Below, in pieces: positions 1 through 64,000 of a stretch of DNA of 64,000 nucleotides. Every line of letters starts with the position of its first letter. The first letter of the stretch is position 1. The position numbers were made by a program, and so were the translations under genes. The stretch comes from Pseudacidobacterium ailaaui. GTDB taxonomy: Bacteria; Acidobacteriota; Terriglobia; Terriglobales; Acidobacteriaceae. Location of the stretch: NCBI RefSeq assembly GCF_000688455.1, contig NZ_JIAL01000001.1:2325001-2389000 (forward strand), given 5' to 3'. The notes beneath the pieces were generated by a model. The model was not told where the DNA came from, did no database searches, and saw only the letters and a program-made list of their open reading frames with translations.

Positions 1-788
1 TTGCGCGCGAATTCAAATACTGAACCGTGGAACTGATTGCCGCCGCTCTTGCTGACGATGTTGACCTGGTTGGCGCTGAAGCCGTATTCGGCAGAATACG
101 TCTCGCTCTGAACTTTGAATTCCTGAATGGCGTCCTGGGAGAGAATGACGGCCGGAGTGTTCAGGGCGGTGTCCGTATTCACCATACCGTCGAGGGTGTA
201 GTTGTTCGATTCTGGACGCGCGCCATTGATGCTGATGGCGTTGCCTTCACCCTGGCGCATCTGGCCTTGCTCGCCGACGGTCTGGACGGCGCCGGCGCCG
301 ATGAAGAGCAGGTTGAGGAAGTTACGGCCATTCAAGGGCAGCTGGTTGACCTGCTTCTGGCTGACGAGCTGGGAGACGGCCGAGGTGTCCGTGTCGAGCG
401 CAACAGCACCGGCACTGACCTGAATGGTTTCTGCGGCGGCGCCAGGCTTGAGAGTAAAGTTCACGCGCGCCTGCTGCGCGACCACGAGGGTAATATTGCT
501 GACCTGTTGGCTACCGAATCCGGTTGCGTTGACCGTCACCGAATAGGGGCCGGGCTGCAGGTCCGGAACCGAGTAGTCTCCTGATGCGGTGGTCTGGGTC
601 TGATGGGAGATCCCTGTCGCTGTATTTGTAACAACGACGGTTGCATTGGGCAGGACGGCCCCGGTGGAGTCAGTGACTGTGCCGAGGATGGTCCCGGTTG
701 CGGTTCCCTGACCATAGACTGTGCTGAGCATTCCTGGTCCGAAGAAGACGGAAAGGATGCAGAGCAGACAACTGATTTTGCGAATCAT
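1..788 (-). CDS. TonB-dependent receptor, Oar-like, N-terminal part (cut by window edge)
   Basis: The frame stays open to the left edge, so only the first 262 codons are seen. The protein begins with a signal peptide (MIRKISCLLCILSVFFGPG..., ending near VYGQ). A carboxypeptidase-regulatory-like beta-sandwich follows at about residues 30-115 (GTVTDSTGAVLPNATV, GDYSVPDLQPGPYSVTV). Next comes a plug domain with LPLNGRNFLNLL, SINGARPESNNYTLDG and NQVNIVSKSGGNQFHGSVFE, typical of the large acidobacterial Oar/SusC-like receptors. The start is supported by GGGAGG about 7 bases upstream. Such proteins sit in the outer membrane and probably import glycans or oligomers with TonB energy; the substrate is not readable here. 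It is divergent from the GH106 enzyme, which hints at joint use of rhamnosides. Confidence 0.9.
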   Translation of the reverse strand, partial: MIRKISCLLCILSVFFGPGMLSTVYGQGTATGTILGTVTDSTGAVLPNATVVVTNTATGISHQTQTTASGDYSVPDLQPGPYSVTVNATGFGSQQVSNITLVVAQQARVNFTLKPGAAAETIQVSAGAVALDTDTSAVSQLVSQKQVNQLPLNGRNFLNLLFIGAGAVQTVGEQGQMRQGEGNAISINGARPESNNYTLDGMVNTDTALNTPAVILSQDAIQEFKVQSETYSAEYGFSANQVNIVSKSGGNQFHGSVFEFAR

Positions 789-1219
789 CGAGCGCCTCCC
801 GAAATGGTTCTTTCTGCGGTAAGACCGAAAAAATGGCCTGGGCTGATGTGAGTTTTTCCAGGCAGGCGGCAAGGTAGTCTCTGGAAAGTTCGTCTGTCAA
901 GAGAAAAATTTATTCTCAAATGAAACAAACATATACCGGGCTTCGGGAAGCGCCATCGCGCTGAAACGGGAGCAACGGGGCAGGGAACGTGCAAGATAGA
1001 GCAAGGCAGAGCGATTGTCTGCAGGTAAGGGGATTTTCTTAAGGAAAACACGAGGAATGAGGGGCGGGAACACGCCGCGTTTTTTGGCGCGAATCTCAAA
1101 TGAGAAACATTTTCCTTCCACACCATTGAGTGCGCGTGCTATGCTTCAGGACGCTTCCGGGAAGATGTATTTCTGCTCTTCCCGCCAACTTCCCGAGCAG
1201 GAGTGAAAGGACCATTTGC
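789..1219. promoter_or_regulatory. Divergent control region between receptor and GH106 gene
   Basis: No gene is seen in these 431 bases. On the minus strand TTGACA (895-900) and TACCTT (871-876) are 18 bases apart and would drive the receptor. On the plus strand TTCCAC (1116-1121) and TATGCT (1140-1145) are 18 apart and would drive the hydrolase. The same 10-mer, TCTCAAATGA, occurs at 914-923 and 1094-1103. Each copy lies 12-13 bases upstream of one -35 box, where an activator would sit. The rest shows nothing recognisable. Confidence 0.5.
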
Positions 1220-4200
1220 ATGAAAGCGTTGTTGGCAGCAGGTGTGTTGTTTGTGGGGTTCTCTGTGGCTGGAGCACAGAACAGTGTGGACCCGCTGAAG
1301 AAGGGTTTTGAAAATCCGCCGGAGAGTGCGCGGCCGCGTGTGTGGTGGCACTGGATGAACGGCAATATTTCGAAAGAGGGAATCAAGCTGGACCTGGAAT
1401 GGATGCACCGTGTTGGGATTGCCGGGTTCCAGAATTTTGACGCGGCGCTGGCGACGCCGCAGGTGGTGCCGCACCGGCTGGCGTATATGACTCCGGAATG
1501 GAAGGACGCCTTCCGCTATGCAATTGGACTGGGCGACCAGCTTGGGATGGAGATGGCGATTGCGGGATCTCCGGGATGGAGCGAAACGGGTGGTCCGTGG
1601 GTGCCACCGTCGCAGGGCATGAAGAAGTATGTGTGGAGTGAGACGGTGGTGGAGGGAGGCAAACCATTTACCGGAACCCTGCCGCATCCACCATCGAACA
1701 CGGGCGCGTTCCAGAACATTGGCGTGCGGGACATGCTGGAGGCTCCGGAGGGACACAAGACGCCACAGTTTTATGCAGACGCGGCGGTGGTTGCGTACCG
1801 TATGCCTGCGGAGGACGTTTCGATCGAAGACCTTCATGCCAGGATTACGGCGAGTGCGGGCGCTCCGGACACGGCCATGCTGCGCGATGGAGACCTGGAA
1901 CACACGACGAAGCTGCCGATCCCGGCCGAGGGGCAGAGTGCGTGGATCCAGTATGAGTTTCCGCAGCCGGAGACGATGCGCTCGATCACGATTGTGACCA
2001 AGGGGGTGAACTGGATCACCGCCATGGTGGCAGGGATTGGAAATCCTGAGAAGTCGCTGGAGGCGAGCGATGACGGACAGAACTGGAGGGAGATTGTCAA
2101 GCTGCCAGATGGAGGCTCTCCGGAGCACACGGTTTCATTTCCTGCGGTAAAGGCGAAGTATTTCCGCGTCGTCTTCCGGCGCGTGCCGCCGCCGCCGCGG
2201 CCGGCCTGGGCCGAGGGCATTGATCCGAAATCGCTGGGTTTCCATCTGCCGCCTACGCCGACGGACTACGAAATTGCCGAACTGGTCCTGCATCCGGGTG
2301 CACGTGTGAACCACTTTGAAGACAAGGCGGCATTTGCGCCCGTGCCGGACCTCTATGAGTTTGCAACGCCGCCTGTGGATGCTGGCGAGGCGGTAGCAAA
2401 AAATGATGTGATTGACCTGACCGCAAAGATGAAGCCCGATGGCACGCTCGACTGGACACCACCGCCGGGCAGGTGGGTGGTACTGCGCATCGGGTATTCC
2501 CTGCTGGGGATCACAAACCATCCGGCGACGGCTGAGGCGACGGGGCTGGAAGTGGACAAGCTGAACCATGTGTACGTGAAGAACTACATGGACCATTACC
2601 TGGACAGCTATCAAGAGACCGTCGGCGCGGAGATGATGGGCAAGCGCGGCATTCAGTATGTGATTACCGATAGCTGGGAGGCGGGATCACAAAACTGGAC
2701 CGATGACATGCTGGAACAGTTTCAAAAGCGGCGTGGATATGATCCAAGGCCGTGGCTGCCGGTCCTGGCCGGACACATTGTGGAAAGCTCCGAGGCCAGC
2801 GACCGCTTTTTGTGGGACTTCCGCAAGACGATTGCCGACCTGATTGCCGATGAGCACTATGGGCAGGTGCAGGCATCGCTCAAAGAGCGCGGCATCGGCC
2901 ATTATGGCGAGTCGCATGAGAGCGGACGCGCCTTTGTGGCCGATGGCATGGAAGTGAAGAAGCTCGATGATGTTCCCATGAGTGCGATGTGGACACAGGT
3001 ACCGGGTGTTTACAAGGAGCAGTACGGCTATGACGCAGATGATCGCGAGTCGGCATCGGTGGCGCACATTTATGGGCAGAACATTGCTGCGGCAGAATCG
3101 CTGACTGCGGCAGCGGCGCCGTGGGCGTGGTCTCCGGCGACGCTGAAACCGGTGGCGGACCAGGAGCTTCTGAACGGGATCAACCGTTTCGTGATTCACG
3201 AGTCTGCGCACCAGCCTCTGGTGGGCAAAGCGCCGGGGTTGACCCTTGGGCCTTTCGGACAATGGTTCAACCGCAATGAAACATGGGCGGAGGAAGCCGG
3301 GCCGTGGATGGATTATCTGGCACGCAGCAGCTACATGCTGCAGCAGGGGCATTTCGGCGCGGACCTGGTGTACTTCTACGGCGAAGACTCGAACCTGACG
3401 GCAATTTTCGCCAACAAGCCGCCGGAGGTCCCTGCGGGCCACGGCTTTGATTACATCAATGCTGATGGCCTGATCCATGAGCTGAGTGTTTCCGACGGGC
3501 GTATGACGACCAGGAGCGGCATGAGCTATCGCGTGCTGGGGCTGGACCCTTACAGCAGGCACATGTCCCTGCCCGTGCTGCAGGCCATTTACAAGCTGGT
3601 GGAAGAAGGCGCAGTGGTGGCCGGGCCGAAGCCGGTGGATGACCCGAGCCTGGCCGATGATCAGGCTGCATTCCGCAGGCTCAGCGACGAGCTCTTTGGC
3701 GATGGTAGCGGCGTGCATCATGTGGGCAAAGGCACGGTGTATGCAGGCGCAAACCTGAAGGAGGTCTTCGATGCTCTGAAGCTGGCGCCGGATTTTGACT
3801 GCACTGGGGCCGAAGGCGAGAACGCCATCCGGTTTGCGCACCGCAGGCTGGGCAACGGGGACATCTATTTCGTAGACAACCAGAGCGACCGTCCGCAGAA
3901 GATTGAGGCAACGTTCCGGGTGGCCGGATATGCGCCGGAGCTGTGGTATGCGGAGACCGGGAAAGCAAAACCGGTGTCCTACAGGACCGTGGACGGGCGC
4001 ACGACGGTCCCACTGCAGATGGAGCCCTGGGGCACCGTGTTTGTGGTCTTCCGCAAGAAGGCAGCGGCCAGTTCGCGCACCCTGCCGGACCCGGTGGAGA
4101 CACAAGTCGCGACGGTGGAGGGGCCGTGGACGGTCAGCTTCCAACCGGACCGCGGAGCACCGGCGAGCATTACGCTCGACCATTTGTCTTCCTGGAGCGA

Positions 4201-4591
4201 AAATGCGGACCCGGGGGTGAAGTATTTCTCCGGAACAGGGACCTATACGAAGACCATCCAGGCCCCGGCGAGCTGGTTCAAGAAGGGCGCATCTGTCTGG
4301 ATTGATCTAGGCGATGTGAAGAACCTGGCTGAGGTAAGCGTCAACGGAAAGGACCTGGGCGTGGTCTGGCATGGTCCTTATCGCGTCGACGCCACCAGCG
4401 CCCTGAAGCCGGGCGCCAATCAGCTGACGATCAAGGTCACCAATTCCTGGGTCAACCGCCTGATTGGCGACCAGCAACCGGACGCAACCACCAAATACAC
4501 ATTCACGGACGTAAAGCCGTACAAGGCCGACTCTCCGCTGCTGCCTTCGGGCCTGCTGGGGCCGGTGCGGGTGTACGCGGTTTCTGAGTAA
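1220..4591 (+). CDS. GH106-family glycoside hydrolase, probable alpha-L-rhamnosidase, secreted
   Basis: A 1123-residue secreted enzyme. The start at 1220 is chosen because MKALLAAGVLFVGFSVAGA is a clear signal peptide preceded by AAAGGA; the frame is open 90 bases further upstream, but that part is not signal-like. The N-terminal PRVWWHWMNGNISKEGIKLD followed by LEWMHRVGIAGFQNFD is characteristic of the GH106 alpha-L-rhamnosidase family. A discoidin-like insert (SAWIQYEFPQPETMRSITI) lies near residues 230-340. A galactose-binding-like fold ends the protein (GTYTKTI, VSVNGKDLGVVWHGPYRVD, LTIKVTNSWVNRLIG). The family releases L-rhamnose from pectin side chains and similar glycans. The adjacent divergent receptor could import the products. 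Exact linkage specificity is unknown. Confidence 0.85.
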   Translation: MKALLAAGVLFVGFSVAGAQNSVDPLKKGFENPPESARPRVWWHWMNGNISKEGIKLDLEWMHRVGIAGFQNFDAALATPQVVPHRLAYMTPEWKDAFRYAIGLGDQLGMEMAIAGSPGWSETGGPWVPPSQGMKKYVWSETVVEGGKPFTGTLPHPPSNTGAFQNIGVRDMLEAPEGHKTPQFYADAAVVAYRMPAEDVSIEDLHARITASAGAPDTAMLRDGDLEHTTKLPIPAEGQSAWIQYEFPQPETMRSITIVTKGVNWITAMVAGIGNPEKSLEASDDGQNWREIVKLPDGGSPEHTVSFPAVKAKYFRVVFRRVPPPPRPAWAEGIDPKSLGFHLPPTPTDYEIAELVLHPGARVNHFEDKAAFAPVPDLYEFATPPVDAGEAVAKNDVIDLTAKMKPDGTLDWTPPPGRWVVLRIGYSLLGITNHPATAEATGLEVDKLNHVYVKNYMDHYLDSYQETVGAEMMGKRGIQYVITDSWEAGSQNWTDDMLEQFQKRRGYDPRPWLPVLAGHIVESSEASDRFLWDFRKTIADLIADEHYGQVQASLKERGIGHYGESHESGRAFVADGMEVKKLDDVPMSAMWTQVPGVYKEQYGYDADDRESASVAHIYGQNIAAAESLTAAAAPWAWSPATLKPVADQELLNGINRFVIHESAHQPLVGKAPGLTLGPFGQWFNRNETWAEEAGPWMDYLARSSYMLQQGHFGADLVYFYGEDSNLTAIFANKPPEVPAGHGFDYINADGLIHELSVSDGRMTTRSGMSYRVLGLDPYSRHMSLPVLQAIYKLVEEGAVVAGPKPVDDPSLADDQAAFRRLSDELFGDGSGVHHVGKGTVYAGANLKEVFDALKLAPDFDCTGAEGENAIRFAHRRLGNGDIYFVDNQSDRPQKIEATFRVAGYAPELWYAETGKAKPVSYRTVDGRTTVPLQMEPWGTVFVVFRKKAAASSRTLPDPVETQVATVEGPWTVSFQPDRGAPASITLDHLSSWSENADPGVKYFSGTGTYTKTIQAPASWFKKGASVWIDLGDVKNLAEVSVNGKDLGVVWHGPYRVDATSALKPGANQLTIKVTNSWVNRLIGDQQPDATTKYTFTDVKPYKADSPLLPSGLLGPVRVYAVSE

Positions 4592-4598
4592 ACGCATG

Positions 4599-4634
4599 GG
4601 CCTGCATTGTTGCCCTCAGGGGCAGATGCGGGCC
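4599..4634. terminator. Hairpin between convergent genes
   Basis: GGCCTGCAT (4599-4607) pairs with ATGCGGGCC (4626-4634), with one G-U pair, and TGCCC/GGGCA forms an inner stem. A T-rich stretch follows. It lies between the converging ends of the GH106 and NTF2-like genes and may end both transcripts. Confidence 0.5.
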
Positions 4635-4648
4635 TTGTCTGTTTCTGA

Positions 4649-5185
4649 TTAGGGCAATTTACAGCAGTCGCCAGCGGAAGGCGGCTCGTCGCTGCTTGAC
4701 TCCAGGGCGACTTTCCACGACCCGTCAGGCTGTCTTTTCCAGATGGTCAGGTATCGGCCTGATGTTGTTACCGGGTTGCCGTTGTGGTCTTTGGCCCGGC
4801 CCTCATAGTGTCCCCAGGTATAACCCATGTCGCCGGAGGGAGAGAGCTGGCCGCCCTGCGGTGTCCAGGTGAGCTGATAGTCCTTTGGGTCCCAGGTGGC
4901 CTGAGCGGCGATGGCGGCACGTCCACGGACGGGGGCCTTGCCATTGGCGAGCGTGACACCGTCGTCGGCAAACCAGGAGGCAAAGGCTTTGCCACCTCCC
5001 CGGGCGGTCTCCTGCGCGAACCTTGCTTCAAGCTGGTAAAGGAAAGCGACTCCGGGGGAGAGTGTCGGGTCCGTGAGAGCGGCGCTCATGTTGGAGGAGG
5101 GTGCCGGTTTGGCCAAAGGGTCCAGTTGAAGCTGCTGTGCCAGGAGCGGAACGCAAGCCATCAGGCAGAGAAAAGACCAACGCAT
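4649..5185 (-). CDS. Secreted NTF2-like (DUF4440/SnoaL-like) protein
   Basis: A 178-residue protein with a short signal peptide (MRWSFLCLMACVPLLAQ). The mature part has the alpha+beta pattern of DUF4440/NTF2-like proteins: a helix FLYQLEARFAQETARGG, then FASWFADDGVTLANG, GDMGYTWGHYEG, and a last strand pair SGRYLTIWKRQPDGSWKVALESSSDEP. Members of this fold are small ligand pockets or isomerase-like domains, and most are uncharacterised. Two cysteines near the end (DCCKLP) could form a disulfide or bind metal. It is convergent with the GH106 gene and divergent from the symporter. No function can be assigned. Confidence 0.75.
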   Translation of the reverse strand: MRWSFLCLMACVPLLAQQLQLDPLAKPAPSSNMSAALTDPTLSPGVAFLYQLEARFAQETARGGGKAFASWFADDGVTLANGKAPVRGRAAIAAQATWDPKDYQLTWTPQGGQLSPSGDMGYTWGHYEGRAKDHNGNPVTTSGRYLTIWKRQPDGSWKVALESSSDEPPSAGDCCKLP

Positions 5186-5261
5186 TCTGAAAATCTGGAC
5201 CTCCCACTGGCTTTATGCTACGCCGTTTTTTTCTGATACTGTGGTAGGTCTTCTGCATTCC

Positions 5262-6677
5262 ATGAAAGAGAAAAGAGCCATAAAAACGGCGGCGGGTGGA
5301 ATTTTGTGCGCCGGTCTGTATCTGGCGGGGCTGGCCCTGCATGGATGGCAGCCCTCGGTGCTCCTTCGCCTGCTGGCGCTGCTGGCTTTTTCTGCCATCG
5401 CTTTTCGCCGCAGGAGATTGACGGTGTGGATCGTCTGGGGAATGCTGGCGGGTCTGGAGCTGGGCACAGATGCTCCGCAGGCCGCCCTGCAGGCGAAGGT
5501 CTTCAGCGATATTTTTTTGCGGTTGATTCAGGTCATCGTTGCTCCGTTGATTCTGGGCACGCTGATTACCGGCATTGCAGGCCATGGGGAAATACGCAGT
5601 GTGGGACGGATGGGGCTGAAGTCGCTGGTTTATTTTGAAGTGTTGACGACGGTGGCGCTGGTCCTCGGGCTGCTGGCAATCAACCTATCGAAGGCCGGCG
5701 AAGGGCTTTCGTCGCTGCCGATGCCGCGGCAGATGGAGGGCCAGGTCCGCGTGGAGGTGCGTGCGGGGTTTTCGCAGACGGAGCCAGCGGCGCTTTCCTG
5801 GCAGCAATTTCTGCTGCGCGCCTTTCCTGAGAACATCGCCAAATCCATTGCCGAGGACCAGATCCTTCAGGTGGCGGTCTTTGCCCTGATGTTTGGGCTG
5901 GCGCTGGGACGTCTGAAAGAAGAGCAGCGCACTCCGCTGTTGCGGGTGGCTGAGTCGCTGACGCAGACGATGTTTGCTTTTACCAACCTGGTCATGTACT
6001 ACGCGCCGATTGGTGTGGGGGCGGCGCTGGCCTACACAGTGGCCCACGCGGGGCTGGGGGTGATGGCGAACCTGGTGAAGCTGGTGGCCACACTGTACCT
6101 TGCGCTGGCTGCGTTTGTGTTGCTGGCGATGCTGCCTGCGGCCTTGCTGGCGCGCGTTCCTCTGCGGGAGTTTCTTGCCGCGGTGGCAGAGCCGGCGACC
6201 ATTGCCTTTGCCACCAGCACCTCAGAGGCGGCGCTGCCCAGCGCGATGGAGGCGATGGAGGCCTTTGGAGTGCCTCGGCGGATGGTGGCCTTCGTGATTC
6301 CCACCGGCTACAGCTTCAATCTGGCCGGGTCAGCGCTGTATCTGGCAATCGCTGCGGTCTTTGTGGCGCAGGCCGGAGGCATGCATCTGGACTGGAAGCA
6401 ACAGCTCTTTATGCTTGGAGTGCTGATGCTGATGAGCAAAGGGGTGGCCGGGGTACCGCGTGCCGTGCTGGTGGTGCTGCTGGCGACCTCCTCGGTCTTC
6501 CATCTTCCGCAGGAGCCGATCTTTCTGATCCTGGGAATTGACGCCATCATGGACATGGGACGGACGGCGGTCAATGTGGCGGGCAACTGTCTGGCGTCGG
6601 CGGTGGTGGCCAGGTGGGAAGGAGAGTTTCGCGCAGAAAGTGCGGAGGGCGAAGGACTTGCGGTCCAACCCGGCTGA
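5262..6677 (+). CDS. DAACS-family dicarboxylate/amino acid:cation symporter
   Basis: A 471-residue inner-membrane carrier of the glutamate/dicarboxylate symporter fold. The HP1 loop is seen as TIAFATSTSEAALPSAMEAME, TM7 as VIPTGYSFNLAGSALY, and TM8 as MDMGRTAVNVAGN. In known members TM7 carries NMDGT or NLDGS; here the Asp is Ala (residue 355), so one sodium-coordinating carboxylate is missing. The TM8 Arg and Asn used in substrate binding are kept. The start ATG at 5262 has GGTAGG about 13 bases upstream; a GTG at 5241 is also in frame. It would take up glutamate, aspartate or C4-dicarboxylates, but the ion coupling is uncertain. A terminator follows. Confidence 0.85.
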   Translation: MKEKRAIKTAAGGILCAGLYLAGLALHGWQPSVLLRLLALLAFSAIAFRRRRLTVWIVWGMLAGLELGTDAPQAALQAKVFSDIFLRLIQVIVAPLILGTLITGIAGHGEIRSVGRMGLKSLVYFEVLTTVALVLGLLAINLSKAGEGLSSLPMPRQMEGQVRVEVRAGFSQTEPAALSWQQFLLRAFPENIAKSIAEDQILQVAVFALMFGLALGRLKEEQRTPLLRVAESLTQTMFAFTNLVMYYAPIGVGAALAYTVAHAGLGVMANLVKLVATLYLALAAFVLLAMLPAALLARVPLREFLAAVAEPATIAFATSTSEAALPSAMEAMEAFGVPRRMVAFVIPTGYSFNLAGSALYLAIAAVFVAQAGGMHLDWKQQLFMLGVLMLMSKGVAGVPRAVLVVLLATSSVFHLPQEPIFLILGIDAIMDMGRTAVNVAGNCLASAVVARWEGEFRAESAEGEGLAVQPG

Positions 6678-6735
6678 TGCTGCCCATTTCTTGATATACT
6701 TGGCATTCAGAGGATTTACCTTTTCCGTTTCGATG

Positions 6736-6761
6736 AAGGCCCGATGCAGCGGGTCTTTTTT
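6736..6761 (+). terminator. Rho-independent terminator after the symporter gene
   Basis: AAGGCCCG (6736-6743) pairs with CGGGTCTT (6750-6757), with one G-U pair and a 6-base loop, and the T run continues to 6761. It sits 55 bases before dxs and could act as an attenuator if dxs is read from the TATACT box at 6695-6700. Confidence 0.7.
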
Positions 6762-6815
6762 GATAGGCAGAGGTGGCGCCTGAGACGAAGTTGGGACGGG
6801 CGTCCGGATCACTGA

Positions 6816-8714
6816 ATGGGACATTTACTCGACACTATCCACTCGCCAGCCGACCTGAAAAAACTCTCTGTGGCCGAACTGGAACCACTGGCACAGGAAA
6901 TTCGTGAGCGGCTCATCCGTACACTCTCCAAAACCGGCGGGCATCTGGGGCCGAACCTGGGTGTTGTAGAGCTGACGCTTGCGATGCACTACGTCTTTGA
7001 AACTCCGAAGGACAAATTTGTCTTTGATGTGAGCCATCAGGCCTATGTGCACAAGCTGCTGACGGGGCGCCGCGAGCAGTTTGAGACCATCCGGCAGCCA
7101 GGCGGCCTGAATGGATTTATGCTGCGTACGGAAAGCGAACACGACTGCTATGGTGCAGGCCATGCGGGCACAGCGCTTTCCGCGGCCCTGGGCATGGCGG
7201 TGGCGCGCGACCTGGCCGGAGGCAAAGAGCACGTTGTTGCGCTGGCCGGAGATGCGGCGTTCACCAATGGCATTTCCTTTGAGGCGCTGAACAACATTGC
7301 CGACCAGACAAAGCGCCTGATTGTTGTACTGAATGACAACGAGTGGTCCATTGACCGCAATGTGGGCGCAATCGCGCGCTATCTGCACAAGATTGTGACC
7401 AATGAGCGGCTGAACCATCTGCACGAGGGCGCTGCTCGTCTGCTGGAACGGCTGGGGGGCAAGACGGGCAAGACCGCCGTCAACGTGGTGCGCCGGGCCG
7501 AGGAAGCCGCCAAGGGGCTGCTGTGGCCTTCGGTGATCTTTGAAGAGTTCGGGCTCACGTATTACGGGCCGCTCGACGGGCACAACATCGGACTGCTGGT
7601 GGAGACCTTCCAGTTCCTGAAGACGCAGGAGCGTCCGGTGCTGCTGCACGCCATTACCCAGAAAGGGCGGGGCTTCCAGCCTGCTTTGGACAAGCAGAAG
7701 AAATTCCATGGACTGGGCCCGTATGATCCGGAGACAGGCGAGACAAAATCTGCCGGGCAGCCGACCTATTCAGAGGTCTTTGCCAACACTTTGGTCAAGC
7801 TGGCCAACGAGAACGACAAGCTGATTGCCATTACCGCGGCCATGCCCAACGGTACGGCGCTGGACCTGTTCCGGCCACACCATCCGAAGAAGTATTTTGA
7901 CGTGGGCATTGCGGAAGAACATGCCGTCATCTTTGCGGCGGGAATGGCCACGCAGGGATACAGGCCCTTCTGCGCAATCTATTCGACCTTTTTGCAGAGG
8001 GCGTTTGATCCGATTGTGCATGACGTCTGTCTCCAGAACTTGCCGGTTGTGTTCTGCATGGACCGCGGCGGACTGAGCGGGGATGATGGGCCGACGCACC
8101 ACGGGCTGTTTGACATCAGCTATCTGCGCGGCATTCCGAACATCGTCCATATGGTGCCTAAGGACGAGGACGAGCTGGCGGACATGCTCTACACCGCCAT
8201 GCTGCACGATGGGCCGTCGGCGGTGCGGTATCCGCGCGGGACTGGGCCGGGCACGCCGGTAAAAGAGCATCCGGTGGCGATTCCGATCGGGACGGCCGAG
8301 GTGATCCAGGACGGCGAGGACGTTGCTCTCTTTGGCCTCGGCGCGCTGCTGCCGATGGCAAGGGAACTGGCGGCAAGGCTTGAAGAGCAGGGCCATTCGG
8401 CGGCGGTCATCAATCCGCGATTTGTAAAACCGTTGGACCGCGAGGTCCTGGCGCGCTATGCGCGACGCGTAGGCGTGATTGTGACCTTTGAAGACCATGT
8501 GCTGATGGGCGGCTTCGGCAGTGCTGTGATGGAGGCGCTTAACGAGATGCAGCTTTCTGCTCCGGTGGTGCGGATTGGCTGGCCAGACCGCTTTATTGAG
8601 CACGGCAAGGTGGAGCAACTCCGCGCGAAGTACGGCATCAGTGTGGAGGCTGCGCTGGAGAAGCTGGGGCCCTATCTGAAGCGCCTTTCCCGGGCAGGTG
8701 TGGGAGTGCGGTAA
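6816..8714 (+). CDS. dxs: 1-deoxy-D-xylulose-5-phosphate synthase
   Basis: A 632-residue cytosolic thiamine-diphosphate enzyme. It condenses pyruvate and glyceraldehyde 3-phosphate to DXP, the first step of the MEP isoprenoid pathway. Family marks are GGHLGPNLGVVELT, FDVSHQAYVHKLLTG, LNDNEWSID, the catalytic Glu in GIAEEHAV (residue 367), DRGGLSGDDGPTHHG and the substrate-binding RYPRG. The thiamine motif reads GDA (residues 145-147) rather than the usual GDG, and the sequence between the histidine motifs (GGLNGFMLRTESEHD) differs from common DXS. All the histidines tied to catalysis are present, so it is probably active, perhaps a divergent DXS subtype. There is no clear Shine-Dalgarno. The isoprenoid product feeds undecaprenyl phosphate for the nearby wall genes. 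Confidence 0.9.
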   Translation: MGHLLDTIHSPADLKKLSVAELEPLAQEIRERLIRTLSKTGGHLGPNLGVVELTLAMHYVFETPKDKFVFDVSHQAYVHKLLTGRREQFETIRQPGGLNGFMLRTESEHDCYGAGHAGTALSAALGMAVARDLAGGKEHVVALAGDAAFTNGISFEALNNIADQTKRLIVVLNDNEWSIDRNVGAIARYLHKIVTNERLNHLHEGAARLLERLGGKTGKTAVNVVRRAEEAAKGLLWPSVIFEEFGLTYYGPLDGHNIGLLVETFQFLKTQERPVLLHAITQKGRGFQPALDKQKKFHGLGPYDPETGETKSAGQPTYSEVFANTLVKLANENDKLIAITAAMPNGTALDLFRPHHPKKYFDVGIAEEHAVIFAAGMATQGYRPFCAIYSTFLQRAFDPIVHDVCLQNLPVVFCMDRGGLSGDDGPTHHGLFDISYLRGIPNIVHMVPKDEDELADMLYTAMLHDGPSAVRYPRGTGPGTPVKEHPVAIPIGTAEVIQDGEDVALFGLGALLPMARELAARLEEQGHSAAVINPRFVKPLDREVLARYARRVGVIVTFEDHVLMGGFGSAVMEALNEMQLSAPVVRIGWPDRFIEHGKVEQLRAKYGISVEAALEKLGPYLKRLSRAGVGVR

Positions 8715-9009
8715 GGCGCACCTGGCTCGTTGCCCTTGTCCCCTCTCCCATACGCTCTCTTTGGATGAAAAGCTGGTGAAGGAAGTCCGCAAGATATCGG
8801 CAGAGAGGGACACTGTCCTGACTTGACGCCGCCTCCTGAAACATGGCCTCGGCGCCATCGACCTGGCGGGCGGGTGGGAGCCGATCCAGGCAGCATCTTT
8901 ACCGCAGGGCGGATGTGGGCATGGGTCGGGGTGTTCAGGGTTGGATTTTCTGCTACTGATCCGCTGCGACAGGACAACAAAACGTATCATGGTGATCAGG
9001 GAGTGGTGA
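8715..9009. other. Intergenic stretch with no recognised feature
   Basis: These 295 bases between dxs and the membrane protein gene hold a short palindrome, GGACACTGTCC. I see no convincing gene, promoter or terminator. The overlapping open frames have no family-like sequence. Confidence 0.4.
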
Positions 9010-9525
9010 TTGACAGGGCAGCATTCAGGTGCGCGGTTGAACCGCGGTATTGTTCTCATCGGTTTTTTCAAGCTGCTCAAAGGCGTTCTGTTTGTGCTGC
9101 TGGGCATTGGCGCTTTCCGGCTGATTCATCGCGATGTTCTGGACGTGGTGACCGGATGGCTCATCAATATGCACTTTGATCCAGAGAGCCGGCTGGTGAA
9201 CCTGGTCCTGGACAAGGCCGCGCTGATCGATGCGCACCGGATGAAGCAGATCAGCATTGCCATCTTCTGCTACGCGGGGCTGGATTTTATCGAGGGTACG
9301 GGACTGGTCCTGGAAAAGAGCTGGGCCGAGTATCTGACGCTGGTTTTGACCGCTTCTTTTCTTCCCTGGGAATTCTTTGAGATTCTGCGGCACCCCACAT
9401 GGCTCAAAGCCGTTCTGACACTGGTCAACCTGCTGGTCGTGGTCTATCTCCTCTTTTACGTGCAGTGGAGCCTGCGCCAGAAGAGGAAGAAGGCGACGCA
9501 GGAGGCGCAAGAGGGAGAAGGTTAG
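9010..9525 (+). CDS. DUF2127-like integral membrane protein
   Basis: A 171-residue protein with about four membrane helices: GIVLIGFFKLLKGVLFVLLGIGAF, ISIAIFCYAGLDFIEGTGLVL, YLTLVLTASFLPWEFFEIL and AVLTLVNLLVVVYLLFYV. A basic/acidic tail follows. The pattern (GLDFIEGTGLVLEKSWAEYLT, FFEILRHPTWLKAVL) matches the DUF2127 family, whose role is unknown. The start is TTG at 9010, chosen because AGGGAG lies 6 bases upstream and no ATG fits. It stands alone between dxs and the mraZ control region. Confidence 0.7.
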   Translation: MTGQHSGARLNRGIVLIGFFKLLKGVLFVLLGIGAFRLIHRDVLDVVTGWLINMHFDPESRLVNLVLDKAALIDAHRMKQISIAIFCYAGLDFIEGTGLVLEKSWAEYLTLVLTASFLPWEFFEILRHPTWLKAVLTLVNLLVVVYLLFYVQWSLRQKRKKATQEAQEGEG

Positions 9526-9545
9526 GCGAAACTGTCTTATCGTGA

Positions 9546-9560
9546 GTCAGAAAATCTGAC
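9546..9560. repeat. Perfect inverted repeat GTCAGA-AAA-TCTGAC
   Basis: Two 6-base arms around AAA, 21 bases after the stop of the DUF2127-like gene. There is no T run, so an operator is likelier than a terminator. Confidence 0.6.
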
Positions 9561-9594
9561 AAGTAGGGAAAAGGGCGGTCGAACCAACTAAGTA

Positions 9595-9612
9595 AACACA
9601 ATATATTGTGTT
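9595..9612. promoter_or_regulatory. 18-bp perfect palindrome, operator candidate
   Basis: AACACAATATATTGTGTT reads the same on both strands. Its AT-rich centre could also serve as a -10 element. It is the longest gapless palindrome I found in the window, and it looks like the site of a dimeric repressor. Confidence 0.6.
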
Positions 9613-9746
9613 CCGACATCTCAAACACCCAGAGTAATTGGATTTTGCTCTCTCCGTGTCGTTCTTCGCGGGAGCAGGCTGGAAAAATCTGAATCTCCAC
9701 AACAAAACAGGCTTTGAGTGCAGCATCTACTGGGTTACGATGTGAG

Positions 9747-9770
9747 TGGACCAAAGTGGTAAAAAATGGT
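9747..9770 (+). promoter_or_regulatory. MraZ-box-like triple repeat
   Basis: TGGAC, TGGTA and TGGTC begin at 9747, 9757 and 9767, exactly 10 bases apart, so three TGGWN units are separated by 5-base spacers. E. coli MraZ binds TGGGN repeats with the same 5-base spacers upstream of mraZ. The third base of each core is changed here (G to A or T). This probably mediates autoregulation of the operon. Confidence 0.6.
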
Positions 9771-9790
9771 CTGACGGGCACGAAATTTGG

Positions 9791-9805
9791 TCAGAATGAT
9801 TCTGA
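9791..9805. repeat. Perfect inverted repeat TCAGAAT-G-ATTCTGA
   Basis: Two 7-base arms around one G, 33 bases before the mraZ start. It overlaps the likely -10 element, as a repressor operator would. Confidence 0.55.
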
Positions 9806-9838
9806 TTTTGATGCCTGCCGCCGATGAAGGCTTTAAGC

Positions 9839-10279
9839 ATGTTTCGGGGTAACCATCCAGCCCGGGTTGATGAAAAAGGGAGGCTCAAGCTTCCGGCCGA
9901 ATTCAAGCGCCGGATTGAAGAGGGCTACGGGAGCCAGTTTTACATCACCAGCAAGGACGGGAAGGTGGCCGAGATCTACCCCCTTCAGGAATGGGAAAAG
10001 ATCGAGCAGAAGATCGCGGCGATTCCCAGCTTTAATCCTGCGAAGAAAAAGCTGCTGGACCGTGTGAACTATTACGGCCAGATGGCAGAGATGGACCAGC
10101 AGGGACGCGTATTGATTCCCCAGATTCTGCGTCAGACGGCGAAGGTGGAAGGCGACGTGGTGGTGTTCGGAATGCAGACCTATCTTGAGGTGACCAACCG
10201 CGAGGCATTCGAGCAGAAACTGGCGAGCGAGCCTTTGACCGAAGAGGACGCGCAGACGTTGGCAAGTTTTGGTTTGTAA
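9839..10279 (+). CDS. mraZ: Transcriptional regulator MraZ
   Basis: A 146-residue DNA-binding protein with two AbrB-like halves: MFRGNHPARVDEKGRLKLPAEF, and later NYYGQMAEMDQQGRVLIPQILR. MraZ forms a ring and represses its own dcw operon. The start at 9839 is preferred over ATG 9824 because AAGG lies 8 bases upstream and MFRG is the family's usual N-terminus. It heads the operon mraZ-rsmH-ftsL-ftsI-murE-murF; rsmH starts 17 bases after the stop. A degenerate MraZ box lies upstream. Confidence 0.93.
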   Translation: MFRGNHPARVDEKGRLKLPAEFKRRIEEGYGSQFYITSKDGKVAEIYPLQEWEKIEQKIAAIPSFNPAKKKLLDRVNYYGQMAEMDQQGRVLIPQILRQTAKVEGDVVVFGMQTYLEVTNREAFEQKLASEPLTEEDAQTLASFGL

Positions 10280-10296
10280 CCCCCAAGGGGGAGCAC

Positions 10297-11241
10297 ATGA
10301 CGCAAAGTGAACGGCATGTGCCGGTTCTTTTAAAAGAAGCGATCCGATCCCTGAATGTGCGGCCGGGCGGTACCTATTGCGATGCAACGCTGGGGCTGGC
10401 CGGGCACGCAACGGCCATTGCGCGGCAGATTGGGCCGCGCGGCACGCTGATTGCGTTTGACCGCGACCCGGAGGCGATGGCGCTGGCACGCGGACGGCTG
10501 GATGCGCTCCGCGAGACGCTGGGGCCGGCGATGCCGAAGGTGGTGCTGCACGAAGCTGCTTTTTCTGAGATGGCGCATCGGCTTCCAGCCGGGAGTCTGG
10601 ATGGGCTGCTGGCGGACTTCGGCGTGAGCTCGATGCAGCTGGACGAGGCGCACAGGGGATTCAGTTTTCGGGCGGAAGGACCTCTGGACATGCGGATGGA
10701 CCCGCGCAGAGGGTTGACCGCCGAACAGGTGGTAAACCAGGCCAGCGAAAAAGAGCTTGCTGACCTGATTTACGAATTCGGAGAGGAAAGGAGGTCGCGG
10801 AGAATCGCCAGAGCCATTGTCAGGGCGCGGCCGGTGACGACGACGGCACAGCTTGCCAGCGTCGTAGCGGCCGCGGCCCCGGCGATGAAATCCGAGCGGA
10901 TCCATCCGGCGACGCGGACCTTTCAGGCCCTCCGGATTTACGTCAATGCCGAGCTCAAGGAGATACAAGCCCTGCTTGAGGCGGCGCCGCAGCTGTTGCG
11001 AGCGGGAGGAAGACTGGTGGCGATCAGTTTTCACTCCCTGGAAGACCGGCTGGTAAAAGATGCGCTACGCGAAGGCGCCCGGCAGGGAATTTACGAAATA
11101 CTGACGCGAAGGCCGGTTGTGGCAGAAGCGGAGGAGATGGATCGCAATCCGCGGGCGCGCAGCGCGAAGCTGCGGGCGGCGGAGAAGAAAGCAGTGTTTC
11201 GCGGCGAGCTGCCAAGGGTTGAGGCCCAAAGTGGGCAGTGA
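10297..11241 (+). CDS. rsmH: 16S rRNA (cytosine(1402)-N(4))-methyltransferase
   Basis: A 314-residue SAM-dependent methyltransferase (formerly MraW) that N4-methylates C1402 of 16S rRNA. Visible motifs are HVPVLLKEAI at the N-terminus, CDATLGLAGHATAIA and LIAFDRDPEAM in the SAM fold, LADFGVSSMQLDEAHRGFSF, and the C-terminal ISFHSLEDRLVKDALRE. AGGGGG precedes the ATG. It follows mraZ, the standard dcw order. Confidence 0.96.
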   Translation: MTQSERHVPVLLKEAIRSLNVRPGGTYCDATLGLAGHATAIARQIGPRGTLIAFDRDPEAMALARGRLDALRETLGPAMPKVVLHEAAFSEMAHRLPAGSLDGLLADFGVSSMQLDEAHRGFSFRAEGPLDMRMDPRRGLTAEQVVNQASEKELADLIYEFGEERRSRRIARAIVRARPVTTTAQLASVVAAAAPAMKSERIHPATRTFQALRIYVNAELKEIQALLEAAPQLLRAGGRLVAISFHSLEDRLVKDALREGARQGIYEILTRRPVVAEAEEMDRNPRARSAKLRAAEKKAVFRGELPRVEAQSGQ

Positions 11242-11468
11242 GCGGCGAAAAACGAAGAGCAGAACAGGATCGGGCCGGGGTCGTCCCACCGTAGTACAAG
11301 GCGAAAGTAAAGTAAGACGACTTCAGTTGTGTCCCTCCTCAGAAACAGCGGCCCTGGCCCGGTCGCTGGGGGGAGAAAAAGCGAAGCAGAAGAGGCAGGA
11401 CCGTGCGTGCTGCCCACGCTTTGCTGGAGGACGATCAAGGGTTTTGTAGTTGGATTTGGAGAAGAACA
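11242..11468. other. Gap inside the dcw operon, no gene recognised
   Basis: There are 227 bases between rsmH and the FtsL-like gene, long for this operon. Open frames cross it in two registers, but their translations are Arg/Lys-rich and resemble no family. A small RNA or an internal promoter is possible but not shown. Confidence 0.35.
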
Positions 11469-11981
11469 ATGGCGACACAGGTCATCGCAACACAGGCAGT
11501 CATCACAGGCGGGCGCAGGGGCATGGAGGCCGTGGCCGCCGAGCGGAACCTGTCCCTGATGGCGCAGCAGCAGCGGGCGCGCCGGGGGCCGACGCCGGAG
11601 GTCTTCTTTGTCAAGCGGTTTGACAATTCGCGGCTGGTGAAGGCCGCCGATCCGCAGCGCGTCAAGGAAATGCGCAGTTTTGCCTGCGCCATGGCGGCGC
11701 TGCTTCTGCTGGTCATGGTCTATGGCTGGCAGCATTTTTCCAGCATCGAATACGGTTATCGTGTTGAGGCGGAAAAGCAGCAGATGCAGCAGCTGGAGGA
11801 GCAGAACCGGCAGCTCCGCCTGACCGAGGCGCAGCTGGCTTCCCCTGAGCGGATTGACCGCATTGCACGGCAATATGGCTTGCAGGCTCCGGCCCCGGGA
11901 CAGGTGGTGCGTCCGGATGCGAGCGTCGACCCGAATGCGCCGGTGATGGCGAAGATGACGCCGGTGGCGCCGGTACGCTAA
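11469..11981 (+). CDS. ftsL: FtsL-like septal protein
   Basis: A 170-residue bitopic membrane protein. A cytoplasmic N-terminus of about 75 residues is followed by one membrane helix (FACAMAALLLLVMVYGW). A short coiled coil (YRVEAEKQQMQQLEEQNRQLRL) and SPERIDRIARQYGL follow, the pattern of FtsL/FtsB-type divisome proteins. FtsL links FtsQ/FtsB to FtsW/FtsI. The start at 11469 has GGAG 7 bases upstream; the frame is open earlier, but that part is not protein-like. The call rests on topology and its position between rsmH and ftsI, since FtsL sequences diverge strongly. Confidence 0.8.
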   Translation: MATQVIATQAVITGGRRGMEAVAAERNLSLMAQQQRARRGPTPEVFFVKRFDNSRLVKAADPQRVKEMRSFACAMAALLLLVMVYGWQHFSSIEYGYRVEAEKQQMQQLEEQNRQLRLTEAQLASPERIDRIARQYGLQAPAPGQVVRPDASVDPNAPVMAKMTPVAPVR

Positions 11982-12098
11982 GTTTGAGAGGGGACCTCCC
12001 CGGCGGCAGAGGCGGCAGGGGAAAGGTCCTGGTGCGGCCCCGGGCCGCGCCGTTGTCATTCTAAAGAGCCTTACAAGGCCCACGGTGAGGCCGGCGCA

Positions 12099-14471
12099 TT
12101 GAAGCATTTCTCCTTTCAGTCCGGGAAAAAACCAGCAGTTTCAGCTTCCACGTCATTAGAGCCAGGGGTCATTACGCCGATCCGCAAGCTGCGTCTGGTG
12201 TATGCGCTGGCGATTTTTGTTGTGTGGGCGGGGTTAATCGGGCTACGGCTGGTGTGGCTGCAGGTCATCCGTCACCATGAATACGTGGAGCGTGCGGCGC
12301 GGCAGCAGCAGCGGACCTTTGAAGTGGCCCCGCGGCGGGGCGTGCTGTACGACCGCAATCTGCATGAGCTGGCGATGACGGTGCTGGCTGACTCGATCTA
12401 CGCGGTGCCGTCGGAGATGGGCGACGCCAAGGCGGCGACGGCCGCGGCGCTGGCCAAAGTCGTCCATACAGATCCCTCCGATTCCTTTACCTCCGAACAG
12501 CAGATCCTGGCGCGGCTGAATACATCGAGGAATTTTGCCTGGGTGGCGCGCAAGCAGGACCCGGCCACCATTGCCAAAGTCAAGGCGCTGAACCTGAAGG
12601 GTGTGTATTTCCAGAAGGAATTCAAGCGGTTTTATCCGGACAACGAACTTGCGGCTCAGGTGCTGGGCTATGTGGGGCTGGACGACAATGGTCTGGGCGG
12701 ACTGGAGCAGAATTTTGATGATGAACTGCACGGTACCCCGGGGCGTATGCTGACTGCCATTGACGCCCGCCGCCATGTGCTGGGCAGTGAGGAACGCGAG
12801 CCGCTGCCGGGCGACAACATTGTGCTGACGCTGGATGCCAACATCCAGTTCATGGCCGAGCAGGCGCTGGACCGCAATATGGAGCGGACCCACGCGGAGA
12901 ATGGAACGATTGTTGTGCAGGACCCGCACACGGGGCAGATCCTGGCACTGGCCATCCGGCCAACGTTTAATCCGAATGATTTTCGCCATGCCACGACGGA
13001 CCTGCTCAAGAACCATGCGGTGAGTGATGTCTATGAGCCGGGTTCGACCTTCAAGCCGGTGACCTATTCTGCGGCGCTGGAAGAGAAGCTGATTACGCCG
13101 GACACGATCCTGGACTGCGGTGGAGGCCAGATCAACATTGCAGGCCACACGATCCACGATGCTCCGGGGGAGCATTACGGGCAGGTCCCGGCATGGAAGG
13201 CGCTGGCGGTTTCAAGCAATGTATGTGCAATCCGTGTGGGACAGCGTCTGGGTGCGGAGCGGCTGTACAAATATATCCGGGCCTTTGGTTTTGGCGAGCG
13301 CAGCGGCATTGAGCTTCCTGCCGAGACGCGGGGGCTGCTGGAGCCGGTGAAGCGCTGGGGGCCGGCTTCCATGGGGGCGATCCCGATGGGGCAGGGGATC
13401 GCGGTGACGCCGATCCAGATTGTCAGCATGGTGTCCACGATTGCGAATGGAGGGGTCTATCTGCCACCGCACATTCTGTTAAAGAGCACGGAGCTGATGA
13501 AAGGAGACCCCCGGTTGCAGCCTGTGGCCTTTCATCCGGGAAGCAGTCTGCCAGACCCGTTACCGGAAGGTGCGCACCGCGTGATTTCCGAGATGACGGC
13601 GGCCGAGATGCGCAAGATGATGCAGGACGTGGTGCTGATGGGCACAGCACATGCAGCCGTCCATCTGAACGGATACAGCGCGGCGGGAAAAACGGGAACG
13701 GCGCAGAAGATTGATCCACGGACGCACACGTACTCCAAAACAAAGTTTGTGGCATCGTTTGTCGGCTTTGCACCGGTCAATAATCCTGCGATTGCGATTG
13801 CGATTGTGATGGATTCGCCGGACCACAGTATGCACTTTGGAGCGCAGGCCAGTGCGCCTGTTTTCCAGGACCTGGCGCAGCAGGTGCTGGAGTATCTGGG
13901 GGTGCCGCATGACCAGGAGATGACGTCTCCGGCGCTGATGGCAAAGACCCAGACGCCAGCGGTGGAGGAGGACGACCATCCGGAGGAAGGGGACGCGGAG
14001 CTGGACGCCCTTTTTGCCGCTGTGAATGACCTTCCTGCCGACGACCCGCTGCGAGCACCCCAGGCGGGGCAGGCAGTTGCTGCATCGGCAGCGAAGGACG
14101 CTGGTCTGGCGGCCGGAGCCACGATGGCGCCGCAGCCTGCCGCCATGGCAAGGGTAGAAGATGGGAGCGCTTTGACGGAGAAGCGGGCCTCTTCGGCGAC
14201 CGCGGCAGCAGTCCGGGGCACGGAGACGATGCCGGCCCTGAAGATGGCACCCATCCAGGGGACACAGCAGGGTGCGGTGGTGGTCCAGGCCGGAAAGCGG
14301 GTGCAGGTGCCGTCCTTTACGGGGCAGTCTGTCAGGAGCGTGATCGAACACGCAGGAGAGGTTGGTCTGGGAGTGCAGGTGCTGGGTTCAGGGATTGCGC
14401 GCGAGCAGGTCCCCGCTGCCGGAACGACGGTGCCCGAGGGTACGGAAGTCGTAGTCCGGTTTACACGGTAA
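12099..14471 (+). CDS. ftsI: Septal peptidoglycan transpeptidase (PBP3/FtsI type) with PASTA domain
   Basis: A 790-residue inner-membrane protein with periplasmic domains that cross-links septal peptidoglycan. It starts at TTG 12099 with GTGAGG 8 bases upstream. One N-terminal helix (LVYALAIFVVWAGLIGL) is followed by a dimerisation domain. The transpeptidase has STFK (Ser 316), SSN (372-374) and KTG (531-533). After about residue 600 comes an Ala/Glu-rich linker of some 120 residues, then one C-terminal PASTA repeat (VQVPSFTGQSVRSVIEHAG... VPEGTEVVVRFTR). A C-terminal PASTA is more usual in Gram-positive and some other PBPs than in E. coli FtsI. It is in operon with ftsL and murE. Confidence 0.93.
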   Translation: MKHFSFQSGKKPAVSASTSLEPGVITPIRKLRLVYALAIFVVWAGLIGLRLVWLQVIRHHEYVERAARQQQRTFEVAPRRGVLYDRNLHELAMTVLADSIYAVPSEMGDAKAATAAALAKVVHTDPSDSFTSEQQILARLNTSRNFAWVARKQDPATIAKVKALNLKGVYFQKEFKRFYPDNELAAQVLGYVGLDDNGLGGLEQNFDDELHGTPGRMLTAIDARRHVLGSEEREPLPGDNIVLTLDANIQFMAEQALDRNMERTHAENGTIVVQDPHTGQILALAIRPTFNPNDFRHATTDLLKNHAVSDVYEPGSTFKPVTYSAALEEKLITPDTILDCGGGQINIAGHTIHDAPGEHYGQVPAWKALAVSSNVCAIRVGQRLGAERLYKYIRAFGFGERSGIELPAETRGLLEPVKRWGPASMGAIPMGQGIAVTPIQIVSMVSTIANGGVYLPPHILLKSTELMKGDPRLQPVAFHPGSSLPDPLPEGAHRVISEMTAAEMRKMMQDVVLMGTAHAAVHLNGYSAAGKTGTAQKIDPRTHTYSKTKFVASFVGFAPVNNPAIAIAIVMDSPDHSMHFGAQASAPVFQDLAQQVLEYLGVPHDQEMTSPALMAKTQTPAVEEDDHPEEGDAELDALFAAVNDLPADDPLRAPQAGQAVAASAAKDAGLAAGATMAPQPAAMARVEDGSALTEKRASSATAAAVRGTETMPALKMAPIQGTQQGAVVVQAGKRVQVPSFTGQSVRSVIEHAGEVGLGVQVLGSGIAREQVPAAGTTVPEGTEVVVRFTR

Positions 14472-14723
14472 AAGCAGGCGCTCGATTTCCAGTTCATCGT
14501 TGACTTCGCTCCGGGGCGGTGGATCGAAGGGACGGAGGGCCCAGAGGAGGGCCGCGACCCAGCCTGCGATGGTCCAGCCAAGAAGAAGATTGAGCAGCAG
14601 GATGTGGCCGCGTCTGGGGTGGGCACGGAAGATGGCCGTCCAGGCCGGGACGAGGTAGAGTCCGATCAGCGCAAAGAGGGCCAGGTAGGACAATACGAAG
14701 AGAAGGGCTTCATGCAGGTCCAT
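14388..14723 (-). CDS. Superinfection-immunity-family-like membrane protein, antisense to ftsI end
   Basis: A 111-residue protein with two membrane helices (ALLFVLSYLALFALIGLYLVP and LLLNLLLGWTIAGWVAALLWAL) joined by AWTAIFRAHPRRGH. The layout and the LNLLLGWTIAGWVAALLWA core match the superinfection immunity family named after a T4 Imm-like protein; many bacterial members have no known role. The start at 14723 is preferred because GGGAA precedes it; ATG 14756 is also in frame. The last 28 codons lie opposite the 3' end of ftsI, which makes the C-terminal tail suspect. It is on the strand opposite the operon. Confidence 0.6.
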   Translation of the reverse strand: MDLHEALLFVLSYLALFALIGLYLVPAWTAIFRAHPRRGHILLLNLLLGWTIAGWVAALLWALRPFDPPPRSEVNDELEIERLLLPCKPDYDFRTLGHRRSGSGDLLARNP

Positions 14724-14913
14724 GGTTTTCCCGTTTTGGAACGCTGCCTTCCACATCGGTACGCCAGGAGAGAAGATTCACGGCTGTGCCAGAACAGAAC
14801 AAAGCGGAGGGAAGTTTGTGGGTGGAGAGGCGGTCCTGATGGAGCGGACCGGGGGCGTGATTGGCTGCGGGCGAAGGAGTGGAGGGCGAGGCCCTAGAAT
14901 CGAATCAGCTTTT

Positions 14914-16419
14914 ATGCAAATGGATGAAGTATTGCGCGGGGCCGGGACGGTGCGGCGGGCTGGTCCCGCAGTGGAAGTGACAGGTGTGGAGTATGACTCG
15001 CGGCGGACCGGGCCGGGGTCCTTGTTCGTAGCCATGCGGGGCGGAACGACGGACGGTAACCGCTACGTGGATGCGGCCGTGGAGCGAGGAGCGAGCGCGG
15101 TGGTGACCGACAGTGCGGCATCGTTCGAGGCGGTGGCGAGGAAGTATCCGCGGCTTGCGCTGGCGGAGGTGGAGCATGGGAGGCGCGCCCTGGCAGTGCT
15201 GGCGGGGAACTTCTTCGGACATCCGGAGAGGAAGCTGGCTGTGAGCGGTGTGACCGGCACCAACGGGAAGACGACGACGGCCTTTCTGCTGGACGCGATG
15301 CTGAACAGCGCAGGGCGCAGCACGGTCCTGGCGGGGACGATTGAGTATCGTGTGGCTGGAAAGGTGGTGGAATCTCCACATACGACGCCGGAGTCCAGAG
15401 ACCTGCTGGCTTTGTTTGCCGATGGGGTGAGGGCAGGGGCGGGCGAGGCGGTGATCGAGGTCTCATCGCATGCACTGGAGCAGGGCAGGGTATGGTCACT
15501 GCCATTTGATGTGGCAATGTTTACCAACCTGACGCGGGACCATCTGGATTATCACGGCACGATGGAGAACTATTTTTCCGCCAAGGCCATGCTGTTTGAC
15601 GGCAGGAACGGGGCGGTGCCGCGTGTGGCGGTCATCAATGTGGAGGACGCCTATGGCGCCGAGCTGGCGCTGCGGGCCAGAGAGGCGGGAGCAGAGATTT
15701 TCTCCTATGGCCTGGAGGTGGGTGAGTTCCGGGCAGAGCATGTGCGCATGGGGGCGGGAGGCATGAGCTTTCAGCTGGCAACGCCTGCGGGGACGGAGCT
15801 GGTGGAGAGCCGGCTGACGGGCCGTGTGAATGTCTATAACCTGCTGGCGGCAGCAGCGGCGGCCTATGCGCGAGGGCTGACGCTCGGGCAGATTGTGCAA
15901 GGGGCGGCATCGCTGGCCTGCGTTCCGGGCCGGTTCCAGACGGTGGGGTCGGGACAACCTTTTACGGTCGTGGTGGACTATGCGCACACGGACGATGCGC
16001 TGCGGAACCTGATTGCGCTGGCCCGGGAGTTTGTAAAGCCGGGCGGCGGGCGGGTGATTACGCTGTTTGGCTGCGGTGGGGACCGCGACCGGACCAAGCG
16101 TCCGATGATGGGGCGGGCAGCGGGCGAGGGGAGCGACTTTGTCGTGCTGACTTCAGACAATCCGCGCAGCGAAGATCCGGAAGCGATCCTGCGCGATGTT
16201 TTGCCGGGCCTGGAACAGACAGGAGTCAGGTTTGTGGTGGAAGTGGACCGCGAGAAGGCCATTCAGCGGGCCGTGGAGGCAGCGCAGCCGGGAGACATTG
16301 TTCTGCTGGCGGGCAAGGGACATGAAAAGACGCAGACCCTGCGGGACCGCGTCATTCCATTCGATGACGCGAAAGTTGCGGCGCAGGCGCTGTCCCGGCT
16401 GAGAGGAGAGAAGGCATGA
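14914..16419 (+). CDS. murE: UDP-MurNAc-L-Ala-D-Glu:meso-DAP ligase
   Basis: A 501-residue cytosolic Mur ligase that adds meso-diaminopimelate to the peptidoglycan precursor. The ATP loop is GVTGTNGKTTTAFLLDAML, and the substrate loop has TTPESRDL. The DNPR motif (SDNPRSEDPEAI), which selects meso-DAP over lysine, is present, so the wall should be of the A1-gamma type. The frame is open upstream to 14722. I chose ATG 14914 because it gives the usual length and the N-terminus MQMDEVLRGA; ATG 14839 after GGAGAGG is an alternative. Its end overlaps murF by 4 bases. Confidence 0.93.
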   Translation: MQMDEVLRGAGTVRRAGPAVEVTGVEYDSRRTGPGSLFVAMRGGTTDGNRYVDAAVERGASAVVTDSAASFEAVARKYPRLALAEVEHGRRALAVLAGNFFGHPERKLAVSGVTGTNGKTTTAFLLDAMLNSAGRSTVLAGTIEYRVAGKVVESPHTTPESRDLLALFADGVRAGAGEAVIEVSSHALEQGRVWSLPFDVAMFTNLTRDHLDYHGTMENYFSAKAMLFDGRNGAVPRVAVINVEDAYGAELALRAREAGAEIFSYGLEVGEFRAEHVRMGAGGMSFQLATPAGTELVESRLTGRVNVYNLLAAAAAAYARGLTLGQIVQGAASLACVPGRFQTVGSGQPFTVVVDYAHTDDALRNLIALAREFVKPGGGRVITLFGCGGDRDRTKRPMMGRAAGEGSDFVVLTSDNPRSEDPEAILRDVLPGLEQTGVRFVVEVDREKAIQRAVEAAQPGDIVLLAGKGHEKTQTLRDRVIPFDDAKVAAQALSRLRGEKA

Positions 16420-17804
16420 AGCTGGACCTGGAACAGGTGGCGCGATGGACGGGAGGGACACTGCACGGACATGGCGCGGAGCTGGCGAAGCGGCAGGCCA
16501 GGGGCTATTCGATTGATTCCCGTACGCTGCAGCAGGGAGACCTGTTTTTTGCCGTTCGCGGAGAGCGGTTTGATGCGCACGATTTTGTTTTGATGGCGCT
16601 GGAGCGTGGGGCCTGTGCCGCGGTGGTGGCAAAAAATAAAGTGCTGGAACTGCCGGAGGCGGCGCGGCAGCAGGGTCTGGTGATTGTAGAAGACCCATTG
16701 ACCGCCCTGCAGACCCTGGCAGCGGCCGTGCGGCGGCACTGGGGCAGACGCGTGGTGGGAGTGACGGGCAGTGCAGGCAAGACGACGACCAAAGAGGCGA
16801 TTGCCGCGGTGCTGGGAATGAAGTATGTCGTGCTGAAATCGCAGGGCAATCTGAACAACGGATACGGACTGCCGCTCCAGTTGCTGCGTCTGGAAACCGA
16901 GCATGAAATTGCGGTGATCGAGATGGGCATGTCCCATTCCGGAGAGATCACGGCTCTGGCGCGCATCGCGGCCCCCAACTGGGGAGTGGTCACCAATGTG
17001 GGCAATGCCCATGCTGAGAATTTCTCGGACGGGACCGCCGGCGTGGCCCGTGCGAAATATGAGCTGATTGCCAGCCTGCCCGCAGAAGGGGTGGCATTTC
17101 TGAACTGTGATGATGCGTATGTTTCGCAGTTCGGGCGCGATTTCCGGGGCAAGACGGTGTACTTTGGCAGAGGTCCGTGTGCGGACCCGCGCGCCGAATC
17201 GGTGGAGGAGATGGGAACGGAGGGCCTGCGCATCCGGGTGCGCGCCGGGCAGCAGGAGGTGGAAGCAAGGCTGCAACTGCTGGGACAGCACAATGCGGCC
17301 AATGCAATGGCGGCCATCGCGGTCGGGCTGGAGGCCGGTGTACCACTGGCGGACTGCACGGCCGCTCTGGCCATGCTCCGGCCGGGGGACAAGCGCGGGG
17401 AGGCGATCCGGGTGCGGGGCGCGACGCTCATCAATGATTGCTATAACTCGAACCCGGAAGCGCTGAAGGCCATGGTCGGTGCGCTGATGGCGGTACCCGG
17501 GCAGAGGCACATTCTGATTGCGGGCGAGATGCTGGAGCTGGGGCAGGAGAGCGCGGCGCTGCATGAAAGCTGCGGCGAAGCAGCGGCAGCGGCGGGTGTG
17601 GACCTGGTGGTGGGAGTGCGGGGACAGGCCGCCCTGATTGCAGAAGGGGCAAAGAAGGCCGGGGCGGAGGCCATCTTTGTTGAATCGCCGGAGCTGGCCG
17701 GGGCCTGGCTCAACCGCAACCTGCGTGATGGAGATGCGGTACTGCTGAAGGCGTCCAGAGGGGTACGCCTGGAGAAGGCGCTGGAATCCTTGAGGCCGGA
17801 ATAG
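16416..17804 (+). CDS. murF: UDP-MurNAc-tripeptide:D-Ala-D-Ala ligase
   Basis: A 462-residue cytosolic Mur ligase that adds D-alanyl-D-alanine, completing the pentapeptide. Marks are YSIDSRTLQQGDLFFAVRGERFDAHDF, the ATP loop GVTGSAGKTTTKEAIAAVL, NLNNGYGLPLQLL, EMGMSHSGEI, and INDCYNSNPEALKAM. ATGA overlap with murE implies translational coupling. In most bacteria mraY follows directly; here the operon ends, and mraY lies about 21.8 kb downstream. Confidence 0.95.
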   Translation: MKLDLEQVARWTGGTLHGHGAELAKRQARGYSIDSRTLQQGDLFFAVRGERFDAHDFVLMALERGACAAVVAKNKVLELPEAARQQGLVIVEDPLTALQTLAAAVRRHWGRRVVGVTGSAGKTTTKEAIAAVLGMKYVVLKSQGNLNNGYGLPLQLLRLETEHEIAVIEMGMSHSGEITALARIAAPNWGVVTNVGNAHAENFSDGTAGVARAKYELIASLPAEGVAFLNCDDAYVSQFGRDFRGKTVYFGRGPCADPRAESVEEMGTEGLRIRVRAGQQEVEARLQLLGQHNAANAMAAIAVGLEAGVPLADCTAALAMLRPGDKRGEAIRVRGATLINDCYNSNPEALKAMVGALMAVPGQRHILIAGEMLELGQESAALHESCGEAAAAAGVDLVVGVRGQAALIAEGAKKAGAEAIFVESPELAGAWLNRNLRDGDAVLLKASRGVRLEKALESLRPE

Positions 17805-17844
17805 GCCCTGCAGGCAGTATCCGGGGAGGGACGCGCCGCAGGGC
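17805..17844. terminator. Possible hairpin between murF and the E1 gene
   Basis: GCCCTGC (17805-17811) pairs with GCAGGGC (17838-17844) across a long 26-base loop. There is no T run. It lies between convergent genes and is at best a weak terminator. Confidence 0.3.
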
Positions 17845-17861
17845 AGCGGGCTGAAGATGCT

Positions 17862-20024
17862 TCAGAAACGCACCAACTCGGTAATAGCCTGATAGATCCG
17901 CTCCGGCTGGGGCAGGATCACATCTTCAAGCAGGGGCTGATACGCGACGAAGGTGTCCATGGCTGCGACCCGCTTGACGGGAGCATCGAGGTCTTCAAAA
18001 AGCTCGTCGGCGATGCGGGCGGCAATTTCAGCGCCGTAGCCCCAGCTCAGCATGTCCTCGTGGGCAACGATGACGCGGCTGGTTTTCTTCACGGATGTGG
18101 CAATGGCCTCCCAGTCATAGGGGCTGAGAGTGCGCAGATCGAGGACCTCCGTCTCGATTCCATGTTCGCGCTGGGCCTTCTGTGCGGCCTGCAGGGCGCG
18201 CGGCACAACCGCACCGTAGGTCACAAGGGTGAGATGTGTGCCTTCGCGCACGATTTTTGCCTTGCCGAAGGGAACCATATAGTCCGGGCCGGGGTAGGGC
18301 GCGCGGCCGAAGGTTTCCCGGTAAAGGCGCTTGTGCTCCAGGAAGAGCACCGGGTCATCGCAGCGGATGGCGGTGCGCAGCAGGCCATTGGCGTCCAGAG
18401 CGTTCGAAGGAAAGACGACGCGAATGCCGGGCGTATGGGTGAAGATGCTCTCTCCGCACTGGGAGTGATAAATGGCGCCACCGGTCAGGTATCCACCAAT
18501 GGCGACGCGGACCACGGCCGGGGCGGAGAAGGTGTTGTTGGAGCGCCAGCGCAGGACACTGAGTTCGTTGCGCATCTGGTGGGTGGCGGGCCAGATGTAG
18601 TCAAAAAACTGGATTTCCACCACAGGTTTTAGGCCGCGTACGGCCTGGCCCAGGGCGCGTCCGACGATATTGGCTTCGGCCAGCGGGGAATTGAAGACGC
18701 GGTCGCTGCCAAATTCAGACTGAAGGCCGGCCGTGAGCTTGAAGACCCCGCCCTTGCCCTTGACCAGTCCGTCCTTGAGGTATTCTTCCCGGCTGCAGTC
18801 GGCCACGTCTTCTCCAAAGATGACGATGCGTGGATCGCGGCGCATTTCATCGCGGAGGCAGGCATTGATGAGGTCGGCCATGGTGCGTTCCTGCGATTCG
18901 GCAGTCTGCGCCGGCCGGGTTTGCAGCTCGGGACGAGTGGGATCGTAGTTTTCCGAGTAGACGTAAAGGGGAATGGAAGATGGCCCAGGGAAGGGCGCGC
19001 GCAAGGCGCGTTCGGCGGCGAGGCGCACCTCTTCGTCCACCTGCTTTTCGAGCCGATTGATGGCTTCCGCGTCGAGGATGCCTTCGCGCAGAAGATACAT
19101 CTGCAATTTGTGGATGGGGTCACGCAGCGCATCGGCGTCTAACTCGCTTTTGGGGCGGTAGAGGCGGTCGTCATCAGAAAGAGAGTGGGAGTAGGGGCGG
19201 ATGACGTGTCCGTGCACAAAGGCCGGGCCGGCCCCGGAGCGGCAGTGGGCCACGGCCTTTTCAAAGGCGAGGTAGCTTTCGACCGGGTCAGTGCCATCGA
19301 CCTCGGCGAAGTAAAAATTCGGGAAATTTGCTACCAGCTTTGAGATGTTTCCGCCGGGCGTATTGACTTCAACCGGGACAGAGATGGCATAGCCGTTGTC
19401 TTCGACGACAAAGAGAACGGGCAGCTTTTGGTTGGAGGCGGTATTGAGCGCCTCCCAGAATTCGCCCTGACTGGTGGAGCCTTCTCCGAGCGAGGTATAG
19501 ACGACTTCATCGCCATGGAAGGAGACATCTTTCCAGGCGCGATAGTCGTCTTGGTGCTTTTCGGCGGCCTCGGGATGGCGAGAGAAGTAGCGGCCGGCCT
19601 CGGCACAGCCGACGGCATGGAGGACCTGGGTTGCCGTGGCAGAGGATTGCGAGACGATGTTGAGCTTTTTGCTGCCCCAGTGCGAGGGCATCTGGCGTCC
19701 GCCGCTGGAAGGATCGGCGGCCGCACCGACGGCCTGAAGGAGCATGTCTTCCACGCTGACGCCGAGGGTGAGGCAGAGGGCGCGGTCACGGTAATACGGA
19801 AAGAACCAGTCGTAACCGGGACGGAGGGCCATTCCAGCGGCCACCAGGAGGGCCTCATGGCCAGCACCTGAGATCTGGAAAAAGATCTTCTGCTGCCGCT
19901 TGAGCATGATTTCGCGGTCGTCGGTGCGCCGCGAAAGATACATCAGGCGGTACATCTCGATGAGGCGCTCAGGGGCCAGGGCCGAAGGCACCCGTTCTAT
20001 TGTGGACACTGCCGTTTTGGCCAT
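17862..20024 (-). CDS. 2-oxoacid dehydrogenase E1, fused alpha and beta subunits
   Basis: A 720-residue cytosolic protein joining both E1 subunits of a branched-chain-type 2-oxoacid dehydrogenase. The alpha half (to about 370) has the thiamine motif [14 protein letters not shown]... [10 protein letters not shown]. The beta half (from about 385) has [41 protein letters not shown] and the transketolase C-terminal part [16 protein letters not shown]. The enzyme decarboxylates 2-oxo acids from Val, Leu and Ile and passes the acyl group to lipoyl-E2, giving iso-branched acyl-CoA starters for membrane lipids. Fused forms are known in Bacteroidetes and Acidobacteria. No E2 or E3 gene is in the window. 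It is convergent with murF and sits at the start of the block that splits the dcw cluster. Confidence 0.88.
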
Positions 20025-20471
20025 TCGTTCAACCTCTTGCCGTCACTACTGGCCGCCTGGATTCTGCCAGGCGACAGGTGATTGTACAACTTTGCCGCGC
20101 GGCTGTCTTTTTGTCAGGGACCGCCTGCCTGGATGTGACCTTCCTTGCGGCGCAGGGAAGGAACTTCCTTCTCTATTGTAAAAGTGGGAAAGGGTGGACC
20201 GGGCGGGGTGGTTTTTGCATCCCAGAGATTTTGCCTCCGCTGTTTTCTGGCGGCGAAACGCATGGCAGGAAAAGGCGCTGAGCGAGGGCGGAGGGCTGAC
20301 GACAATTGACTATCGTTTTCTCCGCGTGTTTGAATGCAGAGTTTTGTGGGCATGTTTCCGGATGTTTTCCCAAGGGCTGGCCTGCGTTGACGGAATTCGT
20401 CATTTCTCAGGAGCAACAGGGTTGACCACGGACCCCAAAAGCTGGTTGCTTATTTTTCTGGAGGACATGGA
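20025..20471. other. Divergent intergenic region between E1 and hppA
   Basis: These 447 bases hold no gene I can support. The notable element is a strong hairpin at 20139-20161. TTGACT occurs near 20310, but no good -10 follows at the proper distance. Confidence 0.4.
20139..20161. repeat. Strong 10-bp stem-loop of unknown role
   Basis: CCTTCCTTGC (20139-20148) pairs with GCAGGGAAGG (20152-20161), with one G-U pair and a 3-base loop. There is no T tract on either side. It lies in the leader side of the E1 gene, so it may be a transcript stabiliser or regulatory element. Confidence 0.5.
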
Positions 20472-22736
20472 ATGCCGTTTTCCTTAGCTGTGGCTGCATC
20501 TTTTTTGCAGACCAATGCCGTTTCTTCTTCAAACCCGGAGAGTGTTTATTTGTGGGCGGCACTGGCGGCCGGGGTGGTGGGGCTGCTGGCCGCGCTTGCC
20601 TTTGCACGCTCGGTCCTGGGCTCAGACTCCGGCTCGCCGGAGATGCAGCGTATTTCAAATGCGATCCGTCAGGGGGCAGAGGCCTTTATGCGGAGGCAGT
20701 ACGGCACGATTGCGATCATTGCGGTTGTCCTCGCCATCATTCTTTTTCTTGGATATCGCCTGTCGCCGTTGACTGCTCCTTACGCAAACAAGGTCGTCAT
20801 CAGCTTTCTGATCGGGGCCGCATGCTCGGCGATTGCCGGACAGACGGGGATGTGGGTCTCCATCCGCTCTAATATCCGCACGGCGGCGGCGGCGCGGACC
20901 AGCTTCAGCCGGGCATTGCAGATAGCCCTGCGCGGCGGCGCGGTGACGGGGCTGATTGTTGTGGCGCTCTCGCTGCTGGGCATCGGGGTGCTCTTTGTGC
21001 TGTTCGGGGGGCTGCGGAACCCGCAGCAGGCCCCTTACCAGCTTGTGGGTTTTGGGTTTGGGGCGTCGCTGGTGGCGCTGTTCGCGCAGCTGGGCGGAGG
21101 CATCTATACCAAAGCGGCGGACGTGGGCGCGGACCTGGTGGGAAAGGTCGAGGCCGGTATTCCGGAAGATGATCCGCGAAATCCGGCGGTGATTGCTGAT
21201 CTGGTGGGGGACAATGTGGGCGACTGCGCCGGACGCGGCGCGGACATCTTCGAGTCCACTGCGGCGGAGAACGTGGGCGCGATGATTCTGGGCGCGGCGC
21301 TCTATCCGGTCTTCGGGATGAAAGGCATCCTCTTTCCCCTGATTGTGCAGGCCATCAACCTGGTGGCGAGCATTGCCGGCGTGGCTGTGGTGCGCAGCAA
21401 GGAAGACGAAGATCCGATGCACGCGCTGAACCGCGGCTATTACGTCACAACGCTGCTGGCGCTGGCAGGCTTTGCCGGGGCCGTCTACTTTATGCTGCAA
21501 GGACGGTGGTGGCTGCTGGGCTGCGGGGTCTGCGGCATCATCACGTCATTCCTGTTTGTGCGCATTACCGAATACTACACGGAGACGCGCTTCCGCCCGG
21601 TGCGGTCGATTGCGCTGGCTTCGACGACCGGCCCGGCGACGAACATCATCAGCGGGCTGGCTGTAGGCATGGAGACACCGGCGGTCCCGGTAATCGTCAT
21701 CAGCGCGGCACTGCTGCTGAGCTACTATTTCGGCACGCTGGGACTAGCAGATGTGACGGCCATTTCCTCCTATGCCAAAGGCATCTACGGAACGGCCATT
21801 GCAACCATGGGGATGCTGTCCTCGGCGGCCTACATTCTGGCCATGGACACCTTCGGCCCGATTACCGACAATGCGGGCGGCATTGTGGAGATGAGCAACC
21901 AGCCGGACTCTGTCCGCGAAAAGACGGACAAGCTGGATGCGGCGGGAAATACGACCAAGGCGCTGACCAAGGGCTATGCTATCGGCTCAGCGTCACTGGC
22001 GGCGTTTCTGCTGTTCTCGGCCTATCTTGAGAGCGTGCATGACATTGTGAGCCAGCGAGCCGCAGCAGGAGGCGATGCACTGCCTTCGACATGGAGCTTC
22101 TCGAATGTGAACCTGGCATCCGTGCCCGTGTTTGTGGGCGCACTGCTGGGGGCGATGCTGGTCTATCTGTTCTCGTCACTGGCCATCAAGGCGGTGGGAC
22201 GTGCGGCGCAGGCCGTGATCCAGGACGTGCATGAGCAGTTCCGGGAAAACCCGGGCATCATGGAAGGCACCTCGCAGCCGGACTATGGGCGGTGTGTAGG
22301 GATTGTGACCAAGTCTGCGCTGAAAGAGATGGTGCTGCCGGGGGCGCTCGCGGTGCTGATGCCGCTGGCGGTGGGGGTGATTTTCCGCCATTTCAGCACA
22401 AGCTTCCGTCTGAATGAGGCCATGAGCGCGCCGATGGTCAATGGGCATGTGATCAATCTCGGCGGCGCCGAGGCGGTGGCTGCGCTGCTGATGGTGGGTA
22501 CCATCTCCGGCATTCTGATGGCCATGCTGATGAACAACGGCGGTGGGGCCTGGGACAATGCCAAAAAGTACATTGAAACCGGACAGTATGGCGGCAAGCG
22601 CTCCGAAGCGCACAAGGCCGCGGTGGTAGGCGACACGGTCGGGGACCCATTCAAAGACACTGCCGGGCCTTCGCTGCATGTGCTCATCAAGCTGCTGGCC
22701 ACGGTGACGCTGGTGCTGGCCCCGCTTTTTGTCTGA
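20472..22736 (+). CDS. hppA: Membrane-bound proton-translocating pyrophosphatase, K+-independent type
   Basis: A 754-residue inner-membrane pump with about 16 helices that hydrolyses pyrophosphate and moves H+ outward. Catalytic-loop signatures are DVGADLVGKVEAGIPEDDPRNP, ADLVGDNVGDCAGRGADIFES and DNGGGAWDNAKKYIE-like (NNGGGAWDNAKKYIE). The motif GNTTKA has Lys at residue 496; K+-dependent pumps have Ala there, so this one should not need potassium. GGAGG lies 7 bases before the ATG. A strong terminator follows, so it is monocistronic. Recovering energy from pyrophosphate and exporting protons would help in acid or low-energy conditions. Confidence 0.95.
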   Translation: MPFSLAVAASFLQTNAVSSSNPESVYLWAALAAGVVGLLAALAFARSVLGSDSGSPEMQRISNAIRQGAEAFMRRQYGTIAIIAVVLAIILFLGYRLSPLTAPYANKVVISFLIGAACSAIAGQTGMWVSIRSNIRTAAAARTSFSRALQIALRGGAVTGLIVVALSLLGIGVLFVLFGGLRNPQQAPYQLVGFGFGASLVALFAQLGGGIYTKAADVGADLVGKVEAGIPEDDPRNPAVIADLVGDNVGDCAGRGADIFESTAAENVGAMILGAALYPVFGMKGILFPLIVQAINLVASIAGVAVVRSKEDEDPMHALNRGYYVTTLLALAGFAGAVYFMLQGRWWLLGCGVCGIITSFLFVRITEYYTETRFRPVRSIALASTTGPATNIISGLAVGMETPAVPVIVISAALLLSYYFGTLGLADVTAISSYAKGIYGTAIATMGMLSSAAYILAMDTFGPITDNAGGIVEMSNQPDSVREKTDKLDAAGNTTKALTKGYAIGSASLAAFLLFSAYLESVHDIVSQRAAAGGDALPSTWSFSNVNLASVPVFVGALLGAMLVYLFSSLAIKAVGRAAQAVIQDVHEQFRENPGIMEGTSQPDYGRCVGIVTKSALKEMVLPGALAVLMPLAVGVIFRHFSTSFRLNEAMSAPMVNGHVINLGGAEAVAALLMVGTISGILMAMLMNNGGGAWDNAKKYIETGQYGGKRSEAHKAAVVGDTVGDPFKDTAGPSLHVLIKLLATVTLVLAPLFV

Positions 22737-22749
22737 ACCTGAGGGTAAG

Positions 22750-22787
22750 AGCCACCCGTATCCGTGGCCGGTGCGGGTGGCTTTTTT
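22750..22787 (+). terminator. Rho-independent terminator after hppA
   Basis: GCCACCCG (22751-22758) pairs perfectly with CGGGTGGC (22774-22781), followed by six T. It also shows that the next gene must start after 22787 and have its own promoter. Confidence 0.88.
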
Positions 22788-22835
22788 CTGGCGCAGAATT
22801 CCGGGAAATCTTTCTTTTTTTCATCGGGGGTCTGC

Positions 22836-22841
22836 TATTGT
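22836..22841 (+). promoter_or_regulatory. -10-like box placed for a leaderless transcript
   Basis: TATTGT ends 7 bases before the ATG of the SpoIIE-type phosphatase. No Shine-Dalgarno is present, and the hppA terminator lies just upstream. Confidence 0.4.
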
Positions 22842-22848
22842 TCTGGCA

Positions 22849-24033
22849 ATGAGCGAAGGCAAGCAAGTTTTCTGGTATCGGCGCGAACCCGAGGAGCTCC
22901 GCTACTACCGGACGGTGCCCTTCAGCCGCTTGTGGCCGTTGTTTGGTGCGGTTTTCTGCCTGTTTGCGGTGATCGGCGCTTTCAACGACCTGATGGAGCT
23001 GGGGCGCCTGCCCAATCTGATCCTTGCTGCGAACATGGCCGCCGGCGGGGCCATTGCGATCACATATCTCTACGTTTCAGTCCGTCTGCGCAAATATTTT
23101 TATGTCATCATTTCGCTTTTGCAGATCCCATTCTGGATTGTGTTCAGCAAGAGCGCAACGATTGCCATCCGAAGATTCGGGCTGGCTGAGAACACACCGG
23201 AGCGGGGCATCCGGATCGCCGCTTTCGCGGTCTTTTTTCTCATCATCGCATCGTATGTCCTCTTCATCGTGTTTCTGCGGGGAGAAGGGCGTGAGTCGGT
23301 CCGCATCCGCAATGAGCTGCAGCTGGCGCACGGGATCCAGAAGACGCTGGTCCCGCCGGTTTATCTGCACGAAGGACGGTTCGAGCTGTATGGGCGCTCC
23401 ATACCGAGCGACAAGGTCGGCGGAGACCTGGTGGATGCGATTTCTTTGCGCGGCGGCGGAACGGTGGCTTATCTGGCCGATATTGCCGGCCATGGCCTCC
23501 AGGCGGGCATTCTGATGGGGATGCTGAAGACGGCCGCGCGCACGGTCCTGCTGGATGCAAAAGGCGAGGACGCGGTGGAAGTGCTTCCGTCGTTGATGCG
23601 GCGGCTGAACTGTGTGCTGCCCAGCGTGAAGGAACCCCAGATGTATGCCACATTTGCCGGATTTTTTCTGGGAGAAGACGGCAGTATGCGATATGCGCTG
23701 GCAGGGCACCCACCGGTACTGCTTTTCCGCGGAGGGGCCGGTTTCGAGCGGATCCAATACGAGCAGTTTCCGCTGGGGCTGCTTTCGGTGGAGGGCTTTT
23801 CTTCTGCATCGGCTGTGATGCAATCCGGAGACCTGCTGGTCGCGGTCACCGATGGCATTCTGGAGGCCACCAACAAGGCGGGAGAAGAGCTGGGCACAGA
23901 ACGACTCCAGCAGATCATTGCTGCACACGCGGCAGAACCGCTTCCGCTGCTGGCCGATTCCATTCTGGATGCCGTGGGGGTCTTTGGAAAACAGACGGAT
24001 GACCGGACGCTGCTGCTTGTCCGGAAACATTAG
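22849..24033 (+). CDS. Membrane-anchored PP2C-like (SpoIIE/RsbU-type) serine phosphatase
   Basis: A 394-residue protein. The N-terminal half has about four membrane helices (LWPLFGAVFCLFAVIGAF, NLILAANMAAGGAIAITYLYV, FYVIISLLQIPFWIVF, IAAFAVFFLIIASYVLFIVFL). The C-terminal half is a SpoIIE phosphatase: LAHGIQKTLVPP, DKVGGDLVDAISL, AYLADIAGHGLQAGILMGM, YALAGHPPVLLF and TDGILEATN, with the metal-binding Asp residues in place. Such enzymes dephosphorylate anti-anti-sigma factors in partner-switching stress control; no sigma or anti-sigma partner lies next to it. The frame is open back to 22729, but the terminator at 22750-22787 excludes that start. Confidence 0.85.
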   Translation: MSEGKQVFWYRREPEELRYYRTVPFSRLWPLFGAVFCLFAVIGAFNDLMELGRLPNLILAANMAAGGAIAITYLYVSVRLRKYFYVIISLLQIPFWIVFSKSATIAIRRFGLAENTPERGIRIAAFAVFFLIIASYVLFIVFLRGEGRESVRIRNELQLAHGIQKTLVPPVYLHEGRFELYGRSIPSDKVGGDLVDAISLRGGGTVAYLADIAGHGLQAGILMGMLKTAARTVLLDAKGEDAVEVLPSLMRRLNCVLPSVKEPQMYATFAGFFLGEDGSMRYALAGHPPVLLFRGGAGFERIQYEQFPLGLLSVEGFSSASAVMQSGDLLVAVTDGILEATNKAGEELGTERLQQIIAAHAAEPLPLLADSILDAVGVFGKQTDDRTLLLVRKH

Positions 24034-24040
24034 ACCGGCA

Positions 24041-24598
24041 TCAGGCCGCCGTATTGAGTGCGGCGCGGATGGCAGAGAGCGCCATGAGTCGTGTGATGCC
24101 GCTTATCAGCAGGTTGACGCCCACAATGGTTGCGATGGCCCAGGCTGAGCTGGAGGGCCAGTGGGCAAGAATCAGAAAAGCCAGGACCAGGGTAACGATG
24201 CCATCGACGAGAAGCCAGGCGGCGCCTCCGGTGCTGCGTATCTGAAAGAACCCGATGATGTAGAAAATGCCTTCCAGTAGAAAGATGAAGCCCAGCACCA
24301 GAGTAAAGGAGACCAGCCCAAGGACAGGGTGCATAAAGAGCCAGATGCCCCCGATGATGTAAACGATGCCGACCAGCGTGCGCCAGAGATAGCCTCCGAA
24401 ACCACCGGCGACCGGAGCGGTGGTCAGGTGAATGACGCCGGAAACCAGGACCAGAACGGAAAGAGCAATGGCCGTGCTGATGCCCGCCACCACGGGCAGG
24501 GCCAGCGAGATGATGCCGCACAGAATGAGAATCGCGGCCCAGACCATACCGAGGGTAGTGCCATGCTTTAAGGCGGTGGTGAGGGGATCGGCTGACAT
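24041..24598 (-). CDS. HdeD-family (DUF308) membrane protein
   Basis: A 185-residue protein with about six membrane helices in three pairs (MVWAAILILCGIISLALP, TAIALSVLVLVSGVIHL, LVGIVYIIGGIWLFMHP, LVLGFIFLLEGIFYIIGFF, VDGIVTLVLAFLILAHW, ATIVGVNLLISGITRL). The repeated short-Gly pattern is that of HdeD, linked in E. coli to acid resistance at high cell density. AGGAGG precedes the start. It is convergent with the phosphatase gene (7 bases apart). The molecular role is not established. Confidence 0.85.
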   Translation of the reverse strand: MSADPLTTALKHGTTLGMVWAAILILCGIISLALPVVAGISTAIALSVLVLVSGVIHLTTAPVAGGFGGYLWRTLVGIVYIIGGIWLFMHPVLGLVSFTLVLGFIFLLEGIFYIIGFFQIRSTGGAAWLLVDGIVTLVLAFLILAHWPSSSAWAIATIVGVNLLISGITRLMALSAIRAALNTAA

Positions 24599-24671
24599 GC
24601 TGCTTTTTCCTCCTGTGAGCGAAGGTGGCCCATCACTGCTACAGTCAGGTTTGGATGCTGTGCAGGTGGAA

Positions 24672-25076
24672 TCAGCTTCCTTTCATTTTTTCCTTGACTG
24701 ATTTGGCCAGCTTTTCGATCTCTTCAGCTTTTTTGATGACAGAAAGCGAAAGCTGGTCCTGATTGGTTTTATCAACCTCGGCCTTGAGCTGCTGGGCGAG
24801 CTGAAGCAGTTTGTTTGTATCGTTTACGATGTCCTGCTGGCGCTGCTGGTTGCGTTTCTTTGCCTGTTCCAGCATGATCCGACGGGCCAAAGGGTCGGGG
24901 CCGGAGTCGTCACCAGCCATGCCGGGCTGGCCGGGCGATGTGGGGCGCGAGGCGGGGGCAGGAATCTGGGGAAGCTGCTGTTGCTGCTGTGCAGGCGAGG
25001 CCACCGGGCCGCCGGCGAGAAGGACCAGCGAAAGCAGCAGCGCCTGCCAACGGAAATTGGCATCCAAGTACTGCAT
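24672..25076 (-). CDS. Secreted coiled-coil protein of unknown function
   Basis: A 134-residue protein with an N-terminal signal segment (WQALLLSLVLLAGGPVASPAQ). A Gln/Pro-rich stretch is followed by a long helical region with heptad character (RRIMLEQAKKRNQQRQQDIVN... LAQQLKAEVDKTNQDQLSL... EIEKLAKSVKEKM). I do not recognise a family with a known function. TATAAT lies 6 bases before the ATG and there is no Shine-Dalgarno, so it may be translated from a leaderless mRNA. It is divergent from mscS-like by 24 bases. Confidence 0.65.
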   Translation of the reverse strand: MQYLDANFRWQALLLSLVLLAGGPVASPAQQQQQLPQIPAPASRPTSPGQPGMAGDDSGPDPLARRIMLEQAKKRNQQRQQDIVNDTNKLLQLAQQLKAEVDKTNQDQLSLSVIKKAEEIEKLAKSVKEKMKGS

Positions 25077-25082
25077 CCGGTC

Positions 25083-25088
25083 ATTATA
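25083..25088 (-). promoter_or_regulatory. TATAAT box for a leaderless transcript
   Basis: On the minus strand a perfect TATAAT is followed by GACCGG and then the ATG at 25076. Transcription would begin at or next to the start codon. Confidence 0.5.
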
Positions 25089-25100
25089 GGAATGTTGCCT

Positions 25101-26102
25101 ATGCTTTTAACAGATGCAAATTCCCTGTTCTCTTTTGCCATCCAGAACGGCGGGCACCTGGCAAAGCTGAACACAGAGTTAATTGACGACCTGATGGACT
25201 TTGCCTACAAGGCATTGCCGAAGATCGTGGTCACCATCATTGCGGCCTGGATCTTTGTGCGTATGCTGAAGGCCTTTACGCGGCACATTGTGCGGATTAC
25301 GGAACGCCATGCGGCCAGCGCTTCCCGGATTGGGCAGGTGAAGACCCTGGCCTCGGTGATGCATGCCAGCGGGATTGGCTTTATTGTCTTTGTCGCTGCG
25401 CTGGAGGTGCTGCCGCTGTTTGGCTTTAAGCTGGAGCCGCTGCTGGCCAGCGCGGGAATTGCCGGCGTTGCCATCGGCCTGGCGGCGCAGACCATCGTCA
25501 AGGACTGTTTGAACGGCATTCTGATTCTGGTAGAAGACCAGTACAACGTGGGAGACAAGGTCCGCGTGGCCGGGGTGACGGGGATTGTGGAGTCGCTTTC
25601 CCTGCGCAAAACCATGGTACGGGACGGAGACGGTACGCTTTACTTCATCCCGAACTCGCAGATTACGACGGTGGCGAACCTGACCCGGGACTACTCGGTA
25701 GCGACGATCAACGTATCTGTGGACTTTTCCGCCGACCCGGACAAGGTGATGAAACTGTTGATGGAAGTGGCGATGAGCGTGCGCAATGATCCGGAATACA
25801 GGGACGTCTTTCTGGCCGACCCCACGCTTCTGGGTGTGGACACGATCAAGGGCTCGCAGGTGATCTATCCGGTGCAGTTGAAGACCAAGGCAGACAAGCA
25901 CTGGGGGGCCATGCGTGAGACCCAGCGCCGCATCCGCATTGCTCTGGAAAAGAACGGGCTGTTACCGGGAGACCCGCTGCGTGTTTACGGGAGCGGGGTG
26001 GCCGGGCAGCTCCAGCACAGGCCTGAGGCTGCGGTTGCGGTGGCCGACCCCACGACGGCAAAGGCGAATGAGGTGAATCCGTTTACCGGGGAAGGAATGT
26101 AG
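25101..26102 (+). CDS. Small-conductance mechanosensitive channel, MscS family
   Basis: A 333-residue inner-membrane channel that opens on membrane tension to release solutes. Helices are seen at about 30-50 (PKIVVTIIAAWIFVRML), 80-105 (ASGIGFIVFVAALEVLPLF) and the pore helix LLASAGIAGVAIGLAAQTIVKDCLNGILILVEDQYNVGD, typical MscS. A beta domain follows (VRVAGVTGIVESLSLRKTMVRDGDGTLYFIPNSQI). ATG 25101 is chosen because AGGA lies 9 bases upstream; an ATG at 25092 is too close. The last 35 residues are a disordered tail. Confidence 0.9.
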   Translation: MLLTDANSLFSFAIQNGGHLAKLNTELIDDLMDFAYKALPKIVVTIIAAWIFVRMLKAFTRHIVRITERHAASASRIGQVKTLASVMHASGIGFIVFVAALEVLPLFGFKLEPLLASAGIAGVAIGLAAQTIVKDCLNGILILVEDQYNVGDKVRVAGVTGIVESLSLRKTMVRDGDGTLYFIPNSQITTVANLTRDYSVATINVSVDFSADPDKVMKLLMEVAMSVRNDPEYRDVFLADPTLLGVDTIKGSQVIYPVQLKTKADKHWGAMRETQRRIRIALEKNGLLPGDPLRVYGSGVAGQLQHRPEAAVAVADPTTAKANEVNPFTGEGM

Positions 26103-26134
26103 GTCTGTCGAGAAGGAGCGGGGCTGCGCCGATG

Positions 26135-26626
26135 TCAGTGGCCGTTGGGGACGCGGGCCTTGAGCCGTTCGATGACGAATTGAGGGACCAGTCCCTCGAT
26201 GGACCCGCCGAGGGTAAAGACCTCCTTGACTAGGCGGGAGCTGACGAAGGAGTACTTGCCATCGGGCATGAGAAAGACCGTTTCAAGGTCGGGGGCGAGA
26301 CGGCGGTTCATGAGGGCCATCTGTAGCTCGTATTCGTAATCGCTGATGGCGCGAATGCCGCGCATGACGGCCTGAGCATGTTGTTCGCGGACGAAGTCTA
26401 CCAGCAGACCGTCGAAGGTCGCAACGGAGACATTTTGAAAGCCGGAAAGCGCCTGCGAGAGCATCTCGACGCGCTCTTCGACAGAAAACAGGGGATTTTT
26501 TCCGGAGTTGCGAAGGATCGCGACGACCAGATGGTCAAAGATTTTGGTCCCTCGCGCAATCAGGTCGAGGTGGCCGTTGGTCACTGGATCAAAGCTGCCC
26601 GGATAGATGGCCTTTACAGTATTCAC
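26135..26626 (-). CDS. coaD: Phosphopantetheine adenylyltransferase
   Basis: A 163-residue cytosolic enzyme for the fourth step of coenzyme A synthesis (4'-phosphopantetheine + ATP to dephospho-CoA). Marks are [17 protein letters not shown] (nucleotide-binding TxGH), [35 protein letters not shown], and [23 protein letters not shown]. The start GTG at 26626 gives the family length. The frame runs on upstream, but only into the complement of the tRNA. TACAAT ends 9 bases before GTG with no Shine-Dalgarno. Confidence 0.95.
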
Positions 26627-26635
26627 GCCAAAGGC

Positions 26636-26641
26636 ATTGTA
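26636..26641 (-). promoter_or_regulatory. -10-like TACAAT before coaD
   Basis: It lies 9 bases before the GTG start on the minus strand, placed for a leaderless coaD transcript. Confidence 0.4.
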
Positions 26642-26713
26642 TCGCGTGAAGAGGACCAGGAGCAGGGCCCAGCGGAAGAGGAGCGGCCGAAGCAGGTTAA
26701 AATAAGTTGCAGT

Positions 26714-26790
26714 GGCCCCGTAGCTCAGGTGGATAGAGCAGCAGTTTCCTAAACTGCGTGTCGGAAGTTCGAATCTTCCCGGGGTCACCA
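26714..26790 (+). tRNA. tRNA-Arg (anticodon CCT)
   Basis: A full cloverleaf is visible: acceptor arms GGCCCCG (26714-26720) and CGGGGTC (26780-26786), D arm GCTC...GAGC, anticodon arm GCAGT/ACTGC with loop TTCCTAA (anticodon CCT at 26748-26750, reading AGG), and T arm GGAAG-TTCGAAT-CTTCC. CCA is encoded at 26788-26790. Confidence 0.97.
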
Positions 26791-26799
26791 GCTCTACAG

Positions 26800-27495
26800 T
26801 TAAGGCGCAGGCGTCTTGAGAGCATGAGGACTGATGGCCAGCGCTTTCTTCTCTGTCTGCTGTGCGGCGATCCCATTTCCCGTAAGTTTCTGCGCCACTG
26901 CCAGCGATACGAGCGCCCTGGGATTGGCCAGCGGCATCTGCGATACCCGCGCGGCCACTTCCTCAAGCTCAAGTTTTGCCGCGACATCCGAGGGATTGCT
27001 TTGCACGGTGTGCGCCAGTTGCTGCATTTGTGTGACGGCGTCGATTTTGCTCTTGAGAGCCAGGGCCGCGGGCTGGCGGGGATCCATCTGTAACGCCCGG
27101 GCGAGGTTCTGCTGTGCAGGCCCTTCCTGGCCGAGGGCATACTGGGCGCTGGCCACAGCCGTCAGGGTTGCCGCATTGCCAGGCCGAGAGGCCAGCTGGG
27201 CGGTGATCTGCGCGAGGCGGCTGCGTGCGGCCTGGTCGGCAGGGTTGGCGGCGACCTGCTGGAGCTGGTTGTTCAGTGTGACGGTCAGATGGTTGTACTG
27301 GATGGACTGGACGCTGGGCCATCCAATCATGGCGAGCGAGAGGATGAAGAGCGGGACCAGAATGGCGGAAATCTTACCGCGCACGAGTCCGGCAACCAGT
27401 CCGATCAGCAGGACCAGGAACAGAAGAATGCCGCCAACGAGCAGCACAACCTCAAACGGATACAAACCTTGGGTGAAGGCGGCGAAGCTGGTCAT
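26800..27495 (-). CDS. Membrane-anchored TPR-like protein of unknown function
   Basis: A 231-residue protein. Two N-terminal membrane helices ([23 protein letters not shown] and [17 protein letters not shown]) are followed by helical repeats resembling tetratricopeptide units ([66 protein letters not shown]). Such proteins are usually scaffolds; partner and role are unknown. Its 3' end lies 9 bases beyond the tRNA on the opposite strand. Confidence 0.65.
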
Positions 27496-27616
27496 GCATG
27501 GATGGTGCGCGAGACCAAGAGTGCGTTACGCGCACAAAGCGGTGGTTTTTGACATTGCTTTCCGTGTCACGAATAATCATAGTTTCCGGCACAGGAAGGA
27601 ACGGAAGCAGACAGGG

Positions 27617-27628
27617 ACGGACGTCCGT
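27617..27628. repeat. Perfect 12-bp palindrome upstream of the cobalamin riboswitch
   Basis: ACGGACGTCCGT is self-complementary. It lies about 30 bases before the aptamer, in the likely promoter area, and may be an operator. Confidence 0.4.
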
Positions 27629-27654
27629 GTCTTTGCTGTCTCTGTGACGGAAGA

Positions 27655-27812
27655 AACGCATGAGGTGTTCGGGAAGGCGGTGAGAATCCGCCACTGCCCC
27701 GCAACTGTAAGCGCGTAGCGCAAGCTGGCGCCATGCCTTCAGCCACTGGTTTGGCCGGGAAGGCGGCATGGCAGGACGCGCAGAGTCAGGAGACCGGCCT
27801 CAGGCGCACAAA
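27655..27812 (+). ncRNA. Cobalamin (AdoCbl-type) riboswitch
   Basis: The aptamer core is visible: GGCGGTGAGAATCCGCC, then ACTGCCCCGCAACTGTAAGCG, and near the end the B12 box AGTCAGGAGACCGGCCT (27785-27801). All are conserved elements of the cobalamin riboswitch. It ends about 30 bases before the ATG of a TonB-dependent receptor, whose GGAGG could be masked when cobalamin binds. The flanks are approximate. Confidence 0.93.
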
Positions 27813-27840
27813 ACCCAGTTCCGAGGGGAACGGAGGAAAG

Positions 27841-30305
27841 ATGCGAGAACTTCTGCGGCGCCGCCGCTTTGTTTTTCTATGGATTTGTATTTTGCTTGCC
27901 GTATCTCCCATACGCGCCGTGGTGGTGCATGGGCGTGTGACAGACCCGTTGGGCGCCGGGATTGCCAATGCCGACGTTGCCCTGGTCTATAACGGCAAGG
28001 TCATTGTAGCGGGCAAGACCGAAAGCGACGGCAGCTATTCTCTTTCCACATCATCGAGCGGCAGGTTTTATGTGCTGGCCAGCGGGAGCTCGTTTCGTCA
28101 GCTTGCCACGCAGAGCTTTTACGGTGGTGCTCTGGATGTAGTGGATCAGGAGATTGTGCTTGAGCCGGAGTGGGTGCGCCAGTCTGTGGTGGTCACGGCC
28201 ACGGGAACACCGCTGCCGCAGGCGCAGGTGAGTGCATCGGTCACCGGGCTGAGCAAGACCGAATTTCTGAATCGGGCAGACATGGTGGATGTGCTGCGCC
28301 AGGTGGCCGGGATCAACGTTGTGCAGCAGGGGCAGCGCGGCGGGCTGACAAGCATCTTTATCCGAGGCGGAAATTCGGACGCCAACAAGGTGTTGCTGGA
28401 CGGCGCCCCGATGGAAGACATTGGCGGACGCTTTGATTTTTCCACGCTCTCATCAACGGGAGTGGAGAAGGCGGAGGCATACCGTGGACCGAACAGCGTG
28501 CTGTATGGTTCCGACGCTGCAGCCGGTGTGGTTGCATTTACAACGCCGCGCGGCTCAACGCCATTCCCCTCGCTGATGTATGAGGGAGATGCGGGGAACT
28601 TCGGGACCTACCGCAATGAGGTCCAGCTGGGCGGCACGCACGGCGCGCTGGATTACTATGGCGGATTCAGCGACCTGCAGACGAAAAATGCGATTCCGCA
28701 GGACGAGTATCACAATCTTGTGGAGACGGCGAACCTGGGATGGGCCTGGTCTTCAGCCACGACGGTGCGCGGGACATTCCGCAACGCGGACATTGCGACG
28801 GGGCTGCCGGGGGCCTATGAGTTTTATCGGATTGCCAATGATGGAAAGCAATCGGACCAGGACATTTATGCGACGGGGAGCATCGACCATACATTTTCTG
28901 ACCGTCTGCATGGGCTGGTGCGATATGGCCTGGCGCGCAAGCGGGAAGAGGACACGCAATGGTCTCCGACCGGGATCTATGAGCCGGACATGGGGGTGTA
29001 TCTGGGGCTGCCGGTGACCATCCGGGGGCCAACGGATATACGGTGAGTGGACAGGCAATTCTGAATTATGCCGGCACGTATCCGGTGACTTCAGAGCTGG
29101 TGTCCAACCGGGACAATCTGTATGCACAGGCGGACTATCAGTTTACGCCGCACCTTCTGGCGGTGGCAGGGTTCCGCTTTGAAGATGAGCGCGGCAAAGA
29201 CTATTACCCCGGGTATGTGAATGACACTCTGGAGCGGGCCAACTATGACTTCATGCTCCAGATTGCCGGCGACTTTCGCAACCGGTTGTTTTATTCGCTG
29301 GGTGGAGGCATTGAGAAAAACCAGCTTTACGGAACGGAAGGCACGCCGCGGGTGGGAGTGTCTTACTATCTGGTGCGTCCGGGAGCGGGCAGTTTTCACG
29401 GGACCAAGCTGAACTTTAATTTTGCCAAGGGCGTAAAAGAGCCGACACTGACCGACCAGTTTGACTCACTGTATCAGGTGCTGAACACTTACGGCGGAGC
29501 GGGTGCGGCAGCGCAGTTTGGCATCCGCCCGATTGGCGCGGAGCGGTCGCGCAGTTATGACGGTGGAGTGGAGCAAAGTCTGTTCAGCGAGCGGGTGCTG
29601 GTGCGCGCAACTTACTTCCATAATGAATTTGGCGACCAGATTGAGAGCGTGCCGGCAACCGCGCTGTATGAGCTTCTGCCGCAACTGCCGCCCAATGAGG
29701 TAGAGCAGATCATCGCTGTGCTCAATACGGCGTTTGTGTCGCCCACGCTCAACTCGCAGGCCTTCCGGGCCCAGGGGTTTGAGACCGAGGTGCAGTACGG
29801 CATCGGCAAGGACCTCTTCCTGCGCGGCGGGTACACCTATCTGGACGCGGTGGTACAGCGTTCGTTCAGCTCGGATGCACTCCAGCCCACCTACAACACC
29901 GCATCCTCGTTTGCGGATCTTCCCATTGGCGTGTATTCGCCGCTGCGGGGAGCGCGGCCCTTCCGGCGGCCGCCGCATACGGGTTTTGTGTCGGCCACGT
30001 ATACGGGCAAGCACTTTACGCTGATCGGGGACGGGGCCTTTGCCAGCCGGAGCGATGATTCGACATTTCTGGGTTACAGCGACGCCTCCTTCGGCAATTC
30101 TTTGCTGCTGCCAAACCGCAATCTCGATTCCGGATACGCAAAGCTCGACTTTGGCGGCGTTTATCAGGTGACACACTGGGTGGGAGTGTATGCCCAACTG
30201 GACAACATCCTGAGCAGCCAGCACATCGGGCCGATCGGCTATCCATCGCTGCCGTTGAACTTCCGCACCGGACTGAGGTTTGCGCTGGGCAAGGCAAAGA
30301 AATAA
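27841..30305 (+). pseudogene. Riboswitch-controlled TonB-dependent receptor (BtuB-like), frameshifted
   Basis: Two frames together make one receptor of about 820 residues. The first (27841-29046) has a signal peptide, a carboxypeptidase-regulatory-like domain (VHGRVTDPLGAGIANADVALVY) and a plug (SVVVTATGTPLPQAQVSASV, SIFIRGGNSDANKVLLDGAPMEDIGG). The second (to 30305) is beta barrel ending NFRTGLRFALGKAKK. One G added to the five-G run at 29024-29028 restores RGANGYTVSGQAIL and an intact barrel. The control by a cobalamin riboswitch and the plug favour cobalamin or another corrinoid as cargo. GGAGG lies before the ATG. E. coli BtuB lacks the extra N-terminal domain. The break could be a read error, a recent mutation or a phase-variable tract. 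Confidence 0.85.
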
Positions 30306-30376
30306 AGGGCCGGGGCCTGGGCTGTGCCCGCTGCCTGCAGGCCGGCGCAGCAGAGGCCCTGCGTCCTGCGCGTTGG

Positions 30377-30382
30377 TACACT
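30377..30382 (+). promoter_or_regulatory. -10-like TACACT before nadE
   Basis: It ends 6 bases before the GTG start of nadE. No Shine-Dalgarno is present, consistent with leaderless mRNA. Confidence 0.4.
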
Positions 30383-30388
30383 AAACCT

Positions 30389-32035
30389 GTGAAGGTAGCG
30401 CTAGCCCAGATCAATCCCACCATCGGTGACTTCACCGGAAACATCGTCAAAATCCTTGATTTTACGCGGCAGGCCGCTGCGGGCGGGGCGCACCTGGTGC
30501 TCTTTCCGGAGCTGGCGGTCTGCGGTTATCCGCCGGCGGATTTTCTGGACAAGCCTTCCTTTGTGGCGAGGTCAGAGGAGGCGGTGCGGGAGATTGCCGA
30601 GGCCACAGCCGATCTGGAGATTGCCAGCATCGTCGGTTATGTGACGCATGCGCCTGCCGGGACAGGCAAGAAGGTGATGAACTCTGCCGCGCTGCTGCAG
30701 AGAGGAGAAATCGCCTTTGTGCAGTCGAAGATGCTGCTGCCGTTTTATGACGTCTTTGACGACCAGCGTTATTTTGCTGCGGCGGAGAAGCAGCATCTGG
30801 TGCACTTTTGCGGAAAGCGCGTCGCCCTGACCATCTGCGAAGATGCATGGAACGATAAGAACTTCTGGCACAAGCGGCTTCATGCGGTGGACCCGGTGGA
30901 GGAACTGATGCGCGAAGGCGGCAATCTGATCCTGAACATCTCGGCCTCCCCCTACTGGCGCGGAAAGCGCAGGACGCGGCGAGAGATGCTGGCCGCGATC
31001 GCCCGGCACCACTGTGCTCCGGTGGTGATGGTGAACCAGGTGGGCGGGATGGACAGCCTGATCTTTGACGGATCGAGCCTGGTGCTCTCGCGCGACGGCG
31101 AGGTAGTCGCGCAGGGCAAGTCGTTTGAAGAAGATTTGGTCTTCGCCGATCTTGAGACTGGCAAGGGCGATGTTCATGACCAGACCGAAGACATCGACGA
31201 GGCGGTTTACAGCGCTCTGGTGCTGGGCACGCGGGATTATGTGCGCAAGTGCGGCTTTTCCAAAGCGATTGTTGCACTGAGCGGCGGGATTGATTCTGCG
31301 CTGGTGGCGACGATTGCCGCCGATGCCCTGGGACCGGAAAATGTGCTGGGAGTGGGGATGCCCAGCCCGTATTCATCCCAGGGGTCGATTGATGACAGCT
31401 ACCGGCTGGCGGAGAACCTGGGCATCCGGTTTGAAATCATTCGCATTGACGACCTCTTTGCAGGCTACAACAAGGCGCTCGCGCCCTTGTTTGCGGGGAC
31501 GAAGCCGGACATTACCGAGGAAAATCTCCAGTCGCGCATTCGCGGGACATTGCTGATGGCGCTCTCGAACAAATTCAACTCCCTGGTGCTGACGACAGGA
31601 AACAAGTCGGAGATGGCGACCGGTTATTGCACGCTGTATGGCGACATGGTGGGCGCACTGGCCGTGATTGGCGACCTGATGAAGACGCGGGTCTATGACC
31701 TGTGCCGTTTCCTTAACCGGGCCGGGGAACGGATCCCGCAGGCGATCCTGGACAAGCCTCCTTCAGCCGAGCTGCGGCCGGGCCAAAAGGACACCGATTC
31801 GCTGCCTCCCTATGAGGTGCTGGACCCGATCCTGGAAGCCTATGTGGAGAACTACGAGACACCGGAAGAGATCGCTGCCAAGCAGAGGGTCGACATCGAA
31901 CTGGTGCGGCGTGTCGTCAAACTGGTGGAGCGGAGCGAGTACAAACGGCAGCAGGCGGCCCCGGTGTTAAAAGTCACAAAGAAGGCCTTCGGGCCGGGGC
32001 GGCGTTTTCCGATTGCGGTGAAAGTGCAGGTTTAG
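30389..32035 (+). CDS. nadE: Glutamine-dependent NAD+ synthetase
   Basis: A 548-residue cytosolic two-domain enzyme that converts nicotinate adenine dinucleotide to NAD+ with glutamine as nitrogen donor. The N-terminal nitrilase-type glutaminase has PELAVCGYPPADFL, a Lys-containing SKMLLPFYDVFDDQRYF and the nucleophile Cys 150 in LTICEDAWN. The C-terminal synthetase has the ATP loop ALSGGIDSALVATIAADALG (Ser 298) and TTGNKSEMATGYCTLYGDM. The start is GTG. It stands alone. Confidence 0.95.
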   Translation: MKVALAQINPTIGDFTGNIVKILDFTRQAAAGGAHLVLFPELAVCGYPPADFLDKPSFVARSEEAVREIAEATADLEIASIVGYVTHAPAGTGKKVMNSAALLQRGEIAFVQSKMLLPFYDVFDDQRYFAAAEKQHLVHFCGKRVALTICEDAWNDKNFWHKRLHAVDPVEELMREGGNLILNISASPYWRGKRRTRREMLAAIARHHCAPVVMVNQVGGMDSLIFDGSSLVLSRDGEVVAQGKSFEEDLVFADLETGKGDVHDQTEDIDEAVYSALVLGTRDYVRKCGFSKAIVALSGGIDSALVATIAADALGPENVLGVGMPSPYSSQGSIDDSYRLAENLGIRFEIIRIDDLFAGYNKALAPLFAGTKPDITEENLQSRIRGTLLMALSNKFNSLVLTTGNKSEMATGYCTLYGDMVGALAVIGDLMKTRVYDLCRFLNRAGERIPQAILDKPPSAELRPGQKDTDSLPPYEVLDPILEAYVENYETPEEIAAKQRVDIELVRRVVKLVERSEYKRQQAAPVLKVTKKAFGPGRRFPIAVKVQV

Positions 32036-32161
32036 AGACAGACCCTCCGCAGCTGCGAAGGCCGCAGGGGGTGTTGAGCGCAACCATGAGCCATGGGAGA
32101 TGCGGCAGCAGAGACAGGTTTTACGATTTAGACTTTGTTTAGTGTTCCGGAAAGGACTTCG

Positions 32162-33163
32162 ATGCATCTTTTGACCCCCGCCCGCAGCGTTTTGCTTGCG
32201 ATGACCCTTACTGCGGTTGTGCCTGTCATGGCGCAACAGAGCCAGCAACAGCAGCGGACCGCACCGACGGCCTCCACCGAAGAGGTGCCGACGGCCCCGA
32301 GCGCGCCTGCTCCGACGGCGGGAGCGCCGAATTTTCCTCCTGTTGATCCTGGGAATTTTACCGCCGCTTCCCCGAGCAAAGAGACAGTGAATGCGTTTCT
32401 CCAGCAGCTGTGGGGATACGATCCGGACCGGGTGTGGCAGGTGCAGGCCATCCAGAAGACTGCCGCGCCGGGGGTGAGCAAGGTGACCGTGCTGGCAGCG
32501 CAGAAGACGAACCCGCAGCAGATTGGTTCGCTGCAGTTTTTCGTCACGCCGGATGGCCAGCACCTGATCTCCAACGAGGTGATGCCTTTCGGAGCGCGTC
32601 CTTTTGATGCGGCACGCAAGGTGCTTCAGGCCAGCGCCAATGGCCCGTCGCGGGGGGCGGCATCGAAGGAGCTTCTTCTGGTGGAGTTTGCGGACTTTCA
32701 GTGTCCGCACTGCAAGGAGGCACAGCCCACCGTACAGCGGCTGCTGGCCGACTTTCCGAATGCGCATTTTGTTTTTGAGAACCTGCCTCTGACGTCCATC
32801 CATCCGGAGGCGTACAAGGCTGCAGCCTACGGGGTATGTGTGGCCAAGCTGGGCGGCAATGATGCGTTTTTCCAGTATGCGGAGACGGTCTTTACGAACC
32901 AGGCCAGTCTGACGCCGGAAGCGGCCGCCACGACGCTGAACGATGCGGCCACCAAGGCGGGTGTGGATGCGGCCAAAGCAGCGGCCTGCGCGGACTCACC
33001 AGAGGCCAGGGGCGCCGTGGATGCGTCGCTGCATCTGGCCCAGGAGCTGAACGTGAATGAAACTCCCTGGCTGTTTATTAACGGACGCGGCCTGCCGCTG
33101 AACTCGGTGCCTTATGAAACGTTGAAAAAAATTGTGGAATTCCAGGCTCAGAGCGACAAGTAA
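32162..33163 (+). CDS. DsbA-like thiol oxidoreductase (thioredoxin fold), exported
   Basis: A 333-residue protein. The signal peptide is MHLLTPARSVLLAMTLTAVVPVMAQ; AAAGGA 6 bases upstream fixes the start at 32162. A Gln/Ala/Pro-rich stretch and a small N-terminal domain precede a DsbA/DsbG-like thioredoxin domain with the CPHC active site at 181-184 (EFADFQCPHCKEAQ) and the cis-Pro in ETPWLFINGRGLP. It probably makes or isomerises disulfides in the periplasm. A terminator hairpin follows. Confidence 0.85.
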   Translation: MHLLTPARSVLLAMTLTAVVPVMAQQSQQQQRTAPTASTEEVPTAPSAPAPTAGAPNFPPVDPGNFTAASPSKETVNAFLQQLWGYDPDRVWQVQAIQKTAAPGVSKVTVLAAQKTNPQQIGSLQFFVTPDGQHLISNEVMPFGARPFDAARKVLQASANGPSRGAASKELLLVEFADFQCPHCKEAQPTVQRLLADFPNAHFVFENLPLTSIHPEAYKAAAYGVCVAKLGGNDAFFQYAETVFTNQASLTPEAAATTLNDAATKAGVDAAKAAACADSPEARGAVDASLHLAQELNVNETPWLFINGRGLPLNSVPYETLKKIVEFQAQSDK

Positions 33164-33188
33164 AGACCATTACAATAACAGAAGCACC

Positions 33189-33223
33189 ATGCCTGCTGGC
33201 CGCTTGGAACCAGCAGGCATTTT
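33189..33223 (+). terminator. Terminator after the DsbA-like gene
   Basis: ATGCCTGCTGG (33189-33199) pairs perfectly with CCAGCAGGCAT (33210-33220) over a 10-base loop, followed by a short T run. Confidence 0.75.
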
Positions 33224-33289
33224 CCTGTTCCCCGGCAATACAGGCCATCCCATCAGCGCCCCAGGTTCCGGAAATAAAAGAAATTTTTA

Positions 33290-33327
33290 TGCTCTTTTCA
33301 CCCTACGGGTGTGGACTGAAAAGAGCA
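33290..33327 (+). promoter_or_regulatory. Leader stem-loop before the amino-acid decarboxylase
   Basis: TGCTCTTTTCA (33290-33300) pairs perfectly with TGAAAAGAGCA (33317-33327). The loop contains a second small hairpin, CCC-TAC-GGG. The element ends 18 bases before the start codon, just ahead of GAGG, and has no T run. It may regulate translation or mRNA stability. Confidence 0.55.
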
Positions 33328-33345
33328 GGTCATGAGGTTGAAGGA

Positions 33346-35712
33346 ATGGAACAAGGCCGCTGGGTCCTGCTGATTGCAAGCGAAGCAGGCGGGACGGATT
33401 CTGTAGCAGACCAGGCCATGGAGCGCCTGGTGCAGGCAATCCAGGAAGAAGGTTACCGTGTCGTGCGCACCTCAACGCCGGAGGACGGTCTGGCGCTGGT
33501 GACGTCCGACCCGTCGTACAGCGCCATTTTGCTGGACTGGGACCTGCCGGAGAACAACCAGTTTGATGAGCGCGCTGCGCTGCGGATTGTCCGTGCGGTG
33601 CGGCGCCGGAACAAGAAACTGCCCATCTTCCTGATTGCAGACCGCACACTGGTCAGCGAGCTGCCGCTGGAAGTGGTCAAGCAGGTCCACGAGTATATCC
33701 ATCTTTTCGGGGACACGCCTGCTTTCATTGCGAACCGCGTGGATTTCGCAGTGGAGCGCTACCACGAGCAGCTGCTGCCGCCCTATTTCCGGGAGCTGGT
33801 GAAATACACCGACCAGGGAGCATATTCGTGGGACGCTCCGGGACACATGGGAGGGGTGGCATACCTGAAGCATCCGGTGGGCATGGCCTTCCACAAATTT
33901 TTTGGCGAGAACCTGCTGCGCTCTGACCTGGGTATCTCTACGTCGCAGCTGGGGTCATGGCTGGACCATATCGGTCCTCCGGCCGAATCGGAGCGGAATG
34001 CGGCGCGCATCTTTGGCGCGGACTGGACCTTTTACGTTCTGGGGGGATCGTCTACTTCAAACCAGATTGTGGGACACGGCGTGATTGCGCAGGATGAGAT
34101 GGTGCTGGCAGACCTGAACTGCCACAAATCCATCTGTCACTCGCTGACGGTCACCGGGGCGCGGCCCGTGTATTTTAAGCCGACGCGCAACGGCTTTGGC
34201 ATGATCGGGCTGGTCCCTCTGGCGCGTTTCCGTCCGGAGAACATCCAGGAGCAGATCAGCAAAAGTCCGTTTCTGGCCGGGGCCGTTTCAAAGAACCCCA
34301 GCTATGCGGTCGTCACCAATTCGACCTATGACGGATTTTGTTATGACGTCAACGCAGTGGTAGAAGAGCTGAAGAAAAGCGTGCCGCGGGTGCATTTTGA
34401 TGAGGCCTGGTATGCTTATGCGAAATTCCATTCGCTTTATCGTGGACGTTTTGCCATGGACGTACCGGATGAAATGCCGGACCGTCCGCTGCTGTTTGCA
34501 GTGCAGTCCACGCACAAGATGCTGCCGGCCTTTTCGATGGCCTCGATGATCCATGTGAAGCTAAGCCCGCGCGCGCCGCTGGAGTTTGACCAGTTCAATG
34601 AATCATTCATGATGCGGGGCACTACGTCGCCCTTTTATCCCATGATTGCCTCGATTGACGTGGCCACGGCGATGATGGATGAACCGGCCGGGTCCACTCT
34701 GATGATGGAGACCATTGAGGACGCCATCAGCTTTCGCAAGGCGATGGCGTCGGTGGCGCACCGTCTGAAGGCCGAGGAAGGCGGAGGCTGGTTTTTCGGG
34801 ATGTTCCAGCCGGACACGGTGACGGACCCGGAGACGGGAGAGGTCTATCGCTTTGAGGACGCACCGGATGATCTGCTTTCGGAATCACCCCAATGCTGGA
34901 CCCTGAAGCAGGGTGAAAGCTGGCACGGCTTTCGGGACGAAGACATCGCCAACGATTATGTCCTGCTCGACCCGACGAAGGTCACGATCCTGACCCCGGG
35001 AATTGATGCGCAGGGAAGAATGGCGGATTGGGGCATTCCGGCGGCGATCCTGACGGCGTTTCTGGATGCGCGCCGGGTAGAAATTGCCCGCACGGGCGAT
35101 TACACGATCCTGACGCTGTTTTCTGTGGGCACCAGCAAGGGGAAGTGGGGCAGTTTGCTGGAGACGCTCTTTGAGTTTCGCAGACTTTACGATACCGAGG
35201 CCCCGCTCAATGAGGCCCTGCCGCAGCTTGTGGCCAAGTATCCGGAGCGCTACGGCATGATGGACCTGAAGCAGCTCAGCGACGAGATGCACGCCGCCAT
35301 GAAGGAGCTGAACCTGCCTGGGCTGCTACAGGAGGCCTTCGACATTGATCTGCCCCAGGTAATGACGCCCTCGCAGGCCTATCAGAAGCTGATCCGCGAA
35401 GGTACGGAGAAGGTGCGGCTTACCGAGATGCCCGGACGCATCTCCGCCGTCATGCTGGTGCCGTATCCGCCGGGGATTCCGATGTGTATGCCGGGTGAGC
35501 GGCTGGGAGATGCCAATAGCCCGACCATCCGGTTTCTGCTGGCGCTGGAGGAATTCGGCCGGCGCTTCCCGGGCTTTGAACGCGAGGTGCACGGCATCGA
35601 GGTGGACAGCGAGGGCAATTTCTGGATGCGCGGGATCATTGAAACTCCGGGAAAGAAGACCAACGGAAGAAGCAAGCCGAGGACGCATCCATCCTCCCGG
35701 GTTGCAAAGTAA
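33346..35712 (+). CDS. Large inducible-type Orn/Lys/Arg decarboxylase
   Basis: A 788-residue PLP enzyme of fold type I. The N-terminal wing is receiver-like (WVLLIASEAGG... YSAILLDWDLPENN). The core has SWDAPGHMGGVAYLKHPVG, GGSSTSNQIVGHGVI, DLNCHKSICHSLTVTGARPVY and the PLP lysine 391 in QSTHKMLPAF. The C-terminal domain ends near GNFWMRGIIETPGK. These enzymes decarboxylate a basic amino acid to a polyamine, using up a proton; arginine, lysine or ornithine cannot be told apart here. The start at 33346 follows GAGG by about 9 bases. The long hairpin leader suggests regulation. Acid resistance or polyamine supply is likely. Confidence 0.88.
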   Translation: MEQGRWVLLIASEAGGTDSVADQAMERLVQAIQEEGYRVVRTSTPEDGLALVTSDPSYSAILLDWDLPENNQFDERAALRIVRAVRRRNKKLPIFLIADRTLVSELPLEVVKQVHEYIHLFGDTPAFIANRVDFAVERYHEQLLPPYFRELVKYTDQGAYSWDAPGHMGGVAYLKHPVGMAFHKFFGENLLRSDLGISTSQLGSWLDHIGPPAESERNAARIFGADWTFYVLGGSSTSNQIVGHGVIAQDEMVLADLNCHKSICHSLTVTGARPVYFKPTRNGFGMIGLVPLARFRPENIQEQISKSPFLAGAVSKNPSYAVVTNSTYDGFCYDVNAVVEELKKSVPRVHFDEAWYAYAKFHSLYRGRFAMDVPDEMPDRPLLFAVQSTHKMLPAFSMASMIHVKLSPRAPLEFDQFNESFMMRGTTSPFYPMIASIDVATAMMDEPAGSTLMMETIEDAISFRKAMASVAHRLKAEEGGGWFFGMFQPDTVTDPETGEVYRFEDAPDDLLSESPQCWTLKQGESWHGFRDEDIANDYVLLDPTKVTILTPGIDAQGRMADWGIPAAILTAFLDARRVEIARTGDYTILTLFSVGTSKGKWGSLLETLFEFRRLYDTEAPLNEALPQLVAKYPERYGMMDLKQLSDEMHAAMKELNLPGLLQEAFDIDLPQVMTPSQAYQKLIREGTEKVRLTEMPGRISAVMLVPYPPGIPMCMPGERLGDANSPTIRFLLALEEFGRRFPGFEREVHGIEVDSEGNFWMRGIIETPGKKTNGRSKPRTHPSSRVAK

Positions 35713-35725
35713 AGCCTACAGAGAG

Positions 35726-35753
35726 AAAAAGCCGAAGTCACCTTCGGCTTTTT
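35726..35753. terminator. Bidirectional rho-independent terminator
   Basis: AAAAAGCCGAAG (35726-35737) pairs with CTTCGGCTTTTT (35742-35753) around a TCAC loop. A/T runs on both sides let it serve the decarboxylase and the convergent gene. Confidence 0.9.
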
Positions 35754-35771
35754 GGTTTTCCGGCAAGGGGT

Positions 35772-36218
35772 TCAGGCGGCCTTGCCGTGGGTACGGGTGC
35801 GGTTTTGCAGGCCGCGGGCCTGGGCCAGGGCCATGCTGGTGAGATACACCGGGGCCGGGGTGACAATGGCGACCAGGATCCAGGCCAGGATGGAAACAAG
35901 CAGGCCAAAAACGGCCGCAGCCTGGAGCGTGAGGACCACCTCCATCTGGCGCAGGTGCAGATTCACGACCGCCCAGTTGCGCAAAGGCTCGACCCGGTGA
36001 ATCACGGCCAGCGCGAGAAGGAATGCAAGCATGGAAAAAGTGGCCACGCCGATGAGCACGACATCCACGGTGCGGTGGATGCGCTGGCGGGAACGGCAAT
36101 GCTGGCATTCTTCGAGGTGATGTTCGTAGTCGGTGCGCATCTCAGGCGAGATGCCGGAAATGTCATATCTCCAACTGGACAATATGTCGCCAACCACTGG
36201 ATCCGTGCAGGATGTCAT
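35772..36218 (-). CDS. Membrane protein with N-terminal anti-sigma-type zinc motif
   Basis: A 148-residue protein. Near residues 33-41 HHLEECQHC fits the HxxxCxxC zinc motif of anti-sigma (zf-HC2/ZAS) domains. Two long membrane helices follow (TVDVVLIGVATFSMLAFLLALAVI; TLQAAAVFGLLVSILAWILVAIV). The tail is basic. Anti-sigma factors usually lie beside their ECF sigma gene; none is here, so it would be an orphan regulator or merely a zinc-binding membrane protein. GGAG lies about 10 bases before the ATG. Upstream a small hairpin GCTGCT-GAA-AGCAGC is seen near 36269. Confidence 0.55.
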   Translation of the reverse strand: MTSCTDPVVGDILSSWRYDISGISPEMRTDYEHHLEECQHCRSRQRIHRTVDVVLIGVATFSMLAFLLALAVIHRVEPLRNWAVVNLHLRQMEVVLTLQAAAVFGLLVSILAWILVAIVTPAPVYLTSMALAQARGLQNRTRTHGKAA

Positions 36219-36345
36219 AAGTATTTACTCCGCTTTCATTGATCTGCTGGCGATCCCGGCCCATCGGTGCTGCTGAAAGCAGCCGATTGTATGTCCGAAA
36301 GATCTGGGCCGTGGGTAACTTCCTTTAGTATAAACGACTTTCAGG

Positions 36346-37329
36346 CTAGAGCAGAATCGGTCCTATTGCCGTATTTTGTTCGGCCAGGACCAACTTGTTT
36401 CCCAGCAACGTCATACGCTCCCGTAAGGCGCGCTCTGCGGCCAGCCTTGCCAGCTCCGGCAAATTATTGCTTTCCGACAAATGGGCCAGCACTATATAAG
36501 ACGCCTGGCCGTCGTAATGCGATTCCAGAAAACTGGCGGCGGCGTCATTTGACAGGTGACCGACACGGGACATGACGCGCTGTTTGACAGACCAGGGATA
36601 CGGGCCGTCGCGCAGCATTTCCAGGTCATGGTTGGATTCCAGCATGAGGACATCACAGCCGCGCAGTTGCAGGCTGACGTTGGGGGGCATGTAGCCGAGG
36701 TCCGTGGCGATGCCGATGCGTATCCCTTCTGCCTGAAAGACAAATCCTACAGGATCGATGGCGTCATGCGGGATGGTGAAGGCATTGACGGTGATGTCGC
36801 CAATGGAAAACTGGCTGCCGGCGCGGAAATACTCGACGGCAGGAAGGGCGCAGGGGTCGGCGGTCTGCTGCTTTTCTCCTGTGCTGAGCTCCTCTTCCTC
36901 GGCGGCACATTCGGCCAGTTCCCGTTCACGATAGAAGGGGTTGGCGGAGTCTGCATCTGGTTCCAGGCCGCGGGCCTCTGCTTCTGCCTTCTTTTTTTTG
37001 GCTTCTTGTTTGCGCTCTTCAAGCCAGGCGGCATAGGTGAGACGCTTGCGGGGCGTCATCCAACGCATCCATGCGCGATGGGTGGCCTCTGTGAAATAGA
37101 CCGGAATGCCCAGCTTGCGCGCGGTGACAGAAAGTCCCTGAACGTGGTCCTGGTGTTCGTGGGTAATCAGGATGGCGTCCAGCGCTTCGGGGTCTTCGTT
37201 GACGGAGCGCATCCGCTTGAAAAGCTCGCGGCAGGAAAGTCCGGCGTCCACGAGGATGCGTGTCCGGGAGGTGGCGACAATGGCGCTGTTACCTTTGGAA
37301 CCACTGGCGAGCACCGTCATCCGGACCAT
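36346..37329 (-). CDS. Metallo-beta-lactamase-fold hydrolase, WalJ/YycJ-like
   Basis: A 327-residue cytosolic hydrolase. It starts MVRMTVLASGSKGNSAIV and has LVDAGLSCRELFKRM, the metal motif ITHEHQDHVQGLSV, FTIPHDAIDPVGFVF, IATDLGYM, LESNHDLEMLRDGPYPWSVKQRV and IVLAHLSESNN, matching the YycJ/WalJ family, thought to be DNA exonucleases tied to replication or wall stress. Between about 105 and 165 it carries a Lys/Glu-rich insert (EERKQEAKKKKAEAEARG...) that the family normally lacks. The frame is open further upstream, but TATCCT 7 bases before ATG 37329 suggests a leaderless start. It is divergent from hfq. Confidence 0.85.
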   Translation of the reverse strand: MVRMTVLASGSKGNSAIVATSRTRILVDAGLSCRELFKRMRSVNEDPEALDAILITHEHQDHVQGLSVTARKLGIPVYFTEATHRAWMRWMTPRKRLTYAAWLEERKQEAKKKKAEAEARGLEPDADSANPFYRERELAECAAEEEELSTGEKQQTADPCALPAVEYFRAGSQFSIGDITVNAFTIPHDAIDPVGFVFQAEGIRIGIATDLGYMPPNVSLQLRGCDVLMLESNHDLEMLRDGPYPWSVKQRVMSRVGHLSNDAAASFLESHYDGQASYIVLAHLSESNNLPELARLAAERALRERMTLLGNKLVLAEQNTAIGPILL

Positions 37330-37695
37330 GTTGTTCAGGATACTGCCAATCGGTGTGGAAGAGAGGGAGAATTGCCGGGGAGGAACCTGTTTGGGCATCG
37401 CTTCCAGCGCAGAGATTCTGGCCGGATTCCGAAGGAACGAGGAAAGGGTAGAGACTGTCCAGTAAGACTGTTCCCAGGAAGGAGGAAGCATCCTGAGGGA
37501 GGATTTTGCATCGAAACTATCTCAGGTGCTTTGTGTATCAAGCATAGAAAGGCCTTTGCGGGGGTTTGCAACATTTGAGCAGACACCGTATCGTGTTTAC
37601 TTAACAGAAAGAAGCATTTGCCTCGCGGCATTTGGCATAAATTTTTAACGCAGTACGATTCAGCAAATTCCATATAGGAACAGGAGATCGGCACA
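37330..37695. promoter_or_regulatory. Divergent control region between the hydrolase and hfq
   Basis: No gene is seen in these 366 bases. Toward hfq, TTGGCA (37632-37637) and TACGAT (37654-37659) are 16 bases apart, a plausible housekeeping promoter. Toward the hydrolase, a TATCCT box (37337-37342, minus strand) ends 7 bases before the ATG. Confidence 0.5.
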
Positions 37696-38001
37696 ATGGA
37701 CAACAAGCCGGCACAAAATATTCAGGACACATTTCTCAATACGGTCCGGAAAGACAAAACCCCCATCACGATCTATCTGGTAAGCGGAGTAAAACTTACT
37801 GGCCGGATCCGTTCTTTTGACAAGTATTCCGTGCTGCTGGAGAACAATAACCAGGAACAGCTCATCTTCAAACATGCGATTTCCACTGTGGTGAGCACGC
37901 GGGCCGTGCTGCATACGGAGCACAAAGGCCCGGCGACGCACACCGCGACGCAGCCCGCCGCTGCCAACAGTGTTCCCACGGCGGAACAGCAGAGCGCCTG
38001 A
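37696..38001 (+). CDS. hfq: RNA chaperone Hfq
   Basis: A 101-residue Sm-like protein forming a hexamer that pairs small RNAs with mRNAs. Sm1 is [26 protein letters not shown] and Sm2 is [13 protein letters not shown]; the usual YKHA reads FKHA. The C-terminal 30 residues are an Ala/Thr-rich tail. AGGAG precedes the ATG by 8 bases. hflX follows after 17 bases, the same pairing as in E. coli. Its presence implies small-RNA regulation. Confidence 0.95.
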
Positions 38002-38018
38002 GCCGGAAGTATTCGTTC

Positions 38019-39439
38019 GTGGAGGAGCTTCATCGCGCAAAAGACCGCGTTCTTTTGGTAGCGGTGGAGTTCTCCGCGCGCCGTGCGGCCCTGCTGCCTT
38101 CAGCGCTGCTTGCGCGTGAGGTCCGAAAGCTGGCCGAGCCCGCACCAGCGACCCAGGCCCGGGAGGTCCCGGCCGCCGGCGAGCTCCTGATGGAATTCCG
38201 CGAACTGGTGCTCAGCGCTGGAGCGGAAATCGCGGGCGAATTTGTCCAGAGGCGGCCGAAGCCGGATCCTGCCACGCTGATTGGCAGTGGCAAGGTAAGA
38301 GAACTGGCCGGTGTGGTTGCCGCGACAGGGGCCAATGCGGCCCTATTTGATCACGATCTGACGCCAACCCAGCTGCGGAACCTGGAAGCAGCACTCCCCT
38401 GCCGTGTTCTTGACCGGACGCAGTTGATCCTTGACATTTTTGCCCGCCATGCGCGCACGCGCGAAGGGCAGCTGCAGGTGGAACTGGCGCAGCTGGAATA
38501 CCTGCTGCCGCGACTGGCCGGGCGGGGAAAAGCGATGTCGCAGCTTGGCGGCGGCATCGGTACCCGCGGGCCGGGGGAAACGCAGCTGGAAACGGACCGG
38601 CGCAAACTTCAGCGGCGCATCGTGCAATTGAAACATGACCTGGAAGCGGTGCGGCGTGTACGCGGCCAACAGCGGCAGCGGCGTGAGGCGGTCCCGGTGC
38701 CGACTGTGGCGCTGGTGGGATATACCAATGCGGGCAAGAGCACGCTTTTAATGCGCTGACCCAGGCAGGCGTGGTGGAGTCGTCGCGCATGTTTGCCACG
38801 CTGGACCCCAAGCTCAAGGCCGTGGTCCTGCCTTCGCGGAGGAAGGTCCTGCTGTCAGATACGGTGGGTTTTATTCGGAACCTGCCGCATACTCTGGTCA
38901 GCTCCTTCCGCGCGACGCTGGAAGAGGTGCAGAAGGCTGAAGTGCTGCTGCATGTGCGGGACGCCTCCAGTCCGGCGCGCGATGAGCACAAGGCGGAGGT
39001 AGAAAAAGTGCTGGCGGAGCTGGAGGCTGTGAACAAGCCCTGCATTGAGGTCATGAACAAAGTGGACCTGCTTTCTGCTGAGGAGCGCGAGACGGCAGCA
39101 TCCGGCGGCGGGGTCCTAGTCTCAGCCAGAATGCGGGAGGGCCTGGATGCTCTGCTGGCCCGGCTAGATGAGGCCCTGGTGGGGGACCCGGTGATGGAGC
39201 AGACCATGATCGTGCCGCAGTCGCGCGGGGACGTTCTGGCGGCGCTTGAAGCGGGCGCGGTCATTCGGGAGCGGGAGTTTCGCGACAATGCGGTGCGGAT
39301 GCAGTTGGCCGGGCCGGCGTCGCTTCTGGGCCGTTATCGGGAATTCCGGGAAAAAGCAAAAACGGACCGAGCATCCGGGAGCGGTGGAGATTCCCAGATG
39401 CCCGGTCCGTCGGACCCTGAACCGGGTCATAGGTGGTAA
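38019..39439 (+). pseudogene. hflX: Ribosome-associated GTPase HflX, frameshifted
   Basis: The first frame (38019-38759, GTG start) holds the N-terminal domain ([24 protein letters not shown]-like [18 protein letters not shown]) and the G1 loop [10 protein letters not shown], then stops. The second frame (to 39439) continues [13 protein letters not shown] (switch), [26 protein letters not shown] and NKVDLL. One T added to the TTTT run at 38747-38750 gives [13 protein letters not shown] and a full HflX of about 470 residues. HflX splits stalled 70S ribosomes after stress. The break is in the P-loop region, so if real it abolishes GTPase function. A read error is quite possible. Confidence 0.9.
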
Positions 39440-39567
39440 GTCCAGTCTACGCCTGTGGAAAGGTCCGTCAAGAGCTTTTTTTGCCAGGTTGCTCGGGAAA
39501 CGGGCCGGATTTTCAGGGGAAGAACCTGTAAGATGAACCCAGAACTCCATTGCCCGCCGGAGGAAGT

Positions 39568-40701
39568 TTGCTCTACTGGCTTCTTTATCAGAAACTTTTC
39601 CCTTACTTCAGACCCTTTCGCATCTTCCGGTATCTGACCTTCCGCACCGCCTTTGCATCTCTGACGGCGCTGTTGATTGCGCTCATCATCGGCCCGTATG
39701 TCATTGAAAAACTGCGGGAGTTTCAGATTGGACAGTATATCCGTGAGGAGGGGCCGAAGGAGCACCAGAAGAAGGCGGGAACGCCCACGATGGGTGGTGT
39801 GCTCATCTGCATTGCGATTCTGCTGCCGACGCTGCTCTGGGCCGATCTGTCGAACCCGTTTGTCTGGTTGGTGATCGGCTCCACGGTGGCCTTTGGCGCC
39901 ATTGGTTTTGCCGATGACTACATCAAAGTGGTCAAGCGGCGGAACCTGGGACTGACGGCGCGGGCCAAGATGGGGTATCAGGTCCTGGCCAGCCTGGCGA
40001 TCGCCATTTCTCTGGTTTTCATGCAAATGCAGGGCATCTACTCCACCAAGCTGATGGTGCCTTTTGTGAAGTGGCTGAAGCCGGACTTTGCAATTGAGGC
40101 GCTGCGGCATGTTCCGCATTTTGGGCTGGTGGCGTTTCTGCCCTTCATTGTGTTTACGGTGCTGGTGATTGTGTTTTCCAGCAATGCTGTGAACCTTACG
40201 GACGGGCTGGACGGGCTGGCCATCGGCTGTACGATTATTGCCGCCGGTGCGCTGACCGTGCTGACGTATGTCAGCGGGCATGTGGTGTTTGCCGATTATC
40301 TGGAGTTGCAGCGGATGCCCATGGTAGGCGAGCTCTCCATCTTCTGCGGCTCGATGGTGGGGGCGAGTATTGGCTTTCTGTGGTACAACGCACATCCGGC
40401 CGAGGTGTTTATGGGCGACGTGGGATCGCTGGCGCTGGGCGGGGCCATCGGGACGGTCGCTGTTGCCATCAAGCAGGAGCTGCTGCTGCCCTTCATCGGC
40501 GGAATCTTCGTTCTGGAGGCGCTCTCGGTAATTCTGCAGGTGGGCAGCTACAAGCTGCGCAAGAAGCGCATTTTCAAGATGGCCCCGCTGCATCATCACT
40601 TTGAGCTGATGGGCTGGTCAGAATCAAAAGTAATTGCACGCTTCTGGATCGGGGCGCTGGTGTTTGCACTCTTGGCGCTCACCACATTAAAGCTGCGCTG
40701 A
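39568..40701 (+). CDS. mraY: Phospho-MurNAc-pentapeptide-transferase
   Basis: A 377-residue enzyme with ten membrane helices that makes lipid I from undecaprenyl phosphate and UDP-MurNAc-pentapeptide. Marks are HQKKAGTPTMGGVLI, GFADDYIKVVKRRNLGL, NLTDGLDGLAIG, FMGDVGSLALGG and HHHFELMGWSESKVI. The start is probably TTG 39568, giving LLYWLLYQKLF..., with GGAGGA just upstream; TTG 39550 is an in-frame alternative. It reopens the dcw series interrupted after murF. Confidence 0.95.
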   Translation: MLYWLLYQKLFPYFRPFRIFRYLTFRTAFASLTALLIALIIGPYVIEKLREFQIGQYIREEGPKEHQKKAGTPTMGGVLICIAILLPTLLWADLSNPFVWLVIGSTVAFGAIGFADDYIKVVKRRNLGLTARAKMGYQVLASLAIAISLVFMQMQGIYSTKLMVPFVKWLKPDFAIEALRHVPHFGLVAFLPFIVFTVLVIVFSSNAVNLTDGLDGLAIGCTIIAAGALTVLTYVSGHVVFADYLELQRMPMVGELSIFCGSMVGASIGFLWYNAHPAEVFMGDVGSLALGGAIGTVAVAIKQELLLPFIGGIFVLEALSVILQVGSYKLRKKRIFKMAPLHHHFELMGWSESKVIARFWIGALVFALLALTTLKLR

Positions 40702-40750
40702 AGTGTATTCCACATGACACAATGGCCAGTCAGGCCGGAGAATCGTAGGC

Positions 40751-42124
40751 ATGGAGTTCAAAGGCAAAAAAGTTCTGGTTGTGGGGCTGGGCAAGTCAGG
40801 CCTGGCCGCCGCCCTTTTTCTGCGTCGTCGAGGCGCGCAGGTGACAGTTTCTGACATTCGGAGCGCCGAGGAGCTGGGCAAGGACATTCCCGCACTGCTC
40901 GAAGAAGGGATTCCTGTAGAAGCAGGCGGTCACGGCCTGCTCACCTTTCGCCGTCAGGACCTGATTGTCGTGAGCCCCGGTGTTCCGCTCAATACGCCGG
41001 AACTGGTGCAGGTGAAGACCTTCGGCCTGCCCATTCTCGGAGAGCTGGAGCTGGCTTCGCGCTTCCTCAAAGGGAAAGCGCTTGCCATCACCGGATCGAA
41101 TGGAAAGACCACGACGACTGCGCTTACCGGAGAGATCCTGAAGGCCGGGGGAATGAAGACGCAGGTGGGAGGAAACATCGGCGTGCCGGTGATTGCGCTG
41201 GTGGATGAAAGCCGTGAAGACGGCTGGTCCGTGCTGGAGGTATCGAGCTTTCAGCTGGAGACGACCGAAAGGTTCCGGCCCGACATTGCCGTGGTGCTGA
41301 ATGTGACACCCGATCATCTGGACCGTCACGGGAGCTTTGAAAATTATGTCGCGGCCAAGGAGCGTATCTTCGCCAATCAGACGGCAGAAGACGCCCTGGT
41401 CCTGAATGCGGATGACGATGTGACCTCGCGGATGGCGGCGCGTGCTGTGTCCCGTATCTTCTGGTTCAGTGCGAAGCGTGTGGTGCGCCAGGGGGCGTTC
41501 GTGCATGAGGGCGCGATTGTCTTCCGCATGTCAGAGCTGGCCGCGCCCGAGTTCATTCTGAAAGTGGAAGAGATTCCGCTCAAGGGCCATCACAATGTTG
41601 AGAATGTGCTGGCGGCGGTTTGCGCCGCACGCCTTGCCGGAGTCGCGCCGGAGGCCATCCGCAGCGCAGTGGGGTCGTTCCGGGCGGTGGAGCACCGGCT
41701 GGAATATGTTGCCACTATCCAGGGCGTGGACTACTACAACGATTCCAAAGCGACCAATGTGGATGCGGCGGCCAAGGCCATTGAGGCCTTCCCGGGAGGC
41801 ATTCATCTGATTTTGGGCGGAAAAGACAAGAACTCGGACTACCGCCAGCTTCGTCCGTTACTGGAGAAGCGCGTCAGGGCGGTTTATACCATCGGCGCAG
41901 CGGCAGAGAAGATCGAAACGCATCTTTATGGTGCGGTCCCGGTCGTGCGCGCCGGGACGATGGAGAATGCCGTGGCGAAGGCCGCCGAAGCGGCACAGCC
42001 GGGAGAGATTGTGCTGCTGGCCCCGGCCTGTTCCAGCTTTGACCAGTTCCAGAATTATGAGCATCGCGGCCAGGTCTTTAAAGACCTGGTGCTGGCGCGG
42101 CAGGGTGTATGGCAAAACGCGTAG
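40751..42124 (+). CDS. murD: UDP-MurNAc-L-alanine:D-glutamate ligase
   Basis: A 457-residue cytosolic Mur ligase adding D-glutamate. Marks are VLVVGLGKSGLAAALFL at the N-terminus, the ATP loop ITGSNGKTTTTALTGEIL, GGNIGVPVI, EVSSFQLETTERFRPDIAVVLNVTPDHLDRHG, and YNDSKATNVDAAAKAI. The 3' end overlaps ftsW by 16 bases, so the two are co-transcribed with mraY. Confidence 0.96.
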   Translation: MEFKGKKVLVVGLGKSGLAAALFLRRRGAQVTVSDIRSAEELGKDIPALLEEGIPVEAGGHGLLTFRRQDLIVVSPGVPLNTPELVQVKTFGLPILGELELASRFLKGKALAITGSNGKTTTTALTGEILKAGGMKTQVGGNIGVPVIALVDESREDGWSVLEVSSFQLETTERFRPDIAVVLNVTPDHLDRHGSFENYVAAKERIFANQTAEDALVLNADDDVTSRMAARAVSRIFWFSAKRVVRQGAFVHEGAIVFRMSELAAPEFILKVEEIPLKGHHNVENVLAAVCAARLAGVAPEAIRSAVGSFRAVEHRLEYVATIQGVDYYNDSKATNVDAAAKAIEAFPGGIHLILGGKDKNSDYRQLRPLLEKRVRAVYTIGAAAEKIETHLYGAVPVVRAGTMENAVAKAAEAAQPGEIVLLAPACSSFDQFQNYEHRGQVFKDLVLARQGVWQNA

Positions 42125-43200
42125 GCGTGGACAAATGGCTTTACTGCACCACGCTGATTTTGGTGGTCATCGGGCTGGCCATGGTTTTCAGCGCTTCGGC
42201 GGTGATGGCCAAGGCACGCTTTGGATCGCCCTACTATTTCGTCGTGCGGCAGGCGGTCTGGGCCGCTGCCGGACTGGCGGCCATGACCCTGCTGATGCGC
42301 GTGGATTATCGCAAGTACAACCGGCCCAACGTGGTTTTTCCCGCTGTTGCGATCACGGTCATCTTCCTGATGGCCGCTTTTCTGATGCGCGACTCGCACA
42401 ATACTCATCGCTGGATCCGCTTCGGTCTTTTGTCCTTCCAGCCTTCGGAGCTGGCCAAGCCCGCCCTGGTGCTCTTTCTGGCATGGTTTCTGCAGAACCG
42501 GATGCAGACCATTGATGACTGGCGCGGGACCGTGCTGCCGGCCGCGCTGCCCAGTCTTGTTTTTATTGTGCTGATTCTCAAGGAACCTGACCTTGGAACG
42601 GCGCTGGTCTGCGCAGGAGTGACCGCGCTGATGCTTTATCTTGCCGGAATGGAGATGAAATATCTGGGCTATGCCGCGCTGGCGTCGCTGCCGGTCCTCT
42701 ATCTCATGCTCTTCCGGGTGAAATGGCGGCGGGACAGACTGCTGGCGTTTGTGAATCCAGAGGCAGACCCTCTGGGCAAAGGCTTCCACATTATTCAATC
42801 GCTGATTGCGGTGGGCACAGGAGGACTGCACGGGCTGGGTTACATGGAAGGGCGCCAGAAGCTGTTCTACCTGCCGGAGCCGCATACGGACTATATCTTT
42901 GCCAATGTTGCGGAAGAGCTGGGACTGATTGGGGCCGTCATTGTGGTGGGGCTATTCATTGTGCTTGGCTACCGCGGAATGCGCGCCGCCATCCTCTCAA
43001 AGGACCCGTTTGCGCGCTTTCTGGCCTTTGGACTGACGGCGACGATCCTGATCCAGGCCTTCTTTAACATCAGCGTGGTGCTGGCGCTGGTCCCGACTAA
43101 GGGCATCACGCTGCCGTTTATCTCCTACGGTGGGACGTCGCTGTTTATTATGCTGGCCTGCATCGGTGTGCTGCTGAACATTACGCGGGAGATTGAATAA
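42109..43200 (+). CDS. ftsW: Septal peptidoglycan polymerase FtsW (SEDS family)
   Basis: A 363-residue inner-membrane glycosyltransferase with about ten helices that polymerises lipid II at the septum with FtsI. Marks are VIGLAMVFSASAVMA, WIRFGLLSFQPSELAKPALVLFLAWFL, LKEPDLGTALV, GKGFHIIQSLIAVGTGG, LPEPHTDYIFANVAEELGLIGA and the terminal KGITLPFISYGGTSLFIMLACIGVLLNI. Its partner ftsI is 28 kb away in the other dcw segment. Confidence 0.94.
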   Translation: MAKRVGVDKWLYCTTLILVVIGLAMVFSASAVMAKARFGSPYYFVVRQAVWAAAGLAAMTLLMRVDYRKYNRPNVVFPAVAITVIFLMAAFLMRDSHNTHRWIRFGLLSFQPSELAKPALVLFLAWFLQNRMQTIDDWRGTVLPAALPSLVFIVLILKEPDLGTALVCAGVTALMLYLAGMEMKYLGYAALASLPVLYLMLFRVKWRRDRLLAFVNPEADPLGKGFHIIQSLIAVGTGGLHGLGYMEGRQKLFYLPEPHTDYIFANVAEELGLIGAVIVVGLFIVLGYRGMRAAILSKDPFARFLAFGLTATILIQAFFNISVVLALVPTKGITLPFISYGGTSLFIMLACIGVLLNITREIE

Positions 43201-43288
43201 CTCGGGCCGCAGGGGGAACTGGCAGATGTCCTGTTCCTGACTGCATCGACACGGCACCATAGCAGGAGACCAAGGACCGGAAAGTAGG

Positions 43289-44368
43289 ATGATGCGCGTT
43301 CTGATTGCCGGCGGCGGCACCGGGGGACACATTATGCCCGCTCTCGCCATTGCCGAAGCCCTGAAGCAGGAACATCAAGCGGAGCTCCTTTTTGTAGGGA
43401 CGCCCCGGGGGCTGGAGTTACGGCTGGTCCCGCAGGCAGGCCACAGGCTGGAACTGATCCAGGTAGGCCAGTTCAACAACGTAAGCCTGGCCACACGTCT
43501 GCGGACTCTGGCGGACCTTCCGGCAAGCCTGCTGCACTGCCGCAGGCTGCTCAAGCAGTACCGGCCAGATGTGGTCATCAGTGTAGGCGGATATGCTTCG
43601 GGTCCAGCAACGATGGCGGCGATCCTGGCGGGGATTCCTACTTTAGCGGTAGAGCCGAATGCTTATCCGGGAATGGCGAACCGGCTGGTGGGCAAGCATG
43701 TTTCAGCCGCAGCCGTAAATTTTGCGCCGGCGATGAAGTACTTCCGCAACGCGCAGGTCACGGGCATTCCGGTGCGCGCAGAATTCTTCCGTTTGCAGAC
43801 GCGTCGGGATGATGCGCCGCCCCATCTACTGGTTTTTGGCGGAAGCCAGGGGGCGCGGGCGCTGAACCGGACCATGCCTCAAATTGCAGCCCGGCTGCTG
43901 GATGCTGTTCCGGGGCTGACGATCCTGCATCAGGCCGGGGCCCGTCACGCTGAGGAGACCCAGGCCGCTTATGCCGCAGGTGGGGCCGATCCGGCGCGGT
44001 GGCAGGTCCATGCATTTCTGGACGACATGCCGCGGCGGTTTGAGGCCGCGGACCTGATCCTTTCCCGCAGCGGGGCCAGTACGGTTGCCGAAGAGATGGC
44101 GGCCGGCAAGCCTGCGCTGCTGGTGCCATTTCCGGGGGCGGCCGATGATCATCAGCGCAAAAATGCTGAGGTGATGGTCGCTGCCAATGCTGCTCGGCTG
44201 CTGGTCGAATCGGAGATGACCCCGGAGAGGCTGCTGGAAACCCTGACCGCCCTTTTGCCGGACCGTCAGGCCCTCCGCCGGATGGGGGAGAATGCGCGAA
44301 AGCTGGCGCATCCGGATGCGGCGGCAAGGATTGCGCGAATGGTAGCGGATCTGGCTGCCAGCACATGA
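43289..44368 (+). CDS. murG: Undecaprenyl-diphospho-MurNAc-pentapeptide GlcNAc transferase
   Basis: A 359-residue peripheral membrane GT28 enzyme that makes lipid II. Marks are VLIAGGGTGGHIMPALAIAEAL, VISVGGYASGPATMAA, EPNAYPGMANRLVGK, FGGSQGARALNRTMP and SRSGASTVAEEMAAGKPALLVPFPGAADDHQRKNAE. It starts at ATG 43289, with an adjacent ATG at 43292. It is the last dcw gene here; murC, ddl and ftsQAZ do not follow. Confidence 0.95.
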   Translation: MMRVLIAGGGTGGHIMPALAIAEALKQEHQAELLFVGTPRGLELRLVPQAGHRLELIQVGQFNNVSLATRLRTLADLPASLLHCRRLLKQYRPDVVISVGGYASGPATMAAILAGIPTLAVEPNAYPGMANRLVGKHVSAAAVNFAPAMKYFRNAQVTGIPVRAEFFRLQTRRDDAPPHLLVFGGSQGARALNRTMPQIAARLLDAVPGLTILHQAGARHAEETQAAYAAGGADPARWQVHAFLDDMPRRFEAADLILSRSGASTVAEEMAAGKPALLVPFPGAADDHQRKNAEVMVAANAARLLVESEMTPERLLETLTALLPDRQALRRMGENARKLAHPDAAARIARMVADLAAST

Positions 44369-44443
44369 TGGGCACAAAGCCGAGGCCGGCAGGACATGAG
44401 GGGGTTCAGGCCATTTTCCCGGGGAGTTCCGCCGAGGGACGAA

Positions 44444-45094
44444 TCAGGCAGGAATATTTTTTTTTCTGCGGCTGAGGACGAAATCATTGTCGCGCTTGCG
44501 GCGGACGGCAGTGGCACGGTCAATCTTGCGCCAGAAGGCCCAGAAATAATCAATGGCAGAGATGGTTGAGACCAGCACCATGAAATAGATGGCGGTAATC
44601 GCCACCGGGCGAACGGGCATCAGAAACCAGCCGAAGTGCCAATAGTCCCAGCGGTGCGCGAGGACAGTTGCCACGACGGAGACGATCTGGATGACGGTCT
44701 TGAGTTTCCCCAAGTCACTGGCTTCGATGGTAAAGCCTTCGGTGCTGGCAATACTGCGCAGGCCGCTGACCAGAAATTCACGGCCGATGACCAGTACGGC
44801 AATCCAGGGCTTCATGATGTCCGGCGTGTACTGCACCAGACAGATAAAGGCCGCAGTAATCAGCAGCTTGTCCGCCAGCGGATCGAGCAGCATTCCGATG
44901 GTCGTAATCTGGCCACGCCGACGGGCCAGATAGCCGTCGACGCCGTCGGAAATGGAAACCAGGATAAAAAAGAGCGATGTGAAAAGTTCCTGCTCCCCGC
45001 CTGGTCCGCGCAGAGGGAAATGCGGCGAAAGCATCCAGAGAAGAAGCGGCACGCACAGAATGCGGCCCATCGTAATGGAGTTGGGAAGATTCAC
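44444..45094 (-). CDS. pgsA: CDP-diacylglycerol-glycerol-3-phosphate 3-phosphatidyltransferase
   Basis: A 216-residue inner-membrane enzyme that makes phosphatidylglycerol phosphate. It has the CDP-alcohol phosphotransferase motif in DGVDGYLARRRGQIT and GMLLDPLADK (DGxxAR-x8-GxxxDxxxD), and starts NLPNSITMGRI. The start is GTG 45094. Helices are seen along the whole length. It is convergent with murG. Confidence 0.9.
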   Translation of the reverse strand: MNLPNSITMGRILCVPLLLWMLSPHFPLRGPGGEQELFTSLFFILVSISDGVDGYLARRRGQITTIGMLLDPLADKLLITAAFICLVQYTPDIMKPWIAVLVIGREFLVSGLRSIASTEGFTIEASDLGKLKTVIQIVSVVATVLAHRWDYWHFGWFLMPVRPVAITAIYFMVLVSTISAIDYFWAFWRKIDRATAVRRKRDNDFVLSRRKKNIPA

Positions 45095-45263
45095 AACACG
45101 CCCGGGCGAGAAGTGCGCTCTCCTTCAATTATGCACCAGAGAGGGGGAAACGGAGGCTGCAAGGAGGGAAGAGGAGGCACATTTTTGATGCACCTCCAAG
45201 CCGGTGCAGCGAAGCCTGATATGGTTGCCGGAAAGGACGGCGGGAAGGCCGTCCTTTCGTTTC

Positions 45264-46529
45264 TTATGCGTAGATGCCGCGCTGTTTGATGGTGAAGGCG
45301 ACACGATCAATGGCGAGCATATAGGCAGCGATGCGGTTGTTGACGCCGTGGGCCTCCGAGTAGCGGACCACATCATCGAAGCTGGTGGCAAGGATGTGCT
45401 CCAGCTGCTCATTGACGAAGGACTCCTTCCAGAAGTAGCCCTGGCGGTCCTGCACCCATTCAAAGTACGAAGCGGTGACCCCGCCGGAGTTGGCCAGGAT
45501 GTCCGGAATAATGAAGACTTTCTTGTCGGCCAGAATTTCGTCAGCGACCGCTGTGGTGGGGCCGTTTGCGCCTTCGCAGATAATGCGGGCCTTGATCTTT
45601 TCGGCATTGCGGCTGGTGATGACGTTTTCCGTGGCGGCGGGGATAAGGATTTCGCACTCGGTGGTCAGTAGTTCGTGCGAGTCGAATGGCTCTGCGCCCT
45701 TGAAGCCGAGCACCGTGCCGTTGCGCTGGCGGTATTCGAGCAGCGAGCAGATATCGATGCCATTCGGGTTGTAGAGGCCGCCGTCATATTCGGCGATGCC
45801 GATGATTTTGTAGCCTTTTTCGCGCAGAAGATTGGCAGCATTGGAGCCGACGTTGCCGAAACCCTGGATGATGACGCGGCAGCCTTCAATGGGAAGGTTG
45901 AGATACCTGAGGGCCTCATCGCACATAACGGAGATGCCACGCCCTGTGGCCTCGCGCCGGCCGCGCGATCCGCCAATATTGATGGGTTTCCCGGTCACTA
46001 CGCTGGTGACGGTCTGACGCATGTGCATGGAGTAGGTATCCATGATCCAGGCCATCGTCTGCTCGTTGGTATTCATGTCCGGGGCGGGAACGTCTTTTTC
46101 CGGGCCGATAAATTCGATGATTTCAGCGGTGTAGCGGCGTGTCATGCGCTCCAGCTCGCCGATGGACATTTTTTTCGGGTCACAGATGACGCCGCCCTTG
46201 GCGCCTCCGAAAGGGATATTCACGACGGCGCACTTCCAGGTCATCCAGCTGGCAAGAGCGCGTACCTCGTCGAGGGAAACATCGGGAGCATAGCGGATGC
46301 CGCCTTTACCCGGCCCGCGCGCCTGGGAGTGCAGCACACGGAATCCAGTAAACATTTCAATCCGGCCATCGTCCATCTGCACCGGAAAATGTACGATGAT
46401 TTCGCGCGAGGGGTGCCGCAGCACGCGCCACAACCCCTCGTCGAGGTTCAGCTTGCGTGCCGCAAAGTCGAATCGAGCAGCTTGTGCTTCCCAGGGGTTG
46501 ATCTCCTGCTCGAGCGTAATGGTAGCCAT
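45264..46529 (-). CDS. gdhA: Glu/Leu/Phe/Val-type glutamate dehydrogenase
   Basis: A 421-residue cytosolic NAD(P)-dependent enzyme interconverting glutamate and 2-oxoglutarate with ammonia. Marks are [19 protein letters not shown], the catalytic region [43 protein letters not shown], and the dinucleotide fold [23 protein letters not shown] precedes the ATG. A promoter on the minus strand (TTGCCC at 46706-46711, TATACT at 46682-46687) leaves a leader of about 145 bases. Cofactor preference is not readable with certainty. Confidence 0.92.
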
Positions 46530-46915
46530 AGGAAGATTCTCTCCAAATTGTCCTCAGACCGATTGAAACGCCGCAGCCATGCGGCAAGAGGTGACCCGGA
46601 ACGGTCGCATCCGGGGCACCTGCCAGTCAAAACGAGTCTGGCCCGCTGCGCAATCGATGCGGCTTGTGGCCAAACCTTCCGAGTATAGGCCCGTCCTGCC
46701 AGGTCGGGCAAGCACAAAGACCAGGCAGGGGTAGAAATCGCTGTGCCTCTCCCCAACAGTTAGACGCATGGATGAGCAGACGGAGGTCTCCTGTTTCCAT
46801 TACGGTCTCCGGCAGGGAGGCGGAAGACCCCGCCGCACATCGCATTGGCAGGCTGCGGCGGCCCCCACAAGCGGCAAATTTCTCCGCATCCTGCCAGCCC
46901 CTATACTGGAACCAC
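46530..46915. promoter_or_regulatory. Divergent region between gdhA and trpE
   Basis: No gene is seen in these 386 bases. On the minus strand TTGCCC and TATACT lie 18 apart (46682-46711) for gdhA. On the plus strand TATACT (46902-46907) ends 8 bases before the trpE ATG. I see no trp leader peptide or attenuator. Confidence 0.5.
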
Positions 46916-48412
46916 ATGCCACAACAAGAAACATCGCTTCCCAGCCGTGCTGAATTTCTGAAACTGGCACAGGCGCATACGCTGGTGCCGGTCTACCGTA
47001 CCTTGACGGCGGACCTGGAGACGCCGGTGACGGCCTTTCTGCGCCTTGCTGCCGACGAGCCGGAATGCTTTCTGCTTGAGTCCGTGGAGCAGGGCGAAAA
47101 AATCGGCCGCTATACCTTTATCGGCATCCGGCCGTTCCGGAAGATTGTGTCCTGGGGACGGGAAATCGAGATTACAGAGAACGGCAAGAAGCGGCGCATG
47201 GAAGGCGACATTTTCCTGCTGATGAAAGAGCTTCTGAGCAGCCACAGACCGGCGCGGATTGCCGGCCTGCCGCCATTTACGGCTGGGGCCGTTGGATTTT
47301 TTGCCTACGATGTGGTGCGGCAGATTGAGCGGCTTCCGGTAAAGGCAAAGGACGACCTAGAAGTGCCGGACGCCTGCCTGATGTTTTTCCATGAAGTGCT
47401 GGCGTTTGACCATGTGCGGAAGGAGATGCTGCTCATGGTCACCGCCGATGTGAAAGAGCAGAAGCCACAGCAGGCATATGCAGAGGCACTCCGGCGCCTG
47501 GACCGCTTTGAGAAGCGCCTGGCTGCTCCGCTGCCCCGCATCCGGCGGAGGCCTGCGGGCGGCAAGCTGAAACTGGAACCCCGCACGCGCAAGAGAAACT
47601 TTCTCAAGGCGGTGGAGAAGGCCAAAGAGTACATTGCCGCAGGGGACATCTTTCAGGTCGTGCTGTCGCAGCGGTTTGACGTAGAAACAGGCGTGGACCC
47701 GTTCTCGGTTTACCGTGCCCTGCGCATCGTGAATCCGTCTCCGTATTTGTACTTTCTGCGCACGGGAGTAAAAAAGCCAGGGGACACGCAGATCGCCGGC
47801 TCTTCACCGGAACTGCTGGTGAGGGTGCAACAGGGAAGGATCCAGTATCGTCCGATTGCGGGCACCAAGCCGCGCGGCGAGAGCGAAGAGGACGACCAGC
47901 GCATTGCTGAAGAGATGCTGCGGGACGAAAAAGAACGTGCCGAGCACGTGATGCTGGTGGACCTGGGCCGGAATGATGTGGGACGGGTGAGCGAATACGG
48001 TTCCGTGCAGGTGAAGGAACTCATGGTCGTCGAGCGCTATTCGCACGTCATGCATATTGTCAGCGGAATTGAAGGCAGGCTGCGTCCGGAACTCCATGCA
48101 GTGGATGCTCTGCGCGCCTGTTTTCCGGCCGGGACCCTGAGCGGGGCGCCCAAGGTGCGGGCCATGGAGATCATCGAAGAACTGGAGCCGACACGGCGCG
48201 GCATTTATGGAGGCAGCGTGCTCTATGCGGACTACTCTGGAAATTTGGACTCGTGCATTGCCATCCGGACGCTTCTGCAGCGCGGCCGCCGGGGACATAT
48301 TCAGGCCGGTGCGGGAATCGTGGCAGATTCGGTGCCGGAAAAGGAATACGAAGAGTCCATCAACAAGGCGCGGGCCGTGGTCCGGGCGATTGAAAAAGCA
48401 AGAGGGCAGTGA
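46916..48412 (+). CDS. trpE: Anthranilate synthase component I
   Basis: A 498-residue cytosolic enzyme that converts chorismate to anthranilate with ammonia from TrpG. The N-terminal regulatory part has FLLESVEQGEKIGRYTFIG, matching the tryptophan-feedback site (LLES). The catalytic part has SSPELLVRV, RPIAGTKPRGESEEDD, LMLVDLGRNDVGRVS, and AGAGIVADSVPEKEYEESINKA. ATG 46916 has no Shine-Dalgarno but TATACT 8 bases upstream. No trpG or other trp gene is adjacent, so regulation may be by feedback alone. Confidence 0.93.
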   Translation: MPQQETSLPSRAEFLKLAQAHTLVPVYRTLTADLETPVTAFLRLAADEPECFLLESVEQGEKIGRYTFIGIRPFRKIVSWGREIEITENGKKRRMEGDIFLLMKELLSSHRPARIAGLPPFTAGAVGFFAYDVVRQIERLPVKAKDDLEVPDACLMFFHEVLAFDHVRKEMLLMVTADVKEQKPQQAYAEALRRLDRFEKRLAAPLPRIRRRPAGGKLKLEPRTRKRNFLKAVEKAKEYIAAGDIFQVVLSQRFDVETGVDPFSVYRALRIVNPSPYLYFLRTGVKKPGDTQIAGSSPELLVRVQQGRIQYRPIAGTKPRGESEEDDQRIAEEMLRDEKERAEHVMLVDLGRNDVGRVSEYGSVQVKELMVVERYSHVMHIVSGIEGRLRPELHAVDALRACFPAGTLSGAPKVRAMEIIEELEPTRRGIYGGSVLYADYSGNLDSCIAIRTLLQRGRRGHIQAGAGIVADSVPEKEYEESINKARAVVRAIEKARGQ

Positions 48413-48597
48413 TTGGTCAGCAGAGATGCGGAGATGGGCACGCGGTCCTTCGCATTTCGCCACGCGTGTTCCGGGAGACGCCCCGAGTAACGGGCCCGGC
48501 GGTGAGAACAGAGAGCCAGGGCGAACGGCGGCGGCCGCCATGGCCATCAGGTACCGGAGCTGACGGACGCTGTGCCGCCAGCTGACATTTTCAGTCT

Positions 48598-50145
48598 TTA
48601 TGGAATCCCGAGCTTGTTCCAGATCGCATCCACGCGCGCCTTGGTTGCCGCATCCATCTCAATCATTGGAGGCCAGGGGCGGGTAAATCCTTCCGCTGCC
48701 CATTTGCGGGTGGCGTCAATACCCATCTTGCTGCCGTAGTTGGGCAGGCGGGAGGCATGGTCCAGCGAGTCGACCGGGCCCAGTGTGAACTGGATGTCGC
48801 GCTCCGGGTCAATGTTGTTCGCCACGCGGAGGGTGACTTCGCGCAGGTCCTGCACATCGCAGTCTTCATCGACCACGATGATGCACTTGGTAAACATGGC
48901 CTGGCCCATCGCCCAGATGCCGTTCATCACTTTGCGCGCCTGGCCGGCATAGCTTTTGCGAATGGAGACAATCATCAGGTTATGAAAGACGGCCTCGACA
49001 GGAAGGTTGACATCTACAATTTCCGGCAGCGTAAGCCGCATCAGCGGTAAAAAGATACGTTCGACGGCCTTGCCCATCCAGGCGTCTTCCATGGGCGGTT
49101 TGCCTACAATCGTTGAGGCGTAAATGGGGTCCCGACGATGGGTCATGCAGGTGATGTGAAAGACAGGATACTCCTCTTCCATGGTGTAAAAGCCGGTGTG
49201 GTCGCCAAAGGGACCTTCGGTGCGCAGCTCATCGAGCTTTACATAGCCTTCAAGAACGATCTCGGCGTGGGCCGGGACCTCAAGGTCCACGGTTTCGCAT
49301 TTCACCAGATCGACCGGTTTCTGGCGGAGGAAGCCCGCAATCATAAACTCTTCCACCTCGGGCGGAGCAGGTACGATGGCGGCAAACGTCATCGCAGGAT
49401 CGGTCCCGATGGCGACGGCCACCTCAAGGCGGTCGTCTTTCTGGTTTGTCCATGTGATGTTTGTCGTGCCGCCTGCAGTTTCCGCCATTACGTTGACGTG
49501 GGACGAGGGCGAGTCTCCGGCGGCAGCGCGCAGGCGCTCGCGGAGGTGTTCGGCGGCGTTTTTCTGGCGCTGCCAGTGCATCCCGGTGGTCTGGCCGTCG
49601 TAGACCTGCATCCGATACATGCCCACGTTGCGTTTGCGGGTCTTTGGGTCGCGGGTCATGACGCAGGGCAGGGTGATAAAGCGGCCCCCGTCGAGGGGCC
49701 AGCATTGCAGGACCGGGAAGTCAAGGACGCTGAAGTTCTCGCGCTTGATGACTTCCTTACAGGGAGCATCTTTGGCCGAAACGGTCTTGGGAAAGAACTT
49801 GCCAATGTCGGCCAGCATGGGAAGCATCTTCAATTTTTCCAGAAGGCCTTCGGGCGACTTTACATCGAGCAGTGCACGAATGCGTCCCGCAACTTCGTCC
49901 AGAGAATCCACCTCAAGGGCCAGCTTCATGCGGCGCTCACTGCCAAACTGGTTCATCAGAACGGGAATGCCGGGATGTCCCTTCACGTTTTCAAAGAGCA
50001 GGGCGGGGCCGCCATTTGCAGATTTCGAGGCGCGGTCGGTAATCTCCGTAATTTCCAGAATGGGATCCACTTCCTGGCGAATGCGCTTCAGCTCGCCTGA
50101 TTTTTCCAATGTTTTGATCCAGTCGCGTAGGTCCGCGTAAGGCAC
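48598..50145 (-). CDS. UbiD-family decarboxylase
   Basis: A 515-residue cytosolic enzyme that, with prenylated FMN from a UbiX partner, decarboxylates aromatic or unsaturated acids. Marks are the N-terminal YADLRDWIKTLEKSGELKRI, DFPVLQCWPLDGGRFITLPCVMTRDP, NVGMYRMQVYDGQTTGMHWQ, EGPFGDHTGFYTMEEEYPVFHITCMTHR and IVVDEDCDVQDLREV. In many bacteria this branch serves ubiquinone or menaquinone synthesis; the substrate is not fixed here, and ubiX is not in the window. The start is GTG with GGGAGG upstream. Confidence 0.88.
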   Translation of the reverse strand: MPYADLRDWIKTLEKSGELKRIRQEVDPILEITEITDRASKSANGGPALLFENVKGHPGIPVLMNQFGSERRMKLALEVDSLDEVAGRIRALLDVKSPEGLLEKLKMLPMLADIGKFFPKTVSAKDAPCKEVIKRENFSVLDFPVLQCWPLDGGRFITLPCVMTRDPKTRKRNVGMYRMQVYDGQTTGMHWQRQKNAAEHLRERLRAAAGDSPSSHVNVMAETAGGTTNITWTNQKDDRLEVAVAIGTDPAMTFAAIVPAPPEVEEFMIAGFLRQKPVDLVKCETVDLEVPAHAEIVLEGYVKLDELRTEGPFGDHTGFYTMEEEYPVFHITCMTHRRDPIYASTIVGKPPMEDAWMGKAVERIFLPLMRLTLPEIVDVNLPVEAVFHNLMIVSIRKSYAGQARKVMNGIWAMGQAMFTKCIIVVDEDCDVQDLREVTLRVANNIDPERDIQFTLGPVDSLDHASRLPNYGSKMGIDATRKWAAEGFTRPWPPMIEMDAATKARVDAIWNKLGIP

Positions 50146-50197
50146 TGTGCCCTCCCGAAGTCCATGTTACCTGATGGAAAAATGATGGAATTTTCAC

Positions 50198-50226
50198 TTG
50201 ACGCATAATTACGACTAAATTAGTCT
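50198..50226 (+). promoter_or_regulatory. Promoter with overlapping palindromic operator
   Basis: TTGACG (50198-50203) and TAGTCT (50221-50226) are 17 bases apart. The perfect palindrome GACTAA-A-TTAGTC (50213-50225) covers the -10 box. A second dyad, TAAGAC...GTCTTA, follows near 50236-50254. This arrangement suits repression of the cytochrome operon downstream. Confidence 0.6.
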
Positions 50227-50262
50227 GCAAATAAATAAGACCAATCAAGTCTTAATTAGCGA

Positions 50263-51213
50263 ATGGGCTGGATTTCATTCGTATCTTGTTCATTTTTGAG
50301 GCTTTCATTGCATCCATTGGTTTCCATTTTTCTTCGGAAGTTCCTTATGCTCTTTGCGCTTGGCGCGGGGCTGGTGTTGGCCGTCCCCGGGGCGGACGCC
50401 CAGGAGCCACCTTACTTTGTGACCTATTCTCATGCACTCGAAGAGCCGGACAATCTGGAAATTGCCTTTAAGGGCACGCAGGGAGCGCCCAAGTACGGCA
50501 ATTCCTTTGCCGGGGGCACGGTGGAGATTGAGTATGGCGCACGGGCCTGGTGGACGACGGAGGTGTATCTGTCCGGGCAGTCCACGGCCAACGACAGCAC
50601 GGTCTTCACCGGGTTTCGCTGGGAGAACCGCTTCCGTCCGCTGCTGGAGGAGCACTGGATCAATCCTGTTTTTTACGTTGAGTACGAGGACCACAACACC
50701 GCGGACCGTAGTCTGCTGGAAGTTGTGGGGCATGACAGCGTATCGGACATGCTCATCAGCAATGCTGCGGCCCGCAAGGACGTTGAGCATGAGATGGAGC
50801 TGAAGCTGATCCTTTCGAGCAACGCGAAAGGCTGGAATTTTGCAGAGAACTTTATCTCGGAGAAGAACCTGACCCAGCCTGAGCCGTGGTCGTTTGGATA
50901 TGCGCTGGGGGCCAGCCGGCCGCTTTCGCTGCGGGCAACGGCGCGAAAGTGCGTTTTCTGCATGGAAAACTTCGCCGCAGGGGCTGAACTTTATGGCGGA
51001 CTGGGAGACGCCGATGGCTTCGGCCTGAAACAGACGTCGCACTACTTTGGGCCGAATCTTCAGTGGAACCTTCCGAATGGGCCTGCGATTTCGTTTTCCC
51101 CCAACTTTGGCCTGAACGACAACAGTCTGGGCGTGCTGTATCGCGTAGGGGTCTCCTATGAAGTGCAGCAGTTGCTGGGACGTTTCCATCGCGGGCAGCG
51201 AGGTGTGCAATGA
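50263..51213 (+). CDS. Outer-membrane beta-barrel-like protein of the cytochrome operon
   Basis: Up to 316 residues, with a signal peptide around VSIFLRKFLMLFALGAGLVLAVPGADA. The mature part is a run of amphipathic strands (GGTVEIEYGARAWWTTEVYLSG, FTGFRWENRFRPLL, WINPVFYVEYEDHN, EMELKLILSSN, GVLYRVGVSYEV), the look of a small outer-membrane barrel. A CVFC motif near RATARKCVFCMENF is unusual. The true start could be 50263 or an internal TTG or ATG (50347 has GGAAG upstream). I do not recognise a named family. The stop overlaps the start of the cytochrome c gene by 4 bases, so it is translationally coupled and likely works with it. Confidence 0.6.
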   Translation: MGWISFVSCSFLRLSLHPLVSIFLRKFLMLFALGAGLVLAVPGADAQEPPYFVTYSHALEEPDNLEIAFKGTQGAPKYGNSFAGGTVEIEYGARAWWTTEVYLSGQSTANDSTVFTGFRWENRFRPLLEEHWINPVFYVEYEDHNTADRSLLEVVGHDSVSDMLISNAAARKDVEHEMELKLILSSNAKGWNFAENFISEKNLTQPEPWSFGYALGASRPLSLRATARKCVFCMENFAAGAELYGGLGDADGFGLKQTSHYFGPNLQWNLPNGPAISFSPNFGLNDNSLGVLYRVGVSYEVQQLLGRFHRGQRGVQ

Positions 51214-51611
51214 GCCGGTCTGCTGGTGGCATCCTTCTGGCCCTCTGCGTGGGCCTTTGTGCGGCTGGGGCATGGGCCGCGGGCGAAAAGGAATGGCCGC
51301 AGCGTGTTCCGGAAAAGGACCGCCAGCGGGTGAATCCTTTGCGCGGCCAGGCGGACGCCGCGGTTGCAGGGGCCAAGCTCTATGCGCAGCACTGCGCGAA
51401 GTGCCACGGCGAGAATCTGGAGGGCAACGGAAGCAGGCCCAGCCTGCGCAGCGAGACGGTGCAGCAGGCGACGGACGGAGAGCTGTTCTGGATGCTGAAA
51501 AATGGCGACCTGCTGCACGGGATGCCCTCCTGGAGCAGCCTTCCGGAACCAGCGCGATGGCAGATTATCGCGTTCCTGAAGGATGCGAATTCATCGGGGA
51601 AGACGAAATAG
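51210..51611 (+). CDS. Periplasmic mono-heme cytochrome c
   Basis: A 133-residue protein with a signal peptide (GGILLALCVGLCAAGAWA) and one heme site CAKCH at residues 62-66 (GAKLYAQHCAKCHGENLEGNG). A candidate axial Met lies in GMPSWSSLPEPARWQIIAFLK. It carries electrons in the periplasm. The ATGA overlap with the gene before and the short gap to the di-heme protein gene show one operon. Confidence 0.88.
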   Translation: MSRSAGGILLALCVGLCAAGAWAAGEKEWPQRVPEKDRQRVNPLRGQADAAVAGAKLYAQHCAKCHGENLEGNGSRPSLRSETVQQATDGELFWMLKNGDLLHGMPSWSSLPEPARWQIIAFLKDANSSGKTK

Positions 51612-51684
51612 AAGCAGTCTCCCCTTCGTTTGCCATGGCAGAACGCCATGCAAAGCCAGAGTTTTTGTTCAGAGGACCAGGTCA

Positions 51685-53370
51685 GTGAAAAGTACGTGTA
51701 AGAAGTGGTTGGTTTGTCTGGCAGCGGGCAGCATCCTGAGCGCAAGTTTCGTGTTGGGATGCGGCAGCGGCCTTGCCCCGAATTTCCCCTCAGAAAACGA
51801 TGCGACGCCGGCGGCCGATTCGATTGGCGAGGCGCTTTTTCTGGATACCCGCTTCTCTGAATTTTTTGCCACGCACATGACGGGCGTCAATGATCCGCTG
51901 GCAGCGGGCGATCCCGTTGTGGAGCAGGTACAGACGATCAACGGCACACTGCCGGGGCCGTTCGCCGGGCAGTCGATCAACTGCCGGTCCTGCCACTTTG
52001 TGACCGAATTTGAAGGCGTTGCGGGTGCTGGAAACCGGACATATGCCGATTTCACGACGCGCAGTCCGATTCCGCGGCCTCTGAATGGTTTTGACCACAC
52101 GCAGCGGAATGCTATGCAGATGGTTGGTTCGCTGCAAACGCACAGCGGCCCGACGTTTCTGCACTTTGATGGAGAGTTTTCCTCTCCGGAGGACCTGGTC
52201 GAAGCGACCATCACCGGGCGCAATTTCGGATGGGGCCCGACGGAGTATCAGCAGGCAGTGGCCCACATTGCACGTGTCATCCGCGAAGATGACGGATCGG
52301 GCAAACTGGCAGCAGACCGGTTGAATGGGCTTTCCTATTCGGTGATCTTCAAGGGTACGGACCCGCGCATCCCGAGTGACCTGCGGCTGCCAGAATCGCA
52401 GCGCCTGGATGTGCAGATGGCGACGGACCAGCAGATTCTGGATGAAATTGCACTTTGCATTTCGACCTATATGCAGGACCTGCTATTCAAGCAGGACGAG
52501 TTCGGGCGCTACATCGCTTCGCCCTATGACGTATTTCTGCGGATCAACCATCTTCCTGTTCAGCCGCGCGTGGGGCAGAGTCCGGCTGCCTATGCGCAGG
52601 AACTTTTACAGGCGCTGGATTCGCTGAGCAGCCCGCTGTGGGTGGATTCCACTTACGGGTCCTTTTTGTACCATAATCAGAAATTTCAGTTCGGGCCGCA
52701 GGAGCTGGCCGGATTGAAGATCTTTCTGCGCAGTGCGACCCATGCTGTAGACGGCTCGCAACATGCGGGCAATTGTGCTGCGTGCCATCTGCCTCCGGAT
52801 TTTACCGACTTTCAGTTCCACAACACGGGCGTGACGCAGGAAGAGTACGACGCCGTGCATGGCAGCGGGGCTTTTCTGCAGCTGTATGTTCCTCCGCTTT
52901 CTGTGCGGAACCAGAATTACGACCAGTGGCTGCCGGTGACCACGAACCATCCGAATGCACTGGAGCCTTTTCGGCGCGCGGCATCGGCCGAGCAGGCAGC
53001 CTATGCAGATCTCGGCCTGTGGAACATCTATCTCAATCCGGACCGGCCAAAGCCGCAGGCAGCACTCAAGAGCATCGTTTGCGCAAATGGTGCGGACTGC
53101 TCTGTTGACCAGGGACTGGCAAATACGATCGCTGAATTCAAGACGCCTACGCTGCGTGACCTGGAAGATTCGGCCCCGTATTTTCACAACGGAAGCGCGC
53201 TGACGTTTAACGATGTCGTGGAGTTCTATATCCGTAGCTCGGCCCTGGCGCGGCAGGGATTGCTCCGGAACGCTCCAGCGCAATTTGCAAATATGTCCTT
53301 GTCCGAGGAGGATGTGGCCGCGCTGGTGGCGTTTCTGCAATCGCTCACGGAAGACTACGACGACAGCTAG
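51685..53370 (+). CDS. Di-heme cytochrome c peroxidase/MauG-like lipoprotein
   Basis: A 561-residue exported protein. GTG 51685 gives the signal sequence KSTCKKWLVCLAAGSILSASFVLGC, with a lipobox Cys at 26, so it is probably membrane-anchored. Heme motifs are CRSCH (100-104) and CAACH (364-368). The C-terminal KTPTLRDLEDSAPYFHNGSALTFNDVVEFY matches the cytochrome c peroxidase/MauG family. Members reduce H2O2 or oxidise protein side chains. It is about 200 residues longer than bacterial CcpA. The mono-heme protein encoded just before could be its electron donor. Confidence 0.82.
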   Translation: MKSTCKKWLVCLAAGSILSASFVLGCGSGLAPNFPSENDATPAADSIGEALFLDTRFSEFFATHMTGVNDPLAAGDPVVEQVQTINGTLPGPFAGQSINCRSCHFVTEFEGVAGAGNRTYADFTTRSPIPRPLNGFDHTQRNAMQMVGSLQTHSGPTFLHFDGEFSSPEDLVEATITGRNFGWGPTEYQQAVAHIARVIREDDGSGKLAADRLNGLSYSVIFKGTDPRIPSDLRLPESQRLDVQMATDQQILDEIALCISTYMQDLLFKQDEFGRYIASPYDVFLRINHLPVQPRVGQSPAAYAQELLQALDSLSSPLWVDSTYGSFLYHNQKFQFGPQELAGLKIFLRSATHAVDGSQHAGNCAACHLPPDFTDFQFHNTGVTQEEYDAVHGSGAFLQLYVPPLSVRNQNYDQWLPVTTNHPNALEPFRRAASAEQAAYADLGLWNIYLNPDRPKPQAALKSIVCANGADCSVDQGLANTIAEFKTPTLRDLEDSAPYFHNGSALTFNDVVEFYIRSSALARQGLLRNAPAQFANMSLSEEDVAALVAFLQSLTEDYDDS

Positions 53371-53391
53371 CTGTTGGCCTGGCAGCGCGCC

Positions 53392-53425
53392 GCCATGGCC
53401 AAGGGAACACTGCCCGGGCCATGGC
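53392..53425. terminator. Hairpin between convergent genes
   Basis: GCCATGGCC (53392-53400) pairs perfectly with GGCCATGGC (53417-53425) over a 16-base loop. There is no T run, so termination strength is uncertain. Confidence 0.45.
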
Positions 53426-53452
53426 AGGCCAGTGATCAAGCAGCCAGACCGG

Positions 53453-54106
53453 TCAATCCTGTACCACGTTCACCTGACCAATGCCGACAGTCGCCTGGAG
53501 TCTGTAGAGGCCCTGGACTGAAGTGCGATGGGTCTTCGGGAAGAACCCTTCGGAATGCTGGTGTGAGGTATTGTCCTCGGCCTCACCGAGTTTTGAGCTG
53601 GTCTGGATCTCGTGGTAGCTGGATCCGTCTCCGGCGCCGACGGTCAGTTCTCCAATTCCTACATGCAGGTCTTTGTTGCCTTCCACTTCTTTGACCGTCA
53701 GCTCGCCAACGCCCACTTCCACCTTCAGATCGGTCTGTGCGGGGACAGCGACTGTAATTTCCGGGCCGGAGTGGTGGCCGTCTCCGTGACTTGGCAGTTT
53801 CAGGTCAATGAAGGCGCGTCCTCCAGCCACATCAAACCGACGCACCCATGACCTGACGGTTGCCTCATCATAAAAGACCTTTGGATCGATCGTAAGCTGG
53901 ATGGTCTTGTCCTCTTTGCTGCGCACGATGCGCAGCTCACCTACATTGACCTCCATGACCAGCGTGCCTTTGTCCGGGAGCGTTTTGGTGAGGACGGATG
54001 GAGCAGGTTTGGGAAGGTCCAGCTTCTGGCGTGCGGTATTGTCCTGCGCAGGAAGAAGAGCGCTGCTGAGGCAAAGCATACAAACAGTGAGCGTGGTTTT
54101 TGTCAT
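53453..54106 (-). CDS. Secreted beta-solenoid (DUF4097-like) protein, second of pair
   Basis: A 217-residue protein with a signal peptide (MTKTTLTVCMLCLSSALLPAQ). The mature part repeats short strands ending in a Gly turn: MEVNVGELRIV, VEVGVGELTV, LHVGIGELTV, ATVGIGQVNV, like the DUF4097/putative adhesin fold. The start at 54106 is supported by AGGA upstream and by the signal peptide; the frame runs further upstream, inside the neighbour. It follows its paralogue by 10 bases in one operon. Function is unknown; surface adhesion or a scaffold is a guess. Confidence 0.65.
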   Translation of the reverse strand: MTKTTLTVCMLCLSSALLPAQDNTARQKLDLPKPAPSVLTKTLPDKGTLVMEVNVGELRIVRSKEDKTIQLTIDPKVFYDEATVRSWVRRFDVAGGRAFIDLKLPSHGDGHHSGPEITVAVPAQTDLKVEVGVGELTVKEVEGNKDLHVGIGELTVGAGDGSSYHEIQTSSKLGEAEDNTSHQHSEGFFPKTHRTSVQGLYRLQATVGIGQVNVVQD

Positions 54107-54116
54107 TGCGGCGGTC

Positions 54117-54824
54117 CTATTCCTGAGTGATGTCCAGACTGCCCATCCCAACATTGACTTCCATGGGGCCATTGCCGGTGCCGCTATCGTTACGGCTGAC
54201 GACGATATGCCCATTGCGGCCGCCGGGGCGGCGGTCGTGGAGCGAACCCATTCCGATGTTGACTTCCAGGCCGGAGTAGTCCTTGTCTCCATTTAAAAGC
54301 AGCTTCATGTCGCCCATGCCAACGTTGATTTCGCGCTGACCCGCAGTGCCAATGGCATCAAAGACAAGGTTTCCCCGGCCAAGGTTGAATTCATTTCTGG
54401 AATTGGCCTCCATCGGAACGATCAAGGTGACAGTGGCATGGGCTGACTTGGGAAATTTGAGATGAATGGTTCCGTGTGCGGGCGTGACGTCAAAAAGATG
54501 AACATAATCCACAGCATCGTGGCCGTCCGGCCGGGACTGCATCTCCACCTGCAACTTCAGTTGTTTTGCCTGTTTGTCGGGACGTATGTGCAGATCCGCA
54601 TCGCAGACGCTTACCTCAAGTCCGCCGGTGCCTGTATAGGGCCGGACCAGCTCCAGATGCTGCGGCTGCACGAGGTCTCCGGCTTGTGGCTGAAAGGGAC
54701 GGTCTGCGACAGGCTGCCCGTTGCAGTTCATATTGTCGGCGCGCGCCAGGATGCCGCAGGAAAAGACCAGCAACAGCAAGGAAAATCGGAGCCAGAGGCT
54801 GCCTATTTGTTTTTTGTCCTTCAT
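54117..54824 (-). CDS. Secreted beta-solenoid (DUF4097-like) protein, first of pair
   Basis: A 235-residue protein. MKDKKQIGSLWLRFSLLLLVFSCGILARA is a signal peptide, which fixes the start at 54824. The mature part has repeats INVGMGDMKLLL, VNIGMGSLHDRR and VNVGMGSLDITQ, each a strand with a Gly-x-Gly turn. It shares this design with the gene after it, so the pair arose by duplication or has a joint role. No catalytic residues are evident. It is divergent from guaB. Confidence 0.65.
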   Translation of the reverse strand: MKDKKQIGSLWLRFSLLLLVFSCGILARADNMNCNGQPVADRPFQPQAGDLVQPQHLELVRPYTGTGGLEVSVCDADLHIRPDKQAKQLKLQVEMQSRPDGHDAVDYVHLFDVTPAHGTIHLKFPKSAHATVTLIVPMEANSRNEFNLGRGNLVFDAIGTAGQREINVGMGDMKLLLNGDKDYSGLEVNIGMGSLHDRRPGGRNGHIVVSRNDSGTGNGPMEVNVGMGSLDITQE

Positions 54825-54980
54825 GGGAAACCATACGCAAAAGGCCGATCTGTTGTTCCCTTGAGATTTGCCCTCAAAACTCAATCTCTCTACAATCAAA
54901 AGAACCACTTTGAGTGATCAACGGCTGTATTGACAGCGGTCCTACAACCCGCGAAGCCCTCTTCGCACCTGAAGAACAAC

Positions 54981-56504
54981 ATGATTGAGCACCCAGTCCC
55001 TGAAGCGCTTACTTTTGACGATGTATTACTGGTCCCGGCCTACAGTGAAGTTGTTCCGGCCCTGGTCAGCACGCAAACCAGGCTTACCAACCGTATCCGG
55101 CTGAATACGCCGCTGTTGAGCGCGGCCATGGACACGGTGACCGAATCGCGCCTGGCCATCGCGATGGCCCAGCAGGGAGGCATCGGGATTGTCCATCGCA
55201 ACCTGACCATCGAGCAGCAGGCGGCAGAGATTGACAAGGTGAAGCGTTCAGAAAGCGGCATGATTGTGGACCCGGTCACCATCAGTCCGGAACAGCACAT
55301 CTCGGATGCGCTGGAAGTCATGCGCAAATACAAAATTTCCGGCGTACCGGTGACCAAGGGCAAGAAGCTGGTCGGTATCCTGACCAACCGCGACCTGCGC
55401 TTTGAGACGCGCACCGACATTCCCATTGGCGACGTGATGACAAAGGAAAACCTCATCACCGTGCCCGTAGGGACAACGCTCGAAGAGGCCGAGCGGATTT
55501 TGCACCAGCACCGCGTGGAAAAGCTGCTGGTTGTCAACGAGCAGTACGAACTGAAGGGCCTGATCACGGTCAAAGACATCCAGAAAAAACTGAAATATCC
55601 CAACGCCGCAAAGGACGAGCAGGGCCGTCTGCGGGTAGGCGCGGCCATTGGTGCCACGGGTGATTTTCTGGAACGCGCCGCTGAGATGGTCCGCTACCGG
55701 GTGGATGTTCTTGCCATTGATTCAGCGCACGGACACTCATCGCGCGTGCTGGAGGCGGTGCGCGAAGTGAAACGGCGTTTCCCTGATGTAGACCTGCTGG
55801 CCGGAAACGTTGCTACTTATGAAGGTGCAAGGGCGCTGATGCAGGCGGGGGCCGATGCGGTGAAGGTCGGCATCGGACCCGGCTCCATCTGCACCACACG
55901 CATGGTGACTGGGGCCGGAATGCCGCAGATTACGGCCATCAGCGAGGCCTACCGCGCAGGGCGCGAGTTCAACATTCCGATCATCGCCGACGGGGGCATC
56001 AAGTATTCCGGTGACATTGCCAAAGCGATTGCTGCCGGGGCCAGCAGTGTGATGATCGGGTCACTGTTTGCCGGTGTGGATGAAAGCCCGGGAGAAACGA
56101 TCCTTTACCAGGGCCGTTCGTTCAAGGCCTACCGCGGCATGGGTTCGCTTTCAGCCATGGCCCAGGGTTCCGGCGAGCGGTACTTCCAGAGCAGCCGAGA
56201 CATTGAACAGGCCGCCGAACGCTCGACAGGGGTGGTTTCGCGGGAAGGCAATGGACAGAACCGTCTGGCCAAATTTGTTCCCGAGGGGATTGAGGGCCGC
56301 GTACCCCATCGCGGGCCGCTGGAAGCAATGGTCTACCAGCTGGTCGGGGGCCTACGTTCAGGCATGGGTTACCTCGGTTGCGCCACGATCGAAGAGCTCC
56401 AGACCAAATCGCGTTTCGTGCGCATTACCAATGCCGGGCTGCGGGAAAGCCATGTGCATGACGTCATCATTACGCGCGAGGCCCCAAACTATCACGTGGA
56501 GTAG
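54981..56504 (+). CDS. guaB: Inosine-5'-monophosphate dehydrogenase
   Basis: A 507-residue cytosolic enzyme that oxidises IMP to XMP with NAD+, the committed step to GMP. Marks are [16 protein letters not shown], a pair of CBS domains at about 95-210, [14 protein letters not shown], the catalytic Cys 304 in [33 protein letters not shown] and the flap with [17 protein letters not shown] 54981 gives [14 protein letters not shown]; a TTG at 54930 is also in frame. The nearby GDP-mannose genes use the guanine nucleotide this pathway supplies. Confidence 0.96.
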
Positions 56505-56506
56505 AG

Positions 56507-57646
56507 CTACTCAATCTGCTGGGGCGTAATCTCAGTGCTGGAGGGGTGCGAGGCCGAGGCCTGGTTTTTCAGCCTGGCGAACTCCTCAAGCGCGTGCTTC
56601 TGCTCTTCCGGGTGTCCGAGCGCCCGTTCTGCCTGTGCCAGCCGATACCACGCTACCGGGTCTTTGGGGTCCAGTGCCAGGGCCTGGTGCAGCTGCTGTT
56701 CGGCCAGATCGGGACGGCTCTGCATGACTGCGGCGGCAAGCCCAACGTGCGCCTCTTCAAATTCGGGCCAGTGGGAGAGGGCCTGTTCAAAGTATTTTGC
56801 GGCTTCTGATTCCTGCCCCTGCTGGCGATAGATTTCCGCCAGCTCATAGGCTGCATTGGCGTTGGAGGGGTCGATGGCGAGCTCCTGCTGAAATTCTGAG
56901 GCGGCCTCGGCTGCGTTTTTGGGACCCTCTTTGAGGAGCGCGCGACCGATGCGGAAGTGGATATTTGGTTTTTCCGGGTCAAGTCTGAGGACTTCGCGGT
57001 AATCGCGGATGGCTTCTTCTGTCTGGCCCTGGCTTTCCTGCGCCTCTCCGGCGGCCATCAGCCCCCAGACCGAATGGGGCGCACTTTGGAAGAGCTTTTG
57101 TGCAGCAAGAAAGGCCTCATTGCCGAAGATCTTGCTGGCGTAATAGAGGATTTCCGGGTCCTCGGGGTAGGCCTTTTGCAGGGCAAGCGCCGTTTCAACG
57201 GCCTGGGTGTCATCGTGCAGGGAGATGTATGCGCGTTCCAGACGCAGGCCGCACATCCTCTTCAGTTCGGTCCCGGAAGCCCGGAAGCACTTTTCCAGAC
57301 CGGGCAGCGCCTGTTGAAACTGGCCTTGTTCTGAAAGAGACATGGCCAACAGTGCGTCTACCTGAGGAAGAGAAGGCTTCATCTGGCGGGCGCGACGCAA
57401 TTCAGCTGCCGCAAGGTCGAATTTGCCTTCCTTGAAATAGACCACGCCCAGCGCGGCGTGGATTTCAGGGGTTTCCGGCTGTAACCTGACAAGCCGCTGA
57501 TAGGCCTGCTCGGCGGTGGCGTATTGTCCTTGTTCAAGCGCTTTCTGGCCTTGCTGCAAGAGGGACTGCGCATCGTCCTGTGCGCGGCCTGCCGTGGGGC
57601 AGCACAACAGAAGACAGAGGGCCGCAACGGTGGTCCAGTTCTGCAT
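56507..57646 (-). CDS. Secreted TPR-repeat protein
   Basis: A 379-residue protein with a signal peptide (MQNWTTVAALCLLLCCPTAGRAQ). About eight TPR units follow (ALEQGQYATAEQAYQRLVRLQPETPEIHAALG; QGQTEEAIRDYREVLRLDPEKPNIHFRIG; HQALALDPKDPVAWYRLAQAERALG). It is probably a periplasmic scaffold. TAGACT ends 7 bases before ATG 57646 with no Shine-Dalgarno. It is divergent from manA and convergent with guaB (2 bases apart). Confidence 0.75.
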   Translation of the reverse strand: MQNWTTVAALCLLLCCPTAGRAQDDAQSLLQQGQKALEQGQYATAEQAYQRLVRLQPETPEIHAALGVVYFKEGKFDLAAAELRRARQMKPSLPQVDALLAMSLSEQGQFQQALPGLEKCFRASGTELKRMCGLRLERAYISLHDDTQAVETALALQKAYPEDPEILYYASKIFGNEAFLAAQKLFQSAPHSVWGLMAAGEAQESQGQTEEAIRDYREVLRLDPEKPNIHFRIGRALLKEGPKNAAEAASEFQQELAIDPSNANAAYELAEIYRQQGQESEAAKYFEQALSHWPEFEEAHVGLAAAVMQSRPDLAEQQLHQALALDPKDPVAWYRLAQAERALGHPEEQKHALEEFARLKNQASASHPSSTEITPQQIE

Positions 57647-57653
57647 AGATGGG

Positions 57654-57659
57654 AGTCTA
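57654..57659 (-). promoter_or_regulatory. -10-like TAGACT before the TPR gene
   Basis: On the minus strand it ends 7 bases before the ATG at 57646, placed for leaderless transcription. Confidence 0.4.
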
Positions 57660-57722
57660 TCTCTAAAGCGCGGAGAGAGGCCACAGCAACGATGTGTGAT
57701 GCCGGGAGAGCGTCGTTTCAGG

Positions 57723-57728
57723 CATACT
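57723..57728 (+). promoter_or_regulatory. -10-like CATACT before manA
   Basis: It ends 8 bases before the manA ATG; no Shine-Dalgarno is visible. Together with the box at 57654-57659 it makes two back-to-back leaderless-type promoters within 90 bases. Confidence 0.4.
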
Positions 57729-57736
57729 GAAAGTAC

Positions 57737-58675
57737 ATGCAAGCCTTACACCCATTCAGACTTGCTCCTTATTTTCGGACCCGCATCTGGGGGTTCCACG
57801 ACCTTTCACCCTGGTTTGATTACAAAACCGAAGGCGAGCCGATTGGCGAAGTCTGGCTGACCGGCGAGATGTGCACGGCCGACACCGGCCCCTTCAAAGG
57901 CCAGCCCCTTAAGGAAATTACCGCAGCAAATGGCGAAGCGCTGCTGGGCGAAGGGCGCGCGGGAGAGGAATTTCCTCTGCTGATTAAGGTCTTGTTTCCA
58001 AAGGAAAAGCTCAGCGTGCAGGTGCATCCGGACGATGCGATGGCGCAGCGTTATGGCGAGCCGCGCGGCAAGACCGAATGCTGGTATGCGCTCGACGCTG
58101 GGCCAGGAGCGGAGGTCGCCCTGGGGATCAAGCCGGGAACCAGTCCGGAGCAGGTGCGTGCTGCGATTGAGGAGTCCCGGCTGGAAGATTTGCTGACGAT
58201 TATCCCGGTCCACAAAGGGGACATGATTTTTGTGGACGCCGGGACCGTCCATGCAATCTGGCCCGGTGCGGTATTGCTGGAAACGCAGCAGACCAGCGAT
58301 CTGACATATCGGATGTATGATTACGGACGCCCGCGTGAGCTGCATCTGGACAAATCGATGGAAGCGATGCGCTTGACGACTGGAGCAGGTAAAGTGGCCC
58401 CGAGGAATGTGAACGGGCATTCGGTCCTGATTGACCAGAAATATTTCCGGGTGGAGAAATGGAACGGCACGCTTCCGTCGGCCCAAAACGCTTCTGCCAA
58501 TGTGGTGCAGATGCTGTTTGTGGCGGAAGGGAAGCTGACCCTCGAAGGGGAGGGACTAGAGCCGTTTTCCCTGGACCGCTGCCAACTTGCGGTCATCCCG
58601 GCCAGCGCAAAGGACTGGACACTCAAATCAGATGGCGCTGCTGAAGTGATGCGTATTCTTCCACAATCTGCCTGA
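57737..58675 (+). CDS. manA: Mannose-6-phosphate isomerase, class I
   Basis: A 312-residue cytosolic zinc enzyme that interconverts fructose 6-phosphate and mannose 6-phosphate. Marks are LAPYFRTRIWG, IGEVWLTGEMC, FPLLIKVLFPKEKLSVQVHPDDAMAQ (zinc ligands QVHPDD), KTECWYALDAGPGAEVALG and VDAGTVHAIWPGAVLLETQQTSDLTYRMYDYGR. It heads the run manA-manC-phosphomannomutase-pgi. Confidence 0.93.
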   Translation: MQALHPFRLAPYFRTRIWGFHDLSPWFDYKTEGEPIGEVWLTGEMCTADTGPFKGQPLKEITAANGEALLGEGRAGEEFPLLIKVLFPKEKLSVQVHPDDAMAQRYGEPRGKTECWYALDAGPGAEVALGIKPGTSPEQVRAAIEESRLEDLLTIIPVHKGDMIFVDAGTVHAIWPGAVLLETQQTSDLTYRMYDYGRPRELHLDKSMEAMRLTTGAGKVAPRNVNGHSVLIDQKYFRVEKWNGTLPSAQNASANVVQMLFVAEGKLTLEGEGLEPFSLDRCQLAVIPASAKDWTLKSDGAAEVMRILPQSA

Positions 58676-58695
58676 AAACTCACGGATGGAGGCAC

Positions 58696-59811
58696 ATGCC
58701 CAAGGCAATTGATTTTCGGCCCGTCATTCTGGCTGGGGGAAGCGGTACGCGCTTCTGGCCGCGAAGCCGTAAAGCGCGCGCCAAACAGGTGCTGGCGCTC
58801 GATGGCGAACGTACGATGATCCAGCGCACGGTGGACCGCCTGCTTCCGCTGGCAAAACGAGAGGACTTCTGGGTCATCACCAATGATCTGCTTTCCCCCA
58901 CGATTTGCGAGCAGCTGGATATTGTTCCGCAGCAGCAGGTGGTCTGCGAACCTGCGGCGCGCAACACTGCTCCGGCAGCCGGACTGGCTGCGTTTCTGGT
59001 GGAGAAGCAAAACCCCGATGCTGTGCTGGGCATCTTTCCAGCCGACCACGTAATCGGCGATGAAGCGGCCTTCCTCTCCGTGCTGGAGCACGCTGTAAAG
59101 ATTGCGGCCGCTGGCGAGAACATGGTGGTGCTGGGAGTAACACCCACACGCCCGGAGACCGGCTACGGCTATATCGAAACCGGAGAAGCGCTCGCTGACG
59201 GCTCACTGCGCGTGCGCCGCTTTACCGAAAAGCCGAACCAGGAAAAGGCAGAAGAGTTTGTCGCCGCGGGCAATTACCACTGGAACAGCGGCATCTTTAT
59301 CTGGAGTGCCCGCACGCTGGCCAACGCGGTCCGCGAGCACCTTCCGGAGACGGCGCCGTATCTGGAGGAGATTGCCGCAGCCTATGGTTCGCCTGGTTTT
59401 CGTAAGGTGTTCGAGGAACTGTATCCCAAATGCGAGAACATCAGCGTGGATTACGCAGTCCTGGAGCCGCGTTCGGCCAAAGGGGAGCACTATTCGGACC
59501 TATATTGTCTGCCGGCAAATTTTGGCTGGAATGACCTTGGCTCCTGGGCCGCGCTTTATGAGCACCAGCTGTCTCAGGCACAATTCGTGGACAAGCACGG
59601 CAATGTGACCGAAAGTGCAGGCAGCCTGCCCGTGGATGCGCATGGGAATTACGTCTTCAGCCCGAAGAAATTTGTGGCGCTGGTGGGGGTCAAAGACCTG
59701 GTCGTGGTTGAGACCGAGGATGCCATTCTGATTGCGGGCCGGGACCACTCGCAGGATGTAGGAAAAGTGGTAAAGCAGCTTGCTGCCGAGGGCCGGAAAG
59801 AGTTGATTTAG
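58696..59811 (+). CDS. manC: Mannose-1-phosphate guanylyltransferase
   Basis: A 371-residue cytosolic enzyme that makes GDP-mannose from mannose 1-phosphate and GTP. Marks are VILAGGSGTRFWPRSRKARAKQVLAL, CEPAARNTAPA, IFPADHVIGDE, VTPTRPETGYGYIETG, FTEKPNQEKAEEF and WNSGIFIWSA. It lacks the C-terminal isomerase half of bifunctional forms, in keeping with a separate manA 20 bases upstream. Confidence 0.93.
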   Translation: MPKAIDFRPVILAGGSGTRFWPRSRKARAKQVLALDGERTMIQRTVDRLLPLAKREDFWVITNDLLSPTICEQLDIVPQQQVVCEPAARNTAPAAGLAAFLVEKQNPDAVLGIFPADHVIGDEAAFLSVLEHAVKIAAAGENMVVLGVTPTRPETGYGYIETGEALADGSLRVRRFTEKPNQEKAEEFVAAGNYHWNSGIFIWSARTLANAVREHLPETAPYLEEIAAAYGSPGFRKVFEELYPKCENISVDYAVLEPRSAKGEHYSDLYCLPANFGWNDLGSWAALYEHQLSQAQFVDKHGNVTESAGSLPVDAHGNYVFSPKKFVALVGVKDLVVVETEDAILIAGRDHSQDVGKVVKQLAAEGRKELI

Positions 59812-59934
59812 CGAACCTGACAAATTCATTGCTGCGATTGGGGCATGGCAAATGCCGCGGTGCCCCTGAGCGGTCCTGGTTGGAATGCCAACCTGAATGA
59901 ATTCGCACAGGACGACAATTGGTTTAGGGGAAAC

Positions 59935-61371
59935 ATGGGGAATTCAAGCGTCATCAAGTTCGGCACCGACGGCTGGCGAGGAGTCATCGCCGATGATTTT
60001 ACCTTTGACAATGTCCGTCTCGCGGCGGCGGCAATCGGACATTACATCCTGTCCAGAAAGGACCCGGGCGAAGGCGTTTGCATCGGATACGACACGCGCT
60101 TCGGGTCCCAGGCCTTTGCTCAGACCGTAGCTGAAGTCCTTGCCTTCGCAGGCATACCTGTCAAACTGGCGGACCGCATCACGCCGACGCCGGCGCTTTC
60201 CTATGGTGTGCGCGCGCACTGTGCGGCAGGCGGAGTGATGATTACGTCGAGCCACAATCCTTACCAATGGAACGGTGTGAAATACAAGGCCTACTATGGC
60301 GGGTCTGGCAGGCCCACGATCATTTCGGAAATCGAAAGCTATCTGGGCAAGCCACTACCGAAGGCCGCATCTTCGGCAAAGATTGAGATGGTGGATTTCC
60401 AGACGCCCTATGTGGAAGCCATCTCAAAATTCGCCGATCTCGACCTCATCCGCAAATCCGGCCTGAAGTTTGCTGTGGACTGCATGTATGGTGCGGGCCG
60501 CGGCGTTCTTGCCGACATCTTTACCCAAATTGGTGTGGAGTTCGTTGAGATCCGTGCGCAGCATGATCCGCTCTTTCCGGGAATCAATCCGGAGCCGATC
60601 GAGCCGCACATCCGCGCCTTACAGGAAGCTACAGTGCAGCACGGCTGCCACGCCGGATTTGCCACCGATGGCGATGCCGACCGCATTGGTGCCGTCGATG
60701 AGCACGGGAACTTTGTGGACCCGCACAAGATTTTCTCTGTCTTGCTGCAATGGCTGCTGGAACGCAAGAAATGGCCCGGCGATGTGACCCGCGCCTTCAA
60801 CACAACAAAGATGCTGGACCGCATCTGCGCACGTTATGGGCGCACACTGCACGAGCACGGCATTGGCTTCAAATACGTCTGTGACCTGATGCTGGAAAAG
60901 GACATTCTCATCGGCGGCGAGGAATCCGGAGGCATTGGCATCAAGCGGCACCTGCCGGAGCGTGATGGTCTGCTGAACGCCCTGCTTTTGGCCAACGTCA
61001 TGGCGGAAGAGGGCCGCACGCTGGGGCAACTGGTCGCACGACTACAGGAAGAATATGGCGAGCACCAGTACGGCCGCCTGGACCTGCACATCCAGGACGA
61101 TCTGAAAAACGCGACCATTGCAAAAGCGCGCGCCGGCGTAAAAGAATTTGCCGGAATGCCCGTGGAGCACGTGGAAACGCTGGACGGCATCAAATTCTTT
61201 TTGAAGAACCCGGAAGCGGCATCCAAACCCAAGGCTGCGGAAACCTGGCTGCTGCTGCGCGCCTCAGGGACAGAGCCGCTGCTGCGGATCTATTCTGAGT
61301 CCTGCTCGAAGGAGTCTGTAAACAAACTGCTGGAAGCAGCACGTGAATTTGCGATGAACAGCCTAGGGTAA
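59935..61371 (+). CDS. Phosphomannomutase/phosphoglucomutase
   Basis: A 478-residue cytosolic alpha-D-phosphohexomutase interconverting 6- and 1-phosphates of mannose or glucose. Marks are VIKFGTDGWRGVIADDFTFDN, the phosphoserine loop TSSHNP (Ser 106), the Mg loop DGDADR (245-250), the sugar loop GGEESGGIG and the phosphate loop RASGTEPLLRIYSES. ATG 59935 with AGGGG upstream fits relatives; ATG 59845 is also in frame. Its place between manC and pgi makes mannose the likely main substrate. Confidence 0.9.
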   Translation: MGNSSVIKFGTDGWRGVIADDFTFDNVRLAAAAIGHYILSRKDPGEGVCIGYDTRFGSQAFAQTVAEVLAFAGIPVKLADRITPTPALSYGVRAHCAAGGVMITSSHNPYQWNGVKYKAYYGGSGRPTIISEIESYLGKPLPKAASSAKIEMVDFQTPYVEAISKFADLDLIRKSGLKFAVDCMYGAGRGVLADIFTQIGVEFVEIRAQHDPLFPGINPEPIEPHIRALQEATVQHGCHAGFATDGDADRIGAVDEHGNFVDPHKIFSVLLQWLLERKKWPGDVTRAFNTTKMLDRICARYGRTLHEHGIGFKYVCDLMLEKDILIGGEESGGIGIKRHLPERDGLLNALLLANVMAEEGRTLGQLVARLQEEYGEHQYGRLDLHIQDDLKNATIAKARAGVKEFAGMPVEHVETLDGIKFFLKNPEAASKPKAAETWLLLRASGTEPLLRIYSESCSKESVNKLLEAAREFAMNSLG

Positions 61372-61462
61372 AAAAACAGACGTTTGCAAAAGGAATGGGG
61401 GACCAGCTTTACAGCATCCCTGCGATCTCTGAAGACCCAGCCGTCGAAAGAAAGGAAGCCAT

Positions 61463-63097
61463 ATGGCCACTCAAGTCCCGTCCGCTCCGCTGACGCAGCT
61501 TACTGCGTGGAAGGCACTGGAATCACACTATCAGCAGGTCAAAGACCTTTCTCTGCGCACCCTGTTTGCCGAGGACCCCAAACGCGGCGAGCGCTTTTCT
61601 TTAGAAGCCGTCGGCATTTACCTGGATTACTCGAAAAACCGCATCACGGAAGAAACGCTGCGCCTGCTGCTGCAACTGGCTGAAGAGAGCGGCCTGCGCC
61701 AGCACATCGATGCCATGTTCCGCGGAGACAAGATCAATGTGACAGAAAACCGCGCTGTGCTGCACACTGCGCTGCGCGCGCCCCGAGGGGCCGACATCCA
61801 GGTTGATGGAAGGAACGTGGTTCCTGAAGTGCATGAGGTACTTGACCGCATGGCGGCGTTTTCTGATCGTGTACGCAGCGGCGAATGGAAGGGCTTTACG
61901 GGCAAGCGCATCCGTAATGTTGTCAATATCGGGATCGGCGGTTCGGACCTTGGTCCGGTGATGGCCTATGAGGCGCTGCGTCATTACAGCCGCCGCGACA
62001 TGGTCTTTCGCTTTGTCTCCAATGTGGACGGAACGGATTTTGCGGAAGCCACGATCGACCTGGACCCGGAAGAGACGCTTTTCATTATCTCTTCGAAGAC
62101 CTTCACCACGCTAGAAACCATGACCAACGCGCAGACGGCCCGCGAGTGGAGCCTGAAGAAGCTGGGCGATCCCAAGGCGGTGGCCAAGCACTTTGTTGCG
62201 GTTTCCACCAATGCCGCCGAAGTGTCAAAGTTTGGCATTGATACGGCCAACATGTTCGGCTTCTGGGACTGGGTCGGCGGGCGTTATTCGATGGATTCGG
62301 CCATTGGACTTTCGACGATGCTGGCCATCGGTCCGGACAACTTCAGGAAGATGCTGGCCGGATTCCGTGAGATGGACGAGCACTTCCGCACTGCTCCTTT
62401 TGAGAAGAACCTGCCGGTGCTGATGGGCCTGCTGACGGTGTGGTATGCAGACTTCTTCGGTGCAGAAACAGTGGCCGTGCTGCCCTATGATCAATATCTG
62501 AAGCGATTTCCCGCCTACCTGCAGCAGCTCACCATGGAGAGCAACGGAAAATCGGTGACACTGGGCGGCGCGCGCGTGGACTACCAGACGGGGGCCATCT
62601 TCTGGGGTGAGCCGGGGACCAATGGACAGCATTCGTTCTACCAGCTCATCCATCAGGGAACCCATCTGATTCCGTGTGATTTTCTTGGTTTTGCCAAAAC
62701 GCTGAATCCGCTGGGCAACCACCATGACCTTCTGATGGCCAATGTCTTTGCGCAAGGTGAGGCGCTGGCCTTTGGCAAGACGCCGGAACAGGTGAAGGCC
62801 GAGGGTACTCCGGACTGGCTGGTCCCGCACCGCGTCTTTGAGGGCAACCGTCCGTCGAACACGCTTCTGCTGGAAAAGCTTACGCCGGAAGCATTGGGCA
62901 AACTTGTGGCCCTCTATGAGCACAGTGTCTTTACTCAGGGTGTTATCTGGCAGATCAATTCCTTTGACCAGTGGGGTGTGGAACTGGGCAAGGTGCTGGC
63001 TAAAAACATCATCTCTGAGCTAGAGGGCAAGGGAGAGGGCAAGCACGACAGCTCAACCAGTGCGCTGATTGCGCGCTACCAAAAACTGAAGGGATAA
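61463..63097 (+). CDS. pgi: Glucose-6-phosphate isomerase
   Basis: A 544-residue cytosolic enzyme that interconverts glucose 6-phosphate and fructose 6-phosphate. Marks are [89 protein letters not shown] and [26 protein letters not shown] precedes the ATG. It supplies fructose 6-phosphate to the manA pathway upstream and serves glycolysis. Confidence 0.96.
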
Positions 63098-63111
63098 ATC
63101 GCGCATGGGAA

Positions 63112-63139
63112 AGGGGAAGGCAGGCTTTCACCTTCCCCT
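63112..63139 (+). terminator. Terminator-like hairpin after pgi
   Basis: AGGGGAAGG (63112-63120) pairs perfectly with CCTTCCCCT (63131-63139) over a 10-base loop. There is no clear T run. Confidence 0.55.
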
Positions 63140-63278
63140 GCATTGGATTTGGGCCGCTGCGCCGTCCCTGCCGTAACTTTTTCCTGGCAAATGTGTTTTT
63201 ACAAGTGACGCGGAAATAAAGCCAACGTCTATCCAGAAGAAAGTGGCCACGTTCCGCGCTGCTTTCGAGGTTGTTGCG

Positions 63279-64000
63279 ATGAAGAAGTTGCAGATTTTGG
63301 CCGTTTCCCTGATGTTTGCTTTTGGTGCGGCAGGCTTGTCTGTTTCTGCCCCGGCAGCCCTGGCACAGTCGGTCCGTACAGATGCGGACATTCAATCCGA
63401 CGTTAGCAATGCGCTGACCAGTGCGCCCCAGCTTCAGGGGCAGAGCATTACGGCTGCAACCATCAATGGAGATGTTACGCTCTCCGGAACGGTGCGGGAC
63501 AACGCTTCCAGGCAGTTGGCCGAAGACCTGGCCTCCCGGGTCACCGGCGTCCGGTCCGTCACAAACAACCTTACCGTAAGCAGCACACCCGCACCGCAGA
63601 CACAGGCCCCGGCACAGCCGAGCCAGGAGGACCAGGTGCCTCCGCCTCCGCCATACAACCAGGGCGTTTCCCAGCCTGATCAGGCCCAGGACAATCAGAA
63701 CGGTCTGTCTGCCGAACAGGCCATGGCACCGGTGACGATTCCTGCCGGGACGCTGCTGACCGTGCGTACCAGCGAGCCGCTGGACGCGCGCCAGCTGCAG
63801 ATTGGCTCCATGTTCCAGGCGACGGTGGCCAATGATATTTATTCAGGCAATGTGCTGGCGATCCCGCGGGGAGCGGTAGTGACTGGGCAGGTCGTGAACG
63901 TGCAAAAGTCGGGCGACCTTGCGGGCAAGTCGGGACTTCAGTTGCAGATTACGCAGCTTCAGCTTGGCGGGCAGACGTATCCCCTGATGACGGACGCATG
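63279..64000 (+). CDS. Secreted BON-domain protein (cut by window edge)
   Basis: The frame is open to the right edge, so 240 codons are seen. The signal peptide is MKKLQILAVSLMFAFGAAG... ending near AALAQ. A BON domain follows (DADIQSDVSNALTSAPQL, TINGDVTLSGTVRDNASRQLAEDLASRVTGVRSVTNNLTV). Then comes a Pro/Gln-rich linker, and from about 150 a beta domain (VTIPAGTLLTVRTSEPLDARQLQIGSMFQATVAND, AIPRGAVVTGQVV). BON domains bind phospholipid; such acidobacterial proteins are likely envelope proteins of unknown role. GAGG precedes the ATG. Confidence 0.8.
   Translation, partial: MKKLQILAVSLMFAFGAAGLSVSAPAALAQSVRTDADIQSDVSNALTSAPQLQGQSITAATINGDVTLSGTVRDNASRQLAEDLASRVTGVRSVTNNLTVSSTPAPQTQAPAQPSQEDQVPPPPPYNQGVSQPDQAQDNQNGLSAEQAMAPVTIPAGTLLTVRTSEPLDARQLQIGSMFQATVANDIYSGNVLAIPRGAVVTGQVVNVQKSGDLAGKSGLQLQITQLQLGGQTYPLMTDA

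Follow-up and report, generated by a model that had tools for sequence, protein, structure and literature searches.

The control region of the dcw (division and cell wall) cluster analysed here very probably holds an ordinary MraZ operator together with an operator for NrdR, with NrdR predicted to control ribonucleotide reductase (RNR), smc (chromosome segregation) and dcw alike. NrdR is a dATP/ATP-sensing repressor of ribonucleotide reductase. The case is built from sequence, namely the identity of the box, the spacing of the box pair in relatives, its conservation, and a target set shared by RNR, smc and dcw. Since the gene downstream is mraZ and the site does not precede an RNR operon, it was classed as an operator of the NrdR type with a new target. 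How DNA synthesis is coupled to division in bacteria is a long-standing question. If the reading is true, segregation and division would be informed directly by dATP sensing through a conserved NrdR operator at dcw and another at smc, and in the Acidobacteriaceae, a family of soil bacteria, building-block supply may be tied to division via the predicted NrdR site.

The region studied lies upstream of mraZ in the window, that is, the whole stretch of 64 kb taken from a complete 3.69-Mb genome, whose plus strand carries dxs, DUF2127, mraZ, mraW and a gene for a penicillin-binding protein with a PASTA domain in this order. The start of mraZ was picked via homology and the preceding AAGG. Together with 80 loci of relatives (the best 80 of 92 matching loci, mostly with Acidobacteriaceae or Acidobacteria titles, two of them from one isolate), the window gave 81 mraZ upstreams; loci L001-L030 partly overlap L107-L186. 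The sole congeneric genome compared (G001) has 71% overall identity to the window in the aligned stretch. The TGG units and the three dyads named in the original prediction all stand where it had placed them, and the features of the region are as follows.

9010-9525, plus strand: gene of a DUF2127 membrane protein (PF09900, E 6e-41), co-directional and upstream of mraZ
9546-9560, no strand assigned: dyad GTCAGAAAATCTGAC, 6-bp arms and 3-base centre, probably not an operator
9581-9585, plus strand: GAACC, conserved element at -15 from box 1
9595-9612, no strand assigned: gapless perfect 18-bp palindrome AACACAATATATTGTGTT, predicted NrdR box 1, with its 16-bp core ACACAATATATTGTGT at 9596-9611
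9627-9642, no strand assigned: candidate NrdR box 2, degenerate, ACCCAGAGTAATTGGA, centre 31 bp past that of box 1
9683-9701, plus strand: AAAAATCTGAATCTCCACA, block kept with G001 amid diverged sequence
9713-9718, plus strand: TTTGAG, likely -35 of the mraZ promoter, read by eye, 17 bp before 9736
9736-9741, plus strand: TACGAT, likely -10 of the mraZ promoter, read by eye, directly before the MraZ units and also in G001
9743-9752, plus strand: MraZ operator unit 1, TGAGTGGACC
9753-9762, plus strand: MraZ operator unit 2, AAAGTGGTAA
9763-9772, plus strand: MraZ operator unit 3, AAAATGGTCT
9791-9805, no strand assigned: dyad TCAGAATGATTCTGA, 7-bp arms and 1-base centre, in the mraZ leader, probably not an operator
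9839-10279, plus strand: mraZ, 146 aa, MFRGN... start (PF02381, E 2e-24)

The MraZ units, the promoter and the lesser dyads

The MraZ box of E. coli consists of TGGGN units with 5-base spacers. In the window, TGG starts at 9747, 9757 and 9767 and is read as TGGA, TGGT and TGGT, and AAAGTGG-like units at 10-bp steps precede mraZ here as in the 80 relatives. The exact TGG triple at this step was found in 58/81 upstreams, and at least one unit was imperfect in 23/81; 100 rounds of shuffling gave 0.13 exact triples on average and never more than 2. An anchored three-unit score of at least 25 was reached by all 81 upstreams and by 0.8% of shuffled sequences. The proposal of an MraZ with altered specificity proved unnecessary, as the base after TGG is A or T in 192/209 intact units of the family-wide anchored count (unit 1: A 50, T 22, G 7, C 2; unit 2: T 40, A 26, C 1; unit 3: A 40, T 14, C 4, G 3). 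By this family rule, the three units of the window are typical.

Like the MraZ operators of E. coli and the Mollicutes, this one has three direct repeats at 10-bp steps at the likely mraZ transcription start, with mraZ itself immediately downstream; unlike that of E. coli, it has A or T family-wide in place of the third G of TGGGN. The Mollicutes repeat is given as AAAGTG[T/G] in the available part of PMC8475190, which shows that not every MraZ box has the TGGGN of E. coli, and the AAAGTGG unit found here has the core of that repeat. The units of the window depart from TGGGN and fit the AAAGTG[T/G] variant. Structures of MraZ are present in the PDB. Because a strict sigma-70 consensus scan of 9500-9900 returned no promoter, the -35 and -10 elements are given as read by eye. 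The units directly follow the likely -10, so MraZ would cover the transcription start. Judged by their sequence, these repeats form an ordinary MraZ operator next to the promoter.

The claim of three perfect palindromes in this region holds fully for 9595-9612, which is gapless and perfect, whereas the other two dyads are perfect in their arms only. Dyads with arms of at least 6 bp and loops of 0-4 number 109 in the 64 kb (0.44 per 260 bp), and those with arms of at least 7 bp number 30 (0.12 per 260 bp), nested listings being counted repeatedly in both figures. At this near-ordinary density, the dyads at 9546-9560 and 9791-9805 are weak evidence by themselves. Both are broken in the alignment with the congener, and they were rejected as operators on these two grounds. 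Conservation in close relatives, the check on which the original prediction had staked its refutation, came out in favour of the 18-mer site and the TGG repeats and against the two lesser dyads.

A divergent gene as the owner of the operator found no support either: a DUF2127 homologue lies upstream in the matching orientation in 58/80 loci, with a negative gap to box 1 in 3 of these 58, and the other 22 loci are without a DUF2127 match.

The palindrome at 9595-9612 and its partner box

The palindrome at 9595-9612 shares gapless arms of at least 9 bp with only one other dyad in the 64-kb window. Its core at 9596-9611 has no mismatch to acaCwAtATaTwGtgt, the NrdR-box consensus reportedly set out by Rodionov and Gelfand in 2005, and the C and G of positions 4 and 13 are both present. 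In relatives these two bases, nine apart, are among the best-kept positions of the box (98% each), a figure that leans upward as the sites were initially chosen by their likeness to the consensus. According to the available text of PMC9110341, highly conserved G:C pairs, nine apart within a box and 31 between boxes, are read by D15 and R17 of NrdR, and their inversion costs about 50-fold in NrdR binding. From the spacing, we infer that the C..G pair of box 1 is the G:C pair read by NrdR. The gene nrdR was present in 25/25 genomes (TIGR00244, 192.5 bits in the genome of the window), and the organism's own NrdR, which matches NrdR chains of the PDB, keeps D15, R17 and the RRRR stretch, the DNA-contact residues as read in translation.

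In the congener, box 1 departs from the consensus at 3 positions, a half-conserved site amid diverged sequence; parts of 9595-9642 are kept in this alignment, and the perfection of the 18-mer is not itself conserved. Once the relatives are compared, the 18-mer is well beyond chance. In 78/81 upstreams, the first MraZ TGG is preceded at a distance of 124-160 bp by a degenerate copy of the NrdR-like element GTAAACACnAnATnTTGTGGT. The literature consensus was found within 4 mismatches in 55/81 upstreams; 200 composition-matched scrambled palindromes reached this in 3.9 upstreams on average and in 29 at most. At least 90/398 family genomes match the palindrome with at most one mismatch, a search in which the reversed-pattern control also matches.

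NrdR requires two boxes, usually 15-16 bp apart, which places three turns between their centres, and single boxes are reported as bound poorly or not bound (PMC12051234, in the part available); a spacing of 31-32 bp is given in the accessible part of PMC2892513. When a good second box was sought in the window at 30-33 and 40-43 bp on both sides of box 1, the best partner had 8 mismatches. The candidate box 2 has the expected C (9630) and a T at 9639 where G is expected; it is kept in the congener as ACCCGGAGTAATTGGA, where again the C alone of the pair is retained. In the family, a C..G pair stands at exactly +31 in 52/79 loci, compared with a mean of 6.5% over offsets and with no selection for box 2 (two of the 81 loci, L127 and L128, scored below 9 and were left out), and 27/79 loci are without the full pair at this position. 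In a non-redundant set, the pair was found in 44/65 loci, and 20,000 draws of random offsets never gave above 14. The next highest offset was -27 (35/79), which falls on a separate element, GAAYC, whose G is common to both.

Reciprocal searches connected the mraZ site with those of RNR and smc. A matrix made from the relatives' mraZ sites, with the window and G001 left out, scored 27.7 at 9596 and 5.6 at the next other place in the 64 kb. A second matrix, built from 30 sites of RNR (13) and smc (17) upstreams that were chosen by the literature consensus, with none from mraZ, also had 9596 as its top place in the window (28.1 against 10.3 for the next). It marked box 1 in 66/81 mraZ upstreams and another place in 1, and 15/81 were without a top match above background at box 1.

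The mraZ site is at most a family-level trait, because it was absent from the order's other family (0/13 loci, scores at most 1.0, three of the loci from one genus) and weak in three loci of the family itself (L001, 4.7; L010, 2.2; L021, 8.4; window background 7.4). It was also absent in one more distant genome.

Other elements accompany box 1. GAAYC was found at the fixed distance of -15 in 59/78 mraZ upstreams (the 78 of 81 loci with a score above 12), against 4/82 strand readings of RNR and smc boxes. It is possibly the -35 of a distal mraZ promoter, perhaps one for an ECF sigma factor, but no fitting -10 was found for it: conserved candidates lie at an unsuitable distance or would be hidden in box 1. 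The DnaA-box-like consensus is TTWTNCACA. This motif was observed at exactly +46 from box 1 in 21/81 mraZ upstreams, and none was seen in the mraZ region of the window. The sequence TTATCCACA, on either strand, occurs in 9/17 family smc upstreams of about 460 bp (L216, L217 and L220-L226), including L220, the window's own; for 6 of the 15 smc boxes listed, it lies on the plus strand and overlaps or adjoins the NrdR box. By these motifs, NrdR and DnaA may act together.

NrdR-type sites at reductase and smc genes

The genome of the window carries NrdR-type sites at smc (L220), RNR (L241, L242) and mraZ. Two of its three RNR loci have box pairs (L070/L241, 30 bp apart; L048/L242, 31 bp apart), and the third (L243/L244) has no site above 4.1. 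In the stretch cut, 10/18 RNR loci of the family have a box with a score of at least 9, and in 8 of these 10 the -35 follows after 7 bp. The partner box is found 30-31 bp downstream in 9/10, where it covers the core promoter, and upstream in 2/10. The remaining 8/18 are below 9 in the stretch cut, and three of them (L058, L059 and L063) have sites of 12.8-15.0 elsewhere in the locus.

At smc, 15/17 family loci have a box of at least 9, in all 15 cases 7-9 bp before a TTGAC or TTGAT -35, and 2/17 are below 9. The layout is mirrored here, with the partner box 30 bp upstream in 14/15 and a C..G pair 30-31 bp downstream in 5/15. The exact pattern ACACNATATATNGTGT was present in 4/41 genomes, the window's own included; it precedes smc in two others (G015 and G022), and in G024 the contig ends before the gene. 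At mraZ the pair is wholly upstream, and the two boxes of the window precede the inferred transcription start by about 144 and 113 bp.

Profile searches were run over whole genomes. Profile R1 was made from 51 mraZ boxes, out of 58 distinct ones scoring at least 20, with the window excluded and G001 (L107) and other relatives included; it was run over 16 genomes, with at most 150 first-look candidates scored per genome. In the genome of the window, where 150 of 274 such candidates were scored, it returned two places only at E <= 10:

2334592-2334612, both strands: the palindrome, 18.5 bits, E 0.008
698789-698805: upstream of an RNR gene (domain start 699603), 13 bits, E 0.5

This search did not return the genome's own smc site, which has a matrix score of 18.2. 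In G009, G003 and G001, both the RNR and the mraZ site were returned, the mraZ site of G001 being itself in R1. Profile R2 was made from 40 boxes, among them RNR and smc sites of the searched genomes, and was run over 25 genomes, again with no more than 150 first-look candidates scored in each. Since R1 and R2 contain sites of the genomes searched, matches at input sites are partly by construction; the mraZ box of the window is in neither profile, and the palindrome was the best match in the whole-genome profile searches. No match at E <= 10 was obtained in 5/16 and 9/25 genomes, and by our tally 5 of the 22 distinct places of the second search were not at RNR, smc or mraZ.

Comparison with known operators and alternative readings

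The site resembles the NrdR operators of S. coelicolor nrdRJ and E. coli nrdHIEF in its 16-bp palindrome, its C..G nine apart, the presence of nrdR and, in relatives, a box pair about three helical turns apart. It differs from both in that the target is dcw, the pair stands well upstream of the likely promoter and the second box is weak. A target other than RNR has a parallel in the NrdR box of P. aeruginosa topA, a gene reported as activated by NrdR in the available part of PMC4409342. That gene has a single box, whereas the pair described here is kept across much of the family and the targets are dcw and smc; the topA mechanism is doubted in PMC12051234 on account of the single box. NrdR is described as RNR-specific in PMC9110341, and the accessible text of PMC5343134 treats it as a regulator of deoxyribonucleotide synthesis and is without mraZ, dcw, ftsZ or smc. 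In E. coli, PolA was downregulated on NrdR overexpression and FtsZ appears in an interaction network (PMC4898720, in the part available), neither of which amounts to an operator. The original prediction described its further regulator as new to dcw clusters, and this agrees with the open-licence literature searched, where we found no such regulator and where, judged by titles and the openings of abstracts, NrdR is reported at neither dcw nor smc.

When dATP is plentiful, an NrdR tetramer would bind both boxes and kink the DNA sharply, so that the division operon would be told of the state of the dNTP pool via NrdR and dcw transcription would change. At RNR, the second box overlaps the core promoter, a layout that would fit repression. 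The partner box does not cover the core promoter at smc and mraZ, an arrangement that would suit activation, as reported for topA, or the repression of a distal promoter; the mraZ operator is too far upstream for a direct block of the MraZ-proximal promoter. A more tentative and rather doubtful extension has NrdR as a two-way regulator of the cell cycle, which represses RNR and activates smc and dcw as dATP accumulates, partly with DnaA. Under it, dATP would accumulate as DNA synthesis ends, RNR would be turned off via the promoter-overlapping boxes, and smc and dcw would be activated from boxes upstream of their promoters. If this were true, the dNTP pool would act directly, at the level of transcription, as the signal for chromosome segregation and division.

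The palindrome could instead belong to another dimeric cell-cycle regulator with an NrdR-like box, found at RNR and smc promoters as well. The conserved GAAYC that is mostly missing at RNR and smc sites would suit such a protein, and TTWTNCACA at +46 (21 loci) and TTATCCACA in 9/17 smc upstreams suggest that other factors may act nearby. However, the element agrees with published NrdR operators in its consensus, its C..G pair and its 30-31 bp pairing, and it sits at RNR promoters, the established target of NrdR, which makes another regulator improbable. It is likewise unlikely that the palindrome is a lone NrdR-like box, chance or relic, without function here even though relatives have a working pair. 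Such a reading draws on the degenerate box 2 of the window, the 3 mismatches of box 1 in the congener and the poor binding of single boxes stated in the available text of PMC12051234. Yet box 1 is perfect here and half-conserved in the congener amid sequence of 71% overall identity, the palindrome is the best match in whole-genome searches, and the box 2 sequence is itself conserved with the congener.

The model of the original prediction, in which an MraZ of altered specificity acts with dimeric regulators at 9546-9560 and 9791-9805, has become highly improbable. The sequences exist at the places given, but TGGW is the family norm, and both dyads are lost in the congener and occur at near-chance density. 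From its expectation of one or two further dimeric regulators we retain one, most likely NrdR, at the 18-mer, and none at the dyads beginning at 9546 and 9791.

Two further sites were observed in relatives. At about 1501-1547 of locus L261 (G001:C29:10569), two NrdR-type boxes 30 bp apart precede a frame for a DncV-like nucleotidyltransferase (PF21654), and from their sequence they are a possible dNTP-sensing operator at what may be an anti-phage signalling gene. At L263 (G014:C103:26650), an NrdR-like site lies inside or near a thymidylate kinase gene (PF02223).
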